Shown: piece after piece, positions 1-64,000 of the stretch
Position numbering within the stretch: the stretch's first letter is position 1
Layout: every line of letters begins with the position of its first letter
Assembly: GCF_019048865.1 (NCBI RefSeq)
Contig: NZ_CP077604.1
Location: 3,782,001-3,846,000, forward strand
DNA from: Aquihabitans sp. G128
GTDB taxonomy: Bacteria; Actinomycetota; Acidimicrobiia; Acidimicrobiales; Iamiaceae
DNA: 64,000 nucleotides
Direction: 5' to 3'
Program-made: the position numbers and the translations under genes
Notes under the pieces: generated by a model
Databases searched by the model: none
The model's input: the letters and a program-made list of their open reading frames with translations, nothing else
What the model was told of the DNA's origin: nothing

Positions 1-3498
<3,498 letters not shown>

Positions 3499-3527
3499 AC
3501 CAGTCGAAGAAGAAGAGGAAGTAGCAC

Positions 3528-7445
<3,918 letters not shown>

Positions 7446-7483
7446 TCACCCTCCCCGGGTCCGCCGGGGAGCCGCAGCACCGT

Positions 7484-7513
7484 CCGGAGGGCGCCCCACG
7501 GGGCGCCCTCCGG
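7484..7513 (+). terminator. Strong hairpin after rpoC
   Basis: Perfect 14-bp inverted repeat, CCGGAGGGCGCCCC / GGGGCGCCCTCCGG, with a 2-nt AC centre, 39 bp after the rpoC stop. No T-tract follows, which is common in high-GC actinobacteria. It would separate rpoBC transcription from the glycan genes downstream. Confidence 0.75.
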
Positions 7514-7564
7514 CGCGCCCGGGCCCTCGCGCCCGCCGGCCATCGACGTCGTCGCCGGGCGGGC

Positions 7565-7570
7565 TACGGT
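7565..7570 (+). promoter_or_regulatory. Candidate -10 element for a leaderless transcript
   Basis: TACGGT ends 9 nt before the ATG at 7580, which would put the transcription start almost on the start codon. No Shine-Dalgarno-like sequence lies in the 9-nt gap. The same arrangement (TAAGGT, 9-nt gap) occurs before the gene at 41794. No convincing -35 hexamer is visible, so this is tentative. Confidence 0.4.
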
Positions 7571-7579
7571 GCCCTCGCC

Positions 7580-8852
7580 ATGACCGAGCCGCGGACCGTC
7601 TTGTTCGTGCAGCACTACGCCGATGGCGGCTCGGTGCTCAGCCTCTTCGAGCTCGTCCGGTCGCTCGACCCTGCGCGCTACCGGCCCCTGGTGGCCTTCC
7701 GGACGACCAACCCGTTCGTCGCCGAGTTCGAGGCGGCCGGGATCGAGGTGGTCTGCCTGAGCGACGGTCTTGCGGCGCCCGAGCGGCTGACCCCGGCGCT
7801 GGGCCGGCGGGACCCGACCTCGGGCCGGTCGACGTCGCTGCGGCGAGAGGTGCGCCGCCTGCTGAACCGCGACCTGCCGACCACCCGCCGCCTCCTGGCG
7901 CTGGCCCGCTCGAGGCCGATCGACCTCGTGCACGCCAACAACGACCTGCGGGTCAACCGCGACGCGGTCGCCGTGGCGGCGGCCCTGCGGGTGCCGCTCG
8001 TGGTCCACGTGCGCTGGATCTACACGCCGATCCGCGACGTGAGCTGGTGGGTCGATCGCCAGCTGGCCCGCAAGGTCGACCACGCCTTCTTCATCTCCGA
8101 CGCCGCCCGCGACGCCTACGGAGACCTGGGCATCGCCCCGGAGCGCACGGAGGTGCTCGACAACCCCTTCGAGCTCGGGCCGGCCCCCGCCGAGGTGGGC
8201 CCGGCCGGGCTCGTCGCGGAGCTCGGGCTGCCGGCCGGCGCCCCCGTCGTGGTGCTGGTCGGGCGGATCACGCCGTGGAAGGGCCAGCACGTGCTGCTCG
8301 GGGCCGCCGGCCGCTTGGCGGGCTCGGTCCCGGACCTCCAGGTCGTGCTGGTCGGCGCCCCCACCGACGCGCTCGGGAAGGGGTACCAGGAGGAGCTGGA
8401 GCAGCTGGCGGGGGAGCTGGGGATCACCCACCGGGTCCACCTGACCGGTGCCCGCCGGGACGTCGCCGAGGTCTTGGCGGCGGCTGACGTCGTGGTGCAC
8501 GCGTCCACCCAGCCCGAGCCGTTCGGACGGGTGGTGGTGGAGGCCATGGCCGCCGGCCGGCCGCTCGTGGCGGCCGATGCCGGCGGGGTGCCCGAGGTGG
8601 TGGACGACGGTCAGACGGGCCTGCTGGTGGCGCCCGGCGACGAAGCGGAACTGGCTCGCGCCATCGAGCAGCTGCTGGCTGACCCGGCCGAAGCGGCCGC
8701 CATGGGCCGTCGGGCGCGCCTCGCCGCGGAAGCGCGCTTCGGCACCGAGGCCCACGCCCAGGCGGTGCAGGCCGCCTACGACCGCGTGCTCGACCCGCCG
8801 GCCCGGTCGCGCCGGACCCGCGGGCGTCGAGCCCGCGCCGCCGGTCGCGCCG
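7580..8852 (+). CDS. GT4-family glycosyltransferase (C-terminus uncertain)
   Basis: Predicted cytoplasmic retaining glycosyltransferase of the GT-B fold. The N-terminus (HYADGGSVLSLFELV) is the acceptor-side Rossmann domain; the C-terminal half shows GRITPWKGQHVLL and the donor-site PEPFGRVVVEAMAAG motif with its paired Glu residues, then GVPEVV. Homologous sequence runs to about nt 8800 (about 410 residues). After that, this frame reads through Arg-rich out-of-frame sequence while the next gene is read in the following frame, so an indel near 8800-8850 probably removed the true stop. The coordinate given ends at the next start and is approximate. First of two co-directional glycan genes between rpoC and rpsL. 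Sugar and acceptor unknown. Confidence 0.85.
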
Positions 8853-10068
8853 GTGCGGCGGGTCCTGGTCACCGCCGGGAGCTACGGCTTCGACAACGTC
8901 GGCGACATCGCCATGGTCCAGGTGGCGGTGGCTCGGGCTCGCCAGCGCCACCCCGGCGCCGAGGTCGAGGTGGTGGCTGCCTCCCAGGCCGGGCTGGACG
9001 CCCATGGCCTGGCCGGGGCCCGAGCCGTCTCGGACGACGCCTGGCGGTCCTGGAGCAAGGCGGTGCTGCGCTGGCAGCGGCGCTTCCCGGCCGGGACGCT
9101 CACCGGCTCCCTGCCCTTCCGCTGGCCCCGGGCCTGGTTCCACCTCGCCCGCCTGGCTCGGCAGGCCAACCCCGAGGGCGCCGCCTGGATCCCACGCGTC
9201 GCAGCGGCGGACCTGGTGGTGCTCGCCGGCCAGGGTGCCGTGCACGACGGCTCGCGCCGGCGTGGAGCGGATCGCCCACCTGGTGCAGCTGGCCGCCGCC
9301 GGCGGCACCCCGGTGGTCGCGGTGGGCCAGGGCATCGGCCCGATCGCGGACCCGGCCGTGGCCGCCACCGCCAAGGCGGCCCTCGACCACCTGTCGGGCC
9401 TCGGCGTCCGCGAGCGCTGGGGGTCGGTGCCGACCTTGGCCGCGCTGGGCGTCGCTGCGGACCGGTGGGCGGTGACCGGCGACGACGCCCTGCAGGTGGC
9501 GATCGACGCGCCACGCTCCGCTTCGGCGCGGCGGGGCCTGGGCGTCAGCCTCCGTGCCAACCGGGCCTCGGCGGCGCCGGAGAGGCTCCCCGAGCTGGTG
9601 GCCGGCGCAATCGGAGCGGCCCTCCCGGGGACGCCGTTGGAGCTGCTCACCATGATGGAGTCGGCCTCCGTCTCCGATCGCGCCCTGCTCGAACGGGTGC
9701 GTCCCGCAGGGGAGCCCGAGCGCTCCACCAGCGAGCTCGACGTGCCCGCCGCGCTGGCGGCCATCGACCGGTGCCGGCTGGTGGTGACCGGCACCTACCA
9801 CGCTGCGGTCTTCGCCCTCGGCCTCGGCATCCCCGTCATCGGCCTCGCCGGCTCCGACTACTACCGCCAGAAGCTGCACGGCGCCCTCGAGGAGTTCGGT
9901 CCCTCGGCCGGGGTGGTGCTGGACGCCCGCTCCCCGCTGCTGGCCGACGAGCTCGCCGATGCCCTGCGAACGTGGTGGGGACGGGCACCGGAGGTCGGGC
10001 CCGAGCTGGAGGCCGCCGCCCGGCGCCAGGCGGGTGCCGCCGCGGCCTACTTCGCCGACCACGCCTGA
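8853..10068 (+). CDS. Polysaccharide pyruvyl transferase-like protein (frame break)
   Basis: Resembles the polysaccharide pyruvyl transferase / CsaB family (PF04230), which adds ketal pyruvate to glycans or related sugar modifications. Seen: N-terminal VLVTAGSYGFDNVGD with the N-x-GD signature, central VVAVGQGIGPIADP, and C-terminal VTGTYHAAVFALGLGIPVIG with the conserved His. The frame shifts at about 9250-9262 (VVLAGQGAVHDG continues as RAGVERIAHLVQL), equivalent to one extra base. GTG at 8853 is the likely start. It could instead be the second half of a fusion with the preceding glycosyltransferase, because no stop separates them in this frame, but the GTG-plus-indel reading fits the rest of the window better. 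Ends facing the next gene. Confidence 0.8.
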
Positions 10069-10082
10069 GCGGCGGCTCAGGC
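10063..10082. terminator. Bidirectional hairpin containing both stop codons
   Basis: GCCTGAGC-GGCG-GCTCAGGC, a perfect 8-bp stem with a 4-nt loop. The left arm carries the TGA of the upstream gene and the right arm carries the TCA (TGA) of the convergent gene. Likely a compact two-way terminator. Confidence 0.7.
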
Positions 10083-11512
10083 GGTGGCGTGCTCCTGCAC
10101 GAACCGCCCGACCTCGTCGGCCACCCGCTCGATGGCCCGACCGTCGGTGGCGGTGCACAGGGCTTCGAGCATGGTCCGGCGCTCGGCCTGCAGCCGCTCG
10201 GGTCGGGCCAGCCCCGAGCGGACCTGGCCGACCAGCTCCTCGGGAGACGCCGAGAGCTCCAGGCCGCCGGAGGCCACGATGGGGAGGAAGTGCTCGCGTG
10301 CGTAGAGGTCCCGCGCCCGCCGCCGGTGGCGGGCCTGGCCCCGCCGGTCGTACGCCGGGCCCAGCTGGGGCTTGTCGAAGAAGGCACCGTCGAGCGTCAT
10401 GGTGGACGACACGCTCACGTGGACGTCGGTGTGGGCCAGGCTCGAGCAGAGGCCGACGATCTGGTCGCGGCCGAGGTCGACCTGCCCGGGCCGCACGGCC
10501 TGGGCGCCCACCGCCCCCGGGTCGTCGAAGGCCACCGCGGCGACGCCCTCGAACCGGTCCCACCGCCCGGGGTTGTCGGTGGGGTGGCGCCGCAGCACGA
10601 TCCGCAGGTCGGCCGGGAGGTCGCCGCGGTCGATGGCGGCCACCAGGTCGTCGACGTACTGGTCCTCGTGGGGGGGACACGCTGGGCGGCCCGGCGCCGT
10701 AGAGGACCGTCGGCTGGCCCGGGGCGAGGCCGAGGCGCTGGCGCCAGGTGGCGTCCGGTTCCACCAGGCTCGGGTCGGCGTAGAAGTCGAACTGGCCGGG
10801 CCCGACGATGGCGATGGCCTCGGGGGCGACGGTGGGGTAGCCGCGTCGGACCTCGTCGCGGTTGAAGCGGTTCCACACGAGGTAGCGGTCGAAGACGATG
10901 GGCAGCGGCGGCCGGGTGGTGATGTTGTCGAACGACAGGATGCTGGTGATGGCCGGCAGGCCGAGGCGGTGCGCGGCGTGGAGCAGCACCAACTCCTGGA
11001 TGGCGAACGGCGTCACGCTGAACACGGCATCGATGCCCAGGTCGCGCAGGAACGCCTCGTGCTCGGCCAGGTTGGTGCCGCCGGGCAGGGCGGCCTCGAA
11101 GCGCGGCCTGCGCCGCGGCGTCGGCGCCGGGGCGGGCGGCGCGGGCCCGGGCCTGCTGCCAGCGGGCCCAGCGGCGGAAGCGGATGGTGGCCGGCCGGTC
11201 GACGTGGCGCCGGGTGCGGTCGATGCGGGTGGAAGGGCTCCGGAGCCGTCGGGTGAAGGCGGCTTCGAGCCCCGTGACCGCGGCGTGGACGCTGGAGGAG
11301 ACCTCGGCGTCGGGCAGGCGGACCACCTCGAAGCCGACGCCGGCCAGCTCCGCGACCAGGTCGGGGGCGTCCCAGGACAACCCCAGCACCGGGGTGCAGG
11401 ACCCGCGGAGGCGCTCGGCCAGGCCGGTGCGGACCACGTAGCGGACCGCGAAGCTGATGGTGATCGGGATCAGCACCCGGGGGCGGGCGCTGCCGGCGTA
11501 ATCCTGGGTCAT
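10077..11512 (-). CDS. GT-B-like putative glycosyltransferase (two frame breaks)
   Basis: About 478 residues once frames are joined. N-terminal RVLIPITISFAVRYVVRTG and WDAPDLVAELAGVGFEVV look like a Rossmann acceptor domain. The middle (SVTPFAIQELVLLHAAHRLG, LPIVFDRYLVWNRFNRDE) and the C-terminal half with IVLRRHP and VSVSSTMTLDGAFFDKP resemble CDP-glycerol glycerophosphotransferase or UDP-GlcNAc epimerase-like GT-B proteins that process surface carbohydrates. Breaks: near 11098-11104 and in a G7 run at 10670-10676, where one G too many turns SPHEDQYVDDL into out-of-frame sequence. ATG start with a GGAGGG-like site upstream. Divergent from rpsL. The specific reaction cannot be named from sequence. 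Confidence 0.7.
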
Positions 11513-11621
11513 GGCGGCACCCTCCCGGCCCCGTGCCCGCTGCCGCCCGGGCGGCCGAGGTGGCCGCTCCGGGGCTGGTCGGGGCGACGACGATGGTAGC
11601 GGTCGGTCCGGTGGGCCCCGT

Positions 11622-11651
11622 TTGCTCGGCGGGCGGGCGGCCTCCTAGCAT
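11622..11651 (+). promoter_or_regulatory. Candidate promoter of the str operon
   Basis: TTGCTC (11622-11627) and TAGCAT (11646-11651) with an 18-bp spacer resemble a housekeeping sigma promoter (4 of 6 matches each). The start would fall about 60 nt before rpsL. It lies in the 207-bp divergent gap 11513-11719, which holds no gene. Confidence 0.45.
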
Positions 11652-11719
11652 GTCCCTTCGGCTCAACGACGGATCTCCGCGTTGCCGCCACATCATCGAA
11701 GCAGTCGAGAGGTTCGTTC

Positions 11720-12091
11720 GTGCCCACCATCCAGCAGCTGGTCCGCAAGGGCCGCCAGGACAAGCCCACCAAGGGCAAGACGCCGGCACTGAAGGGCGCG
11801 CCCCAGCGTCGTGGGGTGTGCACCCGGGTGTACACCAACACCCCCAAGAAGCCGAACTCCGCCCTCCGGAAGGTCGCCCGCGTGCGCCTCTCGAGCGGCG
11901 TCGAGGTCACGGCCTACATCCCCGGCGAGGGCCACAACCTGCAGGAGCACTCCATCGTGATGGTGCGCGGCGGTCGTGTGAAGGACCTCCCCGGCGTGCG
12001 CTACAAGATCATCCGCGGCACGCTCGACACCTCGGGCGTGAAGGACCGCAAGCAGGCACGCAGCCGTTACGGCGCGAAGAAGGAAGGCTGA
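11720..12091 (+). CDS. rpsL: 30S ribosomal protein S12
   Basis: Decoding-centre protein of the small subunit, 123 residues, normal length. Starts with GTG ([12 protein letters not shown]...), with GAGAGG 7 nt upstream. The [10 protein letters not shown] loop and [12 protein letters not shown] loop are present with the lysines normally associated with streptomycin sensitivity. First gene of the str operon here; unusually it is separated from rpoC by about 4.3 kb of glycan genes. rpsG begins 1 bp after its stop. Confidence 0.99.
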
Positions 12092-12092
12092 C

Positions 12093-12566
12093 ATGCCCCG
12101 CAAGGGTCCCGCACCCCGCCGTGAGCTCATGCCCGACCCGATCTACCGGTCGGTCGTGGTCACCCAGGTCGTCAACAAGGTCCTGCAGCGCGGCAAGCGC
12201 TCCACGGCCGAGCGCATCGTCTACGGCGCCCTCGACATCGTCGCCGCCAAGACCGGCTCGGACGATCCGGTCGCCACGCTGAAGCGGGCCGTCGAGAACG
12301 TCAAGCCCCAGCTCGAGGTGCGCAGCCGCCGCGTCGGTGGCGCCACCTACCAGGTCCCGGTCGAGGTGAAGCCCCGCCGAGCCAATACACTGGCCATCCG
12401 GTGGCTCGTGGGGTACTCCCGCCAGCGCCGTGAGAAGACCATGGCCGAGCGCCTGGCCAACGAGATCCTCGATGCCAGCAACGGCATCGGCGCTTCCGCC
12501 AAGCGGCGGGAGGACCTCCACAAGATGGCCGAGTCCAACAAGGCCTTCGCCCACTACCGCTGGTAG
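12093..12566 (+). CDS. rpsG: 30S ribosomal protein S7
   Basis: 16S rRNA-binding primary assembly protein of the 30S head, 157 residues, starting [16 protein letters not shown] and ending with the usual FAHYRW. ATG lies 1 bp after the rpsL stop, so it is translationally coupled. Because that gap is so short, there is no room for an E. coli-type S7 autoregulatory site between rpsL and rpsG; the only structured spacer in the operon is downstream, before fusA. Confidence 0.99.
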
Positions 12567-12609
12567 CCGGCACCAACATCTGAATCCGGGAACCCCTGGG
12601 GCTCCCACC

Positions 12610-12648
12610 CCACGACCGGGTCCGCTTCCGAGCGGTGCCCGGTCGTGG
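12610..12648 (+). promoter_or_regulatory. Composite stem-loop in the rpsG-fusA spacer
   Basis: An 11-bp outer stem CCACGACCGGG / CCCGGTCGTGG encloses a 5-bp inner stem CCGCT / AGCGG capped by a TCCG tetraloop. It sits in the 119-bp gap between rpsG and fusA. It could act as an attenuator, a processing or protein-binding site, or a partial terminator that sets the ratio of ribosomal proteins to EF-G. Confidence 0.55.
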
Positions 12649-12685
12649 CATGTATCCACACACGACGCGAACAGAGACGAAGCAG

Positions 12686-14770
12686 ATGGCGAAACCCATC
12701 CCCCCTCGAAGCGGTACCGCAACATCGGGATCATGGCCCACATCGACGCGGGCAAGACCACCACCACCGAGCGCATCCTCTACTACACCGGCAAGACCTA
12801 CAAGATCGGTGAGGTCCACGAGGGCGGCGCAGTCATGGACCACATGGTCCAGGAGCAGGAGCGTGGCATCACGATCACCTCCGCCGCCACCACCACCTTC
12901 TGGAACGACCACCGGATCAACATCATCGACACCCCCGGCCACGTCGACTTCACGGTCGAGGTCGAGCGCTCGCTGCGCGTGCTCGACGGTGCCGTCGCCG
13001 TGTTCGACGGCGTCGCCGGCGTCGAGCCCCAGACCGAGACGGTCTGGCGCCAGGCCGACAAGTACGGCGTGCCGCGCATGTGCTTCGTCAACAAGCTGGA
13101 CCGCCTCGGCGCCAACTTCTACGACGCCGTCGAGTCGATCAAGGAGCGCCTCGGCGCCAACGTCGCCGTGCTGCAGATCCCGATCGGCTACGAGGGCGAC
13201 TTCTCCGGCGTGGTCGACCTGCTGAAGATGAAGGCCATCGTTTGGAACGGCGAGGAGCTGGGCGCCAAGTTCGACGTCACCGACATCCCCGCCGACCTGC
13301 AGGACAAGGCCGACGAGTACCGCCAGCTGCTGCTCGACGTGGTGTCGTCGCACGACGACGACGTCCTGGAGAAGTTCCTGGGCGACGAGGAGATCACCGA
13401 GGCCGACCTCAAGAAGGCCATCCGGCGCGCCACCCTCGCCAACGAGATCGTCCCGGTGCTCACCGGCTCGGCGTTCAAGAACAAGGGCGTCCAGCCGCTG
13501 CTCGACGCCATCGTCGACTACATGCCGTCGCCGCTCGACCTCCCGCCCACCAAGGGCACCGCCCTCAAGGGCGGCGCCGACGAGACCCGCGACCCGGACC
13601 CCAAGGCGCCGTTCTCGGCCCTGGCGTTCAAGATCGTGGCCGACCCGCACGGCAAGCTCACCTACTTCCGGGTCTACTCCGGCACCCTCAACAAGGGCGA
13701 CAGCGTGCTCAACAGCCGCACCGGCCAGAAGGAGCGCGTCGGGCGCATCCTCCTGATGCACGCCAACAACCGGGAGGACCTGGACTTCGTCGCGGCGGGC
13801 GACATCGCCGTCGGCATCGGCCTCAAGAACACCCGCACCGGCGACACCATCTCCGACGAGAAGCACGCCATCATCCTGGAGAACCTGGAGTTCCCGGAGC
13901 CGGTGATCCAGGTGGCCGTGGAGCCCAAGACCAAGGCCGACCAGGACAAGATGGGCAAGGCCCTCTACTCCCTGGCCGAAGAGGACCCGACCTTCGTCGT
14001 CAAGACCGACGAGGAGACCGGCCAGACCCTCATCTCCGGCATGGGCGAGCTCCACCTCGAGGTGCTGGTCGACCGCATGCAGCGCGAGTTCAGCGTGGAG
14101 GCCACCGTCGGCAAGCCCCAGGTGGCCTACCGCGAGACCATCACGCGGGACGTCGAGAAGCACCGGTACACCCACAAGAAGCAGACGGGTGGCTCCGGCC
14201 AGTTCGCCGACGTCACGATCGCCCTGCACCCGGCCCAGCCGGGCGAGGGCTACTCCTTCGAGGACAAGATCACCGGCGGGCGCATCCCCAAGGAGTACAT
14301 CGGCCCGGTCGACCAGGGCATGCAGGCTGCGCTCGACTCGGGCGTGCTGGCCGGCTTCCCCCTCGTCGACGTGAAGGCCGTCCTCCTCGACGGCTCCTTC
14401 CACGACGTCGACTCCTCCGAGATGGCGTTCAAGATCGCCGGCACCATGGCGTTCAAGGAAGCCGCTCGCATGGCCAAGCCCGTCCTCCTCGAGCCGATCA
14501 TGGCCGTCGAGGTCGTCACGCCCGACGAGTACATGGGCGACGTCATGGGCGACCTCTCCTCCCGCCGCGGCAAGGTCGGCGGCATGGAGCAGCGGGGCAA
14601 CGCCCAGGTCGTCCGTGCCGACGTCCCCCCTCTCGGAGATGTTCGGCTACTCGACCGACCTCCGCTCCCGCACGCAGGGGCGAGCGAACTACACCATGCA
14701 GTTCGACAGCTACCAGCAGATGCCGGGCAACATCCAGGAAGAGATCGTCGCCCGCGTGCGCGGCGAGTAG
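12686..14770 (+). CDS. fusA: Elongation factor G (two homopolymer frame breaks)
   Basis: Ribosomal translocase GTPase, about 695 residues. Starts MAKPIPP at the ATG at 12686, then the frame shifts in a C6 run (12700-12705, one C short) into [19 protein letters not shown]. The GTPase motifs [16 protein letters not shown] and NKLD are intact, as are domains II-IV. A second break in a C run (14625-14630, one C too many) interrupts [12 protein letters not shown]; the correct tail, with [18 protein letters not shown], ends at the TAG at 14768-14770. The two indels compensate. EF-G is essential, and the sequence on both sides is perfectly conserved, so these are almost certainly sequence errors, not mutations. 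A single copy is assumed from this window only. Confidence 0.98.
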
Positions 14771-14843
14771 CTCTCCTCCTCTTCTCCTCCATCCTCCGTA
14801 CGTCACACGTCAACACAGGCAAGAAAGGTTCCAGGCACCCGCC

Positions 14844-16031
14844 ATGGGCAAAGAAAAGTTCGAGCGCAACAAGCCGCACCTGAACATCGGCACGATGGGT
14901 CACATCGACCATGGCAAGACGACGCTGACGGCGGCGATCACGAAGACGTTGCACGATGCGGATCCGACGACGGCGTTCACGCCGTTCGACATGATCGACA
15001 AGGCTCCTGAGGAGCGTCAGCGTGGGATCACGATCAACATCTCGCACGTGGAGTACGAGACGGCGAACCGTCACTACGCGCACGTCGACATGCCGGGTCA
15101 CGCGGATTACATCAAGAACATGATCACGGGTGCGGCGCAGGTGGATGGGGCGATCTTGGTGGTGGCGGCCACCGATGGTCCGATGCCCCAGACGCGTGAG
15201 CACGTGTTGTTGGCTCGTCAGGTGGGTGTGCCGTCGATCGTGGTGGCGTTGAACAAGGTCGACATGGTCGATGATGACGAGCTGCTCGAGCTGGTCGAGA
15301 TGGAGGTCCGCGAGCTGCTGACCGAGTACGAGTTCCCGGGTGATGACACGCCGGTGGTCCGGGTTTCGGCGTTGAAGGCGCTGGAGGGTGATGCGGCTGC
15401 GGCGGCGCAGGTGCTGGAGCTGATGTCGGAGGTGGATGCGTTCGTGCCGGAGCCGGTGCGTGACGTGGACAAGCCGTTCTTGATGCCGATCGAGGACGTG
15501 TTCTCGATCACGGGTCGTGGGACGGTGGTGACCGGCAAGGTCGAGCAGGGTGTGGTCCACACCGGTGACGAGGTCGAGATCGTGGGGATCAAGGCCACGC
15601 AGAAGACGACGTGCACGGGTGTGGAGATGTTCCGGAAGCTGCTCGATGAGGGCCAGGCCGGGGACAACATCGGTGCGTTGCTGCGGGGCACGAAGAAGGA
15701 GGAGGTGGAGCGGGGTCAGGTGCTGTGCAAGCCGGGCAGCATCACGCCGCACACGAACTTCGAGGGTGAGGTGTACGTGTTGACCAAGGAGGAGGGTGGC
15801 CGTCACAAGCCGTTCTTCGGGAACTACCGGCCGCAGTTCTTCTTCCGGACCACGGATGTGACCGGCACGGTGTCGCTTCCGGAGGGCACGGAGATGTGCA
15901 TGCCGGGTGACAACACGCAGATGACGGTGGAGCTGATCAACCCGATCGCCATGGACGAGGGTCTGCGCTTCGCCATCCGTGAGGGTGGCCGCACCGTCGG
16001 CGCCGGCCGCGTCACCAAGATCCTCAAGTAA
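14844..16031 (+). CDS. tuf: Elongation factor Tu
   Basis: Delivers aminoacyl-tRNA to the ribosome; 395 residues, start [15 protein letters not shown]1 GHIDHGKT, G3 DMPGH (Met where E. coli has Cys81), G4 NKVD and the beta-barrel domains ([26 protein letters not shown]) are present and unbroken. Codon use is striking: from about 14890 to 15950 it prefers ACG, GCG, TTG, GGT and CGT, while fusA before it and the last few codons of tuf use the C-ending codons of the rest of the window. Its stop overlaps the rpsJ start by 1 bp (TAATG). A CT-rich 73-bp spacer separates it from fusA, with AAGAAAGG about 15 nt before the ATG. Confidence 0.99.
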
Positions 16032-16351
16032 TGGCGGACAACAGCAAGATCCGGATCCGGCTCAAGGCGTACGACCACGAGGTCATCGACCAGTCCACGA
16101 AGAAGATCGTGGAGACCGTCGTCCGCACCGGGGCCACGGTCCGTGGCCCGATCCCGCTGCCCACCGACAAGCACCGCTACACGGTGATCCGGTCGCCGCA
16201 CAAGTACAAGGACTCCCGCGAGCACTTCGAGATGCGGGTCCACAAGCGGCTCCTCGACATCGTCGAGCCCACGGCCAAGACGGTGGACTCGCTCCAGCGC
16301 CTCGACCTGCCGGCCGGCGTCGACATCGAGATCAAGATCCAGCAGGGCTGA
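16031..16351 (+). CDS. rpsJ: 30S ribosomal protein S10
   Basis: S10/NusE, 106 residues; 30S head protein that also joins the NusB antitermination complex. Contains [45 protein letters not shown] in consecutive blocks, and the C-terminal [11 protein letters not shown]. Translationally coupled to tuf. Normally the first gene of the S10 operon, but here no rplC follows: a hairpin and an opposing glycosyltransferase gene come next, so rpsJ is the tail of the str operon. Confidence 0.99.
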
Positions 16352-16387
16352 GCCCGGGCTCCGGCCCACCGACCTGCCCAGCACTGC

Positions 16388-16415
16388 CACGAGCGCCCCT
16401 CCGGGGGCGCTCGTG
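16388..16415 (+). terminator. Hairpin ending the str operon
   Basis: CACGAGCGCCCC-TCCG-GGGGCGCTCGTG: perfect 12-bp stem with a TCCG tetraloop, 36 bp after the rpsJ stop and 29 bp before the stop of the opposing gene. Strong candidate terminator for the ribosomal transcript, and probably also for the convergent one. Confidence 0.8.
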
Positions 16416-16444
16416 CGCGCCCGGGCCCCCGCCCGCCGGGTGGC

Positions 16445-17587
16445 TCAGCCCAGCAGCGCGGCGAGCCACCGGGGCCCGACCACCGCAGCCGCGTGGTGCG
16501 CGGCCACGTGGCGGCGGAGGGCGGCGGTCCGAGCCTCGGTGGCACCGGGGTCCTCGAAGCAGCGGCCGACCGCGGCGGCGAAGGCCGGGAGGTCCCAGCC
16601 GTCGACCACCAGGCCGCGACCGTCAGCCAGCAGGGCGGGCAGGCCGCCGGTGGGCGTCGCCACCACCGCGATGCCTCGCAGGCCGGCCTCCAGCGCCACC
16701 AGGGGCAGCGGGTCCTCGCGACTGGTGATGGCCAGGACGGCGGGCGGGCCGACGTCGTCCCACGGTGCGTCGGTGGGCGGGTCCCAGGCCGTGGCGAGGT
16801 CGGCCCCGACAGCCCACGCCTCGGACCCGGATGGCGCGCCGCCGATCCACCGGCTCGCCACCTCCGGGTGCCGGCGACGGAGCTCGTGGGCCACGGCCAC
16901 GAAGCGGTCGGTGCCCTTGCGCCAGCTCGGCGCGCCCATGCCGAGCAGCACCGGTCCGGCCAGGGAGCCGGGGCGCGACCCCGGCGCAGGCGTGGGGCCC
17001 GGGACCGGCTCCTCGGCGGTGCCGGGCACCAGCTCCACCCGCTCGGCGCCCGCGGCGCGGGCCAGGTCGGCCACGGGCGCGCAGACGGCCAGCACCCGGT
17101 CGGCGGCGTGGAGCAGGGGCGCGAGGGCGTCGGTCGGCAGGGAGCGGGAGAGGGCGACGGCCAGCTCGTGGAGGTGGACGACCGTGCGGCACCCGGCGGG
17201 CAGCGCCGGGCGCACCGCCTGCCAGAGCGCCCAGGCGCCGGCGCCCTGCACCAGGACGACGTCGGGCGATGGGAGGGGGCGCAGCCGCCGTCGCCACTCG
17301 ATCCCCCGGACCGCAGCGGCGCTCGGCGCCCGGCCCGATTGGGCGAGGCCGGCGGCGACGGTCCCGGCGAGCGTTCGCCCGACGCGGGGCCCCAGGGCCA
17401 CGACCGCCGCGCCGGACCGCTCGAGGTCGATGCGCACCGGTCCGTCCCGCCCGGCCACCACGTGGAGGTCGAGCGCGGGGGACCCGGCGTCAGCCGTGGC
17501 CTGCCAGCGGGCGAGCCGGGCCAGCGCGATGGGCACGCCGGTGCGCTCCAGGTCGTGGAGGAGCACCCAGGCCGTCGGGCGGGTCAC
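16445..17587 (-). CDS. GT4-like glycosyltransferase
   Basis: 380 residues, unbroken. N-terminus [21 protein letters not shown] matches a subfamily of GT-B enzymes with an RTG[AV]P signature that also appears in the next gene and at 57597. The donor half has [18 protein letters not shown] and [23 protein letters not shown], equivalent to the E-x7-E region. Starts with GTG at 17587, overlapping the TGA of the upstream minus-strand gene by 4 bp (GTGA), so the pair is coupled. Predicted to add one sugar to a growing surface glycan; specificity unknown. Confidence 0.85.
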
Positions 17588-18731
17588 GGTGGCCCGCCCA
17601 CGCACGCCGCCCACACGACCGGGGCCTGGTGGTCGGTGGTGAGGTGGGCCGCCTCCGTGCGCAGGGCGGCCCCGGCCCGGGCGCGAGCCGCAGGGTCGTC
17701 GAGCAGGGCACCGGCCCGCTGGGCCAGGCCGATCACGTCCCCTGCCGGTGCGACCAGGTGGGCCGAGCCGCTGCGGGCGAGGAGGTCGGCAGCGCCGCCG
17801 GTCGCCCACGTCACCACCGGCACGCCACGGGCGCCCGCCTCGGCCGCCACCAGCGGGAACGGGTCCTCCCGCGCGGTGTGGAGCAGCAGGCCCTGGTGGG
17901 GCCACCACGGCTCCAGGTCGGCGCGGTCGCCGACGAGATGGAGCCGGCCGCCGAGGCCGGCGGCGGCGATGTCGGCGGTGACGAGCGCCCGTTGCGCCGG
18001 ATCGCCGGCGCCGATCCAGGCAGCCCGCAGGTGGGGGCGGGTGGCGGCGAGGAGGGCGACGACGGCGACGAACGCGTCGGCGCCCTTGCGCGCCGCCAGC
18101 GAGCCGACGCCGAGCACGTCGACGGGCGCCGGGGCGTCGCTCGCAGCGACGGGTCGGGGCGGGACCTCGGCGATGGGCTCATCGACGGCCGTGACGAGCG
18201 GGCGGGCGATCCCGAAGCGATCGGCCAGCATGCGAGCCGTCCAGTCGCCCGCGGCGACGAAGTGGTCCACCCGGGCGAGCAGCGAGGCCCGCTGCGCCGG
18301 CAGCACCCGATCGGCCACGCCGTCGAGCTCGTGGACCCAGCAGACCAACGCGCGCCTGGTGGGGCGAGAGCGGCGGCCGGCGCGAGGGCGGCGAGCGTGT
18401 TGGCGATCACGAGCGTGGGTTCCGTGCGGCGGCGGCCGAGCGCCGCCCGCTCGGCCAGCCACCACAGGGCCCGGTGGGGCAGGTGCTGAGCCGCCAGGGC
18501 GTGGTCGGCGAGGTCGAGGGCCCGAGCGGCGCGCCCGTCGGCGACCACCGTCGGGGCGAGCGCCTCGTACGCACCGAGCAGGGGCCCGCCCCGCCGCAGC
18601 ACCACCGACAGGTCCGCCGCGCCCGACCTCGCCAGCCAACGGGCCAGCTCCAGCGCAGCGGCCGGCGCGCCGGTGCGGCTGGCGTCGTGGCCCACGAGCA
18701 GGACCCGGGGTGCAGGTGGCACGTCGCGCAT
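17584..18731 (-). CDS. GT4-like glycosyltransferase (one frame break)
   Basis: About 382 residues after joining frames. Start ATG at 18731 gives MRDVPPAPRVLLVGHDASRT followed by GAPAAALELARWL, the same signature as its downstream partner, suggesting tandem duplication. The frame changes near 18345-18370, after NTLAALAPAAALAP, into ALVCWVHELDGVADRVLP. The donor half reads GVGSLAARKGADAFVAVVA and REDPFPLVAAEAGARGVPVV. Upstream lies a 289-bp divergent gap with a tandem structured repeat. Its two-gene operon converges on rpsJ. Confidence 0.82.
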
Positions 18732-18750
18732 CCTTCCAGGTCGCCACGCC

Positions 18751-18836
18751 GGTCGAGGCCCGTCCCGCAACACCACCCCGAACTTGTGGGCCCACACCGC
18801 CGAAAACGGCAGCGTCAGCCCACAAGTTGCGGAGGA
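18751..18836. repeat. Structured tandem repeat, copy 1 (86 bp)
   Basis: Near-identical to copy 2 apart from one extra C (CACCACCCCG versus CACCACCCG). Each copy contains an 11-bp inverted repeat AACTTGTGGGC / GCCCACAAGTT around a 26-nt core holding a smaller hairpin (GCCG-AAAA-CGGC). A flanking CCGCAAC can also pair with GTTGCGG, which overlaps the right arm, so two helices exclude each other. Lies between divergent genes. No coding potential seen. Confidence 0.9.
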
Positions 18837-18844
18837 GGCGGGAC

Positions 18845-18929
18845 GGTCGAGGCCCGTCCCGCAACACCACCCGAACTTGTGGGCCCACACCGCCGAAAAC
18901 GGCAGCGTCAGCCCACAAGTTGCGGAGGA
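18845..18929. repeat. Structured tandem repeat, copy 2 (85 bp)
   Basis: Second copy, 8 bp after the first. The junction between copies itself forms a 9-bp hairpin (18838-18846 with 18854-18862, GCGGGACGG / CCGTCCCGC). The remainder of the divergent gap (18930-19020) holds a TAGGTT (18992-18997), a possible -10 for the downstream gene, and a GGGGGAGGG ribosome-binding site. Confidence 0.9.
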
Positions 18930-19020
18930 CGGCGGGCGCTACGGGGCCTCACGGGGTCGGAGCTAGGTTCTCGGGTCCCGGAGCGGCTGAGTAGGTTGTC
19001 CGCCCGGGGGAGGGCACGAC

Positions 19021-20668
19021 ATGGACGCGACCAGCACGCGGAACGAGCACGGGGTCCGGGTGGCCGTCGTGGGCTGCGGCGCGTGGGGCCGCAACCTGGT
19101 GCGCACCCACGCCGGCCTCGGCTCGCTGGTCGCCGTCGTCGACCCCGTCCCGGCGGTCGCCGCAGCCCAGGCCGAGGCCTACGGGGTCGCAGCCCGCACC
19201 TTCGCCGAGGTGGTGGCCGACCCCGAGGTCGACGCCCTGGTCATCGCCGCGCCCGCGGTGGACCACGCCCGGCTGGCCATCGAGGCGCTCGAGGCCGGCA
19301 AGCACGTCTTCGTGGAGAAGCCGCTGGCGCTCACGGTGCCCGACGCCGAGGCGGTCGTGGCTGCGGCCGCCGCCGCCGGGCGCACCCTGATGGTGGGGCA
19401 CCTGCTGCAGTACCACCCGGCGTTCCTGAAGCTCAAGGAGCTCGTGGAGCGGGGGGCGCTGGGCGAGCTCCGCTACCTCTACTCCAACCGCCTGAACCTC
19501 GGGCGCATCCGCCAAGAGGAGAACTCGCTCTGGAGCTTCGCCCCCCACGACCTCTCCATGCTGCTCGCCCTCGTCGGCGAGGAGCCCGACGAGGTGACCG
19601 CCACGGGAGCCAGCTTCCTCAACCGCGGCGTGGCCGACGTGACCACCACCCACCTTGCGTTCCCCAGCGGGCCGCGCGCACGTCTTCGTGTCCTGGCTGC
19701 ACCCCTTCAAGGAGCAGCGGCTGGTGGTGGTCGGCAGCGAGGCGATGGCCGTGTTCGACGACACGCTGGGCTGGGACCAGAAGCTGGTGGTCTTCGAGCA
19801 CGGGGTCGACTGGGTCGGCGGCGTGCCGACGCCAGCCCGGGCCGAGCCGTCGGCCATCCCGCTGGAGGCCACCGAGCCCCTGCGCGTCGAGTGCGAGCAC
19901 TTCCTCACCGCCGTCGCCACGGGCGTCCCGCCGCGGACCGACGGCGTCGAGGGCCTGCGGGTCCTGACCGTGCTGGCGCGGGCCCAGTCGGCGCTCGCCG
20001 ACGACGAGAACGCCCTCGTCGGGGCCGGCGGGCCGCCCGCCGACGATGCGGCCCTAGCCTCGACGGACGTGGCTCCTCCGTCCCGCCAGGTCGACCCCAC
20101 CGCCACCGTGCACGAGACCGCGGTGGTCGACGGCGACGTGCAGGTGGGGCCGGGCACCAGAGTGTGGCACTTCTCCCACCTGCTCGGCGGGACCACGATC
20201 GGCGCCGACTGCACCCTCGGCCAGAACGTGGTGGTGGGGCCCGACGTGTCGGTCGGTGACCGCTGTCGGATCCAGAACAACGTGAGCGTGTACGCCGGGG
20301 TGACGCTGGAGGACGGGGTGTTCTGCGGCCCGTCGTCGGTGTTCACCAACGTCTACAACCCTCGGGCCGAGGTGTCGCGCAAGGACGAGTTCCGCGCCAC
20401 CCTGGTGCGCGAGGGCGCCACGATCGGCGCCAACGCCACCATCGTGTGCGGGAACGAGATCGGCGCATACGCCTTCATCGGCGCCGGGGCGGTCGTGAAC
20501 CGGCCGGTGCCGGCCCACGCCCTGGTGGTGGGCACGCCCGCTCGCCAGATCGGGTGGATGAGCCACGACGGCGAGCGGCTCGGCGACGACCTGGTGTGCC
20601 CACGCAGCGGCCGCCGCTACGAGGTGGCCGACGGCGGCCTGCGCGAAGTCGGATCGACAGGAGGCTGA
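19021..20668 (+). CDS. Gfo/Idh/MocA sugar dehydrogenase fused to left-handed beta-helix N-acetyltransferase (one frame break)
   Basis: About 548 residues. Residues 1-330: NAD-dependent dehydrogenase with [18 protein letters not shown] and the HDLS histidine, like WbpB/WlbA, which oxidises C3 of UDP-GlcNAcA-type sugars. From about residue 350: hexapeptide-repeat acyltransferase ([60 protein letters not shown]), like WbpD/WlbB, which acetylates the resulting 3-amino group. The frame changes near 19665-19680 inside the dehydrogenase, but the two domains themselves share one open frame without a stop, so the fusion looks real. The next gene is the aminotransferase expected between these two steps. 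Inferred product: a UDP-2,3-diacetamido uronic acid intermediate. Confidence 0.87.
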
Positions 20669-20669
20669 C

Positions 20670-21793
20670 GTGCAGTTCATCGATCTCGCCGCCCAGCAGG
20701 CGCGCATCCGAGCCGAGGTCGACGCCGGCATCGCCCGCGTGCTGGACCACGGCCGCTACATCATGGGCCCCGAGGTCGCGGAGCCGAGGCCGCCCTCGCC
20801 GCCTTCGTCGGCGACGGCGAGGTGGTCTCGTGCGCCAGCGGGACCGACGCCCTGGTGATGGCGCTGCTCGTGCGCGGCGCCGGGCCGGGTGACGCCGTGT
20901 TCGTGCCGGCCTTCACCTTCGCCGCCACGGCCGAGGCGGTCGCCCTCCTCGGCGCCACCCCGGTGTTCGTCGACATCGACCCTGCGACCTACAACGTCGA
21001 TCCGGGCTCGCTCGCCGCGGCGATCGACGGCCTGCCCGACGGCCTGCGGCCGGCCGGGGTCATCCCCGTCGACCTCTTCGGCCTCCCGGCCGACTACGCG
21101 GGCATCGATGCCGTGGCCGAGGCCCACGGCCTGTGGGTGATCGCCGATGCGGCCCAAGGCTTCGGCGGGGCCGTCGGCGACCGCCGGGTGGGCCGCTTCG
21201 CCCCGCTGACCACGACCTCGTTCTTCCCCGCCAAGCCGCTGGGCTGCTACGGCGACGGCGGCGCGGTGGTGGCGCTCGACCCGGCCGACGCGGCCGTGCT
21301 GCGGTCGGTGCGGGTGCACGGATCGGGCTCGGACAAGTACGACAACGTCCGCCTCGGCATCAACGGCCGCCTCGACACCATCCAGGCCGCCGTCCTCCTG
21401 CCCAAGCTGGCGATCTTCGCCGACGAGCTCGATCGGCGGGCCGCGGTGGCCGCCCGCTACGGCGAGGCCCTCTCGGACCTGGTGGCCACCCCGGTGGTGC
21501 CCGAGGGGGTCCGGTCGGCGTGGGCCCAGTACACGATCCGGGTGGGCAACCGCGCCGACGTGGTCGCCGCCCTCTCGGACCGGGGCATCCCCACTGCGGC
21601 GTACTACCCCCTCCCGCTCCACCGGCAGACGGCCTACGCGCCGCACCCGGTGGGCGCCGGCGGCATGGCCGCCACGGACCTCGCGGCCGACGAGGTGCTG
21701 AGCCTGCCGATGCACCCCTACCTCGAGCCGGCCGACCAGGACCTGGTGATCGACGCCCTGCGCGTGGTCGCCCGTCCCGGGGCGGAGCGGTGA
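20670..21793 (+). CDS. DegT/DnrJ/EryC1 sugar aminotransferase (one frame break)
   Basis: PLP-dependent sugar aminotransferase, about 374 residues. Start GTG (QFIDLAAQQARIRAEVD), with AGGAGG close upstream and 1 bp after the previous stop. Frame loss of one base near 20778-20792 (GPEVAE | EAALAAFVGDGEVVSCASGT). Fold-type I features: SGTDAL phosphate loop, DAAQGFGG, and the PLP lysine in SFFPAKPLGCYGDGG. The closest functional match is WbpE/WlbC, which transaminates the 3-keto sugar made by the dehydrogenase half of the preceding fusion, giving the substrate for its acetyltransferase half. This makes a three-step pathway from two genes. Confidence 0.88.
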
Positions 21794-22940
21794 GCGCCCT
21801 GCCGGCCGAGGCGGCGCCCATCGCCTTCGCCCCGCCGTCGATCGAGGAGGCCGACATCGAGGCGGTCACGCGTGCTGCGCTCGGGCTGGTTGAGCACCGG
21901 CAGCGAGTGCGAGCAGTTCGAGGCGGAGCTGGCGGCGTACACCGGTGCACCGCACGTCCTGGCCGTGTCCTCGTGCACCGCCGCCCTCGAGATCGCGCTC
22001 GACGCCCAGCACCTCCGCCCCGGCGCGCGTGGGCGTGCCCACGTGGACCTTCGCCGCCTCTGCGTCGTCGGTGGTGCGCGCCGGTGGCGTGCCGGTCCTG
22101 CTCGACGTCGACGAGGACACCCTGAACCTGTCGCCCGCGGCGCTGGAGGCCGCCCTCGGCGAGGGGCTCGACGGGGTGGTGCTCGTGCACTTCGGCGGCG
22201 TGCCGGTGGCGCCCGAGGTGCTGGACCTGGCTGCAGCGGCCGGCGCCTTCGTGGTCGAGGACGCCGCCCACGCCCTCGGCGCCACCGACCACCGCGGCCC
22301 CATCTCCGGCCTGGGCACCGTCGGGGCGTGCTTCTCCTTCTACGCCTCGAAGAACCTCACGTCGGGCGAGGGCGGCGCCCTGGCCACCCACGACCCCGAG
22401 CTGGCGCAGTTCGCCCGGAGCCACCGCCTCCACGGGCTCTCCAACGACGCCTGGAAGCGCTACCGGATCGGCGCCGACCCGTCCTACGACCTCCAGGAGC
22501 CCGGCCTCAAGGCGAACCTGCCCGACATCCTCGCGGCGCTCGGCCGGAGCCAGCTCGCCCGCTTCGACGCCCTCCAGGCCCGGCGGCGCCAGCTGGTGCG
22601 CCGGTACCGCGACCAGCTGGCGACGCTGCCGGGCCTGCGGGTGGTGCCGCGCGAGCTCGACGAGCGCTCCGCCGACCACCTCCTCGTGGTGCTGCTCCCC
22701 GAGGGCGTGGCGCGCGGTCCCGCCATCGCCGCCCTCTCCGAGGCGCGCATCGGGTCGAGCGTCCACTTCCGGCCGCTGCACACCTTCTCCTGGTACGCCC
22801 AGCACGCGCCGACCGGTCCGGGGGGCGTGCCGGTGGCGGACCGGCTGCGCGAGCGGGCGCTGAGCCTGCCGCTGCACGCCGGGCTCACCGATGGCGACGT
22901 CGACCGCGTCGTCGCGGTGCTGGCGCAGGCGCTGGCGTGA
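21790..22940 (+). CDS. Second DegT/DnrJ/EryC1 aminotransferase (two frame breaks)
   Basis: About 383 residues. GTG start overlapping the previous TGA by 4 bp. Breaks near 21870-21885 (TRAALG to RSGWLSTGSECEQFEAEL) and 22020-22032 (AQHLRPGA to RVGVPTWTFAASAS). Active features: VSSCTAALEIAL, VVEDAAHALGA, and the PLP lysine in FYASKNLTSGEGG. It differs clearly from its neighbour, so it likely aminates a different keto-sugar (for example C4 of a 6-deoxy sugar). No 4,6-dehydratase is visible nearby to confirm this. Confidence 0.87.
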
Positions 22941-23683
22941 CCGGCGCGCCCGGCACGGCGCACGGGCCGTCGTCCTGGCTGGTGCTGCGGGGCGCCCTCA
23001 TCGACCGGCTGGCCGCGCTGGTCCTCGCCCCGGTCGTCGCGCCGGTGGCGCTCGTCCTCGCCCGCCGGGTGCGCCGGGAGGACGGCCCGCCTGCCGCGCT
23101 GGCCCTCGACCGCATCGGTCGTGGCGGCCGGACCTTCGGCATGTGGAAGCTGCGGACCATGCGAGCCGAGCGCCCCGGGGGCGCGGCGTCCGGTGCGGTG
23201 ATCACCGCAGGGGTCGACGCGCGGGTCACCCCGTTCGGCGCCGTGCTGCGGCGCTGGCGGTTGGACGAGCTGCCGCAGCTGCTCAACGTGGTGCGAGGCG
23301 ACATGGCGCTGCTGGGACCGAGGCCGGAGACGCCGAGCATGGTCGACGGCGGCGATCCCGCATGGCGGGCCGTGCTGGCGGTGCGGCCGGGCATCGCCGG
23401 GCCCACCCAGCTGCTGGTCGACCGGTGGGAGGCCGAGCTCCTGTCCCAGGCCGGCCAGGAGGAGCAGTACCGGGAGACGGTCCTGCCGGTGAAGCTGGCC
23501 GTCGACCGCTGGTACGTCGAGTCGGCGACGCCGGTGCTCGACGCCGTCGTGCTGTGGTCCCTGGCCGAGCGGTTCGTCCTCGGCCGCCACCGCACCCGCA
23601 TAGAGGCCCGCATCCGCCGGGACGTGCCGGCTGCCGTCGCCGTGCCCGTCGGCGACGGCGCGACCCGGACGAGTGCGGCGTGA
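22937..23683 (+). CDS. Initiating sugar-1-phosphate transferase (bacterial sugar transferase family)
   Basis: 248 residues, unbroken. Monotopic phosphoglycosyl transferase (PF02397): transfers a sugar-1-phosphate from a nucleotide sugar to the polyprenyl phosphate carrier, starting repeat-unit assembly at the inner membrane face. One N-terminal hydrophobic segment (LAALVLAPVVAPVALVLA), then FGMWKLRTM, the catalytic RRWRLDELPQLLNVVRGDM, GPRPE, and PGIAGPTQL. No WbaP-like multi-TM N-terminus. GTGA overlaps couple it to genes on both sides. The diamino-sugar made by the three preceding genes is a plausible first sugar. Confidence 0.92.
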   Translation: MTGAPGTAHGPSSWLVLRGALIDRLAALVLAPVVAPVALVLARRVRREDGPPAALALDRIGRGGRTFGMWKLRTMRAERPGGAASGAVITAGVDARVTPFGAVLRRWRLDELPQLLNVVRGDMALLGPRPETPSMVDGGDPAWRAVLAVRPGIAGPTQLLVDRWEAELLSQAGQEEQYRETVLPVKLAVDRWYVESATPVLDAVVLWSLAERFVLGRHRTRIEARIRRDVPAAVAVPVGDGATRTSAA

Positions 23684-24928
23684 AGGTCACCTTCGTGGCC
23701 GCGAACTACGCGCCCTCGGTGGGGGGCGCGCAGGAGCACGTGCGCCAGGTCGCCGAGGGCCTGGCCGGCCGGGGCCACCAGGTCGACGTCATCACCACCG
23801 ATGCCGAGCGGCCGCCGTCGGGCTCCGATCCCGGCCGAGTCGGGCCCCGGCGGGAGGTCCTGGGCGGGGTGGCCGTCGAGCGGTACCCCGTCGCCCACCG
23901 GCTCGCCCGGCTCCACCGGGACGCCCGCCGCGTGCGGCGCCGCGTCCGGCCGCCCGTCCACCTCGGGACGCCGGTGGCCACCCCGCTCGAGTGCGGCCCG
24001 CTCAGCGCCCGGATGGCGCTGGCCGTGCGCGCCGCCCACCGCCGGAGCGACGTCGTCGTGGGCTGCTCCTCCCCGTTCCTGACCATGGTCGCCCCGCCGT
24101 ACCTCCGGGGATCCGGCCGGGCCGCCAGCGTGGCGATGCCGTTGCTGCACCTCCGCCTCGAGGGCTTCCACCCCTGGATCGGCCGGGCGCTGGTGCGCTG
24201 CGAGGGCGTGACGGCGTCGACGTCGGACGAGCGCCGCGTGCAGGTGGGCCTCGGCGTCGACCCGGGCGCCGTGGCGCTGCTCCCGCCCGGCACCGACCCG
24301 GCCGCGTTCCCGCCGATCGAGCAGGCGACCGCCCGGGCCCGGCTCGGGCTGCCCGAGGGCCCCACGGTGGGCTACCTGGGCCGGCTGGCCCCGCACAAGG
24401 GGATCGACACCCTGCTCGACGCCGCGCCCGCGATCTGGGCTGCGGTGCCCGGCACCACGGTGGTGGTGGCCGGGGCCTCCGCCGGGTGGGACGGGGCCGC
24501 GCAGCGACAGCGAGCGCTCGCGGATGATCGCCTGGTGGTGCGCGGGGCGTTCGACGAGGTCGACAAGGCCACGTGGTACGCCGCCTGCGACGTCGTCGCG
24601 TTCCCCTCCCGGGAGGAGTCCTTCGGCATGGTGATGGTGGAGGCGTGGGCGGCCCGGCGCCCGGTCGTCGCCGCCGACGTCCACGCCGTGCGGACGATCG
24701 TGCGCGACGGGATCGACGGCCTGCTCGTTCCGGTGGGTGACGCAGCCGCCCTGGCCGCTGCGGTGGTTGACCTCCTGCGGGACCCCGACCGGGCCCGTGG
24801 GTTCGGCCGGGCCGGCCGGGCGCGCCGAGGCCGAGCTGTCGTGGGCGGCCATCGTCGACGGCTGGGAGGCCTTCCTCGCCGAGACCGTCCCGCGCCGGGC
24901 CGCCGGCCGGGCCGGGAGGCGAGGCTGA
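23680..24928 (+). CDS. GT4-family glycosyltransferase (one frame break)
   Basis: About 415 residues. N-terminus VKVTFVAANYAPSVGGAQEH is the classic GG-[AT] acceptor-domain start; the donor domain has GYLGRLAPHKGIDTLLDA and SREESFGMVMVEAWAARRPVV. A break near 24815-24830 switches GFGRAGR into AEAELSWAAIVDGWEAFLAE before the TGA at 24926-24928. GTG start coupled to the sugar transferase, so it probably adds the second sugar. Confidence 0.88.
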
Positions 24929-24929
24929 C

Positions 24930-26812
24930 GTGTGCGGGATCACCGGGATGCTGGTCCGAGACGGGATCGACGACGTCGACCGTGGCGAGGTCGCGGCCCT
25001 GACCGCGCTGATGGCGAGGCGCGGGCCGGACGACCGGGGGCAGTGGGACGACGGCTCGTGCGCGCTCGGGTTCCGACGCCTGTCGGTGATCGACCTGACC
25101 GAAGCGGGCCACCAGCCCATGGCGACGCCGGACGGCTCCCACGTCCTGGTGTTCAACGGCGAGATCTACAACCACCGGGAGCTGCGGCGCGAGCTGGAGG
25201 CGGAGGGGTGCCGGTTCCGCTCGAGGTCCGACACCGAGGTGGTGCTGCTGGCCCTGGCCACCTGGGGACGCGACGCCCTCGCCCGGTTCAACGGCATGTT
25301 CGCCCTCGCCTGGTACCGGCCTGCGGAGCGCGCCTTGCTGCTGGCGCGGGACCCGGTCGGCATCAAGCCGCTCTCGTGGTGGTGGTCACCCGAGGCGTTC
25401 GTGTTCGGGTCGCAGTACGACCAGGTGGTCCGCCACCGGCGCTGCGAGCGCAGCCGGGTCGACGACGACGTGCTCGGCCTCTACCTGCGGCTCGGCTTCG
25501 TGCCCCCGCCGTACGGCCTCATCCGTGGCACCGGCCAGGTCGAGGCCGGCCACTGGCTCGAGGTGCTGCCCGGTCGGGCGCCGCAGACCGGCTGCTTCCG
25601 CAGCCTCGCCGAGGCGCCCCCGCCGGCCGAGCGCCTGCGGGGCCGAGCGGCCGACGAGGCGGTGGCCGAGGCGGTGGACGCCGCGGTCGCTCGCCAGCTC
25701 GTCAGCGACGTGCCCGTCGGGGTGTTCCTGTCCGGGGGGATCGACTCGCCGCTCGTGGCCTCGGCCATGGTCCGGGCCACGGCCGATCCGGTCCAGGCGT
25801 TCTCGATCGGCACGGACGACCCCGCCATGGACGAGTCGGCGGCGGCGCGGGCCTACGCCGAGGTGCTCGGCGTGGAGCAGGAGCTGCGGACCATCCGCGG
25901 CGAGGACGCGCTCGGCCTGCTCGACGACGTCGCCCACGCCTACCCCGAGCCGTTCGGGGACTACTCGTCGTTCCCCACGCTGCTCGTCTCCCAGCTCGCC
26001 GCCGAGCACGTGAAGGTCGTGCTCTCGGGCGACGGCGGCGACGAGCTCTTCTGGGGGTACCCGCGCTTCGCCAAGGTGCGGCGGGCGCGCCGGTGGTTCG
26101 GGCTTCCCACCGCGGCGAGGTACGGCGCCTACGCGGCGTCGAAGCCGCTCCCCACCCATCGCCGACCCGCCCGCGGCATCCTCTTCCCCACGCTCGGCGA
26201 CTGGTACCTCGATGCCCACTCGGGGGTCCGCGACGCCGACCTGGAGCAGTTCGCGCCCCAGCTCGCCGGCCTCCCGCCGGGCTTCGACCGCTTCGACCTG
26301 GCGGGCCTGCCGAGCGACGACGAGCTGCTGCAGTGGGTCCGGCGCAACGAGCTCGGGTGCCACCTGCCCATGGTCCTGCAGAAGGTCGACCGGGCCAGCA
26401 TGTTCCACGGCCTCGAGGTGCGGGTGCCGCTGCTCGACCTGGAGGTGGCCGACCTGGCGGCGAGGGTCGACCCGACCGCCGCGCTGCAGGGCGCCACCGG
26501 CAAGGTGGTCCTGCGTCGGGCGCTGGCCCGCCACGTGCCCCCCCCGATCGGATCCCGCTGGCCAAGAAGGGCTTCACCGTCCCGCTCGGCCGCTGGCTGC
26601 GCGAAGACCTGCGCCCCGTGGTGGAGGATCGGCTCCTCGGGCCCGACGCCTTCCCCGGCGGGGCCTTCGACCGCGCGGCGCTGCGCAGCTGGTACCAGGA
26701 GCACCTCGATGGCCGCGACCGCACGCGGGGGCTCTGGAACCTGCTCGCCCTGCAGCTCTGGGCCGACGTCCACTGCCGGCCGCTCGCTTCCACGCCGATG
26801 GGGCCGGCGTGA
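24930..26812 (+). CDS. Asparagine-synthase-like glutamine amidotransferase (one frame break)
   Basis: About 627 residues, AsnB family. The GTG initiator is followed directly by Cys2, the glutaminase nucleophile (M-CGITGM), then ARRGPDDRG and FNGEIYNH. The synthetase half has the ATP-binding SGGIDS and SGDGGDELFWGYPRF. A C8 run at 26538-26545 breaks the frame; the tail resumes DRIPLAKKGFTVPLGRWL. In polysaccharide clusters such proteins are thought to amidate uronic acid carboxyl groups or other glycan acids, not to make free asparagine. The uronic-acid pathway just upstream supports that inference. A second family member lies at 62865. Confidence 0.88.
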
Positions 26813-28037
26813 GGCGCGTGACCCTGGTGGTGAACCGCCACGACGCCGTCTCGGAGACCTTCCAGCGCGCCCTGGCCACGATGCTCGCCGAGGGCGGCCA
26901 CCAGGTCACCGTGCACGCGCTGCGGCCCGGTCCGGCGACCGCGCTCGACGGCGTGGCCACCTCGTGCGGCCTGCCGCCGCTGCGGGCCGGGAGCCTGCTG
27001 CCGTTGGCGGTGCGGGCGGCAGGGGGTCGCCAGCCCGGCCTCGCCGTGGCGGCTCGTCGAGCGCGCCCGGTTCGGCGCCACGGAGCGGGCGGCACGGGCC
27101 GCCCTCGCGGCCGGACCGATCCTCGGCACCGAGCCCGACGTCGTGCACCTCGGGTTCAGCGGCCTCGGCGTGGCGCTGGCCGACGCCCTCGACCTGCTGG
27201 AGGAGACCCAGCTGGTGGTGAGCTGCCGAGGCACCGACGAGCTGGTCCGGCCGCTGCTCGACCCCGATCGGGCCACCGGCCTGGCTCGCCTCGTCCAGCG
27301 GGTGGATCGCGTCCACGTGGTGGCGACGGCGGTCGGCGATGCGGTGGTGGCGCTCGGTGCCGACCCCGGCGCGGTGCGGGTCATCCGCCCGGCGGTCGAC
27401 CTCGAAGCGGTGGCCGGTGCGCGCGCCTCGCGCTCCCGGCGTCCCGCTGCGCCTGGTGGTCGTGGCCCGGCTGCAGCCCGCAAAGGGGATCGAGGACGCG
27501 CTGGCCGCGCTGGCCATCGTCCGGGCCGGCGGCACCGACGCCCGGCTGCGCATCGTGGGCGACGGCCCCCACCGGGACGCGCTGCGGCTGCGGGTGGCCC
27601 GCACCGGTCTGGGCGACCACGTCGACCTCGTCGGACCGCTGGCACCGGAGGCCGTGCGCGCCGAGCTGGCCGCCGCCGACGCCTTCGTCTCACCCAGCCT
27701 CTCCGAAGGGATCAGCAACGGCGTGCTGGAGGCGATGGCCACCGGTGTGGCGGTGATCAGCACCGAGGTGGGTGGGATGGCCGAGGTGGTCACCGACGGC
27801 GTCGACGGGCGCCTCGTCCCCGCCGGGCGCCCCGACCGGCTGGCGGCGGCGCTGCTGGAGGTGCTGGGCGACGAGGGGGCGAGGCGAGACCTGGCGGCCG
27901 CGGGGCGGGAGCGGGTGGAGGCCGCCTTCGGGCGCTCCCGCCAGCGGGCGGAGTGGCTGGCGGTCTACGACGAGCTGGCGATGGAAGCCCGGCGGAGCGC
28001 ATCTTCTAGCGTGGACCGCTCGGAGGGGACCACATGA
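26809..28037 (+). CDS. GT4-family glycosyltransferase (two frame breaks)
   Basis: About 409 residues. GTG overlaps the amidotransferase stop. N-terminus VTLVVNRHDAVSETFQRALA; breaks near 27045-27052 (into WRLVERARFGATERAARA) and 27418-27440 (into GVPLRLVVVARLQPAKGIED). The donor domain has PSLSEGISNGVLEAMATGVA and STEVGGMAEVVTDG. Ends in an ATGA overlap with the ABC exporter. Sugar specificity unknown. Confidence 0.85.
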
Positions 28038-29825
28038 TGAAGCGTTCTGGTGCACCACGGCGCCCCAAGGGGATCGGCCTGGTCGAGATCTACCGGCCGT
28101 ACTTCGCCGGCGAGGGCCGTTCGATCGTGGCCCAGGCCGCGGCGGCCTTCCTCGGCGGCATGTCCGAGGCCCTGCTGCTGGTCGTCATCGCCCGGCTGGC
28201 CTTCACCATCGGAGGCGACGCCGCCCCGTCGATCGGCATCGGCCCGCTCGACGGCATCAAGGTCAGCATCGGCACCCTCTTCGTGGTGGCCGTGGTGCTG
28301 GGGTCGCTGCGGTTCGCCATGCAGACCGTCTCGGCCCAGCTCAGCTCGCGGCAGACGGCGCGGCTCACCGTGCGCCTGCGGGCCGAGACGTTCCACGACT
28401 ACGCCCTGGCTTCCTGGGCGGCTCAGTCGGAGATCGACGAAGCGGCGGTGCAGGACCTCGTCATCCGCCGGGTGGGCCGCCTGGCCGGCGCCATCATCGT
28501 GGTGTCGGGCTCGTTCACCACCACCTTCGGGCTCCTGGCGCTGTTGGCCTCGGCCATCGCCATCGATCCGCTCTCGGCCGTGCTGGTGGTGGCCACCGGA
28601 TCCGGCCTGTTCCTGGCCCTGCGCCCGCTCAGCAAGCTGGCCAAGCGCCACTCGGGCAGCCAGGTCGCCGCCGGCCTCAAGTTCGCCAAGGAGTCGCTGG
28701 AGGCGATCAACGTCAGCCTCGAGATCCGAGCGTTCGGCGTGAACGCCCAGGTGGCGCAACGGCTGGACGAGTCCACCCGCGAGGAAGCCCGCTCGATCTA
28801 CGTGACCACGTTCCTCGCCCGCTTCCTGGGCGCGGCCTACCAGCTCGCGGCGGTCGCCATCGTCCTGGTGGGGCTCTACGCCGTCCACGCCGTGATCGAT
28901 CGGCCGCTGGCCTCGCTGAGCGCCATCGTGGTGATCCTGGTGCGGTCGATGAACCTGGCCAGCACCCTGCAGGGCTCGTACCACTCCGCCGCCGAGTCGG
29001 CGCCGTACGCCGAGACGCTGAGCAGCGACCGCGCCGGCCTCCGGGCCTCCACGCCGACGTCCGGCTCCGTGGCCACGCCCCGCCACCCGGAGCTGCGCTT
29101 CGACGACGTGTCGTACCGCTACCAGTCCGAAGCCGACGCACCGAACGCGCTTCGAGGGGGTGTCGTTCACCATCGCCCCGGGCGAGGCCATCGGCATCAT
29201 CGGGCCCTCCGGCAGCGGCAAGTCGACCCTCATCCAGCTCATCCTCCGCCTGCGCGAGCCGTCCTCGGGGCGCTACCTCGTCGACGGCATCGAGGCCGGC
29301 GAGCTCGAGGACGACGCCTGGTTCCGCGAGGTCGCCTTCGTCCCCCAGGACTGCCGGGTGATCAGCGCGTCGATCCGCGACAACATCCGCTTCTTCCGCC
29401 CGCACCTCACCGACGACGAGGTCGTGGAGGCAGCCAAGCGGGCCCACGTCCACGAGGAGATCGTGGCCATGCCCGAGGGCTACGACACCGTGCTCAGCAG
29501 CCGTGGCGGCGGTCTCTCGGGCGGGCAGCGCCAGCGCGTGGCGCTGGCCCGGGCGCTGGCCACCACGCCGAGCATCCTCGTGCTCGACGAGCCCACCAGC
29601 GCCCTCGACATGCGCAGCGAGGCCCTCGTCCACGAGACGCTCACCAAGCTGCAGGGCTCGGTCACGCTGCTGGTGATCGCCCACCGCCTCTCGACGCTCA
29701 AGACCTGCGACCGGATCATGGTGTTCGGCGCCGGCGAGCTCCAGGCGTTCGGCGACCGGGCCACGCTCGAGACCGAGAACGAGTTCTACCGATCGGCCAT
29801 CGAGCTGTCGAGGCTGCGGTCGTGA
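28034..29825 (+). CDS. ABC-type exporter, fused membrane and ATPase domains (one frame break)
   Basis: About 596 residues, MsbA/PglK-like half-transporter. Five or six N-terminal membrane segments, for example LLLVVIARLAF, IGTLFVVAVVLGSLRF, LLALLASAIAI and LAAVAIVLVGLYAV. The ATPase has Walker A GPSGSGKST, Q-loop FVPQD, signature LSGGQRQRVA, Walker B ILVLDEP and the H-loop IAHRL. A break near 29145-29160, just before the ATPase (FEGVSFTIAPGEA), equals one extra base. In this context it likely flips a polyprenyl-linked oligosaccharide, an alternative to a Wzx flippase, which is not seen in the window. ATG with GGAGGGG upstream. Confidence 0.9.
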
Positions 29826-30580
29826 TCGTGCGGCGGCGGGCGGTCCGCGAGGGCACCGCGGTGCACTGGCGGTTCCGGCCCCGGCCGGGCAGCGACTACG
29901 TGGCCAGCGGCTTCGCGCTCGGAGCGGTCATCGACCTCGTCGAGCGCCGGCGGCCGGCGTCCATCCTCGAGGTGGGAGCCGGCATCGGCACCCTGACCAC
30001 GGCGGTGGCGGAAGCCGCCATCCGGGTCGGGCTCGAGCCGTCCCAGGTGGCGGTCGAGGAGATCGACTTCTGCCTCGAGCAGCTCGACGCCAACCTCGGG
30101 TCGCTGGGCGACCGTGTGCGCATCGTCCGGCGGGCGGCCGACGTCCCCGCCGAGGTCGCGCCGTACGAGCTCGTGGTGATCGACGGCGGAGCCACCACCG
30201 ACCTCCTGCCCGAGGACCAGCCGGGCTGGACCGCGCAGGACGAGCGCGCCGAGGTGGCGGCGTGGATCGGCCGGCTCGCACCGGGGGCGATCGTGGTGGT
30301 CGAGAACGAGCGGGCGCCGCAGCGCTCCCACATCGAGGCCGAGGCCACCCGCCCGTACCGCCACGAGCACGTGCGTCCGGTGGACGGCAGCCCGGGGCTC
30401 CACCTCTACCAGTTCGACCCGACGCCGGGGCTGCAGGCTCGGGCCCGCGTGCGCGACGCGGTCCGGGCCCTCTGGTTCCCGAGGGGCCTGCGGCTCCTGC
30501 GGCGGGCGCACCTCGTGGTGCTGCGCCGTTCGGGCCCGGATCGGGCTGCCGTGGCGCCGGGCGGCGACAGCGGGGCCTGA
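29822..30580 (+). CDS. Class I SAM-dependent methyltransferase-like protein
   Basis: 252 residues, unbroken, GTGA-coupled to the exporter. Motif I is ILEVGAGIGTLTTAVAEAA, followed by VAVEEIDFCLEQLDANL (acidic residue position), VRIVRRAADVP and ELVVIDGGATTD. The shape suggests an O-methyltransferase-type fold acting on a small or glycan substrate. Last gene of the 19.0-30.6 kb plus-strand operon. Substrate unknown. Confidence 0.7.
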   Translation: MIVRRRAVREGTAVHWRFRPRPGSDYVASGFALGAVIDLVERRRPASILEVGAGIGTLTTAVAEAAIRVGLEPSQVAVEEIDFCLEQLDANLGSLGDRVRIVRRAADVPAEVAPYELVVIDGGATTDLLPEDQPGWTAQDERAEVAAWIGRLAPGAIVVVENERAPQRSHIEAEATRPYRHEHVRPVDGSPGLHLYQFDPTPGLQARARVRDAVRALWFPRGLRLLRRAHLVVLRRSGPDRAAVAPGGDSGA

Positions 30581-30602
30581 GCCTCGCCCCCGGCCCTCAG
30601 GC
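30575..30602. terminator. Bidirectional hairpin containing both stop codons
   Basis: GCCTGAG / CTCAGGC, 7-bp stem with a 14-nt loop between two convergent genes; each arm carries one of the facing TGA stops. Confidence 0.5.
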
Positions 30603-31370
30603 GCCGTGGGGCCGGTCGAGGTGCCAGAAGCGGTCGTCGTCGCCGGAGAGCGCGGCGTGGCGGTGCAGGTCCGGGGTGAACCGGTCCGTCCACAGGTCCT
30701 CGGTCACGTCGACCCCGGCCCCGCGCCAGCGGTCGAGCAGGTCGGCGCCGTAGATGCGGACGTGGTCCGACTGCCCGTAGAGCCGCTCGTAGTCGGCCGG
30801 GTCGGCGCCCTCGACCTCGAAGGTGTCCGGGCGGGCGTCATCCCGGGGGACCACGACGAGGACCTCGCCGTCCGGGGCGGTGATGCGCACGAGCTCGCGC
30901 ACGGCGGCGCGGTCGTCCGGGACGTGCTCGAGCACGTGGAAGCAGACCACGAGGTCGAAGCTGGCCTCGCCGAAGGGCAGGGCGGTGAGGTCGCCGAGCA
31001 CGCGGGCCCGGGGCGAGGAGAGGTCGAGGCTGGTGTAGGTGTAGCCCAGCTGGACGGCGAGCGGCTCGACGGTGTGGATCGGCGCGACCTCGAGGAGCCG
31101 GGTGCCGGGGGGCACCGGTCCCCGGCGGTTCAGGGCGATGGCGAGCGCGCGATAGCGCTCGCTCGAGCCGCAGGAGGGGCAGATCCGGTTCGGCCGGCGC
31201 GGCTTGGTGGAGGACTCGAAGCGCTGGCCGGACCACCCGCACACGGGGCAGCGCACGCGGTCGCCGACCGCGAGCAGCCGGACGTGGGCCTGGCGGCTGA
31301 GCCGCCGCTTCCGGCGCCGGAGGGCCGACAGGGCGCGGTCGACGTCGACGCGGCGATCGGGGCGAACCAT
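30597..31370 (-). CDS. Type-11 methyltransferase with N-terminal zinc ribbon
   Basis: 257 residues. Residues about 30-75 contain two CxxC pairs (RCPVCGWSG ... ICPSCGSSERYRAL), a treble-clef or zinc-ribbon module. The remainder is a class I methyltransferase: RLLEVAPIHTVEPLA, SLDLSSPRARVLGDLTALPF, then DLVVCFHVLEHVPDD and DGEVLVVVPRD. Start chosen at ATG 31370, whose A overlaps the TGA of the preceding minus-strand gene (TGATG); a second in-frame ATG exists at 31379. Coupled to the CBS-NeuB fusion, so a role in methylating a nonulosonic acid or its glycan is plausible but unproven. Confidence 0.83.
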   Translation of the reverse strand: MVRPDRRVDVDRALSALRRRKRRLSRQAHVRLLAVGDRVRCPVCGWSGQRFESSTKPRRPNRICPSCGSSERYRALAIALNRRGPVPPGTRLLEVAPIHTVEPLAVQLGYTYTSLDLSSPRARVLGDLTALPFGEASFDLVVCFHVLEHVPDDRAAVRELVRITAPDGEVLVVVPRDDARPDTFEVEGADPADYERLYGQSDHVRIYGADLLDRWRGAGVDVTEDLWTDRFTPDLHRHAALSGDDDRFWHLDRPHGA

Positions 31371-33607
31371 CAGAACCATGCCTCCAGGCGATCGAGGGCC
31401 ATCCAGAACCCTTCTCCGTCGTTCTTGTGGCCCTGCCAGATCTCGGGGATGAACGCCACCCCCGGTGCCAGGCGGTCGAGCTGCTCGGCCAGCACGGGCC
31501 AGTCGATGTCGCCGTCGCCGACCTGGATCCCCTCGCCGTCGGAGCCGGTGGCGTCGACGAGGTGCAGGTGGCGCACGTGCGGCCCCAGCGTCTCGACGAA
31601 CGTGGCGAAGGAGGTCCCGCGGTGGTTGCACGCCAGCTTGGAGTGCGACACGTCGAGGCACAGCCCGATGTCGGCGTCGCGGGCGAAGCGGGCGGTGTCC
31701 TCGGGATCGACGAACAGGTTGCAGTGGAGCTGGCCGCCCAGGTACCACGGGAACGGCGGCAAGGTCTGGGCGACGAGCTCGACGCCGGTGCGGTCGAGGC
31801 GATCGAGGCCGGCTCGGACCCGGTCGTAGCGGGCCTGGCGCTCGGTGGCGGCGAGGGGCGCGTCGGCGGTGAAGCCGCCCAGGCTCACGATCACCGTGGG
31901 GCGCTCGGTGCTGGGGAACAGCGGCTTCATCCGGCGGGTCAGCTCGAGGCACCGGTCGAGCTCGAAGATCGAGCGCTCCCACCACTCGTCGTCGGTCGAG
32001 GCCAGGTTGAGGATGTGGTCCCCGCGGAACAGGTCCGGGCTGTGGACCGCGAAGTCACAGGTCTGCGGGCCCTTGACGTAGGTCTCGGGGTCGAGGTCCA
32101 TGTCCTGGTACGACAGGTGGAACTCCACGAAGTCGGGCGCGGCCCGCTGGAGCATGGCGTCGAAGTCGTGGTAGCGGACCGGCAGGCCCCAGGGGCGGCG
32201 GAACGCATAGGGCCGGGGCTCGACCCGGTCGGCGTCGAGGTCCGACGGGTAGAAGCAGGTGCCCGCCGCCACCGAGCGGGTGAGCACGTGGCCGATCAGG
32301 TCGTTGCGGCGGTTGGGCTGGAGGCCCCGGCCCGGGCCCTGGACGGCGATGTCGGAGCGGGTGACCGTGGCTCCGGCGGCCAGGTCCCGCACGGCCACGA
32401 GGCTCTTCGCCAACGTCACGCGGTTCATGGCCTCGCCCTGGCTGATCGAGCGGCTGCGGGGGGAGCCGAGCGACTCCTCCAGCTGGCGGACCTCGGTGAC
32501 CATGCGGGCCAGCTCGTCCGGCAGCAGGCTGACCTTGTGGTCGTTGCCCTCCATGGAGCGGTCGACGGTGAGGTGCTTCTCGATGATGCGGGCGCCGAGG
32601 GCGACCGAGGCCACCGGCACGTGCCAGCCCCGCTCGTGGCCGCTGTAGCCCACCGGGCAGGCGCCGAGCTGGCGGAGGCGCTCGAGGTACCGGAGGTTCA
32701 CGTCCTTGTAGGGCGCCGGATAGGTCGAGTTGCAGTGCAGCAGGGCGTAGGCCGCGCCGTGCTGCTGGAGCACCGCGACGGCCTCGCGGATCTCGGCCTC
32801 GGTGGACATGCCGGTGGACACCAGCACCGGCTTGCCGGTGGCCGCCACCGCGGCGACGAGGTCGTGGTTCGTGAGGTCCGCCGAGGCCACCTTGTAGCCC
32901 GGGATCCCGTAGCCCTCCAGCACGGCCACGCTCTCGTGGTCCCACGGCGTGCACAGCGGGACCAGGCCCCGGCTCCGGCAGTGGTCGAAGGCGGTGAACA
33001 TCTCGTCGTTGGTGAGCTGGAACTTGTCGAGCAGCTCCCGCGTGTACTGCGAGCCGAGGTCCTCGCCGGCCCGGTCGCTGGCGCCGTAGAGCGAGCCGAG
33101 GTCGCGGAGCTGGAACTTGGCGCTGTCGGCACCGGCATCGGCGGCGTGGTCGATGAGGGCGAGGGCGGTCGCCAGCGAACCGTTGTGGTTGATGCCGATC
33201 TCGGCGATCACGAACGTCGGCTGGTCCTCGCCGATGGTGCGGCCATCGAGCTCCAGGCGGCCGGTCCGCGACGACGCGACCCCCACGAGGTGGCCCTGGT
33301 CGTCGACGAGGGGGATGTGGGCGATGCGGTCGTCGAGGAGGCCCTCCAGCTCCGCGGGGCCGGCCGACGCGGGCGCGGTCCGCGGCGACCGGTTGGCGAT
33401 GTCGCGCACCGGTCGGTGCAGGTCGAGGTCGGCCTGGTCGACCACCCAGCGGCGGAAGTCGCCGTCGGTGAGCACGCCGACGAGGCGGCCGTCGGGCTCG
33501 ACGCAGAACACCGCACCGTGGCGGTTCGCCGAGATCTGGGCCAGGGCGTCCAGCACCGGGGCGTCGGCGGCGCACGACCAGGAACGGAGGTCTCGGGCGA
33601 TGATCAT
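31370..33607 (-). CDS. CBS pair - NeuB synthase - SAF - TIM-barrel fusion
   Basis: 745 residues, unbroken. Residues 1-120: CBS pair (GRLVGVLTDGDFRRW ... HIPLVDDQGHLVG), a nucleotide-sensing module. 130-380: NeuB family, condensing phosphoenolpyruvate with a hexosamine to give a nonulosonic acid; IAEIGINHNGS, KFQLRDL, HCNSTYPAPYKD, GYSGHE and IIEKHLTVDRSMEGNDHK are all present. 395-460: SAF/antifreeze-like domain (KSLVAVRDLAAGATVTRSDI). 480-745: sugar-phosphate isomerase / endonuclease-IV-type TIM barrel (VEFHLSYQDMDLD, GLCLDVSHSKLACN, GDGDIDW). Start at ATG 33607 gives MIIARDLRSW. A possible -10 (TAGGGT on the minus strand) lies about 110 bp upstream. The added TIM barrel may make or epimerise the substrate; the CBS pair may regulate flux. 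Confidence 0.93.
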   Translation of the reverse strand: MIIARDLRSWSCAADAPVLDALAQISANRHGAVFCVEPDGRLVGVLTDGDFRRWVVDQADLDLHRPVRDIANRSPRTAPASAGPAELEGLLDDRIAHIPLVDDQGHLVGVASSRTGRLELDGRTIGEDQPTFVIAEIGINHNGSLATALALIDHAADAGADSAKFQLRDLGSLYGASDRAGEDLGSQYTRELLDKFQLTNDEMFTAFDHCRSRGLVPLCTPWDHESVAVLEGYGIPGYKVASADLTNHDLVAAVAATGKPVLVSTGMSTEAEIREAVAVLQQHGAAYALLHCNSTYPAPYKDVNLRYLERLRQLGACPVGYSGHERGWHVPVASVALGARIIEKHLTVDRSMEGNDHKVSLLPDELARMVTEVRQLEESLGSPRSRSISQGEAMNRVTLAKSLVAVRDLAAGATVTRSDIAVQGPGRGLQPNRRNDLIGHVLTRSVAAGTCFYPSDLDADRVEPRPYAFRRPWGLPVRYHDFDAMLQRAAPDFVEFHLSYQDMDLDPETYVKGPQTCDFAVHSPDLFRGDHILNLASTDDEWWERSIFELDRCLELTRRMKPLFPSTERPTVIVSLGGFTADAPLAATERQARYDRVRAGLDRLDRTGVELVAQTLPPFPWYLGGQLHCNLFVDPEDTARFARDADIGLCLDVSHSKLACNHRGTSFATFVETLGPHVRHLHLVDATGSDGEGIQVGDGDIDWPVLAEQLDRLAPGVAFIPEIWQGHKNDGEGFWMALDRLEAWF

Positions 33608-33715
33608 CGGTGCACGTCCGTTCGTGGCTGCTGGTGCAGCGGGCCAACGGCGCGCGCTGCTCGTTGCTGGTTCACGACACGGCTCCCCTCCGTCCGGCTC
33701 CACAGCCGCCTGGCA

Positions 33716-33721
33716 ACCCTA
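33716..33721 (-). promoter_or_regulatory. Candidate -10 for the CBS-NeuB gene
   Basis: TAGGGT on the minus strand within the 175-bp divergent gap 33608-33782, implying a leader of about 100 nt. No clear -35. The gap also holds the start region of the FemAB-like gene at 33783. Nothing else is recognised in it. Confidence 0.3.
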
Positions 33722-33782
33722 CTGCCGAGCGGCCCGCGATCCAGACGGCGGGAGGGCGCAGCGGCTGTGCCATGCTCGGTCG

Positions 33783-34700
33783 ATGACCACACCAGGGCCG
33801 GCACCGGCGTGGCTCGCCGGCCTCGAGGCCCAGGGCATGTCGACCACGTGGTCGCCGGCTGGCCACTGCTGGGTGCGCTTCAAGCGGGTCGCGCACCTCC
33901 GCTACCCCACGAACGACCTCGCGCCGCTCGGGGCCGACGAGCGACGGGCGCTGCTGTGGCGCCGTCGCATGGCCGTCCTGCAGTACCACGAGCCGGCGGG
34001 CATCGAGCGGGCCAACGCCTCCCTCTACCTCTGCACCACGCGGGACTACGGCATCGACGTGCTGAGCAGCAACAACCGCTCGAAGGTGCGGCGGGGCCTC
34101 AAGCGCTTCGAGGTGCGCGAGACCTCGGCCGCCGAGGTCCTGGCCGCCGGCTACCCCAGCTACGCCGACACCCGGGCCCGCCACGGCTCCGGGGCCATGA
34201 CGCCCGAGCAGTTCCGGGCGAACTGGGAGCGCCAGCTCGAGGTGCCGGGACGGGAGATCTGGGCCGCCTGGGCGGGCGCGGAGATCGCCGCGTTCGGCAC
34301 CGTGCACCGCTGCGGGCGGTGGGCGTCGATCAGCGCCACCGTCTCCGACCGCGCCCACCTGCGGGACTACCCCAACCACGCCCTGTTCTTCACGATGCTC
34401 GAGCACCTGATGGCCGACCCGTCGGTGGAGAGCGTCTCCTACGGCCTCAGCTCGCTGCGCGCCGAGACGGCTCGGGAGTCGCTGCACAGCTTCAAGGTCA
34501 GCATCGGGCTCGAAGCCGTACCGGTCGTGCGCAAGGTGGTCCTGCACCCCCTCCTGCGCCCGGCCGTGAACCACGGTTCGCTGGCCGTGGCCGGCGCGGC
34601 GGCCCGGCGGGCCCCGGAGGCGAGGCTGCCGAAGGCCGCGCGGGCGGCGCTCGAGTTCCTGCTGGAGCCCGACGCCGACGGCGCGGACGACGCACCGTGA
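33783..34700 (+). CDS. FemAB/GNAT-fold acyltransferase-like protein
   Basis: 305 residues, unbroken, ATG start. The segment NNRSKVRRGLKRFEVRE resembles the region of peptidoglycan-bridge FemAB and BioF2-like GNAT proteins that precedes the acceptor fold. Later, EIAAFGTVHRCGRWASISAT and NHALFFTMLEHLMAD match the C-terminal GNAT half. Such proteins in polysaccharide clusters transfer amino acids or acyl groups to amino sugars. Divergent from the NeuB fusion and coupled by GTGA to a second GNAT, so N-acylation of a nonulosonic acid or amino sugar is a reasonable inference. Confidence 0.65.
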   Translation: MTTPGPAPAWLAGLEAQGMSTTWSPAGHCWVRFKRVAHLRYPTNDLAPLGADERRALLWRRRMAVLQYHEPAGIERANASLYLCTTRDYGIDVLSSNNRSKVRRGLKRFEVRETSAAEVLAAGYPSYADTRARHGSGAMTPEQFRANWERQLEVPGREIWAAWAGAEIAAFGTVHRCGRWASISATVSDRAHLRDYPNHALFFTMLEHLMADPSVESVSYGLSSLRAETARESLHSFKVSIGLEAVPVVRKVVLHPLLRPAVNHGSLAVAGAAARRAPEARLPKAARAALEFLLEPDADGADDAP

Positions 34701-35375
34701 CCGGGCCCGGCGCCGCGGGCGCCGGAGCCCGATCGGCCTCCCCGCAGGACGTGCCGCGGGTGGCCGAGCTCCACCGAGCCGTCTTCCCCGAGTACCAGAG
34801 CAGCCAGCTCGGACCGGCCTTCTGTCGGAGGCTGGTGGCCCGCTACCTGGCCGATCCGGCCACCGACGTCCTCGTGGTCGACGGGCCCTCGGGCCCGGTG
34901 GGCTACCTCGTGGGTGGACCGCCGTCGGTCCAGCGCCGCACCAACGATGCCCTCGCGCCCTGGGCGGTGCTCGCCGCAGCTGCTCGCGCCGCCCGATCCC
35001 CGAAGCGCGCTGCGGGGCGCCGGGCCGGCCTGGCGCCGGGCCCGACGGGTGCTGGGCTCGCTGGCTGGTCGAGCTCGAGGGCGGGTCGAGCCGCCGGCCC
35101 CGCCGTCGGTCGGAGCACCCGACGCAGAGGTCGAGGCCGACACCCGCGTGGTCCTCGTCGGCGTGGCGCTCGAGGCCCGCGGCGCCGGTGCGGTCGATGC
35201 GCTGCTGGGGGAGTTCGCCCGCCGCTCGGTGCAGCGGGGCCACCGCCGGGCCGACCTGCTGGTGGTCGCCGACAACCCGGCTGCCCTCCGGGCCTACGAG
35301 CGCAACGGCTGGCGGGACGGCGGCGCTGCGGGCGCCGGCACCGTGCGCTACCTGCTCGACCTCGCGCCGGGCTGA
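34697..35375 (+). CDS. GNAT N-acetyltransferase (one frame break)
   Basis: About 225 residues. GTG overlaps the stop of the preceding gene. N-terminal SPQDVPRVAELHRAVFPEY is a typical GNAT opening. A break near 34975-35000 leads into RRARRVLGSLAGRARGR, then VLVGVALEARGAGAVDALLG (acetyl-CoA loop region) and VVADNPAALRAYERNGWR (helix 4 and Tyr). Probably acetylates an amino group on a sugar made by the adjacent NeuB/CMP-sugar genes. Confidence 0.8.
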
Positions 35376-35401
35376 CCCGACGAGGGTGCCGTCAGCCCGG
35401 C
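35366..35401. terminator. Bidirectional hairpin containing both stop codons
   Basis: GCCGGGCTGAC / GTCAGCCCGGC, perfect 11-bp stem with a 14-nt loop. The TGA of the GNAT gene and the TCA of the opposing cytidylyltransferase gene lie in opposite arms. Confidence 0.7.
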
Positions 35402-36105
35402 TGGCGGCCGTGGAGCCGGGCGATCGCCCGCTCGGCAGGGTCCAGGTCCTCCGGTCGATCGATGTCGACGCCGCCGCCTGGCGTCTCGAAGGCGATCATC
35501 CGGGCGCCCGACATCGAGCCGGCGACCACCACGGGAGCGCGGACGACGTCGATCACCCCGTCGTGGACCCATGCCGGGGGCAGCGCTTGGCGAGGCTCGT
35601 TGAAGCGCTCGGCCTCGAGGGTGCCCAGCAGCGGGCGCAGCAGGCCCTCGGCGTCGATCTCGTAGGTCTTCCACGGGGTGATCGGCGCCGGGCTCACCGA
35701 GCGCACGGAGGTGGCCGACGGGTCGGCGCGCAGCGCGGCGACCGCCTGGTCGACGAGGCCGGGCGGCCGGGCCGGCGACGTGGGCCGGAGGTGCACGACC
35801 AGGCTCGGCTGGTCGCCGCCCGAGGCCTCGATCCAGGAGAGCGCGTGCTGGAACACGGGCAGGTCGGTGACCAGGTCCCCGGCGAGCTCGGCGGGCCGGA
35901 GGAACGGCACCTCGGCGCCGAGCTGGCGCGCCGTGGCAGCGATCTCCTCGTCATCGGTCGAGACGATGACCCGGTCGACCGCTGGCGCGGCCAGCGCGGC
36001 ATCGATGGACCAGGCGATCAGGGGGCGACCGCCCACGAGGACCAGGTTCTTGCGGGGGATCCCGACGCTGCCGCCGCGCGCCGGGATGAGGGCGAGGACG
36101 CTCAC
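35392..36105 (-). CDS. CMP-nonulosonic acid synthetase (NeuA/PseF-like cytidylyltransferase)
   Basis: 237 residues. Uses CTP to activate a nonulosonic acid as a CMP-sugar for glycosyltransfer. The start SVLALIPARGGSVGIPRKNL is the diagnostic nucleotide-binding loop; ISTDDEEI-type VIVSTDDEEIAATARQLGAE, HLRPTSPARPPGLVDQAV and the C-terminal GGGVDIDRPEDL follow. GTG at 36105 is taken as the start. The frame is open upstream into the polymerase gene, but this probably reflects an extra G in the G6 run at 36151-36156; removing it ends that gene at a TGA overlapping this GTG, as elsewhere. Functional partner of the NeuB fusion 1.8 kb away. Confidence 0.9.
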   Translation of the reverse strand: MSVLALIPARGGSVGIPRKNLVLVGGRPLIAWSIDAALAAPAVDRVIVSTDDEEIAATARQLGAEVPFLRPAELAGDLVTDLPVFQHALSWIEASGGDQPSLVVHLRPTSPARPPGLVDQAVAALRADPSATSVRSVSPAPITPWKTYEIDAEGLLRPLLGTLEAERFNEPRQALPPAWVHDGVIDVVRAPVVVAGSMSGARMIAFETPGGGVDIDRPEDLDPAERAIARLHGRQPG

Positions 36106-37596
36106 CGGGCCACGGCGGCCAGGGGGATCGGTGCCGGCGGCGAGCTCATCGGGGGGCGCGCCCGGACGGGCATCCGGACCGACCACGCGGATGAAGGCGA
36201 AGGCGAAGGCGATGGGGATCGCGACCACCCGCATGTTGGCGTAGAACATCTGCGCCACGCCCCAGGCCAGGAAGGTGACGCAGGTGGCGCGCGAGGTCCC
36301 CGACCGCCGGTAGGCCTGCAGCGAGAGGGCTGCGAACACCACGATCGAGCCCAGCCCGGCCAGCCCGTGCTCGCTCAGCATCCGGGTGAACTCGGTGTGC
36401 GAGGAGCCCTCGTTGGCGCACTTGTCCGTGCGCAGCTGGCACAGGTCGTAGGGCAGGCGGGAGTACCGGCTCATGCCCGGGCCCACGCCGAACGCGAGGT
36501 GGGACTTGAAGATCTCGACGTCGTTGGTGGCGAGGCCGGTGCGCCCCGACGACGTGTCCTCGAAGCGCTCCTTGAACTTGCCGTCGGTGAAGGCGTCGAG
36601 GCGCGGGACGATCAGGTAGTAGCCGACCGCGAAGGCGACGCCCACCACCAGGATCACCTTCCGTCGACCGTCGCGGCTGGTGGACTGGGCGATCACCAGC
36701 GCGCCGAGGGCGATGGCCGTGGCGAACATGCCGCCTCGGCTGAAGGTCAGCAGGCTCTGCACGGTGGCGAGGAACGCCAGGCCAGCGGCCATGATCCGGG
36801 CCACCAGGTCGACCTCGTTGAGGAACAGGAGGATGGCGGCGAGGACGGTGAGGCCCATCACCGACGACACCTGCACCGGTCCGAAGCCACCGCTGGTGAT
36901 GAAGTTCGACTCGCTGCCGAACTCGATCGAGCCCTGGGTGGCGATGGTGTCGTTGATGGCCGTGAGGGCGATCGCCAGCGGGCCGACGCCGCCGATGGCC
37001 AGGATCCAGAGCAGGCGGCGGTAGAACCACGGCTGGATGGCCATGGGGGAGAGCAGCAGGACCATGGCGGTCAGGGCCGCCGGACCGGCCAGGGCGAAGG
37101 CCACCGGCTGGCGGAACGAGCCGCCGCCGACCGTGGACACCGTGACGACGATGGAGGGGAGCAGGAGGGCGAAGTAGAACATCGCCGTCCGCCCGGGCTT
37201 GGCGATCGTGCGCACCACCGTGAAGGAGGTGGCGACGGCGAGGATCATCGTGAGGTAGGCCGCCGTGTACTGCGGCACGGGTGCTCGGGTCTGGCGCCAC
37301 ACGATCTCCGCGCCCGGCAGGTAGGCGATGATCGACAGCGACAGCAGGGGGTTGCGGCGCAGCACCGCCCACCCGCCCAAGGCCAGCAGGCCGGCCGCCT
37401 GGACGAGGCCGAGGCGGGGTGACTGGCTCATGGCCCGGGCCAGGGCGGCCTGGGCCAGCATGAGGCCGAGGAGGAGCATCCACCGGGGGATGGCCAGCTT
37501 CCGGCGGTGCTCGGCGAAGGTGAGCACCTCGCCGGCGCGCGGCCCGGCGGTCCGGAGGTCGGTGGCGGAGGTCCCCGTCACCGGGACGAGGTCCAC
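36102..37596 (-). CDS. O-antigen polymerase/ligase-like membrane protein (probable frame error at 3' end)
   Basis: About 497 residues with roughly 10-12 hydrophobic segments (for example RWMLLLGLMLAQAALARAM, MFYFALLLPSIVVTVST, LTVLAAILLFLNEVDL, VILVVGVAFAVGYYLIV). The large periplasmic loop has the Wzy/WaaL-type SSHTEFTRMLSEHGLAGL motif (PF04932). Likely polymerises or ligates undecaprenyl-linked repeat units outside the membrane. GTG start 1 bp after the kinase stop. The expected C-terminus, after correcting the G6 run at 36151-36156, is VVGPDARPGAPPMSSPPAPI followed by a short tail and TGA. Confidence 0.87.
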
Positions 37597-37597
37597 C

Positions 37598-39340
37598 TCA
37601 GCGACGGTCCTGGATCGGCTCTCGCTCTGCGGCAGGCGGATCCTCCGGAAGGTGGTCGAAGTCGGCCACCGGGACGTCGGCGGCCTGGCGGTGGAGGAAC
37701 CGGCCGATGATCGGCATCCGCGACCGGCGGACGTAGCCGTAGTACTCGTAGAGCGAGCCGTAGGTGTCCTCGGCGGCCACGCCGTTGAGGACGGTCCCGA
37801 GCAGCGGGGAGGAGACCTGGCGCAGCATCTCGACGCCGCGGCGGGCGGTGCGCCGGCTGGTGCGGTTGGCCGAGGCCAGGAAGATGGTGGCGTCGACGAC
37901 GCGGCTCAGCACCAGGGCATCGGTGACCGGCAGCACCGGCGGGCAGTCGAGGAAGACCACCGAGTACTCCTCGGTGAGCGAGCGGATGATGCTGGCCGAG
38001 CGGTCCAGGCTCAGCAGCTCCGACGGGTTCGGGGGCCGGGGGCCGGAGGCCAGCACGCTGATGTTGGGGTGGATCGGCGACTGCTGCACCGCCTCGGCGA
38101 GCGTGAGGTCGCCGAGGACCACGGAGGTGAAGCCGATGCTGCCGTCGACCTGCATGAACTGGTGCAAGCGGGGCTTGCGGAGGTCGCAGCCCACCACGCA
38201 CACCCGCTTGCCGGCCTGGGCGAAGGCCAGGGCCAGGTTCGACAGCAGGGTGGTCTTGCCCTCGCCGGCACCGGAGCTGGTGATCTGGATCAGGTTCATG
38301 GGCCGCTCGAGCGCGGCGTACTGGATGGCCGTGCGGAGGCCTCGATAGGACTCGGCCGCCGCCGACATGGGGGCGGCGATGGTGGCGAGGTGGGGCCGGC
38401 GGGCATCTCGCCACGTGGGGTCGAGGGGGACCATGCCGATGGTGGGCAGGTCCTTGACCGCTCGCTCGAGGTCGGCCTTCGTGCGCAGCGAGTCGTCGAA
38501 CTGGTCTCGGACGAACGCGAGGCCCACGCCCAGGAACAGCCCGATCACGAGGGACTGGACGGCGTCGCGCACCGGCGTCGGCGAGACCGGCGTGCTCGGG
38601 GCGACGGCCGGGTTCAGCACCTGGACGCCGCCGGTGGTGGCCAGGCGCTCCGAGATCTGCAGGATCTGCAGCCGCTGGGTGTAGTCGGTGAGGCCGGCCT
38701 GGGCCTCGGCCCGCTCGGCGTCGGTCTGGGACTTCAACCGGTTCCGCGCCTCCAGCTTGGCGTCGTAGGCGGGGTCGGTGGTGGGCAGCTTCGCCAGCTC
38801 GTCGTCGAGCGCCACCAGGGGTTCGTCGATCTTGTTGATCTGGGCCTGGAAGTCGTCGACCTGCTGCTGGACGATGGTCTTGGTGGACGAGAGGTCGGCG
38901 AGGATCGCATCGAGCCGCACGTCTTGGTAGGTGCTGGCGTAGACGTTGGCCCGGCGGGCGGCCTCCCGGCCGGTGGTGGCCGTGGCCTGCAGGACGATGA
39001 CGTCGTCCTCGCCGCCGGCGATGGCCCGCACCCCGATCGGGGAGCCGTAGGCCTTGGCCACGGCGACCTTGACCGTCCGGCTGTTGATGATGCGCAGCTC
39101 GTTCTGGAGCGCCCGCTGCGGGTCCGAGACCTGCTGGGTCGGCACCAGGATGTTCTCCGACGTCTTGGCCTGGAGCAGCATCTGGGTGGACGCCTGGTAC
39201 TGCGGTGCGGCCCGGAGGTCGGTGAGCAGGGAGAGCCCGACGAGGACGACGACGGTGCCGGCGATCCACAGCCAGCGGCGCCGCAGCACCTCGAGGTACT
39301 CCCCGATGCTGACCTCAGTGGTGTCTTGTACCGAGTACAT
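37598..39340 (-). CDS. Wzc-like chain-length regulator / BY-kinase
   Basis: 580 residues, unbroken. N-terminal Wzz domain with the first membrane segment LWIAGTVVVLVGLSLL, a periplasmic coiled region (about residues 60-230), a second membrane segment DAVQSLVIGLFLGVGLAFV, then a cytoplasmic ATPase: Walker A SSGAGEGKTT, Walker A' VVGCDLRKPRLH, Walker B VVFLDCPP. A tyrosine cluster SLYEYYGYVRRS lies near residue 545, followed by about 35 residues, so autophosphorylation is possible. Controls polymer length and export with the neighbouring polymerase. ATG start. An inverted-repeat-rich gap of 57 bp lies upstream. Confidence 0.93.
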   Translation of the reverse strand: MYSVQDTTEVSIGEYLEVLRRRWLWIAGTVVVLVGLSLLTDLRAAPQYQASTQMLLQAKTSENILVPTQQVSDPQRALQNELRIINSRTVKVAVAKAYGSPIGVRAIAGGEDDVIVLQATATTGREAARRANVYASTYQDVRLDAILADLSSTKTIVQQQVDDFQAQINKIDEPLVALDDELAKLPTTDPAYDAKLEARNRLKSQTDAERAEAQAGLTDYTQRLQILQISERLATTGGVQVLNPAVAPSTPVSPTPVRDAVQSLVIGLFLGVGLAFVRDQFDDSLRTKADLERAVKDLPTIGMVPLDPTWRDARRPHLATIAAPMSAAAESYRGLRTAIQYAALERPMNLIQITSSGAGEGKTTLLSNLALAFAQAGKRVCVVGCDLRKPRLHQFMQVDGSIGFTSVVLGDLTLAEAVQQSPIHPNISVLASGPRPPNPSELLSLDRSASIIRSLTEEYSVVFLDCPPVLPVTDALVLSRVVDATIFLASANRTSRRTARRGVEMLRQVSSPLLGTVLNGVAAEDTYGSLYEYYGYVRRSRMPIIGRFLHRQAADVPVADFDHLPEDPPAAEREPIQDRR

Positions 39341-39373
39341 GCCATCTTCCCCGGGGCGGCCGGCCGGCCCCGT

Positions 39374-39400
39374 TGTCCGTTTGGACAGTATGACCGGTCA
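39374..39400. repeat. Paired small inverted repeats before the Wzc-like gene
   Basis: TGTCC-GTTT-GGACA (39374-39387) and the 10-bp palindrome TGACCGGTCA (39391-39400, overlapping the stop of the upstream gene). They could be operator sites for control of the kinase/polymerase genes. No regulator is encoded nearby. Confidence 0.4.
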
Positions 39401-40609
39401 GCCGACGGCTCCCCGGTCGCGACGGAAGGCCGACCTGGGGCCCTCCCCTGCTCCCGGCCCACCGTCGGAGGGACGGATGAGCAACTGGTGGTATACCTCC
39501 TCGACGCGACGCGTGACCAACTCCTGGCCGAAGACGTCCCGGGCGGCGGCCCGGCCGCGATCGCCCATGGCGCGGCGGCCGTCGGGCCCGAGGTCGAGGA
39601 CCTGCTGCAGCGCGGCGGCGAACTCGTGGGGGTCCCGGGGGACCGGGGCGAAGCCGACGTCGAGGTCGCGCACCGCCGTCATGATCTCGCCGGTGTCGCT
39701 GGCCACGAACGGCAGGCCGCTCGCCATGTACTCCAGGACGACCAGGGGGCCGGTCTCGTTCTTCGAGGCCAGGAAGGCCCCGTCGGCCCCGGCGAGGTAG
39801 CGCAGGGGCTCGTCGAGCGCGCCGGCGATGCGGACCTGGTCGCCGACGCCCAGGGCCTCGACCATGGCCATGCACCGCTCGTAGAAGGCGCGCTCCGCGC
39901 TGGTGCTCCCGATGAACACCAGCCCGATGCGCCGCCGCTGGTCCGGCGGGAGCTCGGCGAGGGCCCGGAGCGCCGTCGGGTGGTCCTTCTGCTGGCGGAA
40001 GTTGGCGACCATCGCGAGGACGACCTCCGTGCCCTGCAGGTCGAACGCGGCGCGGAGGTCGACCGGCTCGACGTCGTCGAAGCGTCGGAGGTCGACGCCG
40101 CTGCGGGCCAGGTGCACCCGGTCGGCGGGCATCCCGATGGCCGTGCGGGCCCAGCGGCAGAGGCGGCTGTCGACCCCGAGGTACTCGTCGACACCGATCC
40201 GCATCGCCTTGCGGAGGTCGGCGCCCGCCCGCCGGTCGAGGTGGAGGCGGCCGTAGTGGTCGTGGAACACGTGGGGCGTGTCGAGGAGCCCGGTCTGGCG
40301 GCAGAGCGCCACGATCTTCATGGTGCCGCGGCCGTGGGTGTGGATCACGTCGATGTCGGACCGGCGCACGAAGCGGGCGAAGCGCACCAGCCCGGCGACG
40401 TCCCACGTGGCCCGACGGCCGATGACCTCGACGGCGACGTCGTCCCGGAGGACGTCGTGCAGCGGACCGTCGTTGCGCGTGGCGCAGAAGGCCACCTCGT
40501 GGGTCCGGCGATCGAGCGAGTTGGCGATGTCGACCGCCACGCGCTCGGCCCCGCCGACCTCGAGGGTGTCGGTGACGGCGAGGACGCGGGTGGGCCGGAC
40601 GGCGGTCAC
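39398..40609 (-). CDS. GT4-family glycosyltransferase
   Basis: 403 residues. Begins at GTG 40609 (TAVRPTRVLAVTDTLEVGGA) and shows IHTHGRGTMKIVALCRQTGL, DHYGRLHLDRRAG, LAMVANFRQQKDHPTALRAL and ASKNETGPLVVLEYMASGLP. The raw frame joins it to the upstream GT2 gene, but a G7 run at 40737-40743 explains this: with six G the GT2 gene ends at a TGA overlapping this GTG by 4 bp. It is therefore listed as a separate gene. Adds a sugar in the cytoplasm. Confidence 0.88.
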   Translation of the reverse strand: MTAVRPTRVLAVTDTLEVGGAERVAVDIANSLDRRTHEVAFCATRNDGPLHDVLRDDVAVEVIGRRATWDVAGLVRFARFVRRSDIDVIHTHGRGTMKIVALCRQTGLLDTPHVFHDHYGRLHLDRRAGADLRKAMRIGVDEYLGVDSRLCRWARTAIGMPADRVHLARSGVDLRRFDDVEPVDLRAAFDLQGTEVVLAMVANFRQQKDHPTALRALAELPPDQRRRIGLVFIGSTSAERAFYERCMAMVEALGVGDQVRIAGALDEPLRYLAGADGAFLASKNETGPLVVLEYMASGLPFVASDTGEIMTAVRDLDVGFAPVPRDPHEFAAALQQVLDLGPDGRRAMGDRGRAAARDVFGQELVTRRVEEVYHQLLIRPSDGGPGAGEGPRSAFRRDRGAVG

Positions 40610-41680
40610 CGCCTCGCCTCGATCGCGTCGCGCACCGAGCGGGCGACGTCGGCGACGGCTCCGCCGAAGCCGATCGGTGAGCGGTCGTAGCCGCCGGAGC
40701 GGACCTCGGCGGCGATCGTGCGCAGGCGGCTCCCCAGGGGGGGCGTCCCGGTCGGCGCGGACCCGGTGGTGCCGGCTGATGGCCTCGAGCTCGTCGGCCT
40801 CCTCGAAGTCGCCGAGCAGGTCGGCTCGGCGGGCGGCCTCGGCGAGCTGCTCGGCGCGGACGCGGTGCTCGCGGACGGTGCTCTCCTGGGCGGGGCCGAA
40901 CGCCTCTCGGGCGGCGCGGAGACGGCGGCGCCGGAGCTCGGCGGGCTCGAGGACCCCGGTCTGCTGGGCGGGGTGCACCCGGAACCCCAGGAGCGGCTCC
41001 GGCACGGCCTGGACGGTGCCCACGGCGGCGGCCACCAACGACAGCCACCGGTCGTGGCGCATGGGGGCGACGGGGTCCTCGAGCGACGTGGGGAACGGCA
41101 GGGCGGCGTCGACGGCGCGGCGTCGGACGGCCATCGTGCAGCCGGTGCTCAGGGCGCGGCGGGCGAACATCGGGCCGGGCACGATCTCGTTGGTCCGCAG
41201 GTAGCGGCCGATGCCTCGGCTGTCCCACAGGCGCCGCCCGATCGGGCGGCCGTCGGCGCCCAACAGGTCGGCGTCGGAGAAGACCAGCGTGAGGATCGGG
41301 TCCTGGTCGAGCAGGTCGACGAGGTGGGCCAGCTTCGCCGGGTACCAGACGTCGTCCTGGTCGGCGAGGGCGACGATGCGCCCGGAGCTCCGCTGCAGCG
41401 CGAGCTCGAAGTTGGCCGTCGAGCCCACCTGGTGGTCGTTCACCTCGAGCAGGACGGGGAACGGTGCGTCCTCGGCGAACGCCCGGACCAGGTCGACGGT
41501 GGCGTCGGTCGACCGGTCGTCCTGGACCACCAGCTCGTCCGGTGGGCGGTCCTGGGCAACCAGGGAGGCGAGCAGGTCGGGCAGCCACGCAGCGCCGTTC
41601 CAGGTGCAGAGGGCCACGGTGACCGAGGAACCGGGGCGCGGGGCGACGGCGGGGTCGATGGTTGCTGCGCTGTCGGTCAC
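40606..41680 (-). CDS. GT2-family glycosyltransferase (homopolymer frame break)
   Basis: About 357 residues. Inverting GT-A enzyme: SVTVALCTWNGAAWLPDLLA, VVQDDRSTDATVDLV (first Asp of the nucleotide site), ALADQDDVWYPAKL (DxD-type metal site) and LEDPVAPMRHDRW. Rhamnosyl- or similar sugar transfer is common for this subgroup. One extra base in the run 40737-40743; the corrected tail reads LGSRLRTIAAEVRSGGYDRS to EARR and TGA. GTG start preceded by GGAGGGAGGG. Confidence 0.88.
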
Positions 41681-41778
41681 GGCCCTCCCTCCGAACCAGG
41701 GGACCGCAGCGTAGCGACGACGGGCCGCGTGCCCCGAGCCGTCGTCGCGCCGGTCGGGGCTCGGCGGCGGGCGAACAC

Positions 41779-41784
41779 TAAGGT
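41779..41784 (+). promoter_or_regulatory. Candidate -10 element for a leaderless transcript
   Basis: TAAGGT ends 9 nt before the ATG at 41794, as at 7565. It lies in the 113-bp divergent gap 41681-41793, where no other element is clear. Confidence 0.4.
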
Positions 41785-41793
41785 CGAACCCTC

Positions 41794-43441
41794 ATGGCCA
41801 CGGATCGGGAGGGACCGGTGGACGAGCGCATCGACGTGTTGTCGTGGGGCCCCGCCCCCACGTGGGACCTCGGCGCGACGGTGGTCCTGCCGGACCGCCT
41901 CGCCGCCGCGTCGGCGGCCGTCGACGCCCACCTCGCGGGCGACCCCGCACCGTGGACCCTGTTCTGGCACCCCCGCCTCGGCCCGCCGCCCGCCGCGACC
42001 GTGCGCGCCCTGGTCGACGGGGCCCAGGCCGACGTGTGGCACGCCGGCCTCGCGCTGGGCACGGCGGGCCTGCCCGCCGAGCACGACTACATCCACCCCA
42101 CCACCCCGTTCGTGCTCGATCCGGCGCCCGACGTGCCGGGCACGTGTTGGCGGTTGGGGCTCGGGGCGGCGCTCGTCCGCACCCGCGCCCTCGCCGCCGT
42201 CGGGGGCCTCGACCCGGCGTTCGAGGGCACCACCGGAGCCGGCCTCGAGCTGGGGCGCCGGCTCCTCGAGCGGGGGGGCGGTCGTGCGCAACGCCCCGGA
42301 CCTGCTGGCCGCCCCGGGCGCCCTGGCCGACCCCCTCTCGGAACGAGACCGGTTCCTCCTCCTCCGTCGGCTGTTCGGGCGCAAGTGGGTGGTCTACGCC
42401 GGCCTCCGTCGCGCGCTCGCCACCCGTCGGCCCGTCCGGGTGGGTCGCGGCCTCGCCGCGTCGGCCCGCGCCGAGCGCGCCACCCCGGCGCCGGTCGCCG
42501 GCCTCGTCGAGCGCGAGCCGGTCGCCATCGACCGGACGGCCCGGATCAGCGTGGTGCTGCCGACCCTGGGCCGCTACGAGCTCCTCCGGCCGCTGCTGGC
42601 CCAGCTCGGCGCCCAGACGGTGCCCGCCCTCGAGATCCTCGTCGTCGACCAGAACGATCCCGAGAAGCGCGACCTCGCCCTGTACGAGGACTTCGCCGCC
42701 ATCGGCGTGGTGCCGATCTTCCAGGAGGTGCGGGGCCAGTGGATCTCGCGCAACGCCGCGGTCCAGCGGGCCCAGGGGGACTGGATCGCGTTCATCGACG
42801 ACGACTCCGAGATCGAGCCGGACTTCCTCGAGGCGCACCTGGAGGGCCTGGCCCGCTACGACGCCCAGCTCACCACCGGCGCCTCGCTGGCGGTCGTGGG
42901 CGCACCGATCCCCGAGAACTACGGGTTCTTCCGCGTGGCCGACCAGTGGGACTCGGGCAACGGCCTGTGCCGTCGCTCCCTCTTCGGCGAGGTCGGGCTG
43001 TTCGACCAGCGCTACGACCGGCAGCGGCGAGGCGACGCCGAGTTCGGGCTGCGCGTGCAGCTGAGCGGTCGCCTCGTCGTGCACGTCCCGACCGCCACGC
43101 GCGTCCACCTCAAGGCGGCCGAGGGCGGGCTGCGGACCTTCGGGCAGTGGGACGGGTTCCGGTCGAAGCAGCGGCTCGGGCCGCTCCCCGTCCCGTCGAT
43201 GCGCTACTACAGCGCCACGTACCACTCGGCCCGCCAGCAGCGCGAGGACCTCGGCCTCGGCCTGGTCCACGCGCTGGTGCCGTACCACCTGAAGCGGCGG
43301 GCCACCCCGCTGCAGTGGGCGGGGTTCGTGGCCAAGGAGCTGCTCCACCTCCCGTCGCTGGTGCGCCGGGTCCGCCAGTCGGGCGTCCTGGCGGCCGAGA
43401 TGGTCGAGGCCGGCCCCGACATCCCGTCGTTGCAGCCGTGA
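41794..43441 (+). CDS. Two-part GT2-family glycosyltransferase (homopolymer frame break)
   Basis: About 549 residues. The C-terminal half is a clear GT2 domain: RISVVLPTLGRYELLRPLLA, EILVVDQNDPEKRDLA, DWIAFIDDDSEIEPDFLEAH and RRSLFGEVGLFDQRYD. The N-terminal 190 residues look like a degenerate GT-A domain (LAAVGGLDPAFEGTTGAGLE ahead of a LGRRLLERG helix) but have no evident DxD. A G7 run at 42272-42278 has one G too many; the frame resumes AVVRNAPDLLAAPG. First gene of a plus-strand operon reaching 49964. Confidence 0.85.
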
Positions 43442-44668
43442 CCCGAGCGGCCCCGGGCGCCACCCCCCGGCGCGTGGCGGTGATCGGCGACATGCCCCAC
43501 CACCGGGACGCCGACGGCGCCATCCACGGCCTCGAGCCGGTCGTCGCCCAGCTCGATCGCTGGGCCGCGCTCTTCGACGAGCTCGTGCTGTGCGGCCCCC
43601 TGGTCGACGGGCCGCCCCCCCTCGGGCTTCGCCCCCTACCGGTCGCCGAACGTGACCATGGTCCCGGTGGCCCGGGCCGGCGGCAACACGTGGCGGGCGA
43701 AGCTGGCCATGGCGCCCCAGGTGCCGCGGTGGTTCCTCGAGACCCGACGGGTGGCCCGCTCCGTGGACGCCGTCCACCTGCGCTGCCCCTGCAACATCGG
43801 CCTGGTCGCCATCTTCTCGACGTGGCGCGCCGTGCGGTACCGCTACGCCATCTACGCCGGGGTCTGGCGGCCCTACGCGGGCGAGCCGAGGTTCTTCCGC
43901 TACCAGCGCGAGCTGCTCGGCAGCCGCCGGTTCGGCGGCCCGGTCAGCGTGTACGCCGGGCCCGACCCCGAGCGGCCGCACCTGGAGCCGTTCTTCAGCC
44001 CGTCGCACGACGATGCCTCGTGGGCCGCAGCCGGCCCGGGCGCGGCGCGGACCCGGGCGTCGATCGCCGAACGGCCCGCCGCCGGGCCGTGGCGCCTCGT
44101 GGTGGTCGGTCGACTGACCCGGAACAAGAACCAGCGCGCCGCGGTGGAAGCCGTGCGGCTCCTGGTGGAGGGCGGGCTGGACGTCTCCCTCGACGTCGTG
44201 GGCGACGGGCCGGAGCTCGGGGCCCTCGAGGCCCAGGTGGCCGCCGCCGGCCTCGCCGATCGCGTGGTCTTCCACGGGATGGTCGACCACGCGGCCGTGA
44301 TGGCCACCTTCGGGCGTTCCGACCTGCAGCTGCTGACCACCTACCAGGAGGGCTACGGCAAGGTCCTGCTGGAGAGCATGGTCGTCGGCGTGGTGCCGAT
44401 CTTCTCCTCGAGCCCGGTGTCCGGCCAGATCAGCGGCGACGGCTCCCGGGCCGTGGTGATCGATCCCGACCACCCCGAGCAGGTGGCGGCCGCGGTCCGG
44501 GGCCTCGTCGAGGACCGTGACCGCTGGCTGGCGATGATCGACGACGGTCGGGCCTACACCGCCGGGCTCAGCCTGGAGGCCTTCGGCCGCGAGGTCCGCG
44601 CGCTGCTCGAGCGGCAGTGGCACGTGCGGCTCCCCGAGCCCGCCTCGCCGACGGACGGGCGACCGTGA
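43438..44668 (+). CDS. GT4-family glycosyltransferase (homopolymer frame break)
   Basis: About 409 residues, GTGA-coupled. N-terminus RRVAVIGDMPHHRDADGAIH; break at the C7 run 43615-43621, resuming GFAPYRSPNVTMVPVARAGG. Donor domain: RLVVVGRLTRNKNQRAAVEA, VVGDGPELGALE, and TYQEGYGKVLLESMVVGVVP. Sugar and position unknown. Confidence 0.86.
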
Positions 44669-45926
44669 GCCCGGGCAAGGCGGACGACCGCTCGTTCCTC
44701 TTCGTGACGCAGTACTTCCCGCCCGAGCGCGGCGCGGCGCAGGTCCGGCTGGGGGCGGTCACGCAGGAGCTGGCCCGCCGTGGGCACCGGGTCGAGGTCG
44801 TCACGGCCATCCCCAACTACCCCACGGGGCGCCTCTTCCCGGGTTGGCCCCGGCGGCCGGTGCAGCGCCGGACCGAGGACGGGATCTCCGTGGTGCGGGT
44901 GTGGCTGTGGGCGGCCATGGGCAGCGGCATCGGCCGGATGGCCAACTACGCCACCTTCGGGGCCATGAGCATCGTCGGCCTGCTGCGCGCCCGGCCGGCC
45001 CGTTGGACGGTGGTCGAGTACCCCACGCTGTTCGGCGCCCTCCCGGCCGTGGTCCTCGCCAAGCTGCGCCGCCGCCGGGTCGTCGTCAACGTCGCCGACC
45101 TGTGGGTCGATGCTTCCGTGGCCGTCGGGGCGCTGCCGGACGGCGCACTGGTCCGCGTGCTCCTCGCCGTCGAGCGCTGGATGCTGCGCCAGGCCGATGC
45201 CGTGAACGCCGTGACCGACGGGGTGCGGGACGCCCTCGTGGCCAAGGGCGTGGCGCTCGACCGGCTCTGCTGGCTCCCGAACGGGGCCGACACCGACCTG
45301 TTCCGACCCCGCGCGGCCACCGATGAGGCGCGCAGGGAGGCGGGCCTCGCCCCCGGCGAGCACCTGTTCCTCTATGCCGGGACCCACGGCTACGTCCACG
45401 GGCTCGAGGTGGTGCTCGATGCCGCCGAGCTGCTCCGCGACGTGCCGGTGCGCTTCGTGCTGGTGGGCGGCGGCTCCGAGCGCGACGCCCTGATCGCCGA
45501 TGCCCGGCGCCGGGGGCTGGCCAACGTCGAGCTCCGGGAGCCGGTGGCCCCCGAGCGGGTGGCCGAGCTCCTGGACGTCGCCACCGCCGGCCTCGCCACC
45601 GTGCGGGCCGGGGACCTCTACCGCTCCATCCGGTCGGCCAAGATGCTCCCCGTCATGGCGAGCGGCAAGCCGATCCTGTACGCAGGCGACGACGAGGGCG
45701 CCGCCCTCGTCGCGCGAGGGCGCCGGCTGGCGCCTGCCCCCGGGCGACGGTGCCGCGCTGGCCGCCGCGGTGCGCGAGGTCCTCGCCGACCCCGAAGAGG
45801 CGGCGGCGCGCGGCGCGGGGCCGGGCCTACGTCGAGGCCGAGGCCAGCTGGCACGCCATCGTCGACCGTTGGCTCGAGGACCTTGCGGCGGTCGAGCAGG
45901 GTCGGGCGCCGGAGCGGCGGCCGTGA
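44665..45926 (+). CDS. GT4-family glycosyltransferase, WbuB/fucosamine-type (two frame breaks)
   Basis: About 420 residues. FLFVTQYFPPERGAAQVRLG with AIPNYPTGRLFPGW strongly resembles WbuB-like GT4 enzymes that add N-acetylfucosamine or a similar sugar. Also VVNVADLWVDASVAVGALPD and FLYAGTHGYVHGLEVVLDA. Breaks near 45710-45722 (into EGAGWRLPPGDGAALAAAV) and 45810-45830 (into RAYVEAEASWHAIVDRWLED). The corrected stop TGA (45924-45926) overlaps the next GTG. The fucosamine suggestion is by family resemblance only. Confidence 0.85.
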
Positions 45927-47302
45927 ACCTCTCCGACCTCTACGGCCGGTCGCCGGTGCTGGTGCAGAACGCGTTCGCCACCGGCTACGGGCTGCGCGAG
46001 CACGCCCGGCGCTACGGCGGCGGCTTCCGCTCGCTGGTCGAGGACCTGGACGCACGCCAGTGGGCCGAGCCGGAGCTCTTGGCCGCCGACCAGGTCTCGC
46101 GGCTGCGCCACCAGCTCGCCTGGTGCGCCAGCGAGGTCCCGCACTACCGGGACCTGTTCGCCCGCATCGGGTTCGATGCCGCCGCGGTGCGGTCGGTCGA
46201 CGACCTGCAGGCGCTGCCGCTGCTGGACAAGGAGCAGGTCCGAGCCGAGCCCGAGCGCTTCGTGCCCGATCGGCGCAAGCTCCGCCTCATCGCCCAGACC
46301 ACCGGTGGCACCACCGGCACCCCGCTGCGGTACTGGGCCACGCTCGACGCCGTGCGGTGGAACTACGCCACCTACGAGAGCCGCTCGCGCCGGTGGGCCG
46401 GTGTGCGCCTGGGCGACCGGACCGCCTCGCTCCACGGCCAGCCGATCGTGCCGGCGGCGCAGCAGCACGGCCCGTTCTGGCGGCGGAACCTGGCCTTCAA
46501 CCAGCTGTACCTCTCGGTGTACCACCTCAACGAGCGCACGCTGCCGGCCTACGTCGGGGCCCTGGCCGACTTCGAGCCCCGCGTGGTGGTGGGCTACACG
46601 TCGGCGGTCCACCGCATCGCCCGGCACCTGCTGGAGCGGGGCGACGTGGGGCGCGTCCTCCCGGACGCCGTGATGGTCAGCTCCGAGACGCTGACCCCGG
46701 CGGCTCGCCTGGACATCGAACGGGCCTTCGGCTGCCGGGTGTACAACGGCTACAGCCTCGGTGAGCTGGTGGCCTACGTGTCGGAGTGCCCGCTCGGGTC
46801 GCTGCACGTCAGCACCGACTACGGGGTCCTCGAGGTCGGCCCGGAGGGCGCCGCCGGCGAGCTGGTGGCCACCGGCCTGGCCAACCGGGCGATGCCCCTG
46901 CTGCGCTACCGCACCGGCGATCGCGGCGCCGCCGCGGCCGTCGGGTGCGAGTGCGGGCGGACCCTGCCGGTGCTGGCCGAGCTCGAGGGGCGCGTCGACG
47001 ACGTCGTGCACACCCCCGAGGGCTCGGTGGTGGGACCGGCGCCCATGAGCCTGGCCTTCCAACGGGCCTCGCACCTCCGCCGTGCCCAGGTCCTCCAGGA
47101 CGACGCCTCGTCGATCCGCGTCCTGCTCGAGGTCGCGCCGGCGTTCAGCGAGGCCGACGAGGCGTTCCTCGACGGCGAGCTGCGCAAGCGCCTCGGGACG
47201 TCGCTCGCCATCAGCTACGAGGTGGTCGACGAGGTGCCGCGCACCTCGGGGGGCAAGGAGCGCCTCATCATCTCCACGGTGGGCCGCGAGGGCGGGCGAT
47301 GA
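45923..47302 (+). CDS. CapK/PaaK-family adenylate-forming enzyme
   Basis: 459 residues, unbroken. Related to phenylacetate-CoA ligase but of the CapK type found in capsule clusters. ATP-binding loop QTTGGTTGTPLRYW, adenylate motif VYNGYSLGELVAYVSECPLG, RYRTGDRG and the C-terminal RTSGGKERLI with its lysine. A Cys pair (VGCECGRTLP) lies before the C-terminal domain. It probably activates a carboxylic acid as an adenylate or CoA ester for attachment to the glycan; the acyl acceptor could be handled by the GNAT at 48351. Coupled on both sides by 4-bp overlaps. Confidence 0.9.
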   Translation: MNLSDLYGRSPVLVQNAFATGYGLREHARRYGGGFRSLVEDLDARQWAEPELLAADQVSRLRHQLAWCASEVPHYRDLFARIGFDAAAVRSVDDLQALPLLDKEQVRAEPERFVPDRRKLRLIAQTTGGTTGTPLRYWATLDAVRWNYATYESRSRRWAGVRLGDRTASLHGQPIVPAAQQHGPFWRRNLAFNQLYLSVYHLNERTLPAYVGALADFEPRVVVGYTSAVHRIARHLLERGDVGRVLPDAVMVSSETLTPAARLDIERAFGCRVYNGYSLGELVAYVSECPLGSLHVSTDYGVLEVGPEGAAGELVATGLANRAMPLLRYRTGDRGAAAAVGCECGRTLPVLAELEGRVDDVVHTPEGSVVGPAPMSLAFQRASHLRRAQVLQDDASSIRVLLEVAPAFSEADEAFLDGELRKRLGTSLAISYEVVDEVPRTSGGKERLIISTVGREGGR

Positions 47303-48354
47303 GGGCCCGTCGCCAGGCGGTGCTCGGCTTCGTGGGGATCCACGCCGGCCGGCGCACCGACCAGCCCGTCAGCCAGAACGAGACGCTCGCCCTCCTCTTC
47401 GAGAGCGTGGGGTACCGGGTGCGACGCACCTCGGCCGTCAAGCACCCGATCCTGCGCACCGCCGACCAGCTCCTCTCCCTCCTGTGGTGGCGGGACGTCG
47501 ACGTCGTGATCGTGGCGGTGTTCTCGGGCCCGTCGTTCCGGATCGCCGAGTTCTCTTCGTTCCTGGCGCGCCACGTCCGGCCCAAGAAGGTGGTGCTGTT
47601 CATGCACGGCGGGAACCTGCCGACCTTCGGGCCGGAGCACGAGCGGCGGGTGCGGCGCACCTTCGACCGCGCCGACCTGCTCCTCGCCCCGTCGCCGTTC
47701 ATCGCCGATGCCTTCCGGCCGTGGGGCTACGACGTCCGCGTCATCCCCAACGTGCTCAGCATCGATCGCTACCGGTACGACCGCCGCACCGCCGCCCGGC
47801 CCGCACTGCTCTGGATGCGGACCTTCCACGAGCACTACCACCCCGAGCTCGCCATCGAGGTGCTGGCTCGCGTGGCCGCCGTGCACCCGGAGGCCACGCT
47901 CACCATGGGCGGTGCCGACCACGGGCTGCTCGAGGCCACCCGGGCGCGGGCAGAGGAGCTCGGCGTCCTCGACCGGGTGCGCTTCGCCGGCTACCTCGAC
48001 GCCGCCGGCAAGCAGGCGGCGTTCGCCGCCCACGACGTGTTCCTCAACACGAACCGGGTCGACAACATGCCGGTCAGCGTGCTGGAGGCCGCCGCCAGCG
48101 GCCTCGTCCCCGTGGCCACCGAGGTCGGCGGGATCCCCGACCTGCTGACCGACGGCGTCGACAGCGTGCTGGTGCCCGGCGGCGACGCCGACGCCATGGC
48201 GGCCGCCGTCCTGCGCCTGATCGACGACCCGGCGCGCTACGCGGCGCTCGCCGCAGGGGCCCGGGCGCTGGCGGAGTCGTGCGCCTGGCCGGCGGTCGGC
48301 CGGCGCTGGCGGGACGAGCTCGAGCTGCTCCTCCCGGCGGTGGTCATCCCGTGA
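47299..48354 (+). CDS. GT4-family glycosyltransferase
   Basis: 351 residues, unbroken. ATG overlaps the CapK stop (ATGA). N-terminal QAVLGFVGIHAGRRTDQPVS, then PKKVVLFMHGGNLPTFGPEH, ALLWMRTFHEHYHPELAIEV and NTNRVDNMPVSVLEAAASGL with the E-x7-E region degenerate but recognisable. Glycan extension enzyme of unknown specificity. Confidence 0.88.
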   Translation: MRARRQAVLGFVGIHAGRRTDQPVSQNETLALLFESVGYRVRRTSAVKHPILRTADQLLSLLWWRDVDVVIVAVFSGPSFRIAEFSSFLARHVRPKKVVLFMHGGNLPTFGPEHERRVRRTFDRADLLLAPSPFIADAFRPWGYDVRVIPNVLSIDRYRYDRRTAARPALLWMRTFHEHYHPELAIEVLARVAAVHPEATLTMGGADHGLLEATRARAEELGVLDRVRFAGYLDAAGKQAAFAAHDVFLNTNRVDNMPVSVLEAAASGLVPVATEVGGIPDLLTDGVDSVLVPGGDADAMAAAVLRLIDDPARYAALAAGARALAESCAWPAVGRRWRDELELLLPAVVIP

Positions 48355-49035
48355 TCCCCCCCGGATCCGGCCGGCGAGGTGCTCGTCTCCGACCTCACCC
48401 TCGACGACGTCGAGACCATCGCTGCGCTCCACCTCGCCGCGTTCCCGCACAGCGCCCTGTCGACCCTCGGCGAGGAGGCGGTGCGGCGGCACTACCGCTG
48501 GCAGTTCGAGGGCCCGCACGACCTCACGGCGCTCGGGGCCTTCTCCGACGACGTCCTGGTGGGCTTCCTGCTGGGCGGGGTGTTCCGCGGGTCCACGAGC
48601 GGCTTCGTGAAGCGCGAGCGGTGGTTCCTCGTGGGACAGGTGCTGCGCCACCCGCACGTCCTGGCGCAGACCTCGGGCCGCCGCGTCGCGCCGGTCGCGA
48701 CCCGCCTGCTCCTGCGGAGGTCGAGCACGGCCCCCGAGCAGCCGAGCCGGGTGCCGGCGGGCTCGCTCGGCGTGCTCGTGGTGGCCGTGGACCCCGACGT
48801 CCACCGCCTCGGGGTGGGCACCTCGCTGCTCCGGGCGGCCGAGGCGAGCGCCCGCCGAGACGGCTTCGAGCGGATGCACCTCACGCTGCACCCCGGCAAC
48901 GTGCCCGCCCTGTCCTTCTATACCGACCAGGGCTGGAGGCGGCTGGGCCTGCCCGGCGACGACGAGCACCAGTGGCTGCTGGGCAAGGAGCTCGGCGCGG
49001 CGATCGACCCGGGCGCGCCCGGCTCTGCCCGGTGA
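48351..49035 (+). CDS. GNAT N-acetyltransferase (homopolymer frame break at 5' end)
   Basis: About 228 residues. An in-frame GTG at 48379 would give 218 residues, but GTG at 48351, overlapping the previous TGA, becomes in-frame if one C is removed from the C7 run 48356-48362 (VIPPDPAGEVLVSDLTLDD). GNAT features: LTLDDVETIAALHLAAF, GSLGVLVVAVDPDVHRLGVG (acetyl-CoA loop), LTLHPGNVPALSFYTDQGW. Likely acetylates an amino sugar or uses an acyl group made by the CapK enzyme. Confidence 0.85.
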
Positions 49036-49964
49036 AGGTGGTGGTCACCGGCGCGGCCGGGTTCATCGGGTCGCACCTGTGCGAGGCGCTCCTGGCCCGC
49101 GGCGACACGGTGGTGGGCGTCGACTGCTTCACCGACTACTACGAGCGGCGCCACAAGGAGGCGAACCTCGAGGGCCTCCACGCCGCGCCGGGCTTCACCC
49201 TGGCCGAGGTCGACCTGCGGACGGCCCCGCTCGAGCCCATCGTCGATGGCGCCGATGCGGTGGTCAACGAGGCGGCGACGCCGGGCCTGGTGCTGAGCTG
49301 GGACGACTTCGAGCGCTACCAGTCGTGCAACCTGGGGGCCGTCCAGCGGTTGGCGGCGGCCTGCTCGGCCGTGGGCATCGGCCACTTCGTGCAGGCCTCC
49401 ACCTCGTCGGTGTACGGCGTCGAGGCCACCGGTCCCGAGTCCTCGCCCACGCACCCGGCCTCGCCCTACGGCGTCACCAAGCTCGCCGCCGAGCAGCTGC
49501 TCGATGCCTACCGGTCCACCGGCGGGCTGCCGCTGACGGTGCTGCGCTACTTCTCGGTGTACGGGCCCCGGCAACGGCCGGACATGGCCTACCGCACGTT
49601 CTGCGACCGGCTCCTCAGGGGCGAGCCGATCACGATCTTCGGCGACGGCGCCCAGACCCGCAGCAACACCTACGTGACCGATGCGGTGGCCGCCACCGTC
49701 GCCGCCCTGGACGCCGAGCCGGCCGGTGCCACCTACAACGTGGGTGGTGGACGGGAGCTGGCGCTGCTGGACGCGGTCGCCCTCCTGGCCGAGGCCCTCG
49801 GCGTCGACCCGGTCCTCGAGCACCGCCCCGCCCGCCGTGGCGACCAGCGGCGGACCGTCGCCGACACGAGCCGGATCGCCCGGGACCTCGGCTGGGCGCC
49901 GGTCGTGGCGCCCGAGGAGGGTCTCCTCCGCCAGGCCCGCTGGGCCCTGGGCCGCCGGCGCTGA
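49032..49964 (+). CDS. NAD-dependent nucleotide-sugar epimerase (extended SDR)
   Basis: 310 residues, unbroken. GTG start overlapping the GNAT stop. NAD site VVTGAAGFIGSHLCEALLA, catalytic SPYGVTKLAAEQLL with Y-x3-K preceded by ASTSSVYG, and RYFSVYGPRQRPDMAYRTFC. GalE/WbpP-like UDP-sugar 4-epimerase is the best guess; a dehydratase role is less likely. Last gene of the 41.8-50.0 kb operon; its stop faces the radical SAM gene. Confidence 0.9.
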   Translation: MKVVVTGAAGFIGSHLCEALLARGDTVVGVDCFTDYYERRHKEANLEGLHAAPGFTLAEVDLRTAPLEPIVDGADAVVNEAATPGLVLSWDDFERYQSCNLGAVQRLAAACSAVGIGHFVQASTSSVYGVEATGPESSPTHPASPYGVTKLAAEQLLDAYRSTGGLPLTVLRYFSVYGPRQRPDMAYRTFCDRLLRGEPITIFGDGAQTRSNTYVTDAVAATVAALDAEPAGATYNVGGGRELALLDAVALLAEALGVDPVLEHRPARRGDQRRTVADTSRIARDLGWAPVVAPEEGLLRQARWALGRRR

Positions 49965-50027
49965 CGTGCGGCGCCGATGGTGCGGCGCCGATGGGTGCGG
50001 CGCCGATCCGGGGCCTCGGACGTCAGC
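49960..50027. terminator. Convergent-gene stem enclosing a triplicate repeat
   Basis: GCTGACGT (49960-49967) pairs with ACGTCAGC (50020-50027); each arm contains one of the facing stop codons. The 52-nt loop holds three copies of GTGCGGCGCCGAT (49966-49979, 49980-49993, 49995-50007), each with the palindrome GGCGCC. Possibly a two-way terminator. Confidence 0.5.
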
Positions 50028-51294
50028 GGGCCCGTCGGGTGGGAGGAGCGACGGGCACGGGCGGCCGGCCGAGGGCCTCGGGCCAACCCTCTCCGGCGCC
50101 GCGGCCTCGCAGCGCACCGAGCTGGCGGTGCCACGTGGCGAGTCGAGCGCCGCTCACCGTGGCCTCGACCTCGGGGGTGCGGCTCGTGAGGCCGTCGACC
50201 ACCCGGTGGAGCTGGTCCTCCGGGAGGTGGTACAGGCTGTGGCGCTCGGGGAACCGCACGGTGTTGATGGCCACGTCCAGGCCGCGCCCCTCGGCGAGCT
50301 GGAGGAGCTCGGGGAAGGTCTCCCAGTTGTCGACCATGAGGCAGTGCGTGAGGTTCGTGCGGCCGCCCTGCTCGGCACAGAGGGCGCTGAGCCGATCGAG
50401 GTTGGCGAGCACGCCCTCGAACGAGGCGCCCACGCGGATGCGCTCGTAGGCCTCGGCCGTCCCGCCGTCGAGCGAGACGGCCACGAACGGCCGGACCTGG
50501 CGCAGGGCCCGCTCGACCCGGGGCGTGAAGGTGGTGGCGTTGGTGACCACCACCACGGCGAGGTCGCTCGAGCCGTGCGTGGCGAGCAGCTCGAGGATGC
50601 GCATCGGCTCGGTGCCGAGGAACGGCTCGCCGCCGGTGAAGGTGACGTGGCGCAGGTGGGGGATGAAGGCCACCAGCTCCTCGTAGAACCGCTCGGGGTA
50701 GGCGCTCGGCAGCGGCTCCCGGCCCTCTCGGCGCGACCGGATGGCCGAGGACCAGTCGCCGTTGCACATGACGCACTGGAGGTTGCAGGTGTTCGAGACC
50801 GCGAACTCGAGCTGCTGCGGCCACCTCGGGTGCGAGCGGGGACCGGCGGGGCGCCCGTCGTACAAGCGGGGGAAGGACCCGACCGCCCCGGACTCCTCGA
50901 CCTGCCAGGCGCAGAACTCGCACCCCTGGCCGAGGTCGGCGCGCTCGAGGGCACGGCGCAGCGAGGCAGCCGGGGCGCCGTCCCAGATCTCGCGCAGGGT
51001 CGATCTCGCGATGCTCCCGAGCGGGTGCTCGGTGTTCTGGCAGCACGCCCGGGCGGTGCCGAACTGGTCGAGGTAGAGCGACACCATGGGGGCGTAGCAC
51101 GCCGACCAGCGCCACTGGTGGTCGATCTCCCGATCCTCGTCCCAGCCCTCCGGTGCGTCGTCGGGGCGGCGCAGCCCCCGTGCCGACCGGCGGGCGCGCC
51201 CCCGCACGGGGCGGGACCACCGCTCGGCGTAGCGCCCGAGCCGCACCGGCAGCGCGGGGCGGTCCCGCTCGGTCGCCGCCTGGTGGGCGGTCAC
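50023..51294 (-). CDS. Radical SAM protein with N-terminal twitch-like domain (paralogue 1)
   Basis: 423 residues, unbroken. The radical SAM cluster motif is C170-x3-C174-x2-C177 (SNTCNLQCVMC), followed by TFTGGEPFLGTEP and VVTNATTFTP. Ahead of it, residues about 65-135 carry CYAP, RACCQNT, LREIWDG and GCEFC, the pattern of a SPASM/twitch auxiliary iron-sulfur domain, which is normally C-terminal. This order matches the family usually labelled twitch domain-containing radical SAM protein, of unknown function. GTG start 1 bp after the carbamoyltransferase stop, so it is the last gene of a four-gene operon with DUF5989 and SGNH partners. Substrate unknown; glycan or lipid modification is inferred from context. 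Confidence 0.9.
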   Translation of the reverse strand: MTAHQAATERDRPALPVRLGRYAERWSRPVRGRARRSARGLRRPDDAPEGWDEDREIDHQWRWSACYAPMVSLYLDQFGTARACCQNTEHPLGSIARSTLREIWDGAPAASLRRALERADLGQGCEFCAWQVEESGAVGSFPRLYDGRPAGPRSHPRWPQQLEFAVSNTCNLQCVMCNGDWSSAIRSRREGREPLPSAYPERFYEELVAFIPHLRHVTFTGGEPFLGTEPMRILELLATHGSSDLAVVVVTNATTFTPRVERALRQVRPFVAVSLDGGTAEAYERIRVGASFEGVLANLDRLSALCAEQGGRTNLTHCLMVDNWETFPELLQLAEGRGLDVAINTVRFPERHSLYHLPEDQLHRVVDGLTSRTPEVEATVSGARLATWHRQLGALRGRGAGEGWPEALGRPPVPVAPPTRRAR

Positions 51295-51295
51295 G

Positions 51296-53130
51296 TCAGT
51301 CGAGCTCGATCTCGAGCGCGGGACCGGTCCAGGGCGGCTGCTGGGCCCGCTCGAGCAGGCAGTCCTCGAGGAGCAGCCAGTCGATGTCGGTGTTCACGAA
51401 GCACCGGTAGGCGTCATCCGGCGTGGCCACGATGGGCTCGCCGCGGATGTTGAAGGAGGTGTTGACCAGGACCGGGCAGCCGGTGCGGCGGTGGAACGCC
51501 TCGAGGATCCGGTGGAAGGCCGGGGCCTGGTCGCGGTCGACGGTCTGGATGCGTGCCGAGTGGTCGACGTGGGTGACGGCGGGGATCTCGGAGCGGACCT
51601 GGGCGACCACGTCGGTGAGCGCGCCGCCGGCACCGTCGGCCACCGGCTCCACCCACCGCGCCGCCGCGACGGGGGCCACGAAGGTCATGTAGGGCGAGGC
51701 CACGTCGAGGTCGAACCACTCGGCGGCGTGCTCGGCGAGCACGGCAGGCGCGAAGGGCCGGAAGCCCTCGCGCTGCTTCACCCGGAGGTTGAGCGACCGC
51801 TGGACCTCGGGGTCCCGGGCGTCGGCCAGGATCGACCGGTGCCCGAGCGCGGGGCCCGAACTCCATGCGCCCCTGGCACACCGCCACCACCTGGCCCTGG
51901 GCCAGCAGGGCGGCCACGCGATCGGCCCGCTCGTCGGGGTCGGCGATGCGCTCGAAGGGCCGATCGGCCGCGGCGAGGTCGGCGGCGACGTCGTCGCCCG
52001 AGCAGCCGGGGCCGAGGTAGGTGCCGTGCATGGCGTCGGGCTGCTGGGGCGTGCGTGGCCGCTCGAGGACCTGGTGGTGCGCCCACAGGGCACAGCCCAG
52101 CGCGCTGCCGGCGTCGCCTGCTGCGGGCTGGACCCACACGTCGTCGAACGTGCCCTCGCGCAGGAGCCTGCCGTTGGCCACGCAGTTGAGCGCGACGCCG
52201 CCGGCCAGCACGAGCTGCCGCTCGCCCGTCAGGTCGCGCCGTGCGGGCGGTGCCGAGCACGGCCCGCTCGACCACCTCCTGGATGGAGCGGGCGAGGTCG
52301 CACTCCCGCTCGGTGATCTCGGACTCGGGGCTGCGGGCCGGACCACCGAACAGGTCGTCGAAGCGGCGGTTCGTCATGCGCCCGCCCGCCAGGTAGTCGA
52401 AGTAGCGCAGGTCGAGGCGGACCGAACCGTCGTCGGAGAGCTCGAGCAGGTCGTCGAGGATGCGGTCGACGTAGGTGGGCCGGCCGTACGGCGCCAGGCC
52501 CATCAGCTTGTACTCGCCGGAGTTCACCTGGAACCCGCAGTGGTGGGTGAACGCGGAGTAGAGCAGGCCCAGCGAGTCGGGGAAGCGCTGCTCGCGGAGC
52601 AGCTCGACGGATCGGCCGCGCCCGACGCCGATGGAGCTGGTGGCCCACTCCCCGACGCCGTCCATGGTCACGATCGCCGCCCGCTCGAAGGGCGACGGGT
52701 AGAACGCGGCGGCGGCGTGGCTGACGTGGTGCTCGGCGTAGAGGAGCTGCTTCGGCATGGTCCAACCGAGCTCGCGGATGCCCCGCTCGACCTCCAAGGA
52801 GGTCCAGAGCTTGCGGCCCGACCACTCCGTCATGGCCTTGGGGAAGGTGCGGATGCCCCGGGGCCCGGCCGCGACGTAGCTCTTGAGCACGCGCACGAAG
52901 GTGGTCAGCGGCTTGTCGTAGTAGGCGACGGCGGTCAGGCCGTCGACGGGCACCTCGCCGGCCTCCAGGCAGTACCGGATGGCGTCGAGCGGGAACGAGG
53001 GGTCGTGCTTCCGGCGGCTGAACCGCTCCTGCTGGGCAGCCGCCACCACCTCGCCGTCGACCACCAGGGCGGCGGCGGCGTCGTGGTAGAGGGCGCTGAT
53101 GCCCAGGATGGTGGCGGGGGCGGCGGCCAT
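51296..53130 (-). CDS. NodU/CmcH-family carbamoyltransferase (two frame breaks)
   Basis: About 611 residues. Transfers a carbamoyl group from carbamoyl phosphate, via an adenylate, to a hydroxyl. N-terminal TILGISALYHDAAAALVVDG, AQQERFSRRKHDPSFP and the metal-site HHVSHAAAAFYPSPF; middle NSGEYKLMGLAPYG; C-terminal YrdC-like part with LAGGVALNCVANGRLL, RMEFGPRA-LGHRSILADAR and NTSFNIRGEPIV. Breaks near 52225-52240 and 51850-51860. ATG start overlaps the DUF5989 stop (TGATG). Likely O-carbamoylates a sugar of the surface glycan. Confidence 0.92.
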
Positions 53131-53375
53131 CAGAAGAGGGTGTACACGGCGACGGGGAGCGCGGACGTCGTGGCGGTCACCGCGAGGGCGAAGAGCAGGA
53201 CGATGGTCACCAGCGGCACGAACCACCAGAGCCGCTGCTCGGCACCGAAGCGGCTGACCTCCCGGGCCAGGCGGAGGCCGTGCTTGAACCGGAGCCCGGT
53301 GCGGGTGGCGAGCGGCAGGCCTTGGCCGGGTCGGCGCGCCGGCGACGACGTGCCGCCGTGGTGTGCTGGGCTCAT
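53130..53375 (-). CDS. Small single-span membrane protein, DUF5989-like
   Basis: 81 residues. A basic N-terminal half is followed by FGAEQRLWWFVPLVTIVLLF and ALAVTATTSALPVAVYTLF, the pattern of DUF5989 proteins that sit beside carbamoyltransferases: an aromatic-basic segment, one membrane span and a conserved YTLF end. ATG at 53375 overlaps the SGNH gene stop (ATGA), and its stop overlaps the carbamoyltransferase start, so the three are tightly coupled. It may anchor the soluble carbamoyltransferase to the membrane. Easily missed because the raw frame is open into the gene upstream. Confidence 0.82.
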   Translation of the reverse strand: MSPAHHGGTSSPARRPGQGLPLATRTGLRFKHGLRLAREVSRFGAEQRLWWFVPLVTIVLLFALAVTATTSALPVAVYTLF

Positions 53376-55139
53376 CGGTGCTCCTCGTACCACTTCTGGA
53401 CCGCGGGCTTCACGTGCTTCCAGATCTCGACCGCCACCAGCCTGGCGCCCTCCTCGTTGGTGTGCCCACCGTCGATGAACACCTCGGGGTGGGCGGCGAG
53501 GGTGTCGGCGATGTCGATGGTGGGGGAGGTGAGCAGGTCCCGGGCGTTCTGCTGCGCCTCGCCGTTGTAGCCCACCGGCTGCCAGAAGAGGAACGACCGG
53601 ACGTCGTAGCGCTTCGACAGGGCCATCGTGAGCTGCTTGCCGTTCTCGTAGACCTTGCCGGCGTCGGTGCCGTCCTGCGGGGTGGTCTGGTAGTTGGAGA
53701 CGCTCCCGTTGGCGCCCTGCTGCTGGCCGCCGGTGAACTCCTCGCCCGGCGCGTCCCCGGCGCCCTGGCCGGTGGAGGCCGCCGCCGGAGAGGGGCGGAA
53801 CCAGGCGACGACCTTGTGGATCGCGGAGTGCTTCGAGTACGTGTGGTACAGCTCGCTGAGGCTGGTCTCGGGCTGGGGCTGCTCGGTGAAGCGGGTGGCG
53901 ATCGTCTTGCCGGCCAGCATCTCGGCGTAGGTGTAGGCCAGCGTGTGGGTCGGGATCGCCACGTTCAGCAGCGACTGGCTGGTGATCTCGTTGGCGCCGT
54001 CGTAGAAGATCGAGAAGTCGGGTGCCGCGTGCAGGCCCAGCTCCTGCTCGTAGAGGATCATCTCCTGGAAGTGGGTCCAGCCCCGCTCGCCGTAGTTGTC
54101 CATGCGCACCGGCAGCCCGTCGCGCTCGGACAGGCGGGCCACGTAGGAGGCGATGGTGTAGTCGTCGCGCTGGCCCTCGCCCCAGGTCGTGGAGCCGCCG
54201 AACATCCAGATCGTCGGCATGGTCGACACGTCGCCCTTCGGGCGGTAGCTGCGCCGGAGCCAGCCCTTGATGTTCACGTAGGGAGAGGAGAAGTCGTCGG
54301 GTCGGTACTCGGTGAAGGGCCAGTAGCCGCCAGGGGTGCGCTGGATGTCGGCGAAGTACCGGTCGCGCCAGGGGTACGCCGCCATGGCCGGGAGGTCGGC
54401 GCGGGTCGGCCCGGGTGGGGTCGGTGTTGGCCCGCTCGGCCACCGTCCGTGGCACGGCGCCGGAGTCCACGGCCCGGTCCCAGGCCCAGCCGGCGCCGTA
54501 GTTGGCGCCCAGGAGCAGGACGATGCAGCCCAACCCCCAGGTCAGGCGGCCGGTGAGGGTGCGGCGTCCCGCCTGGGCGCCCAGCTGGCTGCCCAGCGAC
54601 GATGCCCGCCCGACCCCGCCGACGTGGGCCGACCAGGTCGATCCGCTCGTCGGCCGCCGGCTGCGGAGCAGGTCCTGTCGCCGAAGCCGCGACCAGGCCC
54701 AGGCCGGCACGAGCAGGACCACGAAGATGGCCCCGGCGGCGGCCACGCCCAGCACGTGGCCGATCCGATCGACCGCCCAGGCGATCCCGCGCGCCACGTC
54801 GACCCCGGCGGCGAGCAGCACCGCCACCACCAGGCCGACGGCCGCCAGCGCAGCGGCACGGTCGGTGAACGCAGGGTCGCCCCAGGCGATCCCGCGGAGG
54901 TTGCCGCCGTCGGTGGTGCCGTAGAGGCCGACCAGGGTGCTGAGGAAGAGGGGGGCGAGCGCCGGCGTGAGCCGCCGGGTCGCGGGCCAGCCGACGAGGA
55001 CCACGGCGATGGCCAGCTCGATCGCCGCCACCACCGCGGTCCCGCCGAGGAAGGGGTGGCCGGCGCGCCAGAGCACGATCGCGGCGAGCAGCGGTAGGCC
55101 GGGCAGCGCGGACCAGAAGGCCCGGTGTTGCAGTTCCAC
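53372..55139 (-). CDS. Membrane protein with C-terminal SGNH/GDSL-like hydrolase domain (one frame break)
   Basis: About 588 residues. Five hydrophobic segments in the first 150 residues and a sixth near 200 (RLTWGLGCIVLLLGANYGAG), then an extracytoplasmic SGNH-like domain: block I IWMFGGSTTWGEG (Ser), FYDGANEITSQS in the block III position, and FIDGGHTNEEG with the catalytic Asp-x-x-His. Break near 54390-54415 (TRADLPAMAAYPWRDRYFAD). GTG start with GGAGGGGGG upstream. First gene of the operon SGNH-DUF5989-carbamoyltransferase-radical SAM. Could add or remove an acyl group on the exported, carbamoylated glycan. Confidence 0.82.
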
Positions 55140-55199
55140 GTGGTCCCCCCTCCCTCTGGCCGGACCGGCGGAACCCTACTCAACCCCGTGGTCCGCAGA

Positions 55200-56054
55200 T
55201 CAGGCGCGGCCGCCGTGCTGGCGGGTGACGGAGCTCGGGCCCACGAGGGCGAACCCCGCAGCGGCGACCGCCGACCGGCTGCGCGGGTCGGTGCACGCCG
55301 CGAGCTCGTCGGCCCAGCGGTAGGCCCACCGGTACCGGTGGCGCTCGCCGTCCTGGATGGCGCCGGGGTGCAGGTTGACCTCGACCACGTCACCGGCGAC
55401 GTGGGCCAGGGCGTCGCGGAGGGTGCGGCCGTCGAAGCTGCCGGCTCCGTCGAGGCCCACGAAGCCGTCGCTGGTGGCCAGCCCCGCCGCGGCGAGGTCG
55501 GTGCCGAGCGACCGGGCCAGCCGCCGGACCACCACGCCGGTCGGGCCGCGGGCCTCGGACCACGGCCGGCGCACGAACCCGATGCCGTGCGCAGCGGCGG
55601 CTTCGAGGATCGGTGCCCGCAGGACCGGCCAGAGCTGGAGGTGCTGGTGGAGGTTGAGGTGGGTGATCGGGCGACCGCCGGAGGCGACGACCTCCAGCTG
55701 GGCCGCCAGCTCGCGGCGGACGTCGGCAGGGTCGACCCGCCCGGCGCCCAGGTCGACGACGAGGCGGCGCCACGACGGGCGGAACCGGCCCCGGCGATCG
55801 ACCAGGGTGGGGATGGCGACGGCCGGTGCCACCGGCGGGTCCTCGCCCACCAGGGCCACGTGGGCACCGACCTCGAGGTCCGGTGCGCCCTCGAGGAGCG
55901 AGAGGGTGGCGACGGTGGCCGGGCCGTTGCCCAGGACCGAGGTGGCGGTCACGATGCCCTGGCGGTGGGCGGTCACGATGGCCTCGGCCGTGGCCGTGGT
56001 CAGGCCGTAGTCGTCGGCGGTCACCACCAGCTGGCGGGTGGTCGGGCGCACCAC
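55200..56054 (-). CDS. YdjC/ChbG-family carbohydrate deacetylase-like protein
   Basis: 284 residues, unbroken. TADDYGLTTATAEAIVTAHR opens with the metal-binding Asp pair; HLNLHQHLQLWPVLR supplies the H-x-N-x-H-x-H pattern and VEVNLHPGAI the final His. ChbG removes an acetyl group from chitobiose-type substrates; glycan-cluster members act on N-acetylated sugars, possibly polyprenyl-linked. Start GTG at 56054 (56051 also possible), 5 bp after the stop of the radical SAM gene, so the two are co-transcribed. Confidence 0.87.
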   Translation of the reverse strand: MVRPTTRQLVVTADDYGLTTATAEAIVTAHRQGIVTATSVLGNGPATVATLSLLEGAPDLEVGAHVALVGEDPPVAPAVAIPTLVDRRGRFRPSWRRLVVDLGAGRVDPADVRRELAAQLEVVASGGRPITHLNLHQHLQLWPVLRAPILEAAAAHGIGFVRRPWSEARGPTGVVVRRLARSLGTDLAAAGLATSDGFVGLDGAGSFDGRTLRDALAHVAGDVVEVNLHPGAIQDGERHRYRWAYRWADELAACTDPRSRSAVAAAGFALVGPSSVTRQHGGRA

Positions 56055-56059
56055 GTCGA

Positions 56060-57555
56060 CTACGTCGCGGGGGCGGCGACGTAGAGCAAGGTGCGCTCCG
56101 GGCCGGCGGCCTCGGCGAAGCGGTGGGCGTGCAGCTCCTGGCGCTCGTCGCCGCGGCCGACCACCAGGACCCAGGTGGCGATGCGGGGGTCGTCGGAGGG
56201 CAGCCACCCCGGGGCCACCGGACCGACGCGGAGCTCGAGGGCGTCCTGGAGGCCGGCGAGCTCGAGGCCCGGCCAGCTGCGGGCGCCGAACGGCTCGGCC
56301 CAGGTGGGCACGTCGGCCCCGGCCACCACCTCGTCCTCGAAGCGCAGGTCGAGCGGCTCGCACCCGTAGGCGTCGGCCAAGCGGCGGCGCAGGGCAGCGA
56401 CCTCGTCGGCCGACAGCCGATCGGGCGCCGGAGGCCCTGCGGCACGGCTGGGCGCGGCGACCGGCGCGGCCACCGGGGTGGACCGCAGCACGAGCTCCAC
56501 CGGGTGCTCGATCTGCGACCGGACCCGGTCCAGCACCTCCTGCCAGTTGCGGCCGACGAGCTCCGAGCGGAAGGGGGCCGGGAGCGGGGCCAGCTCGGCC
56601 AGGACCGCCTCGAGCTCGTGGCGCGGCAGGCGGAGCAGGTCGTGGCGGTGCGGCTGGTTCACGAAGATCACGTTGCCGTTGACCCCGCGCCGGTCGGCCT
56701 CCAGCAGGAACGGCAAGGTCTCGCGCCAGTTGTCGGCCATCACGCAGAAGCTGAGCGTGATGCCCTTGCCGCTCTCCTCGCCGAGCGCCTGGAAGCGGTC
56801 GACGTTGCGCCAGATGGTGGGGGCGTGGACGCCGACGCGGATCGACTCCAGCGTCTCGGCCTGCATGCCGTCGATCGAGAGGATGGCGTGCGCCTCGAGC
56901 TCGCGGACGTAGCGCTCGACGTTCTCGTTGTAGATGGTGCCGTTGGTGGTGATGGTGACCTCGGGGCGGAGGCCGTGGTCCAGGAAGAAGTCCCAGATGC
57001 GGCGGTTCTCGCGCGAGGAACGGCTCGCCGCCCTTGAACTGGGCCCGGACGAGGTGCGGGAGGAACTCCTCGAGCTCGGCGAAGAACCGGTCGTCGTAGC
57101 CGGCGGGCAGCGGCGGCAGGCCCTCGCGCTTGGCCCGGATGGTCGACGAGAGGCCGCCGTTGCACATGATGCACTGCAGGTTGCAGCGGTTGGACAGGGC
57201 GAAGTCCATCATCAGCGGGAACGGGTGCGGGGCGCCCGTGGCATAGCGATCGAAGTGCGACGCCGTGGTCGCCGCCCGGCCGCCGGCCGCTTCGCCGATC
57301 TCGCACTCCTGGCAGGCGTACTCGTAGCTGCCCCGCTTCGAGCGCGGCGCGCTGGGCGGCGGTGTTGGCCCCCTCCCAGATGTCACGGAGCGACTGGCGG
57401 GCGGGACCGGACACCTGCCCCAGGTGGAACCCGGTGGCGCAGCAGGCCTGGACGGTCCCGTTGGGCTCGAAGTAGAGCGCCGAGTGGGGCGCGTAGCAGG
57501 CCGAGGAGAGCGGCGGGGCGGTGGGCGCCCGTCGGGCGAAGATCTTCGTGCGCAC
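56060..57555 (-). CDS. Radical SAM protein with N-terminal twitch-like domain (paralogue 2; two frame breaks)
   Basis: About 498 residues. N-terminal domain: SACYAPHSALYFEPNGTVQA then CC, LRDIWEGAN and ACQECEIG. Core: SNRCNLQCIMC cluster motif near residues 124-131, QFKGGEPFLARE, ITTNGTIYNENVERYV and SIDGMQAETLESIRVG. About 180 residues follow the core, with DLRFEDEVVAGADVPTWAEP. Breaks near 57340-57350 and 57010-57020. GTG at 57555 with GGGGGGAGGG upstream. Shares layout with paralogues 1 and 3 and is paired with a ChbG-type deacetylase, suggesting an amino-sugar-containing substrate, though this is inference. Confidence 0.88.
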
Positions 57556-57596
57556 GCCCTCCCCCCTCTCGAGCCCCCGGTCCGACTGGGCCGAGG

Positions 57597-58841
57597 CTAT
57601 CCGCCCGGCGTCGGGGCGGGCCGGGCCAGGACCCCGTCCAGCACGGCCCGGATGCGGGCGACGCCGACCGGCACGTCGTGGTGCTCGGCCACGAGCGAGC
57701 GGGCCCGGTCGCCCACCGTCGCCCGACGGTCGGCATCGCCGAGCAGGTCGGCCAGGGCGGCGGCGAAGGCCGCCACGTCGGGGTGCTCCACGGCGACGCC
57801 GGCGCCGTCGTCGGCCAGCCCGGCCACGCCGCCCGTGCGGAAGCAGACCAGGGGCAGCCCGGCGGCGCCGGCTTCGAGGGCCGCAAGGGGGAACGCGTCC
57901 TCGCGCGCCGGCAGGGCGAAGACGTCCAGGGCGCCCAGCAGGTGGTCGGGCCGCTCGCTGTGGCGGGCGTGGACGAAGCGGTGGTCCATCCCCAGCCGGC
58001 GGGCCTCGTCGGCGAGGTGGCGGCCGTCGATCGAGGCCGGGTCGCCGCCGATCCACGCGACCCACGGGTCCAGCTCCGGGTGGGTGCGGCGCAGCAGCCA
58101 TGCGGCGTGCAGCAGGCGCTCGGGGTCCTTGCGCCAGTCCGGGAGGCCGACCGATCCCACCACCGCAGCATCGGCCGGGATGCCCAGCCGGCGTCGAGCC
58201 TCGGGCCGTGGGAGCGGGGCCACTGCGCCGACGTCGACGAACTCGTCGCAGCGGGTGGTGCGGGCGGGGTCCACGCCGTGGCCGGCGACGAGGAGCTCGG
58301 CCACGGGGTGCGACGCGGCGATGACGTGGTCGGCGCGAGCGAGCAGGAAGGCCAGGTCGACCGGGTCGAGCGTCAGGCGGAGGCCCACGTCCAGCTCGTG
58401 GACGTGCAGCACCACCGGCGTGGCCGGCGGCGGGTCGAGCGCCCGGAGCAGCGCCGCGGTGGGCGGCGTGGCGGCGTTCACGTACACGAGGTCCACGTCG
58501 GCCAGGCGGCGCACCGCCCGGCCCCGGGCCCAGGCCTGGGCGGGGGCCACCAGCGCCGCGCCGCCAGCTCGGCGGAGCGCAGCCGCCACCGGCTCGATCG
58601 GCTCGCGGCCCGTGGCGACGGCACGAGCCTCGGCGCCCGCCGCCCGGTAGGTGTCGAGCAGGGGTCCGCCCCGTGCCGTCACCACCGACGCCCGGTCGCC
58701 CCGGCCCTCGGCGAGGAGGCCGCGCAGGAGGTGGCCGAGCAAGATCGGTGGCCCGGTCCGCTCGGCGCCGTGCCCGAGGAAGGCGAGGTGGCGGCCGGCG
58801 TCGGCGGGGGTCCCCGGTCGGAGGCGATCGGCGGCGGGCAC
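57597..58841 (-). CDS. GT4-like glycosyltransferase
   Basis: 414 residues, unbroken. N-terminus HLAFLGHGAERTGPPILLGH has the same RTG[AVP]P signature as the pair at 16445-18731. Later VVLHVHELDVGLRLTLDPVD, GSVGLPDWRKDPERLLHAAW and REDAFPLAALEAGAAGLPLV. GTG start 93 bp from the divergent UbiA-GT gene. Upstream of the radical SAM 2 / deacetylase pair in the same direction with a 41-bp gap, so possibly one operon. Confidence 0.88.
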   Translation of the reverse strand: MPAADRLRPGTPADAGRHLAFLGHGAERTGPPILLGHLLRGLLAEGRGDRASVVTARGGPLLDTYRAAGAEARAVATGREPIEPVAAALRRAGGAALVAPAQAWARGRAVRRLADVDLVYVNAATPPTAALLRALDPPPATPVVLHVHELDVGLRLTLDPVDLAFLLARADHVIAASHPVAELLVAGHGVDPARTTRCDEFVDVGAVAPLPRPEARRRLGIPADAAVVGSVGLPDWRKDPERLLHAAWLLRRTHPELDPWVAWIGGDPASIDGRHLADEARRLGMDHRFVHARHSERPDHLLGALDVFALPAREDAFPLAALEAGAAGLPLVCFRTGGVAGLADDGAGVAVEHPDVAAFAAALADLLGDADRRATVGDRARSLVAEHHDVPVGVARIRAVLDGVLARPAPTPGG

Positions 58842-58934
58842 CGCGGAAGCTTCGCACGCCGCCGGGGAATCGGGGCCCTCGACGGGCGGCCGGTACGGTG
58901 GTCACCTCAGTTGGGGACGGTCCGGGGGACGGCG

Positions 58935-61133
58935 GTGCAGACGCGACGGGTGGTGCGCTCCGAGCAGTGGTGGGACCACAAGGTCCCGGTGCTCGTGGCG
59001 GCCGGCGCCCTGGCCATCGGCAGCCGGCCGGGCGCAGCGTCGCTCGGCGACCTCGGCCAGCTGGTGCTCCTGGTGGTCTCCGTGGTCGGGGTGGCGGCCT
59101 TCGGCCACCTGGTCAACGACTGGTGCGACCTGGAGGCCGACGCTCGAGCGGGCAAGGGCAACCGCCTCGTCGCCCTGTCCGGTGCGCGCCGCACGACCCT
59201 GGTGGCGGCTGCGCTCGTCGTCGGGCTGGCGCCCTGGCTGCTGCTCGAGCGCCGACCCGCCGCCCTGCTCGCCCTGGCGCTGGAGCTCGCGCTGCTCCTG
59301 GCGTACTCCGTGCCGCCCCTGCGCCTGAAGGGCCGCGGCGCCCTCGGTGCGGCGGCCGACGCCGGCTACGCCTACGCCGTCCCGCTGGTGCTGGTGGTGC
59401 TGGCGGTCGGACCGAGGGGCCACCCCCACGCCGGTCCCCTGCTCGCGGTGCTGGCCCTGTGGGGGTTCGTGCAGGGGCTGCGCGGGATCCTCTGGCACCA
59501 GATCGAGGACCTCGACGCCGACCAGGCCGCCGGCACCTCGACCTGGGCGCTCGCGCTCGGTCGCCCGCGCGCCGAGCGCCTGGTGGGCACGGCGCTGCTG
59601 CCCGTCGAGCTCGTGCTGCTCGCCGCGCTCGTGGTCCTGGTCGGGCGGTGGTGGATCGCCGGGCTGCTGGTGGGGTTCGCCCTGTGGCGGACCTTCCAGC
59701 TGCTGTTCCTGTGGACCGAGCCGCTGGACCCGTCCTCGCTGCGCCAGCTGCGCCACCGGGTGCAGGTCGTGGGCTTCGAGTACGTGAACGACCTCCTCGA
59801 GCGCTGGCTGCCCCTGGCGGCGGTGGTGTGGGTGGCCTGGTCCTCGCCGTGGTGGTGGCTGGGGGTCGCCGCGGTGCTCCTGGGCTTCCGCAACGCGGTG
59901 CGCACCTTCGTGGCGTGGGACGTGTGGGTCCTGCCGGACGGCATCGAACGGCTGGCCTATGCCCGGCGGGCCAGCCGCGACATCCAGGAGGTGGCTCGCC
60001 GTCGGCGGGCGCGGGTGGCGGCCGGGCCCGGCGCGCTGGCGGACCCGGCGGCGCGCCGCTGGGTGTTCGTGGTGTGCGGGCCCGCCATGCACGTCGAGAC
60101 CCTGGCCACCGCCCTCGGCCACCTGCGGCCGCTCACCGCCGCCGAGATCTGGGTGGTCACCGACGTTCGCCGGAACGCCATCCCGATCGACCACCCGGGG
60201 ATCGACCACGTGGTCGACGTCGCCACGCCGGGCGAGCTCGACGACCACCAGGCCAGCATCTGGCTCAAGACCTCCGTCCACCGCCACCTCCCGCAGGGGG
60301 AGTGGTGCTACCTCGACAGCGACATCATCGCGGTGGCCCCCGGCGTCGAGGTGGTGTTCGACCATCGAGACGGTCCGGTGGCCTTCGCCTCGGACCTCAC
60401 GATCCGCGAGAACTCGGTCGACCGGTTCAGCCCGTGGGCCATGACCTGCTCCTGCCTCGGCTACGACGACGAGCACTCCTGCGGCCACCTCCGGGAGCAG
60501 CTCGCGGCGCGCTTCGACGTCGAGGTCCCGGGCGACTGGCTCCACTGGAACGGCGGGGTCTTCGTCTTCGGTCCGGAGGCGGCGCCCGTGCTCGACCTGT
60601 GGCACGAGCGGGCCGTGGCCTCCTTCGCCTGGCCCGAGTGGCGCACGAGGGACCAGGGCGCCCTGATCGCCACCGTGTGGTCGCTCGGCCTCCAGGACCT
60701 GCCCCGGCTGCCCCCGACCTGCAACTTCATCGCCGACCTGGGCAACTTCGACCTGTGCCTCGACGTGGAGCGTGGGTGGGCGCACCACCCGTCCGGGCCG
60801 TGGTACGACGCACGGCTGCTGCACTGCTACACGAGCGCCCTCGAGGACCCCGAGTGGGACCTGGGCCGCGACGTCGAGGCGGTGGTCCTGCGCCGGAGCC
60901 GGGTGCGCATCTACCGCTACCGCCGGGCCGAGGCCCAGTCGAAGGTCGCCATGGCGGCCAACGACGTGCGGTGGAGCGTGCAGGAGCGCCTCGAGCTCAC
61001 CGCCCTGCGGGTGCGCCGCTTCCCGCGCCGGCTGGCGCCCGGCCGCCTGTGGCGGGCGGTGCTGGCCCGCCTGGGACGCTCGGTGGGCGAGCCGCCACCG
61101 CCCGGTCCCCAGCGGGCCGACGGCCCGGCCTGA
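58935..61133 (+). CDS. UbiA-type prenyltransferase fused to GT-A glycosyltransferase
   Basis: 732 residues, one unbroken frame. Residues 1-350 form a UbiA-superfamily polytopic domain of about 8 membrane spans: the first Asp-rich motif NDWCDLEADARAGKGNR and the second EDLDADQAAGTSTWA are both intact, so prenyl diphosphate binding is expected. From about 375: GT-A glycosyltransferase, WVFVVCGPAMHVETLATALG, GEWCYLDSDIIAV (DxD), HWNGGVFVFGPEA and TRDQGALIATVWS, resembling GT8-like enzymes. No stop or GTGA motif occurs between the domains, unlike the artefactual fusions elsewhere. Start GTG at 58935 gives QTRRVVRSEQWWDHK; a possible -10 TACGGT lies at 58894-58899. Plausibly makes and then glycosylates a prenyl-linked lipid. 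Confidence 0.88.
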   Translation: MQTRRVVRSEQWWDHKVPVLVAAGALAIGSRPGAASLGDLGQLVLLVVSVVGVAAFGHLVNDWCDLEADARAGKGNRLVALSGARRTTLVAAALVVGLAPWLLLERRPAALLALALELALLLAYSVPPLRLKGRGALGAAADAGYAYAVPLVLVVLAVGPRGHPHAGPLLAVLALWGFVQGLRGILWHQIEDLDADQAAGTSTWALALGRPRAERLVGTALLPVELVLLAALVVLVGRWWIAGLLVGFALWRTFQLLFLWTEPLDPSSLRQLRHRVQVVGFEYVNDLLERWLPLAAVVWVAWSSPWWWLGVAAVLLGFRNAVRTFVAWDVWVLPDGIERLAYARRASRDIQEVARRRRARVAAGPGALADPAARRWVFVVCGPAMHVETLATALGHLRPLTAAEIWVVTDVRRNAIPIDHPGIDHVVDVATPGELDDHQASIWLKTSVHRHLPQGEWCYLDSDIIAVAPGVEVVFDHRDGPVAFASDLTIRENSVDRFSPWAMTCSCLGYDDEHSCGHLREQLAARFDVEVPGDWLHWNGGVFVFGPEAAPVLDLWHERAVASFAWPEWRTRDQGALIATVWSLGLQDLPRLPPTCNFIADLGNFDLCLDVERGWAHHPSGPWYDARLLHCYTSALEDPEWDLGRDVEAVVLRRSRVRIYRYRRAEAQSKVAMAANDVRWSVQERLELTALRVRRFPRRLAPGRLWRAVLARLGRSVGEPPPPGPQRADGPA

Positions 61134-61157
61134 CGTCCGGACCGCTCACGTCCAGGC
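61128..61157. terminator. Bidirectional hairpin containing both stop codons
   Basis: GCCTGACGT pairs with ACGT-C-CAGGC (9 bp with one bulged C, 11-nt loop). The left arm holds the TGA of the UbiA-GT gene; the TCA of the opposing radical SAM gene borders the right arm. Confidence 0.4.
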
Positions 61158-62774
61158 GGTGCTGGCCTCGCGGGTCCTCGGCCGGAGGACGAGGGCCAGC
61201 CCGCTGAGGGAGCCGTCGCCGTCGCGGCGGGCGGAGCCGATCAGCTCGTGGTCGCCGCTGGCCTCGACGCCGTTGAGCAGGAGCCAGAAGCGGTCGTCGT
61301 CGGTCGGGGCCCGCCGCGTGGCCTGGTGCCAGGACCCGGGATCGCCGAAGGCCGACGCCAAGCGGGCCATGAGCTCGGCCACGGACCGCCCGTCGAGGCC
61401 GCTGCCGTCCACCACGAGCGCCGGATCGAGGCGCTGCACCGAGACCGTGCCCTCGAGGTCGACGGTGAAGTGCCCCTCGGGCCCCGCGGACGGGGCCGGC
61501 GTCGGGTCGGCTGCGCCTGCGGTCGCGACCTCGGGGAACGGGAGCCACGCCCACCGGCTGGAAGGGCCGGCGACAGGCGTGCCCGGGACCTCATCGGCGT
61601 AGCGGTCGCGCTCGGGCCGTGGTCGCTGGAGCAGGTCGGCCCGGTGGGCCAGGGCGTCGACGTGGCTGGTCCAGGCGGCGAGGCGCGGCCCGGTGAGCTC
61701 GGGCTCGGTGGCCCGCAGGGTGGCGACCACCGCGGCGAGCTCGTCGCCACCGAGCTGGTAGAGGCTGTGCTCCACCGGCAGGCGGACGACGTTGACGCCG
61801 ACGTCGAGGCCGCGAGCCTCGGCCAGGCCGAGCGTGCGGTGGAACTCGCGCCAGTTCGACGCCATCAAGCAGGTGGTGATCGACACGTGGTCCGCGCCGA
61901 CCAGCTCGACGAAGCGGTCGAGGTGCGCCAGGACGTCGGGCAGGTGGGCGCCCACCCGGATGGCGTCGTAGGTCTCGGTGGTCGCCCCGTCGATCGACAC
62001 GATGAGGTGGGGCTGGAGCACCTCGACCAGGCGCTCCACCCGAGGGGTGAGGGTGGTGCCGTTGGTGATGATGCTGACCGCAGGGGGGCGCTCCAGGGCG
62101 GCCAGCTGCTCCATCGCTCGGAGCGGCTCGGCGCCGAGGAAGGGCTCACCGCCGGCGAACTGGACGCTCTCGAGGTGGGGGAGGAACTCGGCCAGCTCGT
62201 CGAAGAACGCGTCGTCGTAGGCCCTGGGGAGCGGCGGCAGGTGCTCGCGGCGGCTGCGGATGGCCGAGGACCACTCGCCGTTGCACATCGCGCACTGGAG
62301 GTTGCAGGTGTTGGTGAGCGCCAGCTCCATCCGCCGGGGCCAGCGCGGTCGAGGATCGGTGGGGCGGAGGTGGTCGTAGCCGCGGGCGAAGACGATCTCG
62401 TCGTTGCCCTCGCGCACCTGCCACGCGCAGAACTCGCAGCCCTCGTCGTAGGAGCCGCCTTCGAGGGCGGTGCGCAGGCGATCGGCCTCGGCGCTGTCCC
62501 AGATCTCACGGATGCTCTGGTGGGCGACGTCGCCGAGGAGGGTGCCGGTGTTCTGGCAGCACGCCCGCGCTCGACCCACCTGGTCGAAGTAGATGGTGCT
62601 GTGGGGGGCGTAGCAGGCCGACCAGGCCGGCGGCACCGGCGCGGGGACCTCCGGCTCGGCGCGCACCTCGATGCGGCGGCTGCGGCGCAGCGCCTGGCGA
62701 AGGCGACCGGCGGCGCGGCTTGCGCCCGGCCCCTCGGGGCTGCCCTCCGGCGCCGGTGCGCACCCACCTCCCAT
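61146..62774 (-). CDS. Radical SAM protein with N-terminal twitch-like domain (paralogue 3)
   Basis: 542 residues, unbroken, and the clearest member. N-terminal domain: SACYAPHSTIYFDQVGRARA then CCQNT, IREIWDSAEADRLR and GCEFCAWQ. Cluster motif C157-x3-C161-x2-C164 (TNTCNLQCAMC), QFAGGEPFLGAEPL, IITNGTTLTPRVERLVEV, VSIDGATTETYDAIRVGAHL. Beyond the barrel it has about 150 extra residues including FTVDLEGTVSVQRLD and FWLLLNGVEA. ATG at 62774. Convergent with the UbiA-GT gene and divergent from the second amidotransferase. Substrate unknown. Confidence 0.9.
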   Translation of the reverse strand: MGGGCAPAPEGSPEGPGASRAAGRLRQALRRSRRIEVRAEPEVPAPVPPAWSACYAPHSTIYFDQVGRARACCQNTGTLLGDVAHQSIREIWDSAEADRLRTALEGGSYDEGCEFCAWQVREGNDEIVFARGYDHLRPTDPRPRWPRRMELALTNTCNLQCAMCNGEWSSAIRSRREHLPPLPRAYDDAFFDELAEFLPHLESVQFAGGEPFLGAEPLRAMEQLAALERPPAVSIITNGTTLTPRVERLVEVLQPHLIVSIDGATTETYDAIRVGAHLPDVLAHLDRFVELVGADHVSITTCLMASNWREFHRTLGLAEARGLDVGVNVVRLPVEHSLYQLGGDELAAVVATLRATEPELTGPRLAAWTSHVDALAHRADLLQRPRPERDRYADEVPGTPVAGPSSRWAWLPFPEVATAGAADPTPAPSAGPEGHFTVDLEGTVSVQRLDPALVVDGSGLDGRSVAELMARLASAFGDPGSWHQATRRAPTDDDRFWLLLNGVEASGDHELIGSARRDGDGSLSGLALVLRPRTREASTAWT

Positions 62775-62864
62775 CGGCCCAGTCTGGCCCCTGGCCCGCC
62801 GGACCGGCGGTTCGCCGAGGCCCGGTAGGCTGGCGCGCCGCCACCGCAGGGGGAAGGTTGCAGG

Positions 62865-64000
62865 ATGTGCGGCATCGCCGGGATCGTCGGGCCGGGCGCT
62901 GAGCGCCAGCAGGCAGCGCTCGACCGCATGCTCGCCGCGCTCGAGCACCGGGGCCCGGACGAGGGCGGCCGGTGGTCGGGCCCCTCGGCGCTGCTGGGCA
63001 TCCGCCGCCTCTCGATCGTCGATCCGGTCGGCGGCCACCAGCCGGTGGTCGACGCCGAGGCCGGCGTGGTGGTCGTGGCCAACGGGGAGGTCTACGGCCA
63101 CGACCGCATCCGGGCCCGGTTCCCGGACTTCCCCTACCGGTCGGGCTCCGACATCGAGGTGGTGCCGGCGCTGCACCGGGCGCACGGCGACGGCTTCCTG
63201 GCCGCCCTGCCGGGCACCTTCGCCCTGGCCCTCTGGGAGGCGGGCCCGGGCCGCCTCACCCTGGCGCGCGACCGGTTCGGCGAGCGGCCGCTCTACTGGG
63301 CCCACCGGCCCGACGGGCTCCTGCTGTTCGCGTCGGAGCCCCAGGCGCTCCGCGCCTCCGGGCTGGTGGAGGTCGAGGTCGACCGAGCGGTGGTGGCCCA
63401 GCAGCTCCGTCAGGGCTACGTGCCCCCGGGACGGTCGATCTGGCAGGGGATCTCGTCGCTGCCGCCGGCGTCCTCGCTGCGGTTCGAGGTCGGCGGCCAG
63501 CCGCTCCTCGAGCGCTGGTGGTCGCCGCCGGAGGTGGTCGAACCGGCGGGAGGCGTCGGCGATCCGGTCGCCTGGTTCCGGACCGCCCTCGACCGTGCCG
63601 TGCAGGACCAGCTCGTCGCCGACGTCCCCGTCGGCACCCTGCTCTCCGGTGGCCTCGACTCGTCCACCGTCTCGGCCTTGGCCGCCCGCCACCACCGCCG
63701 TATCGCCGGCTTCGCCTTCGACATGCCGGGCGACTCGGAGGTCCCGTACGCCCAGGCGGTGGCGGACCGGCACGGCATCGACCTCCACGTCCTCCGGCCT
63801 TCACCAGACGACCTGGTCGACCTGCTCCAAGACGTGGCCCGCACGTGGGGCGAGCCCCTGGGCGACTCCTCCACCGTGCCGACCCTCCTGCTGAGCCGCT
63901 TCGTGCGGCGCGAGGTGACGGTGGCGCTCACCGGTGACGGGGCCGACGAGCTGCTCGGCGGCTACCTGTGCTGGGCGCGGCCCTTCCTGCACCCCGACGA
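62865..64000 (+). CDS. Second asparagine-synthase-like amidotransferase, 3' truncated
   Basis: 378 residues visible; the frame is open to the last base, so the 3' end lies outside the window. ATG followed by Cys2 (MCGIAGIVGPG), then ALEHRGPDEGGRW and VVVANGEVYGHDRIR for the glutaminase half. Synthetase half: VPVGTLLSGGLDSSTVSALA and ALTGDGADELLGGYL. It shares the family of the gene at 24930 but is clearly divergent, so it likely amidates a different acceptor. A 90-bp divergent gap upstream holds TAGGCT (62826-62831) and a GCAGG site 1-5 nt before the start. Confidence 0.92.
   Translation, partial: MCGIAGIVGPGAERQQAALDRMLAALEHRGPDEGGRWSGPSALLGIRRLSIVDPVGGHQPVVDAEAGVVVVANGEVYGHDRIRARFPDFPYRSGSDIEVVPALHRAHGDGFLAALPGTFALALWEAGPGRLTLARDRFGERPLYWAHRPDGLLLFASEPQALRASGLVEVEVDRAVVAQQLRQGYVPPGRSIWQGISSLPPASSLRFEVGGQPLLERWWSPPEVVEPAGGVGDPVAWFRTALDRAVQDQLVADVPVGTLLSGGLDSSTVSALAARHHRRIAGFAFDMPGDSEVPYAQAVADRHGIDLHVLRPSPDDLVDLLQDVARTWGEPLGDSSTVPTLLLSRFVRREVTVALTGDGADELLGGYLCWARPFLHPD

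Follow-up and report, generated by a model that had tools for sequence, protein, structure and literature searches.

The closest described counterpart of the gene analyzed here is the neuB gene of the Serratia marcescens KL1 and KL2 capsule loci, which is 2241 bp long, adjoins neuA and encodes a protein with a COG1082 domain (PMC9000132). In that organism NeuB is required for sialic acid, and the main sialic acid of the capsule is KDN, which exceeds Neu5Ac by about 20:1; the product was matched to authentic KDN by GC-MS and by HPAEC-PAD run against a KDN standard, and bacterial capsules that contain KDN are said there to be uncommon (PMC9000132). The term "CBS domain" has 0 occurrences in that paper (PMC9000132). 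For the NeuB protein of Neisseria, PMC6795526 describes Arg314 as positioning the N-acetyl group, the R314A change as killing the enzyme and mannose as no substrate, and it reports that human Neu5Ac-9-phosphate synthase accepts mannose-6-phosphate.

A four-module gene in the Aquihabitans window

The window, meaning the whole stretch of DNA analyzed, comprises 64,000 nucleotides of Aquihabitans sp. G128 (NZ_CP077604.1, positions 3,782,001 to 3,846,000). One of its proteins combines four modules, a CBS pair, a NeuB domain, a SAF domain and an AP_endonuc_2 barrel, with all domain calls made with Pfam and lying above gathering cut-offs. The features of the locus are as follows.

31370..33607, minus strand: coding sequence of the four-module fusion (745 aa, ATG at 33607, stop ending at 31370)
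33272..33577, minus strand: CBS pair (residues 11-112; Pfam CBS in two stretches, the best at 11-56, 50.8 bits)
33446..33469, minus strand: TDGDFRRW motif (residues 47-54)
32453..33217, minus strand: NeuB PEP-condensing barrel (residues about 131-385; Pfam 151-382, 267.9 bits; alignment to 1xuu)
32336..32338, minus strand: Gly424, aligned with Arg314 of Neisseria NeuB, the N-acetyl contact
32237..32407, minus strand: SAF (antifreeze-like) domain (residues 401-457; Pfam, 34.1 bits)
31373..32212, minus strand: AP_endonuc_2-type TIM barrel (residues 466-745; Pfam 520-727; Foldseek)
31766..31768, minus strand: Gln614, at the end of strand 5, Glu in related enzymes
35395..36105, minus strand: CMP-sugar synthetase of the NeuA type (237 aa if an in-frame GTG is the start; CTP_transf_3, 70.3 bits)
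36106..37596, minus strand: Wzy_C O-antigen ligase/polymerase, sharing an open frame with the synthetase
37598..39340, minus strand: Wzz plus P-loop kinase-type chain-length protein

The initial annotation had correctly placed an unbroken 745-residue frame at this span, without giving its strand, and had recognized the four modules as well as the GDGDIDW motif, which is found at residues 697-703. The plus-strand reading of 31370-33607 is likewise open, but the full-length relatives described below and the GC content of the minus frame by codon position (0.72/0.46/0.97; GC3 0.97) identify the minus strand as coding. An in-frame GTG 96 bases upstream of the ATG is also open; across the 64 rows of alignment A1, M1 hardly varies. 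The CMP-sugar synthetase, which scores 221 bits against a model built from the synthetases adjoining the relatives, lies 1.8 kb upstream of the fusion gene, and two weak GNAT-type matches are located between them on the plus strand (22.0 bits, cut-off 22; 21.5 bits, cut-off 20.7), in agreement with the synthetase and two GNAT-like genes previously noted within 2.5 kb.

Judged by its published description, the S. marcescens NeuB resembles the window protein in length, in its COG1082 barrel and in the presence of a nearby neuA. The window likewise joins NeuB and a COG1082/AP_endonuc_2 barrel in one protein of the Serratia length (745 aa, against about 746 aa) and has a CMP-sugar synthetase close by, but the Serratia system is gammaproteobacterial and its neuA is adjacent, whereas the two GNAT-type sequences intervene here. 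A homologue from S. proteamaculans (L050; 746 aa, 2241 bp with stop) has its start no more than 7 bases from a neuA-type gene; it shares only about 49% identity with the window protein. A matching Serratia relative is already known, and the window gene is a further case of a known fusion.

Distribution and gene neighbors of the fusion

Relatives were collected by a pattern scan of GTDB genomes that returned 134 candidates, 118 of which were confirmed and 80 kept. The whole CBS-NeuB-SAF-barrel order is present in 78 of the 80, at 46-59% identity; the two exceptions are L058, which ends at residue 691 at a contig end, and L074, which lacks the CBS pair. The relatives span nine phylum labels, and carriers include cyanobacteria, Nitrosomonas, Sinomonas, Kocuria and Phycicoccus, with homologues in, for example, Nitrosomonas europaea and Dolichospermum. 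The fusion architecture is therefore widespread and not unique, and the view of the initial annotation that the arrangement is unusual for NeuB is not supported. Its proviso that the architecture might prove both common and already characterized holds in part, since the order is widespread and the matching Serratia protein has been studied genetically. In the literature searched, biochemical work was found on neither the barrel nor the CBS pair. A hidden indel joining separate genes, the other concern raised there, is very unlikely because the relatives are collinear from CBS to barrel in 78 of 80 cases.

A NeuA-type synthetase is encoded within 5 kb in 63 of the 80 loci. Of these loci, 54 are well flanked, with 5 kb or more on either side; the synthetase is no farther than 300 bp away in 38 of the 54 and no farther than 5 kb in 48, and 6 have no NeuA. 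Nearby genes include an SDR in 10 loci and/or a Gfo/Idh oxidoreductase in 9, so that products may differ among relatives; sulfotransferases, methyltransferases and pyruvyl transferases are also found among the neighbors. Similarity searches gave no blastn match in E. coli, five phage records of which none covered 80% of the query, and 103 plasmid records of which one covered at least 80%.

CBS pair, acceptor site and C-terminal barrel

Within the TDGDFRRW motif of the CBS pair, Gly49 and Asp50 are invariant and Asp48, Arg52, Arg53 and Trp54 are conserved in at least 90% of the 64 rows of A1. Among solved structures, the CBS pair nearest in sequence is 4o9k, from an arabinose-5-phosphate isomerase, which has CMP-Kdo as its ligand. 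The TDGD-x-RR motif is common to the fusion and to these isomerases (KdsD/GutQ/KpsF), in which, unlike in the fusion, the CBS pair is joined to a sugar-phosphate isomerase. AMP or ATP, the ligands envisaged initially, are only one option. Because two natural variants, L074 and L108, have no CBS pair and retain NeuB-SAF-barrel, the pair appears from sequence comparison to be dispensable. A natural form without it is known from Janibacter.

The NeuB-SAF core matches N. meningitidis NeuB (1xuu, 4ipi, 4ipj) with a TM-score of 0.82 by target length and keeps its catalytic residues. Of the 16 Neisseria NeuB positions mapped (14 in the NeuB barrel, 2 in SAF), 11 are identical and invariant and 2 are conservatively changed, and the active-site residues Glu25, Lys53, Lys129, His215, Glu234 and His236 (NeuB superfamily, PF03102) are invariant in all 81 aligned sequences, which bears out the earlier call of a complete catalytic domain. 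In contrast to the Neisseria enzyme, which has neither CBS pair nor extra barrel, the fusion lacks Arg314, has Ser for Asn184 and does not keep Phe288. The Arg314 position is Ser in 80 of the 81 sequences and Gly in the window protein, but Arg in 10/10 ordinary NeuB/PseI comparators. Campylobacter jejuni PseI (8h2c), whose substrate is a diacetamido sugar, shares the NeuB-SAF fold at about 31% identity, but retains the Arg and has no extra modules. The Ser/Gly-for-Arg swap at the predicted N-acetyl site across the fusions is a new observation, as is the rarity of NeuC, which exceeds its cut-off in only 2 of the 30 fusion genomes. On these two grounds, mannose or mannose-6-phosphate is the probable acceptor, rather than a hexosamine, with KDN or a close relative as product, and the candidate hexosamines proposed initially are unlikely substrates. 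N-acetyl sugars are possibly still accepted, because Serratia also made a little Neu5Ac. In its own genome, the fusion is the only NeuB-type match, and ManA is present.

The C-terminal barrel scores 68.6 bits against AP_endonuc_2 (PF01261; whole protein, gathering cut-off 31.1), and an AlphaFold2 model of residues 456-745 has a pLDDT of 93.1 and a pTM of 0.92, with a pTM of 0.72 for the predicted full-length fusion. H497, H522, Q614, D652 and H655 are invariant in 81/81 sequences, and H682 and E722 are conserved in 80/81. In the barrel alignment of 64 rows, 42 columns do not vary; roughly half of these hold charged or polar residues, and many of the 42 are retained in L108, the divergent variant without a CBS pair (26% identity). 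The barrel therefore looks like a live enzyme rather than a scaffold. In Foldseek, the best match is endonuclease IV 5zhz (TM 0.67), with identities of 10-22% among the 50 matches listed. The fold and the Asp-His, His and Glu strand-end residues are shared with endonuclease IV, UlaE and MJ1311 (3wqo): D652, H655 and H682 each have an aligned counterpart in endonuclease IV, and the strand ends at which H522 and E722 stand match as well. The putative site is conserved yet unusual in that Gln614 replaces the metal-binding Glu of its relatives. The third-metal ligands of endonuclease IV are unmatched. A full endonuclease IV three-metal site, for which a first reading had 9/9 ligand positions filled, was not borne out by alignment to E. 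coli Nfo, in which the Glu145 position is Gln and His109 and Asp229/His231 have no counterpart. Sugar and ketose 3-epimerases, such as UlaE and tagatose 3-epimerase, use two catalytic metal-binding Glu residues. The first is replaced in the fusion by the invariant Gln614, where MJ1311 has Glu, and Glu722 aligns with the Glu of UlaE IEMW in a weak alignment (probability 10.9). The presence of Gln where a catalytic, metal-binding Glu would be expected speaks against the usual two-base mechanism of epimerases.

Stand-alone relatives of the barrel, as Rosetta-stone partners, were not found in three genome samples. In 296 genomes of its own phylum, nothing but the window gene reached a family-level score (457 bits), and the matches in 20 further genomes stayed below 35 bits. 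The 242 cyanobacterial genomes, which include the centre genome of the sample, a known fusion carrier, gave 14 full-length barrel matches, all in frames of at least 749 aa, together with L108 and with a partial match, L107, that covers just the first 85 barrel positions in a frame of 547 aa. Among 198 genomes from the Serratia family, the centre genome alone had a barrel match.

Proposed function and alternative readings

With four modules in one protein, intact NeuB catalytic residues, a lost N-acetyl-binding Arg and a CMP-sugar synthetase partner, the fusion is best explained as a nonulosonate synthase of KDN type that is regulated and serves a capsule or cell-wall polymer, a reading to which we give an even chance. 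NeuB-SAF would condense PEP with a mannose-configured aldose devoid of N-acetyl (mannose or mannose-6-phosphate) into KDN or a close relative, NeuA would form CMP-KDN from this product, and polymerization would fall to the Wzy/Wzz locus. The fused barrel would use the same sugar and deliver the aldose, most likely as an isomerase-type enzyme that depends on metal. The CBS pair would sense the end product, probably in the form of a cytidine nucleotide sugar, and tune flux, and its loss would leave the enzyme in place. That the barrel makes or epimerizes the fusion's own substrate, as first suggested, is possible. As the only source of mannose-6-phosphate it is less convincing: 29 of the 30 fusion genomes have, above cut-off, a gene or domain for mannose-6-phosphate isomerase (ManA, TIGR00218, in 11; PF01050 in 22, with weak matches of 29 and 35.8 bits in G304 and G305; the exception is G306), and the barrel is therefore probably not needed for this purpose.

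Those same isomerase genes would suit a barrel acting as a phosphohydrolase of endonuclease IV fold, with NeuB making KDN-9-phosphate from mannose-6-phosphate and the barrel dephosphorylating it for NeuA, so that a single protein would bridge mannose-6-phosphate and KDN. The Foldseek best match and the aligned strand-end residues point the same way, as do the use of mannose-6-phosphate by the human synthase (PMC6795526) and the neighbors scanned (119/237), whose 25 commonest families include no phosphatase. However, the bridging Glu is Gln and the three-metal site is not conserved as such, and phosphatases elsewhere in the genome could serve; since the Nfo alignment gave no full site, this reading is kept as a rival only, and an unlikely one. 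The barrel might instead alter the product or an earlier sugar by epimerization or dehydration, yielding a KDN isomer. The varying clusters of the relatives, with their SDR and Gfo/Idh genes and their sulfo-, methyl- and pyruvyl transferases, would accommodate this, but the Serratia product matched authentic KDN by both methods (PMC9000132), making an isomer quite improbable.

An ordinary Neu5Ac, legionaminate or pseudaminate synthase that carries extra domains and draws on ManNAc or a diacetamido sugar would agree with the best NCBIfam model (NeuB_NnaB, 301 bits) and with the minor Neu5Ac of Serratia (PMC9000132). It is nonetheless very unlikely given the loss of Arg314, the rarity of NeuC and scores below the cut-offs of both TIGR03569 (Neu5Ac synthase equivalog; 301.3 against 399.65 bits) and TIGR03586 (pseudaminic acid synthase; 242.4 against 340.25 bits). 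Finally, a catalytically dead, structural barrel would account for the change of the canonical Glu to Gln, but is hardly credible in view of the invariant columns and their persistence in L108.

The KDN-type reading can be extended, tentatively and with some doubt, to a self-sufficient KDN synthase, in which NeuB-SAF, gated by the CBS pair, and a barrel of novel catalytic type, with Gln for the metal Glu, would lead from a central hexose phosphate to free KDN. The KDN route of Bacteroides uses a synthase plus a phosphatase. If the extended reading is true, the fusion would constitute a bacterial KDN route apart from both that pathway and the NeuC/NeuB route to Neu5Ac. If the Ser-for-Arg swap together with the barrel marks KDN-type synthases, it would provide a sequence test for bacteria making such polymers.

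Frame, architecture and distribution of the fusion

The initial annotation placed a CBS pair, a NeuB catalytic domain, a SAF domain and a C-terminal TIM barrel in one unbroken 745-residue frame, and this reading was borne out on the minus strand by translation, Pfam scores and full-length relatives. The single frame runs from an ATG at 33607 to a stop ending at 31370, and its domains are ordered as CBS repeats, NeuB, SAF and AP_endonuc_2, each exceeding the Pfam gathering score. Although the same span is also open on the plus strand, the codon-position GC of the minus frame (0.72/0.46/0.97) and the full-length relatives of the protein argue for the minus strand as the gene. The ATG start is supported by M1, which is almost unvarying across the 64 aligned rows of the family.

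The premise that this architecture is unusual did not hold. A pattern scan of GTDB genomes yielded 134 candidate stretches, 118 of which were confirmed as relatives; among the best 80 of these 118, which were kept, the complete CBS-to-barrel architecture is found in 78, at 46-59% identity. The exceptions are L058, where the contig ends at residue 691 of the protein, and L074, which has no CBS pair. The kept relatives carry nine phylum labels, chiefly Cyanobacteriota (26 rows), Pseudomonadota (25) and Actinomycetota (15), and group mostly by phylum in a 79-row tree, where the window's protein adjoins the 15 Actinomycetota rows with support 99. The occurrence of the fusion across the sampled groups is patchy. 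Within the window's order, complete fusions were identified in 4 of 198 genomes (own genome counted), and within its phylum in 1 of 296 (its own). Among cyanobacteria the figure is 14 of 242 genomes (including the centre genome, a known carrier), where two extra matches are partial or divergent, and for the Serratia family it is 1 of 198 (the centre genome itself).

Gene neighbourhood

CMP-sugar synthetases, sought with a profile built from the relatives' own synthetases, lie within 5 kb of the fusion in 63 of 80 loci. Flanks of 5 kb or more on each side were available for 54 of these loci; a synthetase is present within that distance in 48 of the 54 (within 300 bp in 38), and none was seen in six (L015, L018, L040, L053, L054, L068). 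In eight loci (L028, L030, L060, L064, L066, L067, L070, L071), five of them from Nitrosomonas, the synthetase has an SDR as well as a Gfo/Idh oxidoreductase nearby, so a different final sugar is possible there. With 119 of the 237 other near neighbours scanned, the 25 commonest neighbour families listed include glycosyltransferases, sulfotransferases, methyltransferases, pyruvyl transferases and Wzy, and do not include NeuC or phosphatase families.

On the window's minus strand, the fusion is grouped with Wzz/kinase, Wzy, CMP-sugar synthetase and methyltransferase genes, arranged as in a polysaccharide locus. Three further features were observed nearby:

35395-37596, minus: Wzy_C ligase/polymerase and CMP-sugar synthetase in one open 734-aa frame with no intervening stop, possibly a genuine fusion and possibly a pair of genes in read-through
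34700-35375, plus: GNAT acetyltransferase, its N-terminal and C-terminal parts apparently in different frames
24930-30580, plus: asparagine synthase, glycosyltransferase-like and ABC transporter sequences with apparent frame switches along their length, suggesting assembly indels or decayed genes

Active sites and regulatory module

Sixteen residues of Neisseria NeuB were mapped by alignment onto 81 sequences (the window's protein and 80 relatives). Glu25, Lys53, Gln55, Thr110, Lys129, Tyr186, Ser213, His215, Glu234, His236 and Asp247 (Neisseria numbering) are invariant in all 81. The Glu134 position holds Asp in 81/81, and Phe112 is replaced by Trp in 80/81. The remaining three positions are altered: Asn184 is replaced by Ser in 80/81, the Phe288 position is Asn, Thr, Val or Ile, and at the Arg314 position Ser is found in 80/81 and Gly in the window's protein. 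A separate alignment included ten ordinary enzymes (nine NeuB-family proteins picked from the 30 listed of 103 plasmid matches, plus a Subdoligranulum NeuB), all with Arg at this position, and six fusions with Ser, or Gly in the window's protein, the CBS-less L074 and L108 included. Excerpts of PMC6795526 report that Arg314 places the N-acetyl group in Neisseria NeuB, that the R314A enzyme is inactive, that mannose is not a substrate for the Neisseria enzyme and that the human enzyme accepts mannose-6-phosphate. Among 30 fusion genomes, NeuC exceeded the cut-off in two and PseI in seven, the latter on separate frames of 350-544 aa. In the window's own genome, the fusion is the sole NeuB-type match and ManA exceeds the cut-off. 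A mannose-type acceptor for the fusion's NeuB fits all of the substrate evidence.

The isolated barrel was modelled with pLDDT 93.1 and pTM 0.92, and its structural matches, informative at the level of fold only, are endonuclease IV (5zhz, TM 0.67), 3wqo, UlaE and ketose 3-epimerases. H497, H522, Q614, D652, H682 and E722 sit at strand ends, with H655 immediately after. Alignments to UlaE and Hyi are weak (probabilities 10.9 and 2.2) and informative only for the C-terminal Glu and for the His region. Q614 occupies the position of a Glu in MJ1311 and endonuclease IV, and by alignment endonuclease IV His109 and Asp229/His231 have no counterpart in the barrel. On these grounds plain 3-epimerase and plain endonuclease IV-like phosphatase roles are both disfavoured, and the site is conserved but of no type that we could name. 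Most characterised relatives of this fold have an isomerase-type role, and for that reason such a role in substrate supply is the one rated highest among the candidate roles of the barrel.

The best match to the CBS pair among solved structures is the CBS pair of an arabinose-5-phosphate isomerase (4o9k, 5.7e-08), which we take to be a CMP-Kdo complex; given weaker matches to the CBS pairs of IMP dehydrogenases, adenine or guanine nucleotides are possible ligands too. In the family alignment Gly49 and Asp50 are unvarying, and Asp48, Arg52, Arg53 and Trp54 almost so. Two natural variants begin directly at NeuB: the 642-aa Janibacter protein (L074), directly after its own CMP-sugar synthetase, and a divergent 613-aa cyanobacterial NeuB-SAF-barrel protein (L108, 1483-3324). 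The L108 barrel matches the family with E 3.8e-23 and 26% identity, and retains the Gln and the LPP..W..GG, LD.SH, DGEG and E.WQGH signatures. These variants fit a CBS pair acting as a dispensable regulatory module. Read by eye, a Subdoligranulum frame (L113, 2908-4014) adjoining an ordinary NeuB and a NeuC-like gene has nucleotidyltransferase-like sequence after a CBS-like stretch, which shares a TDGD-x-RR motif with the fusion's CBS pair.

A described relative in Serratia

PMC9000132 describes the Serratia marcescens capsule gene neuB as a 2241-bp frame adjoining neuA. The encoded protein has a COG1082 domain, a feature called 'not typically observed' among other synthases that have been characterised. 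Its deletion lowered sialic acid fourfold and abolished the capsule, which contains KDN, with Neu5Ac at about 1:20; a second neuB mutant is employed in a later paper (PMC12077157). The S. proteamaculans homologue (L050) has the same length, 2241 bp made up of 746 codons and the stop, and no more than 7 bases separate its start from a neuA-type gene. Among the matches listed from the open-licence literature, no other report of NeuB fused to such a barrel was found, nor any on the CBS pair of such a fusion, and the excerpts of two candidate papers (PMC7371886, PMC6371046) contained no NeuB-barrel fusion. The fusion is real and not rare, and belongs to a kind already described but little studied.
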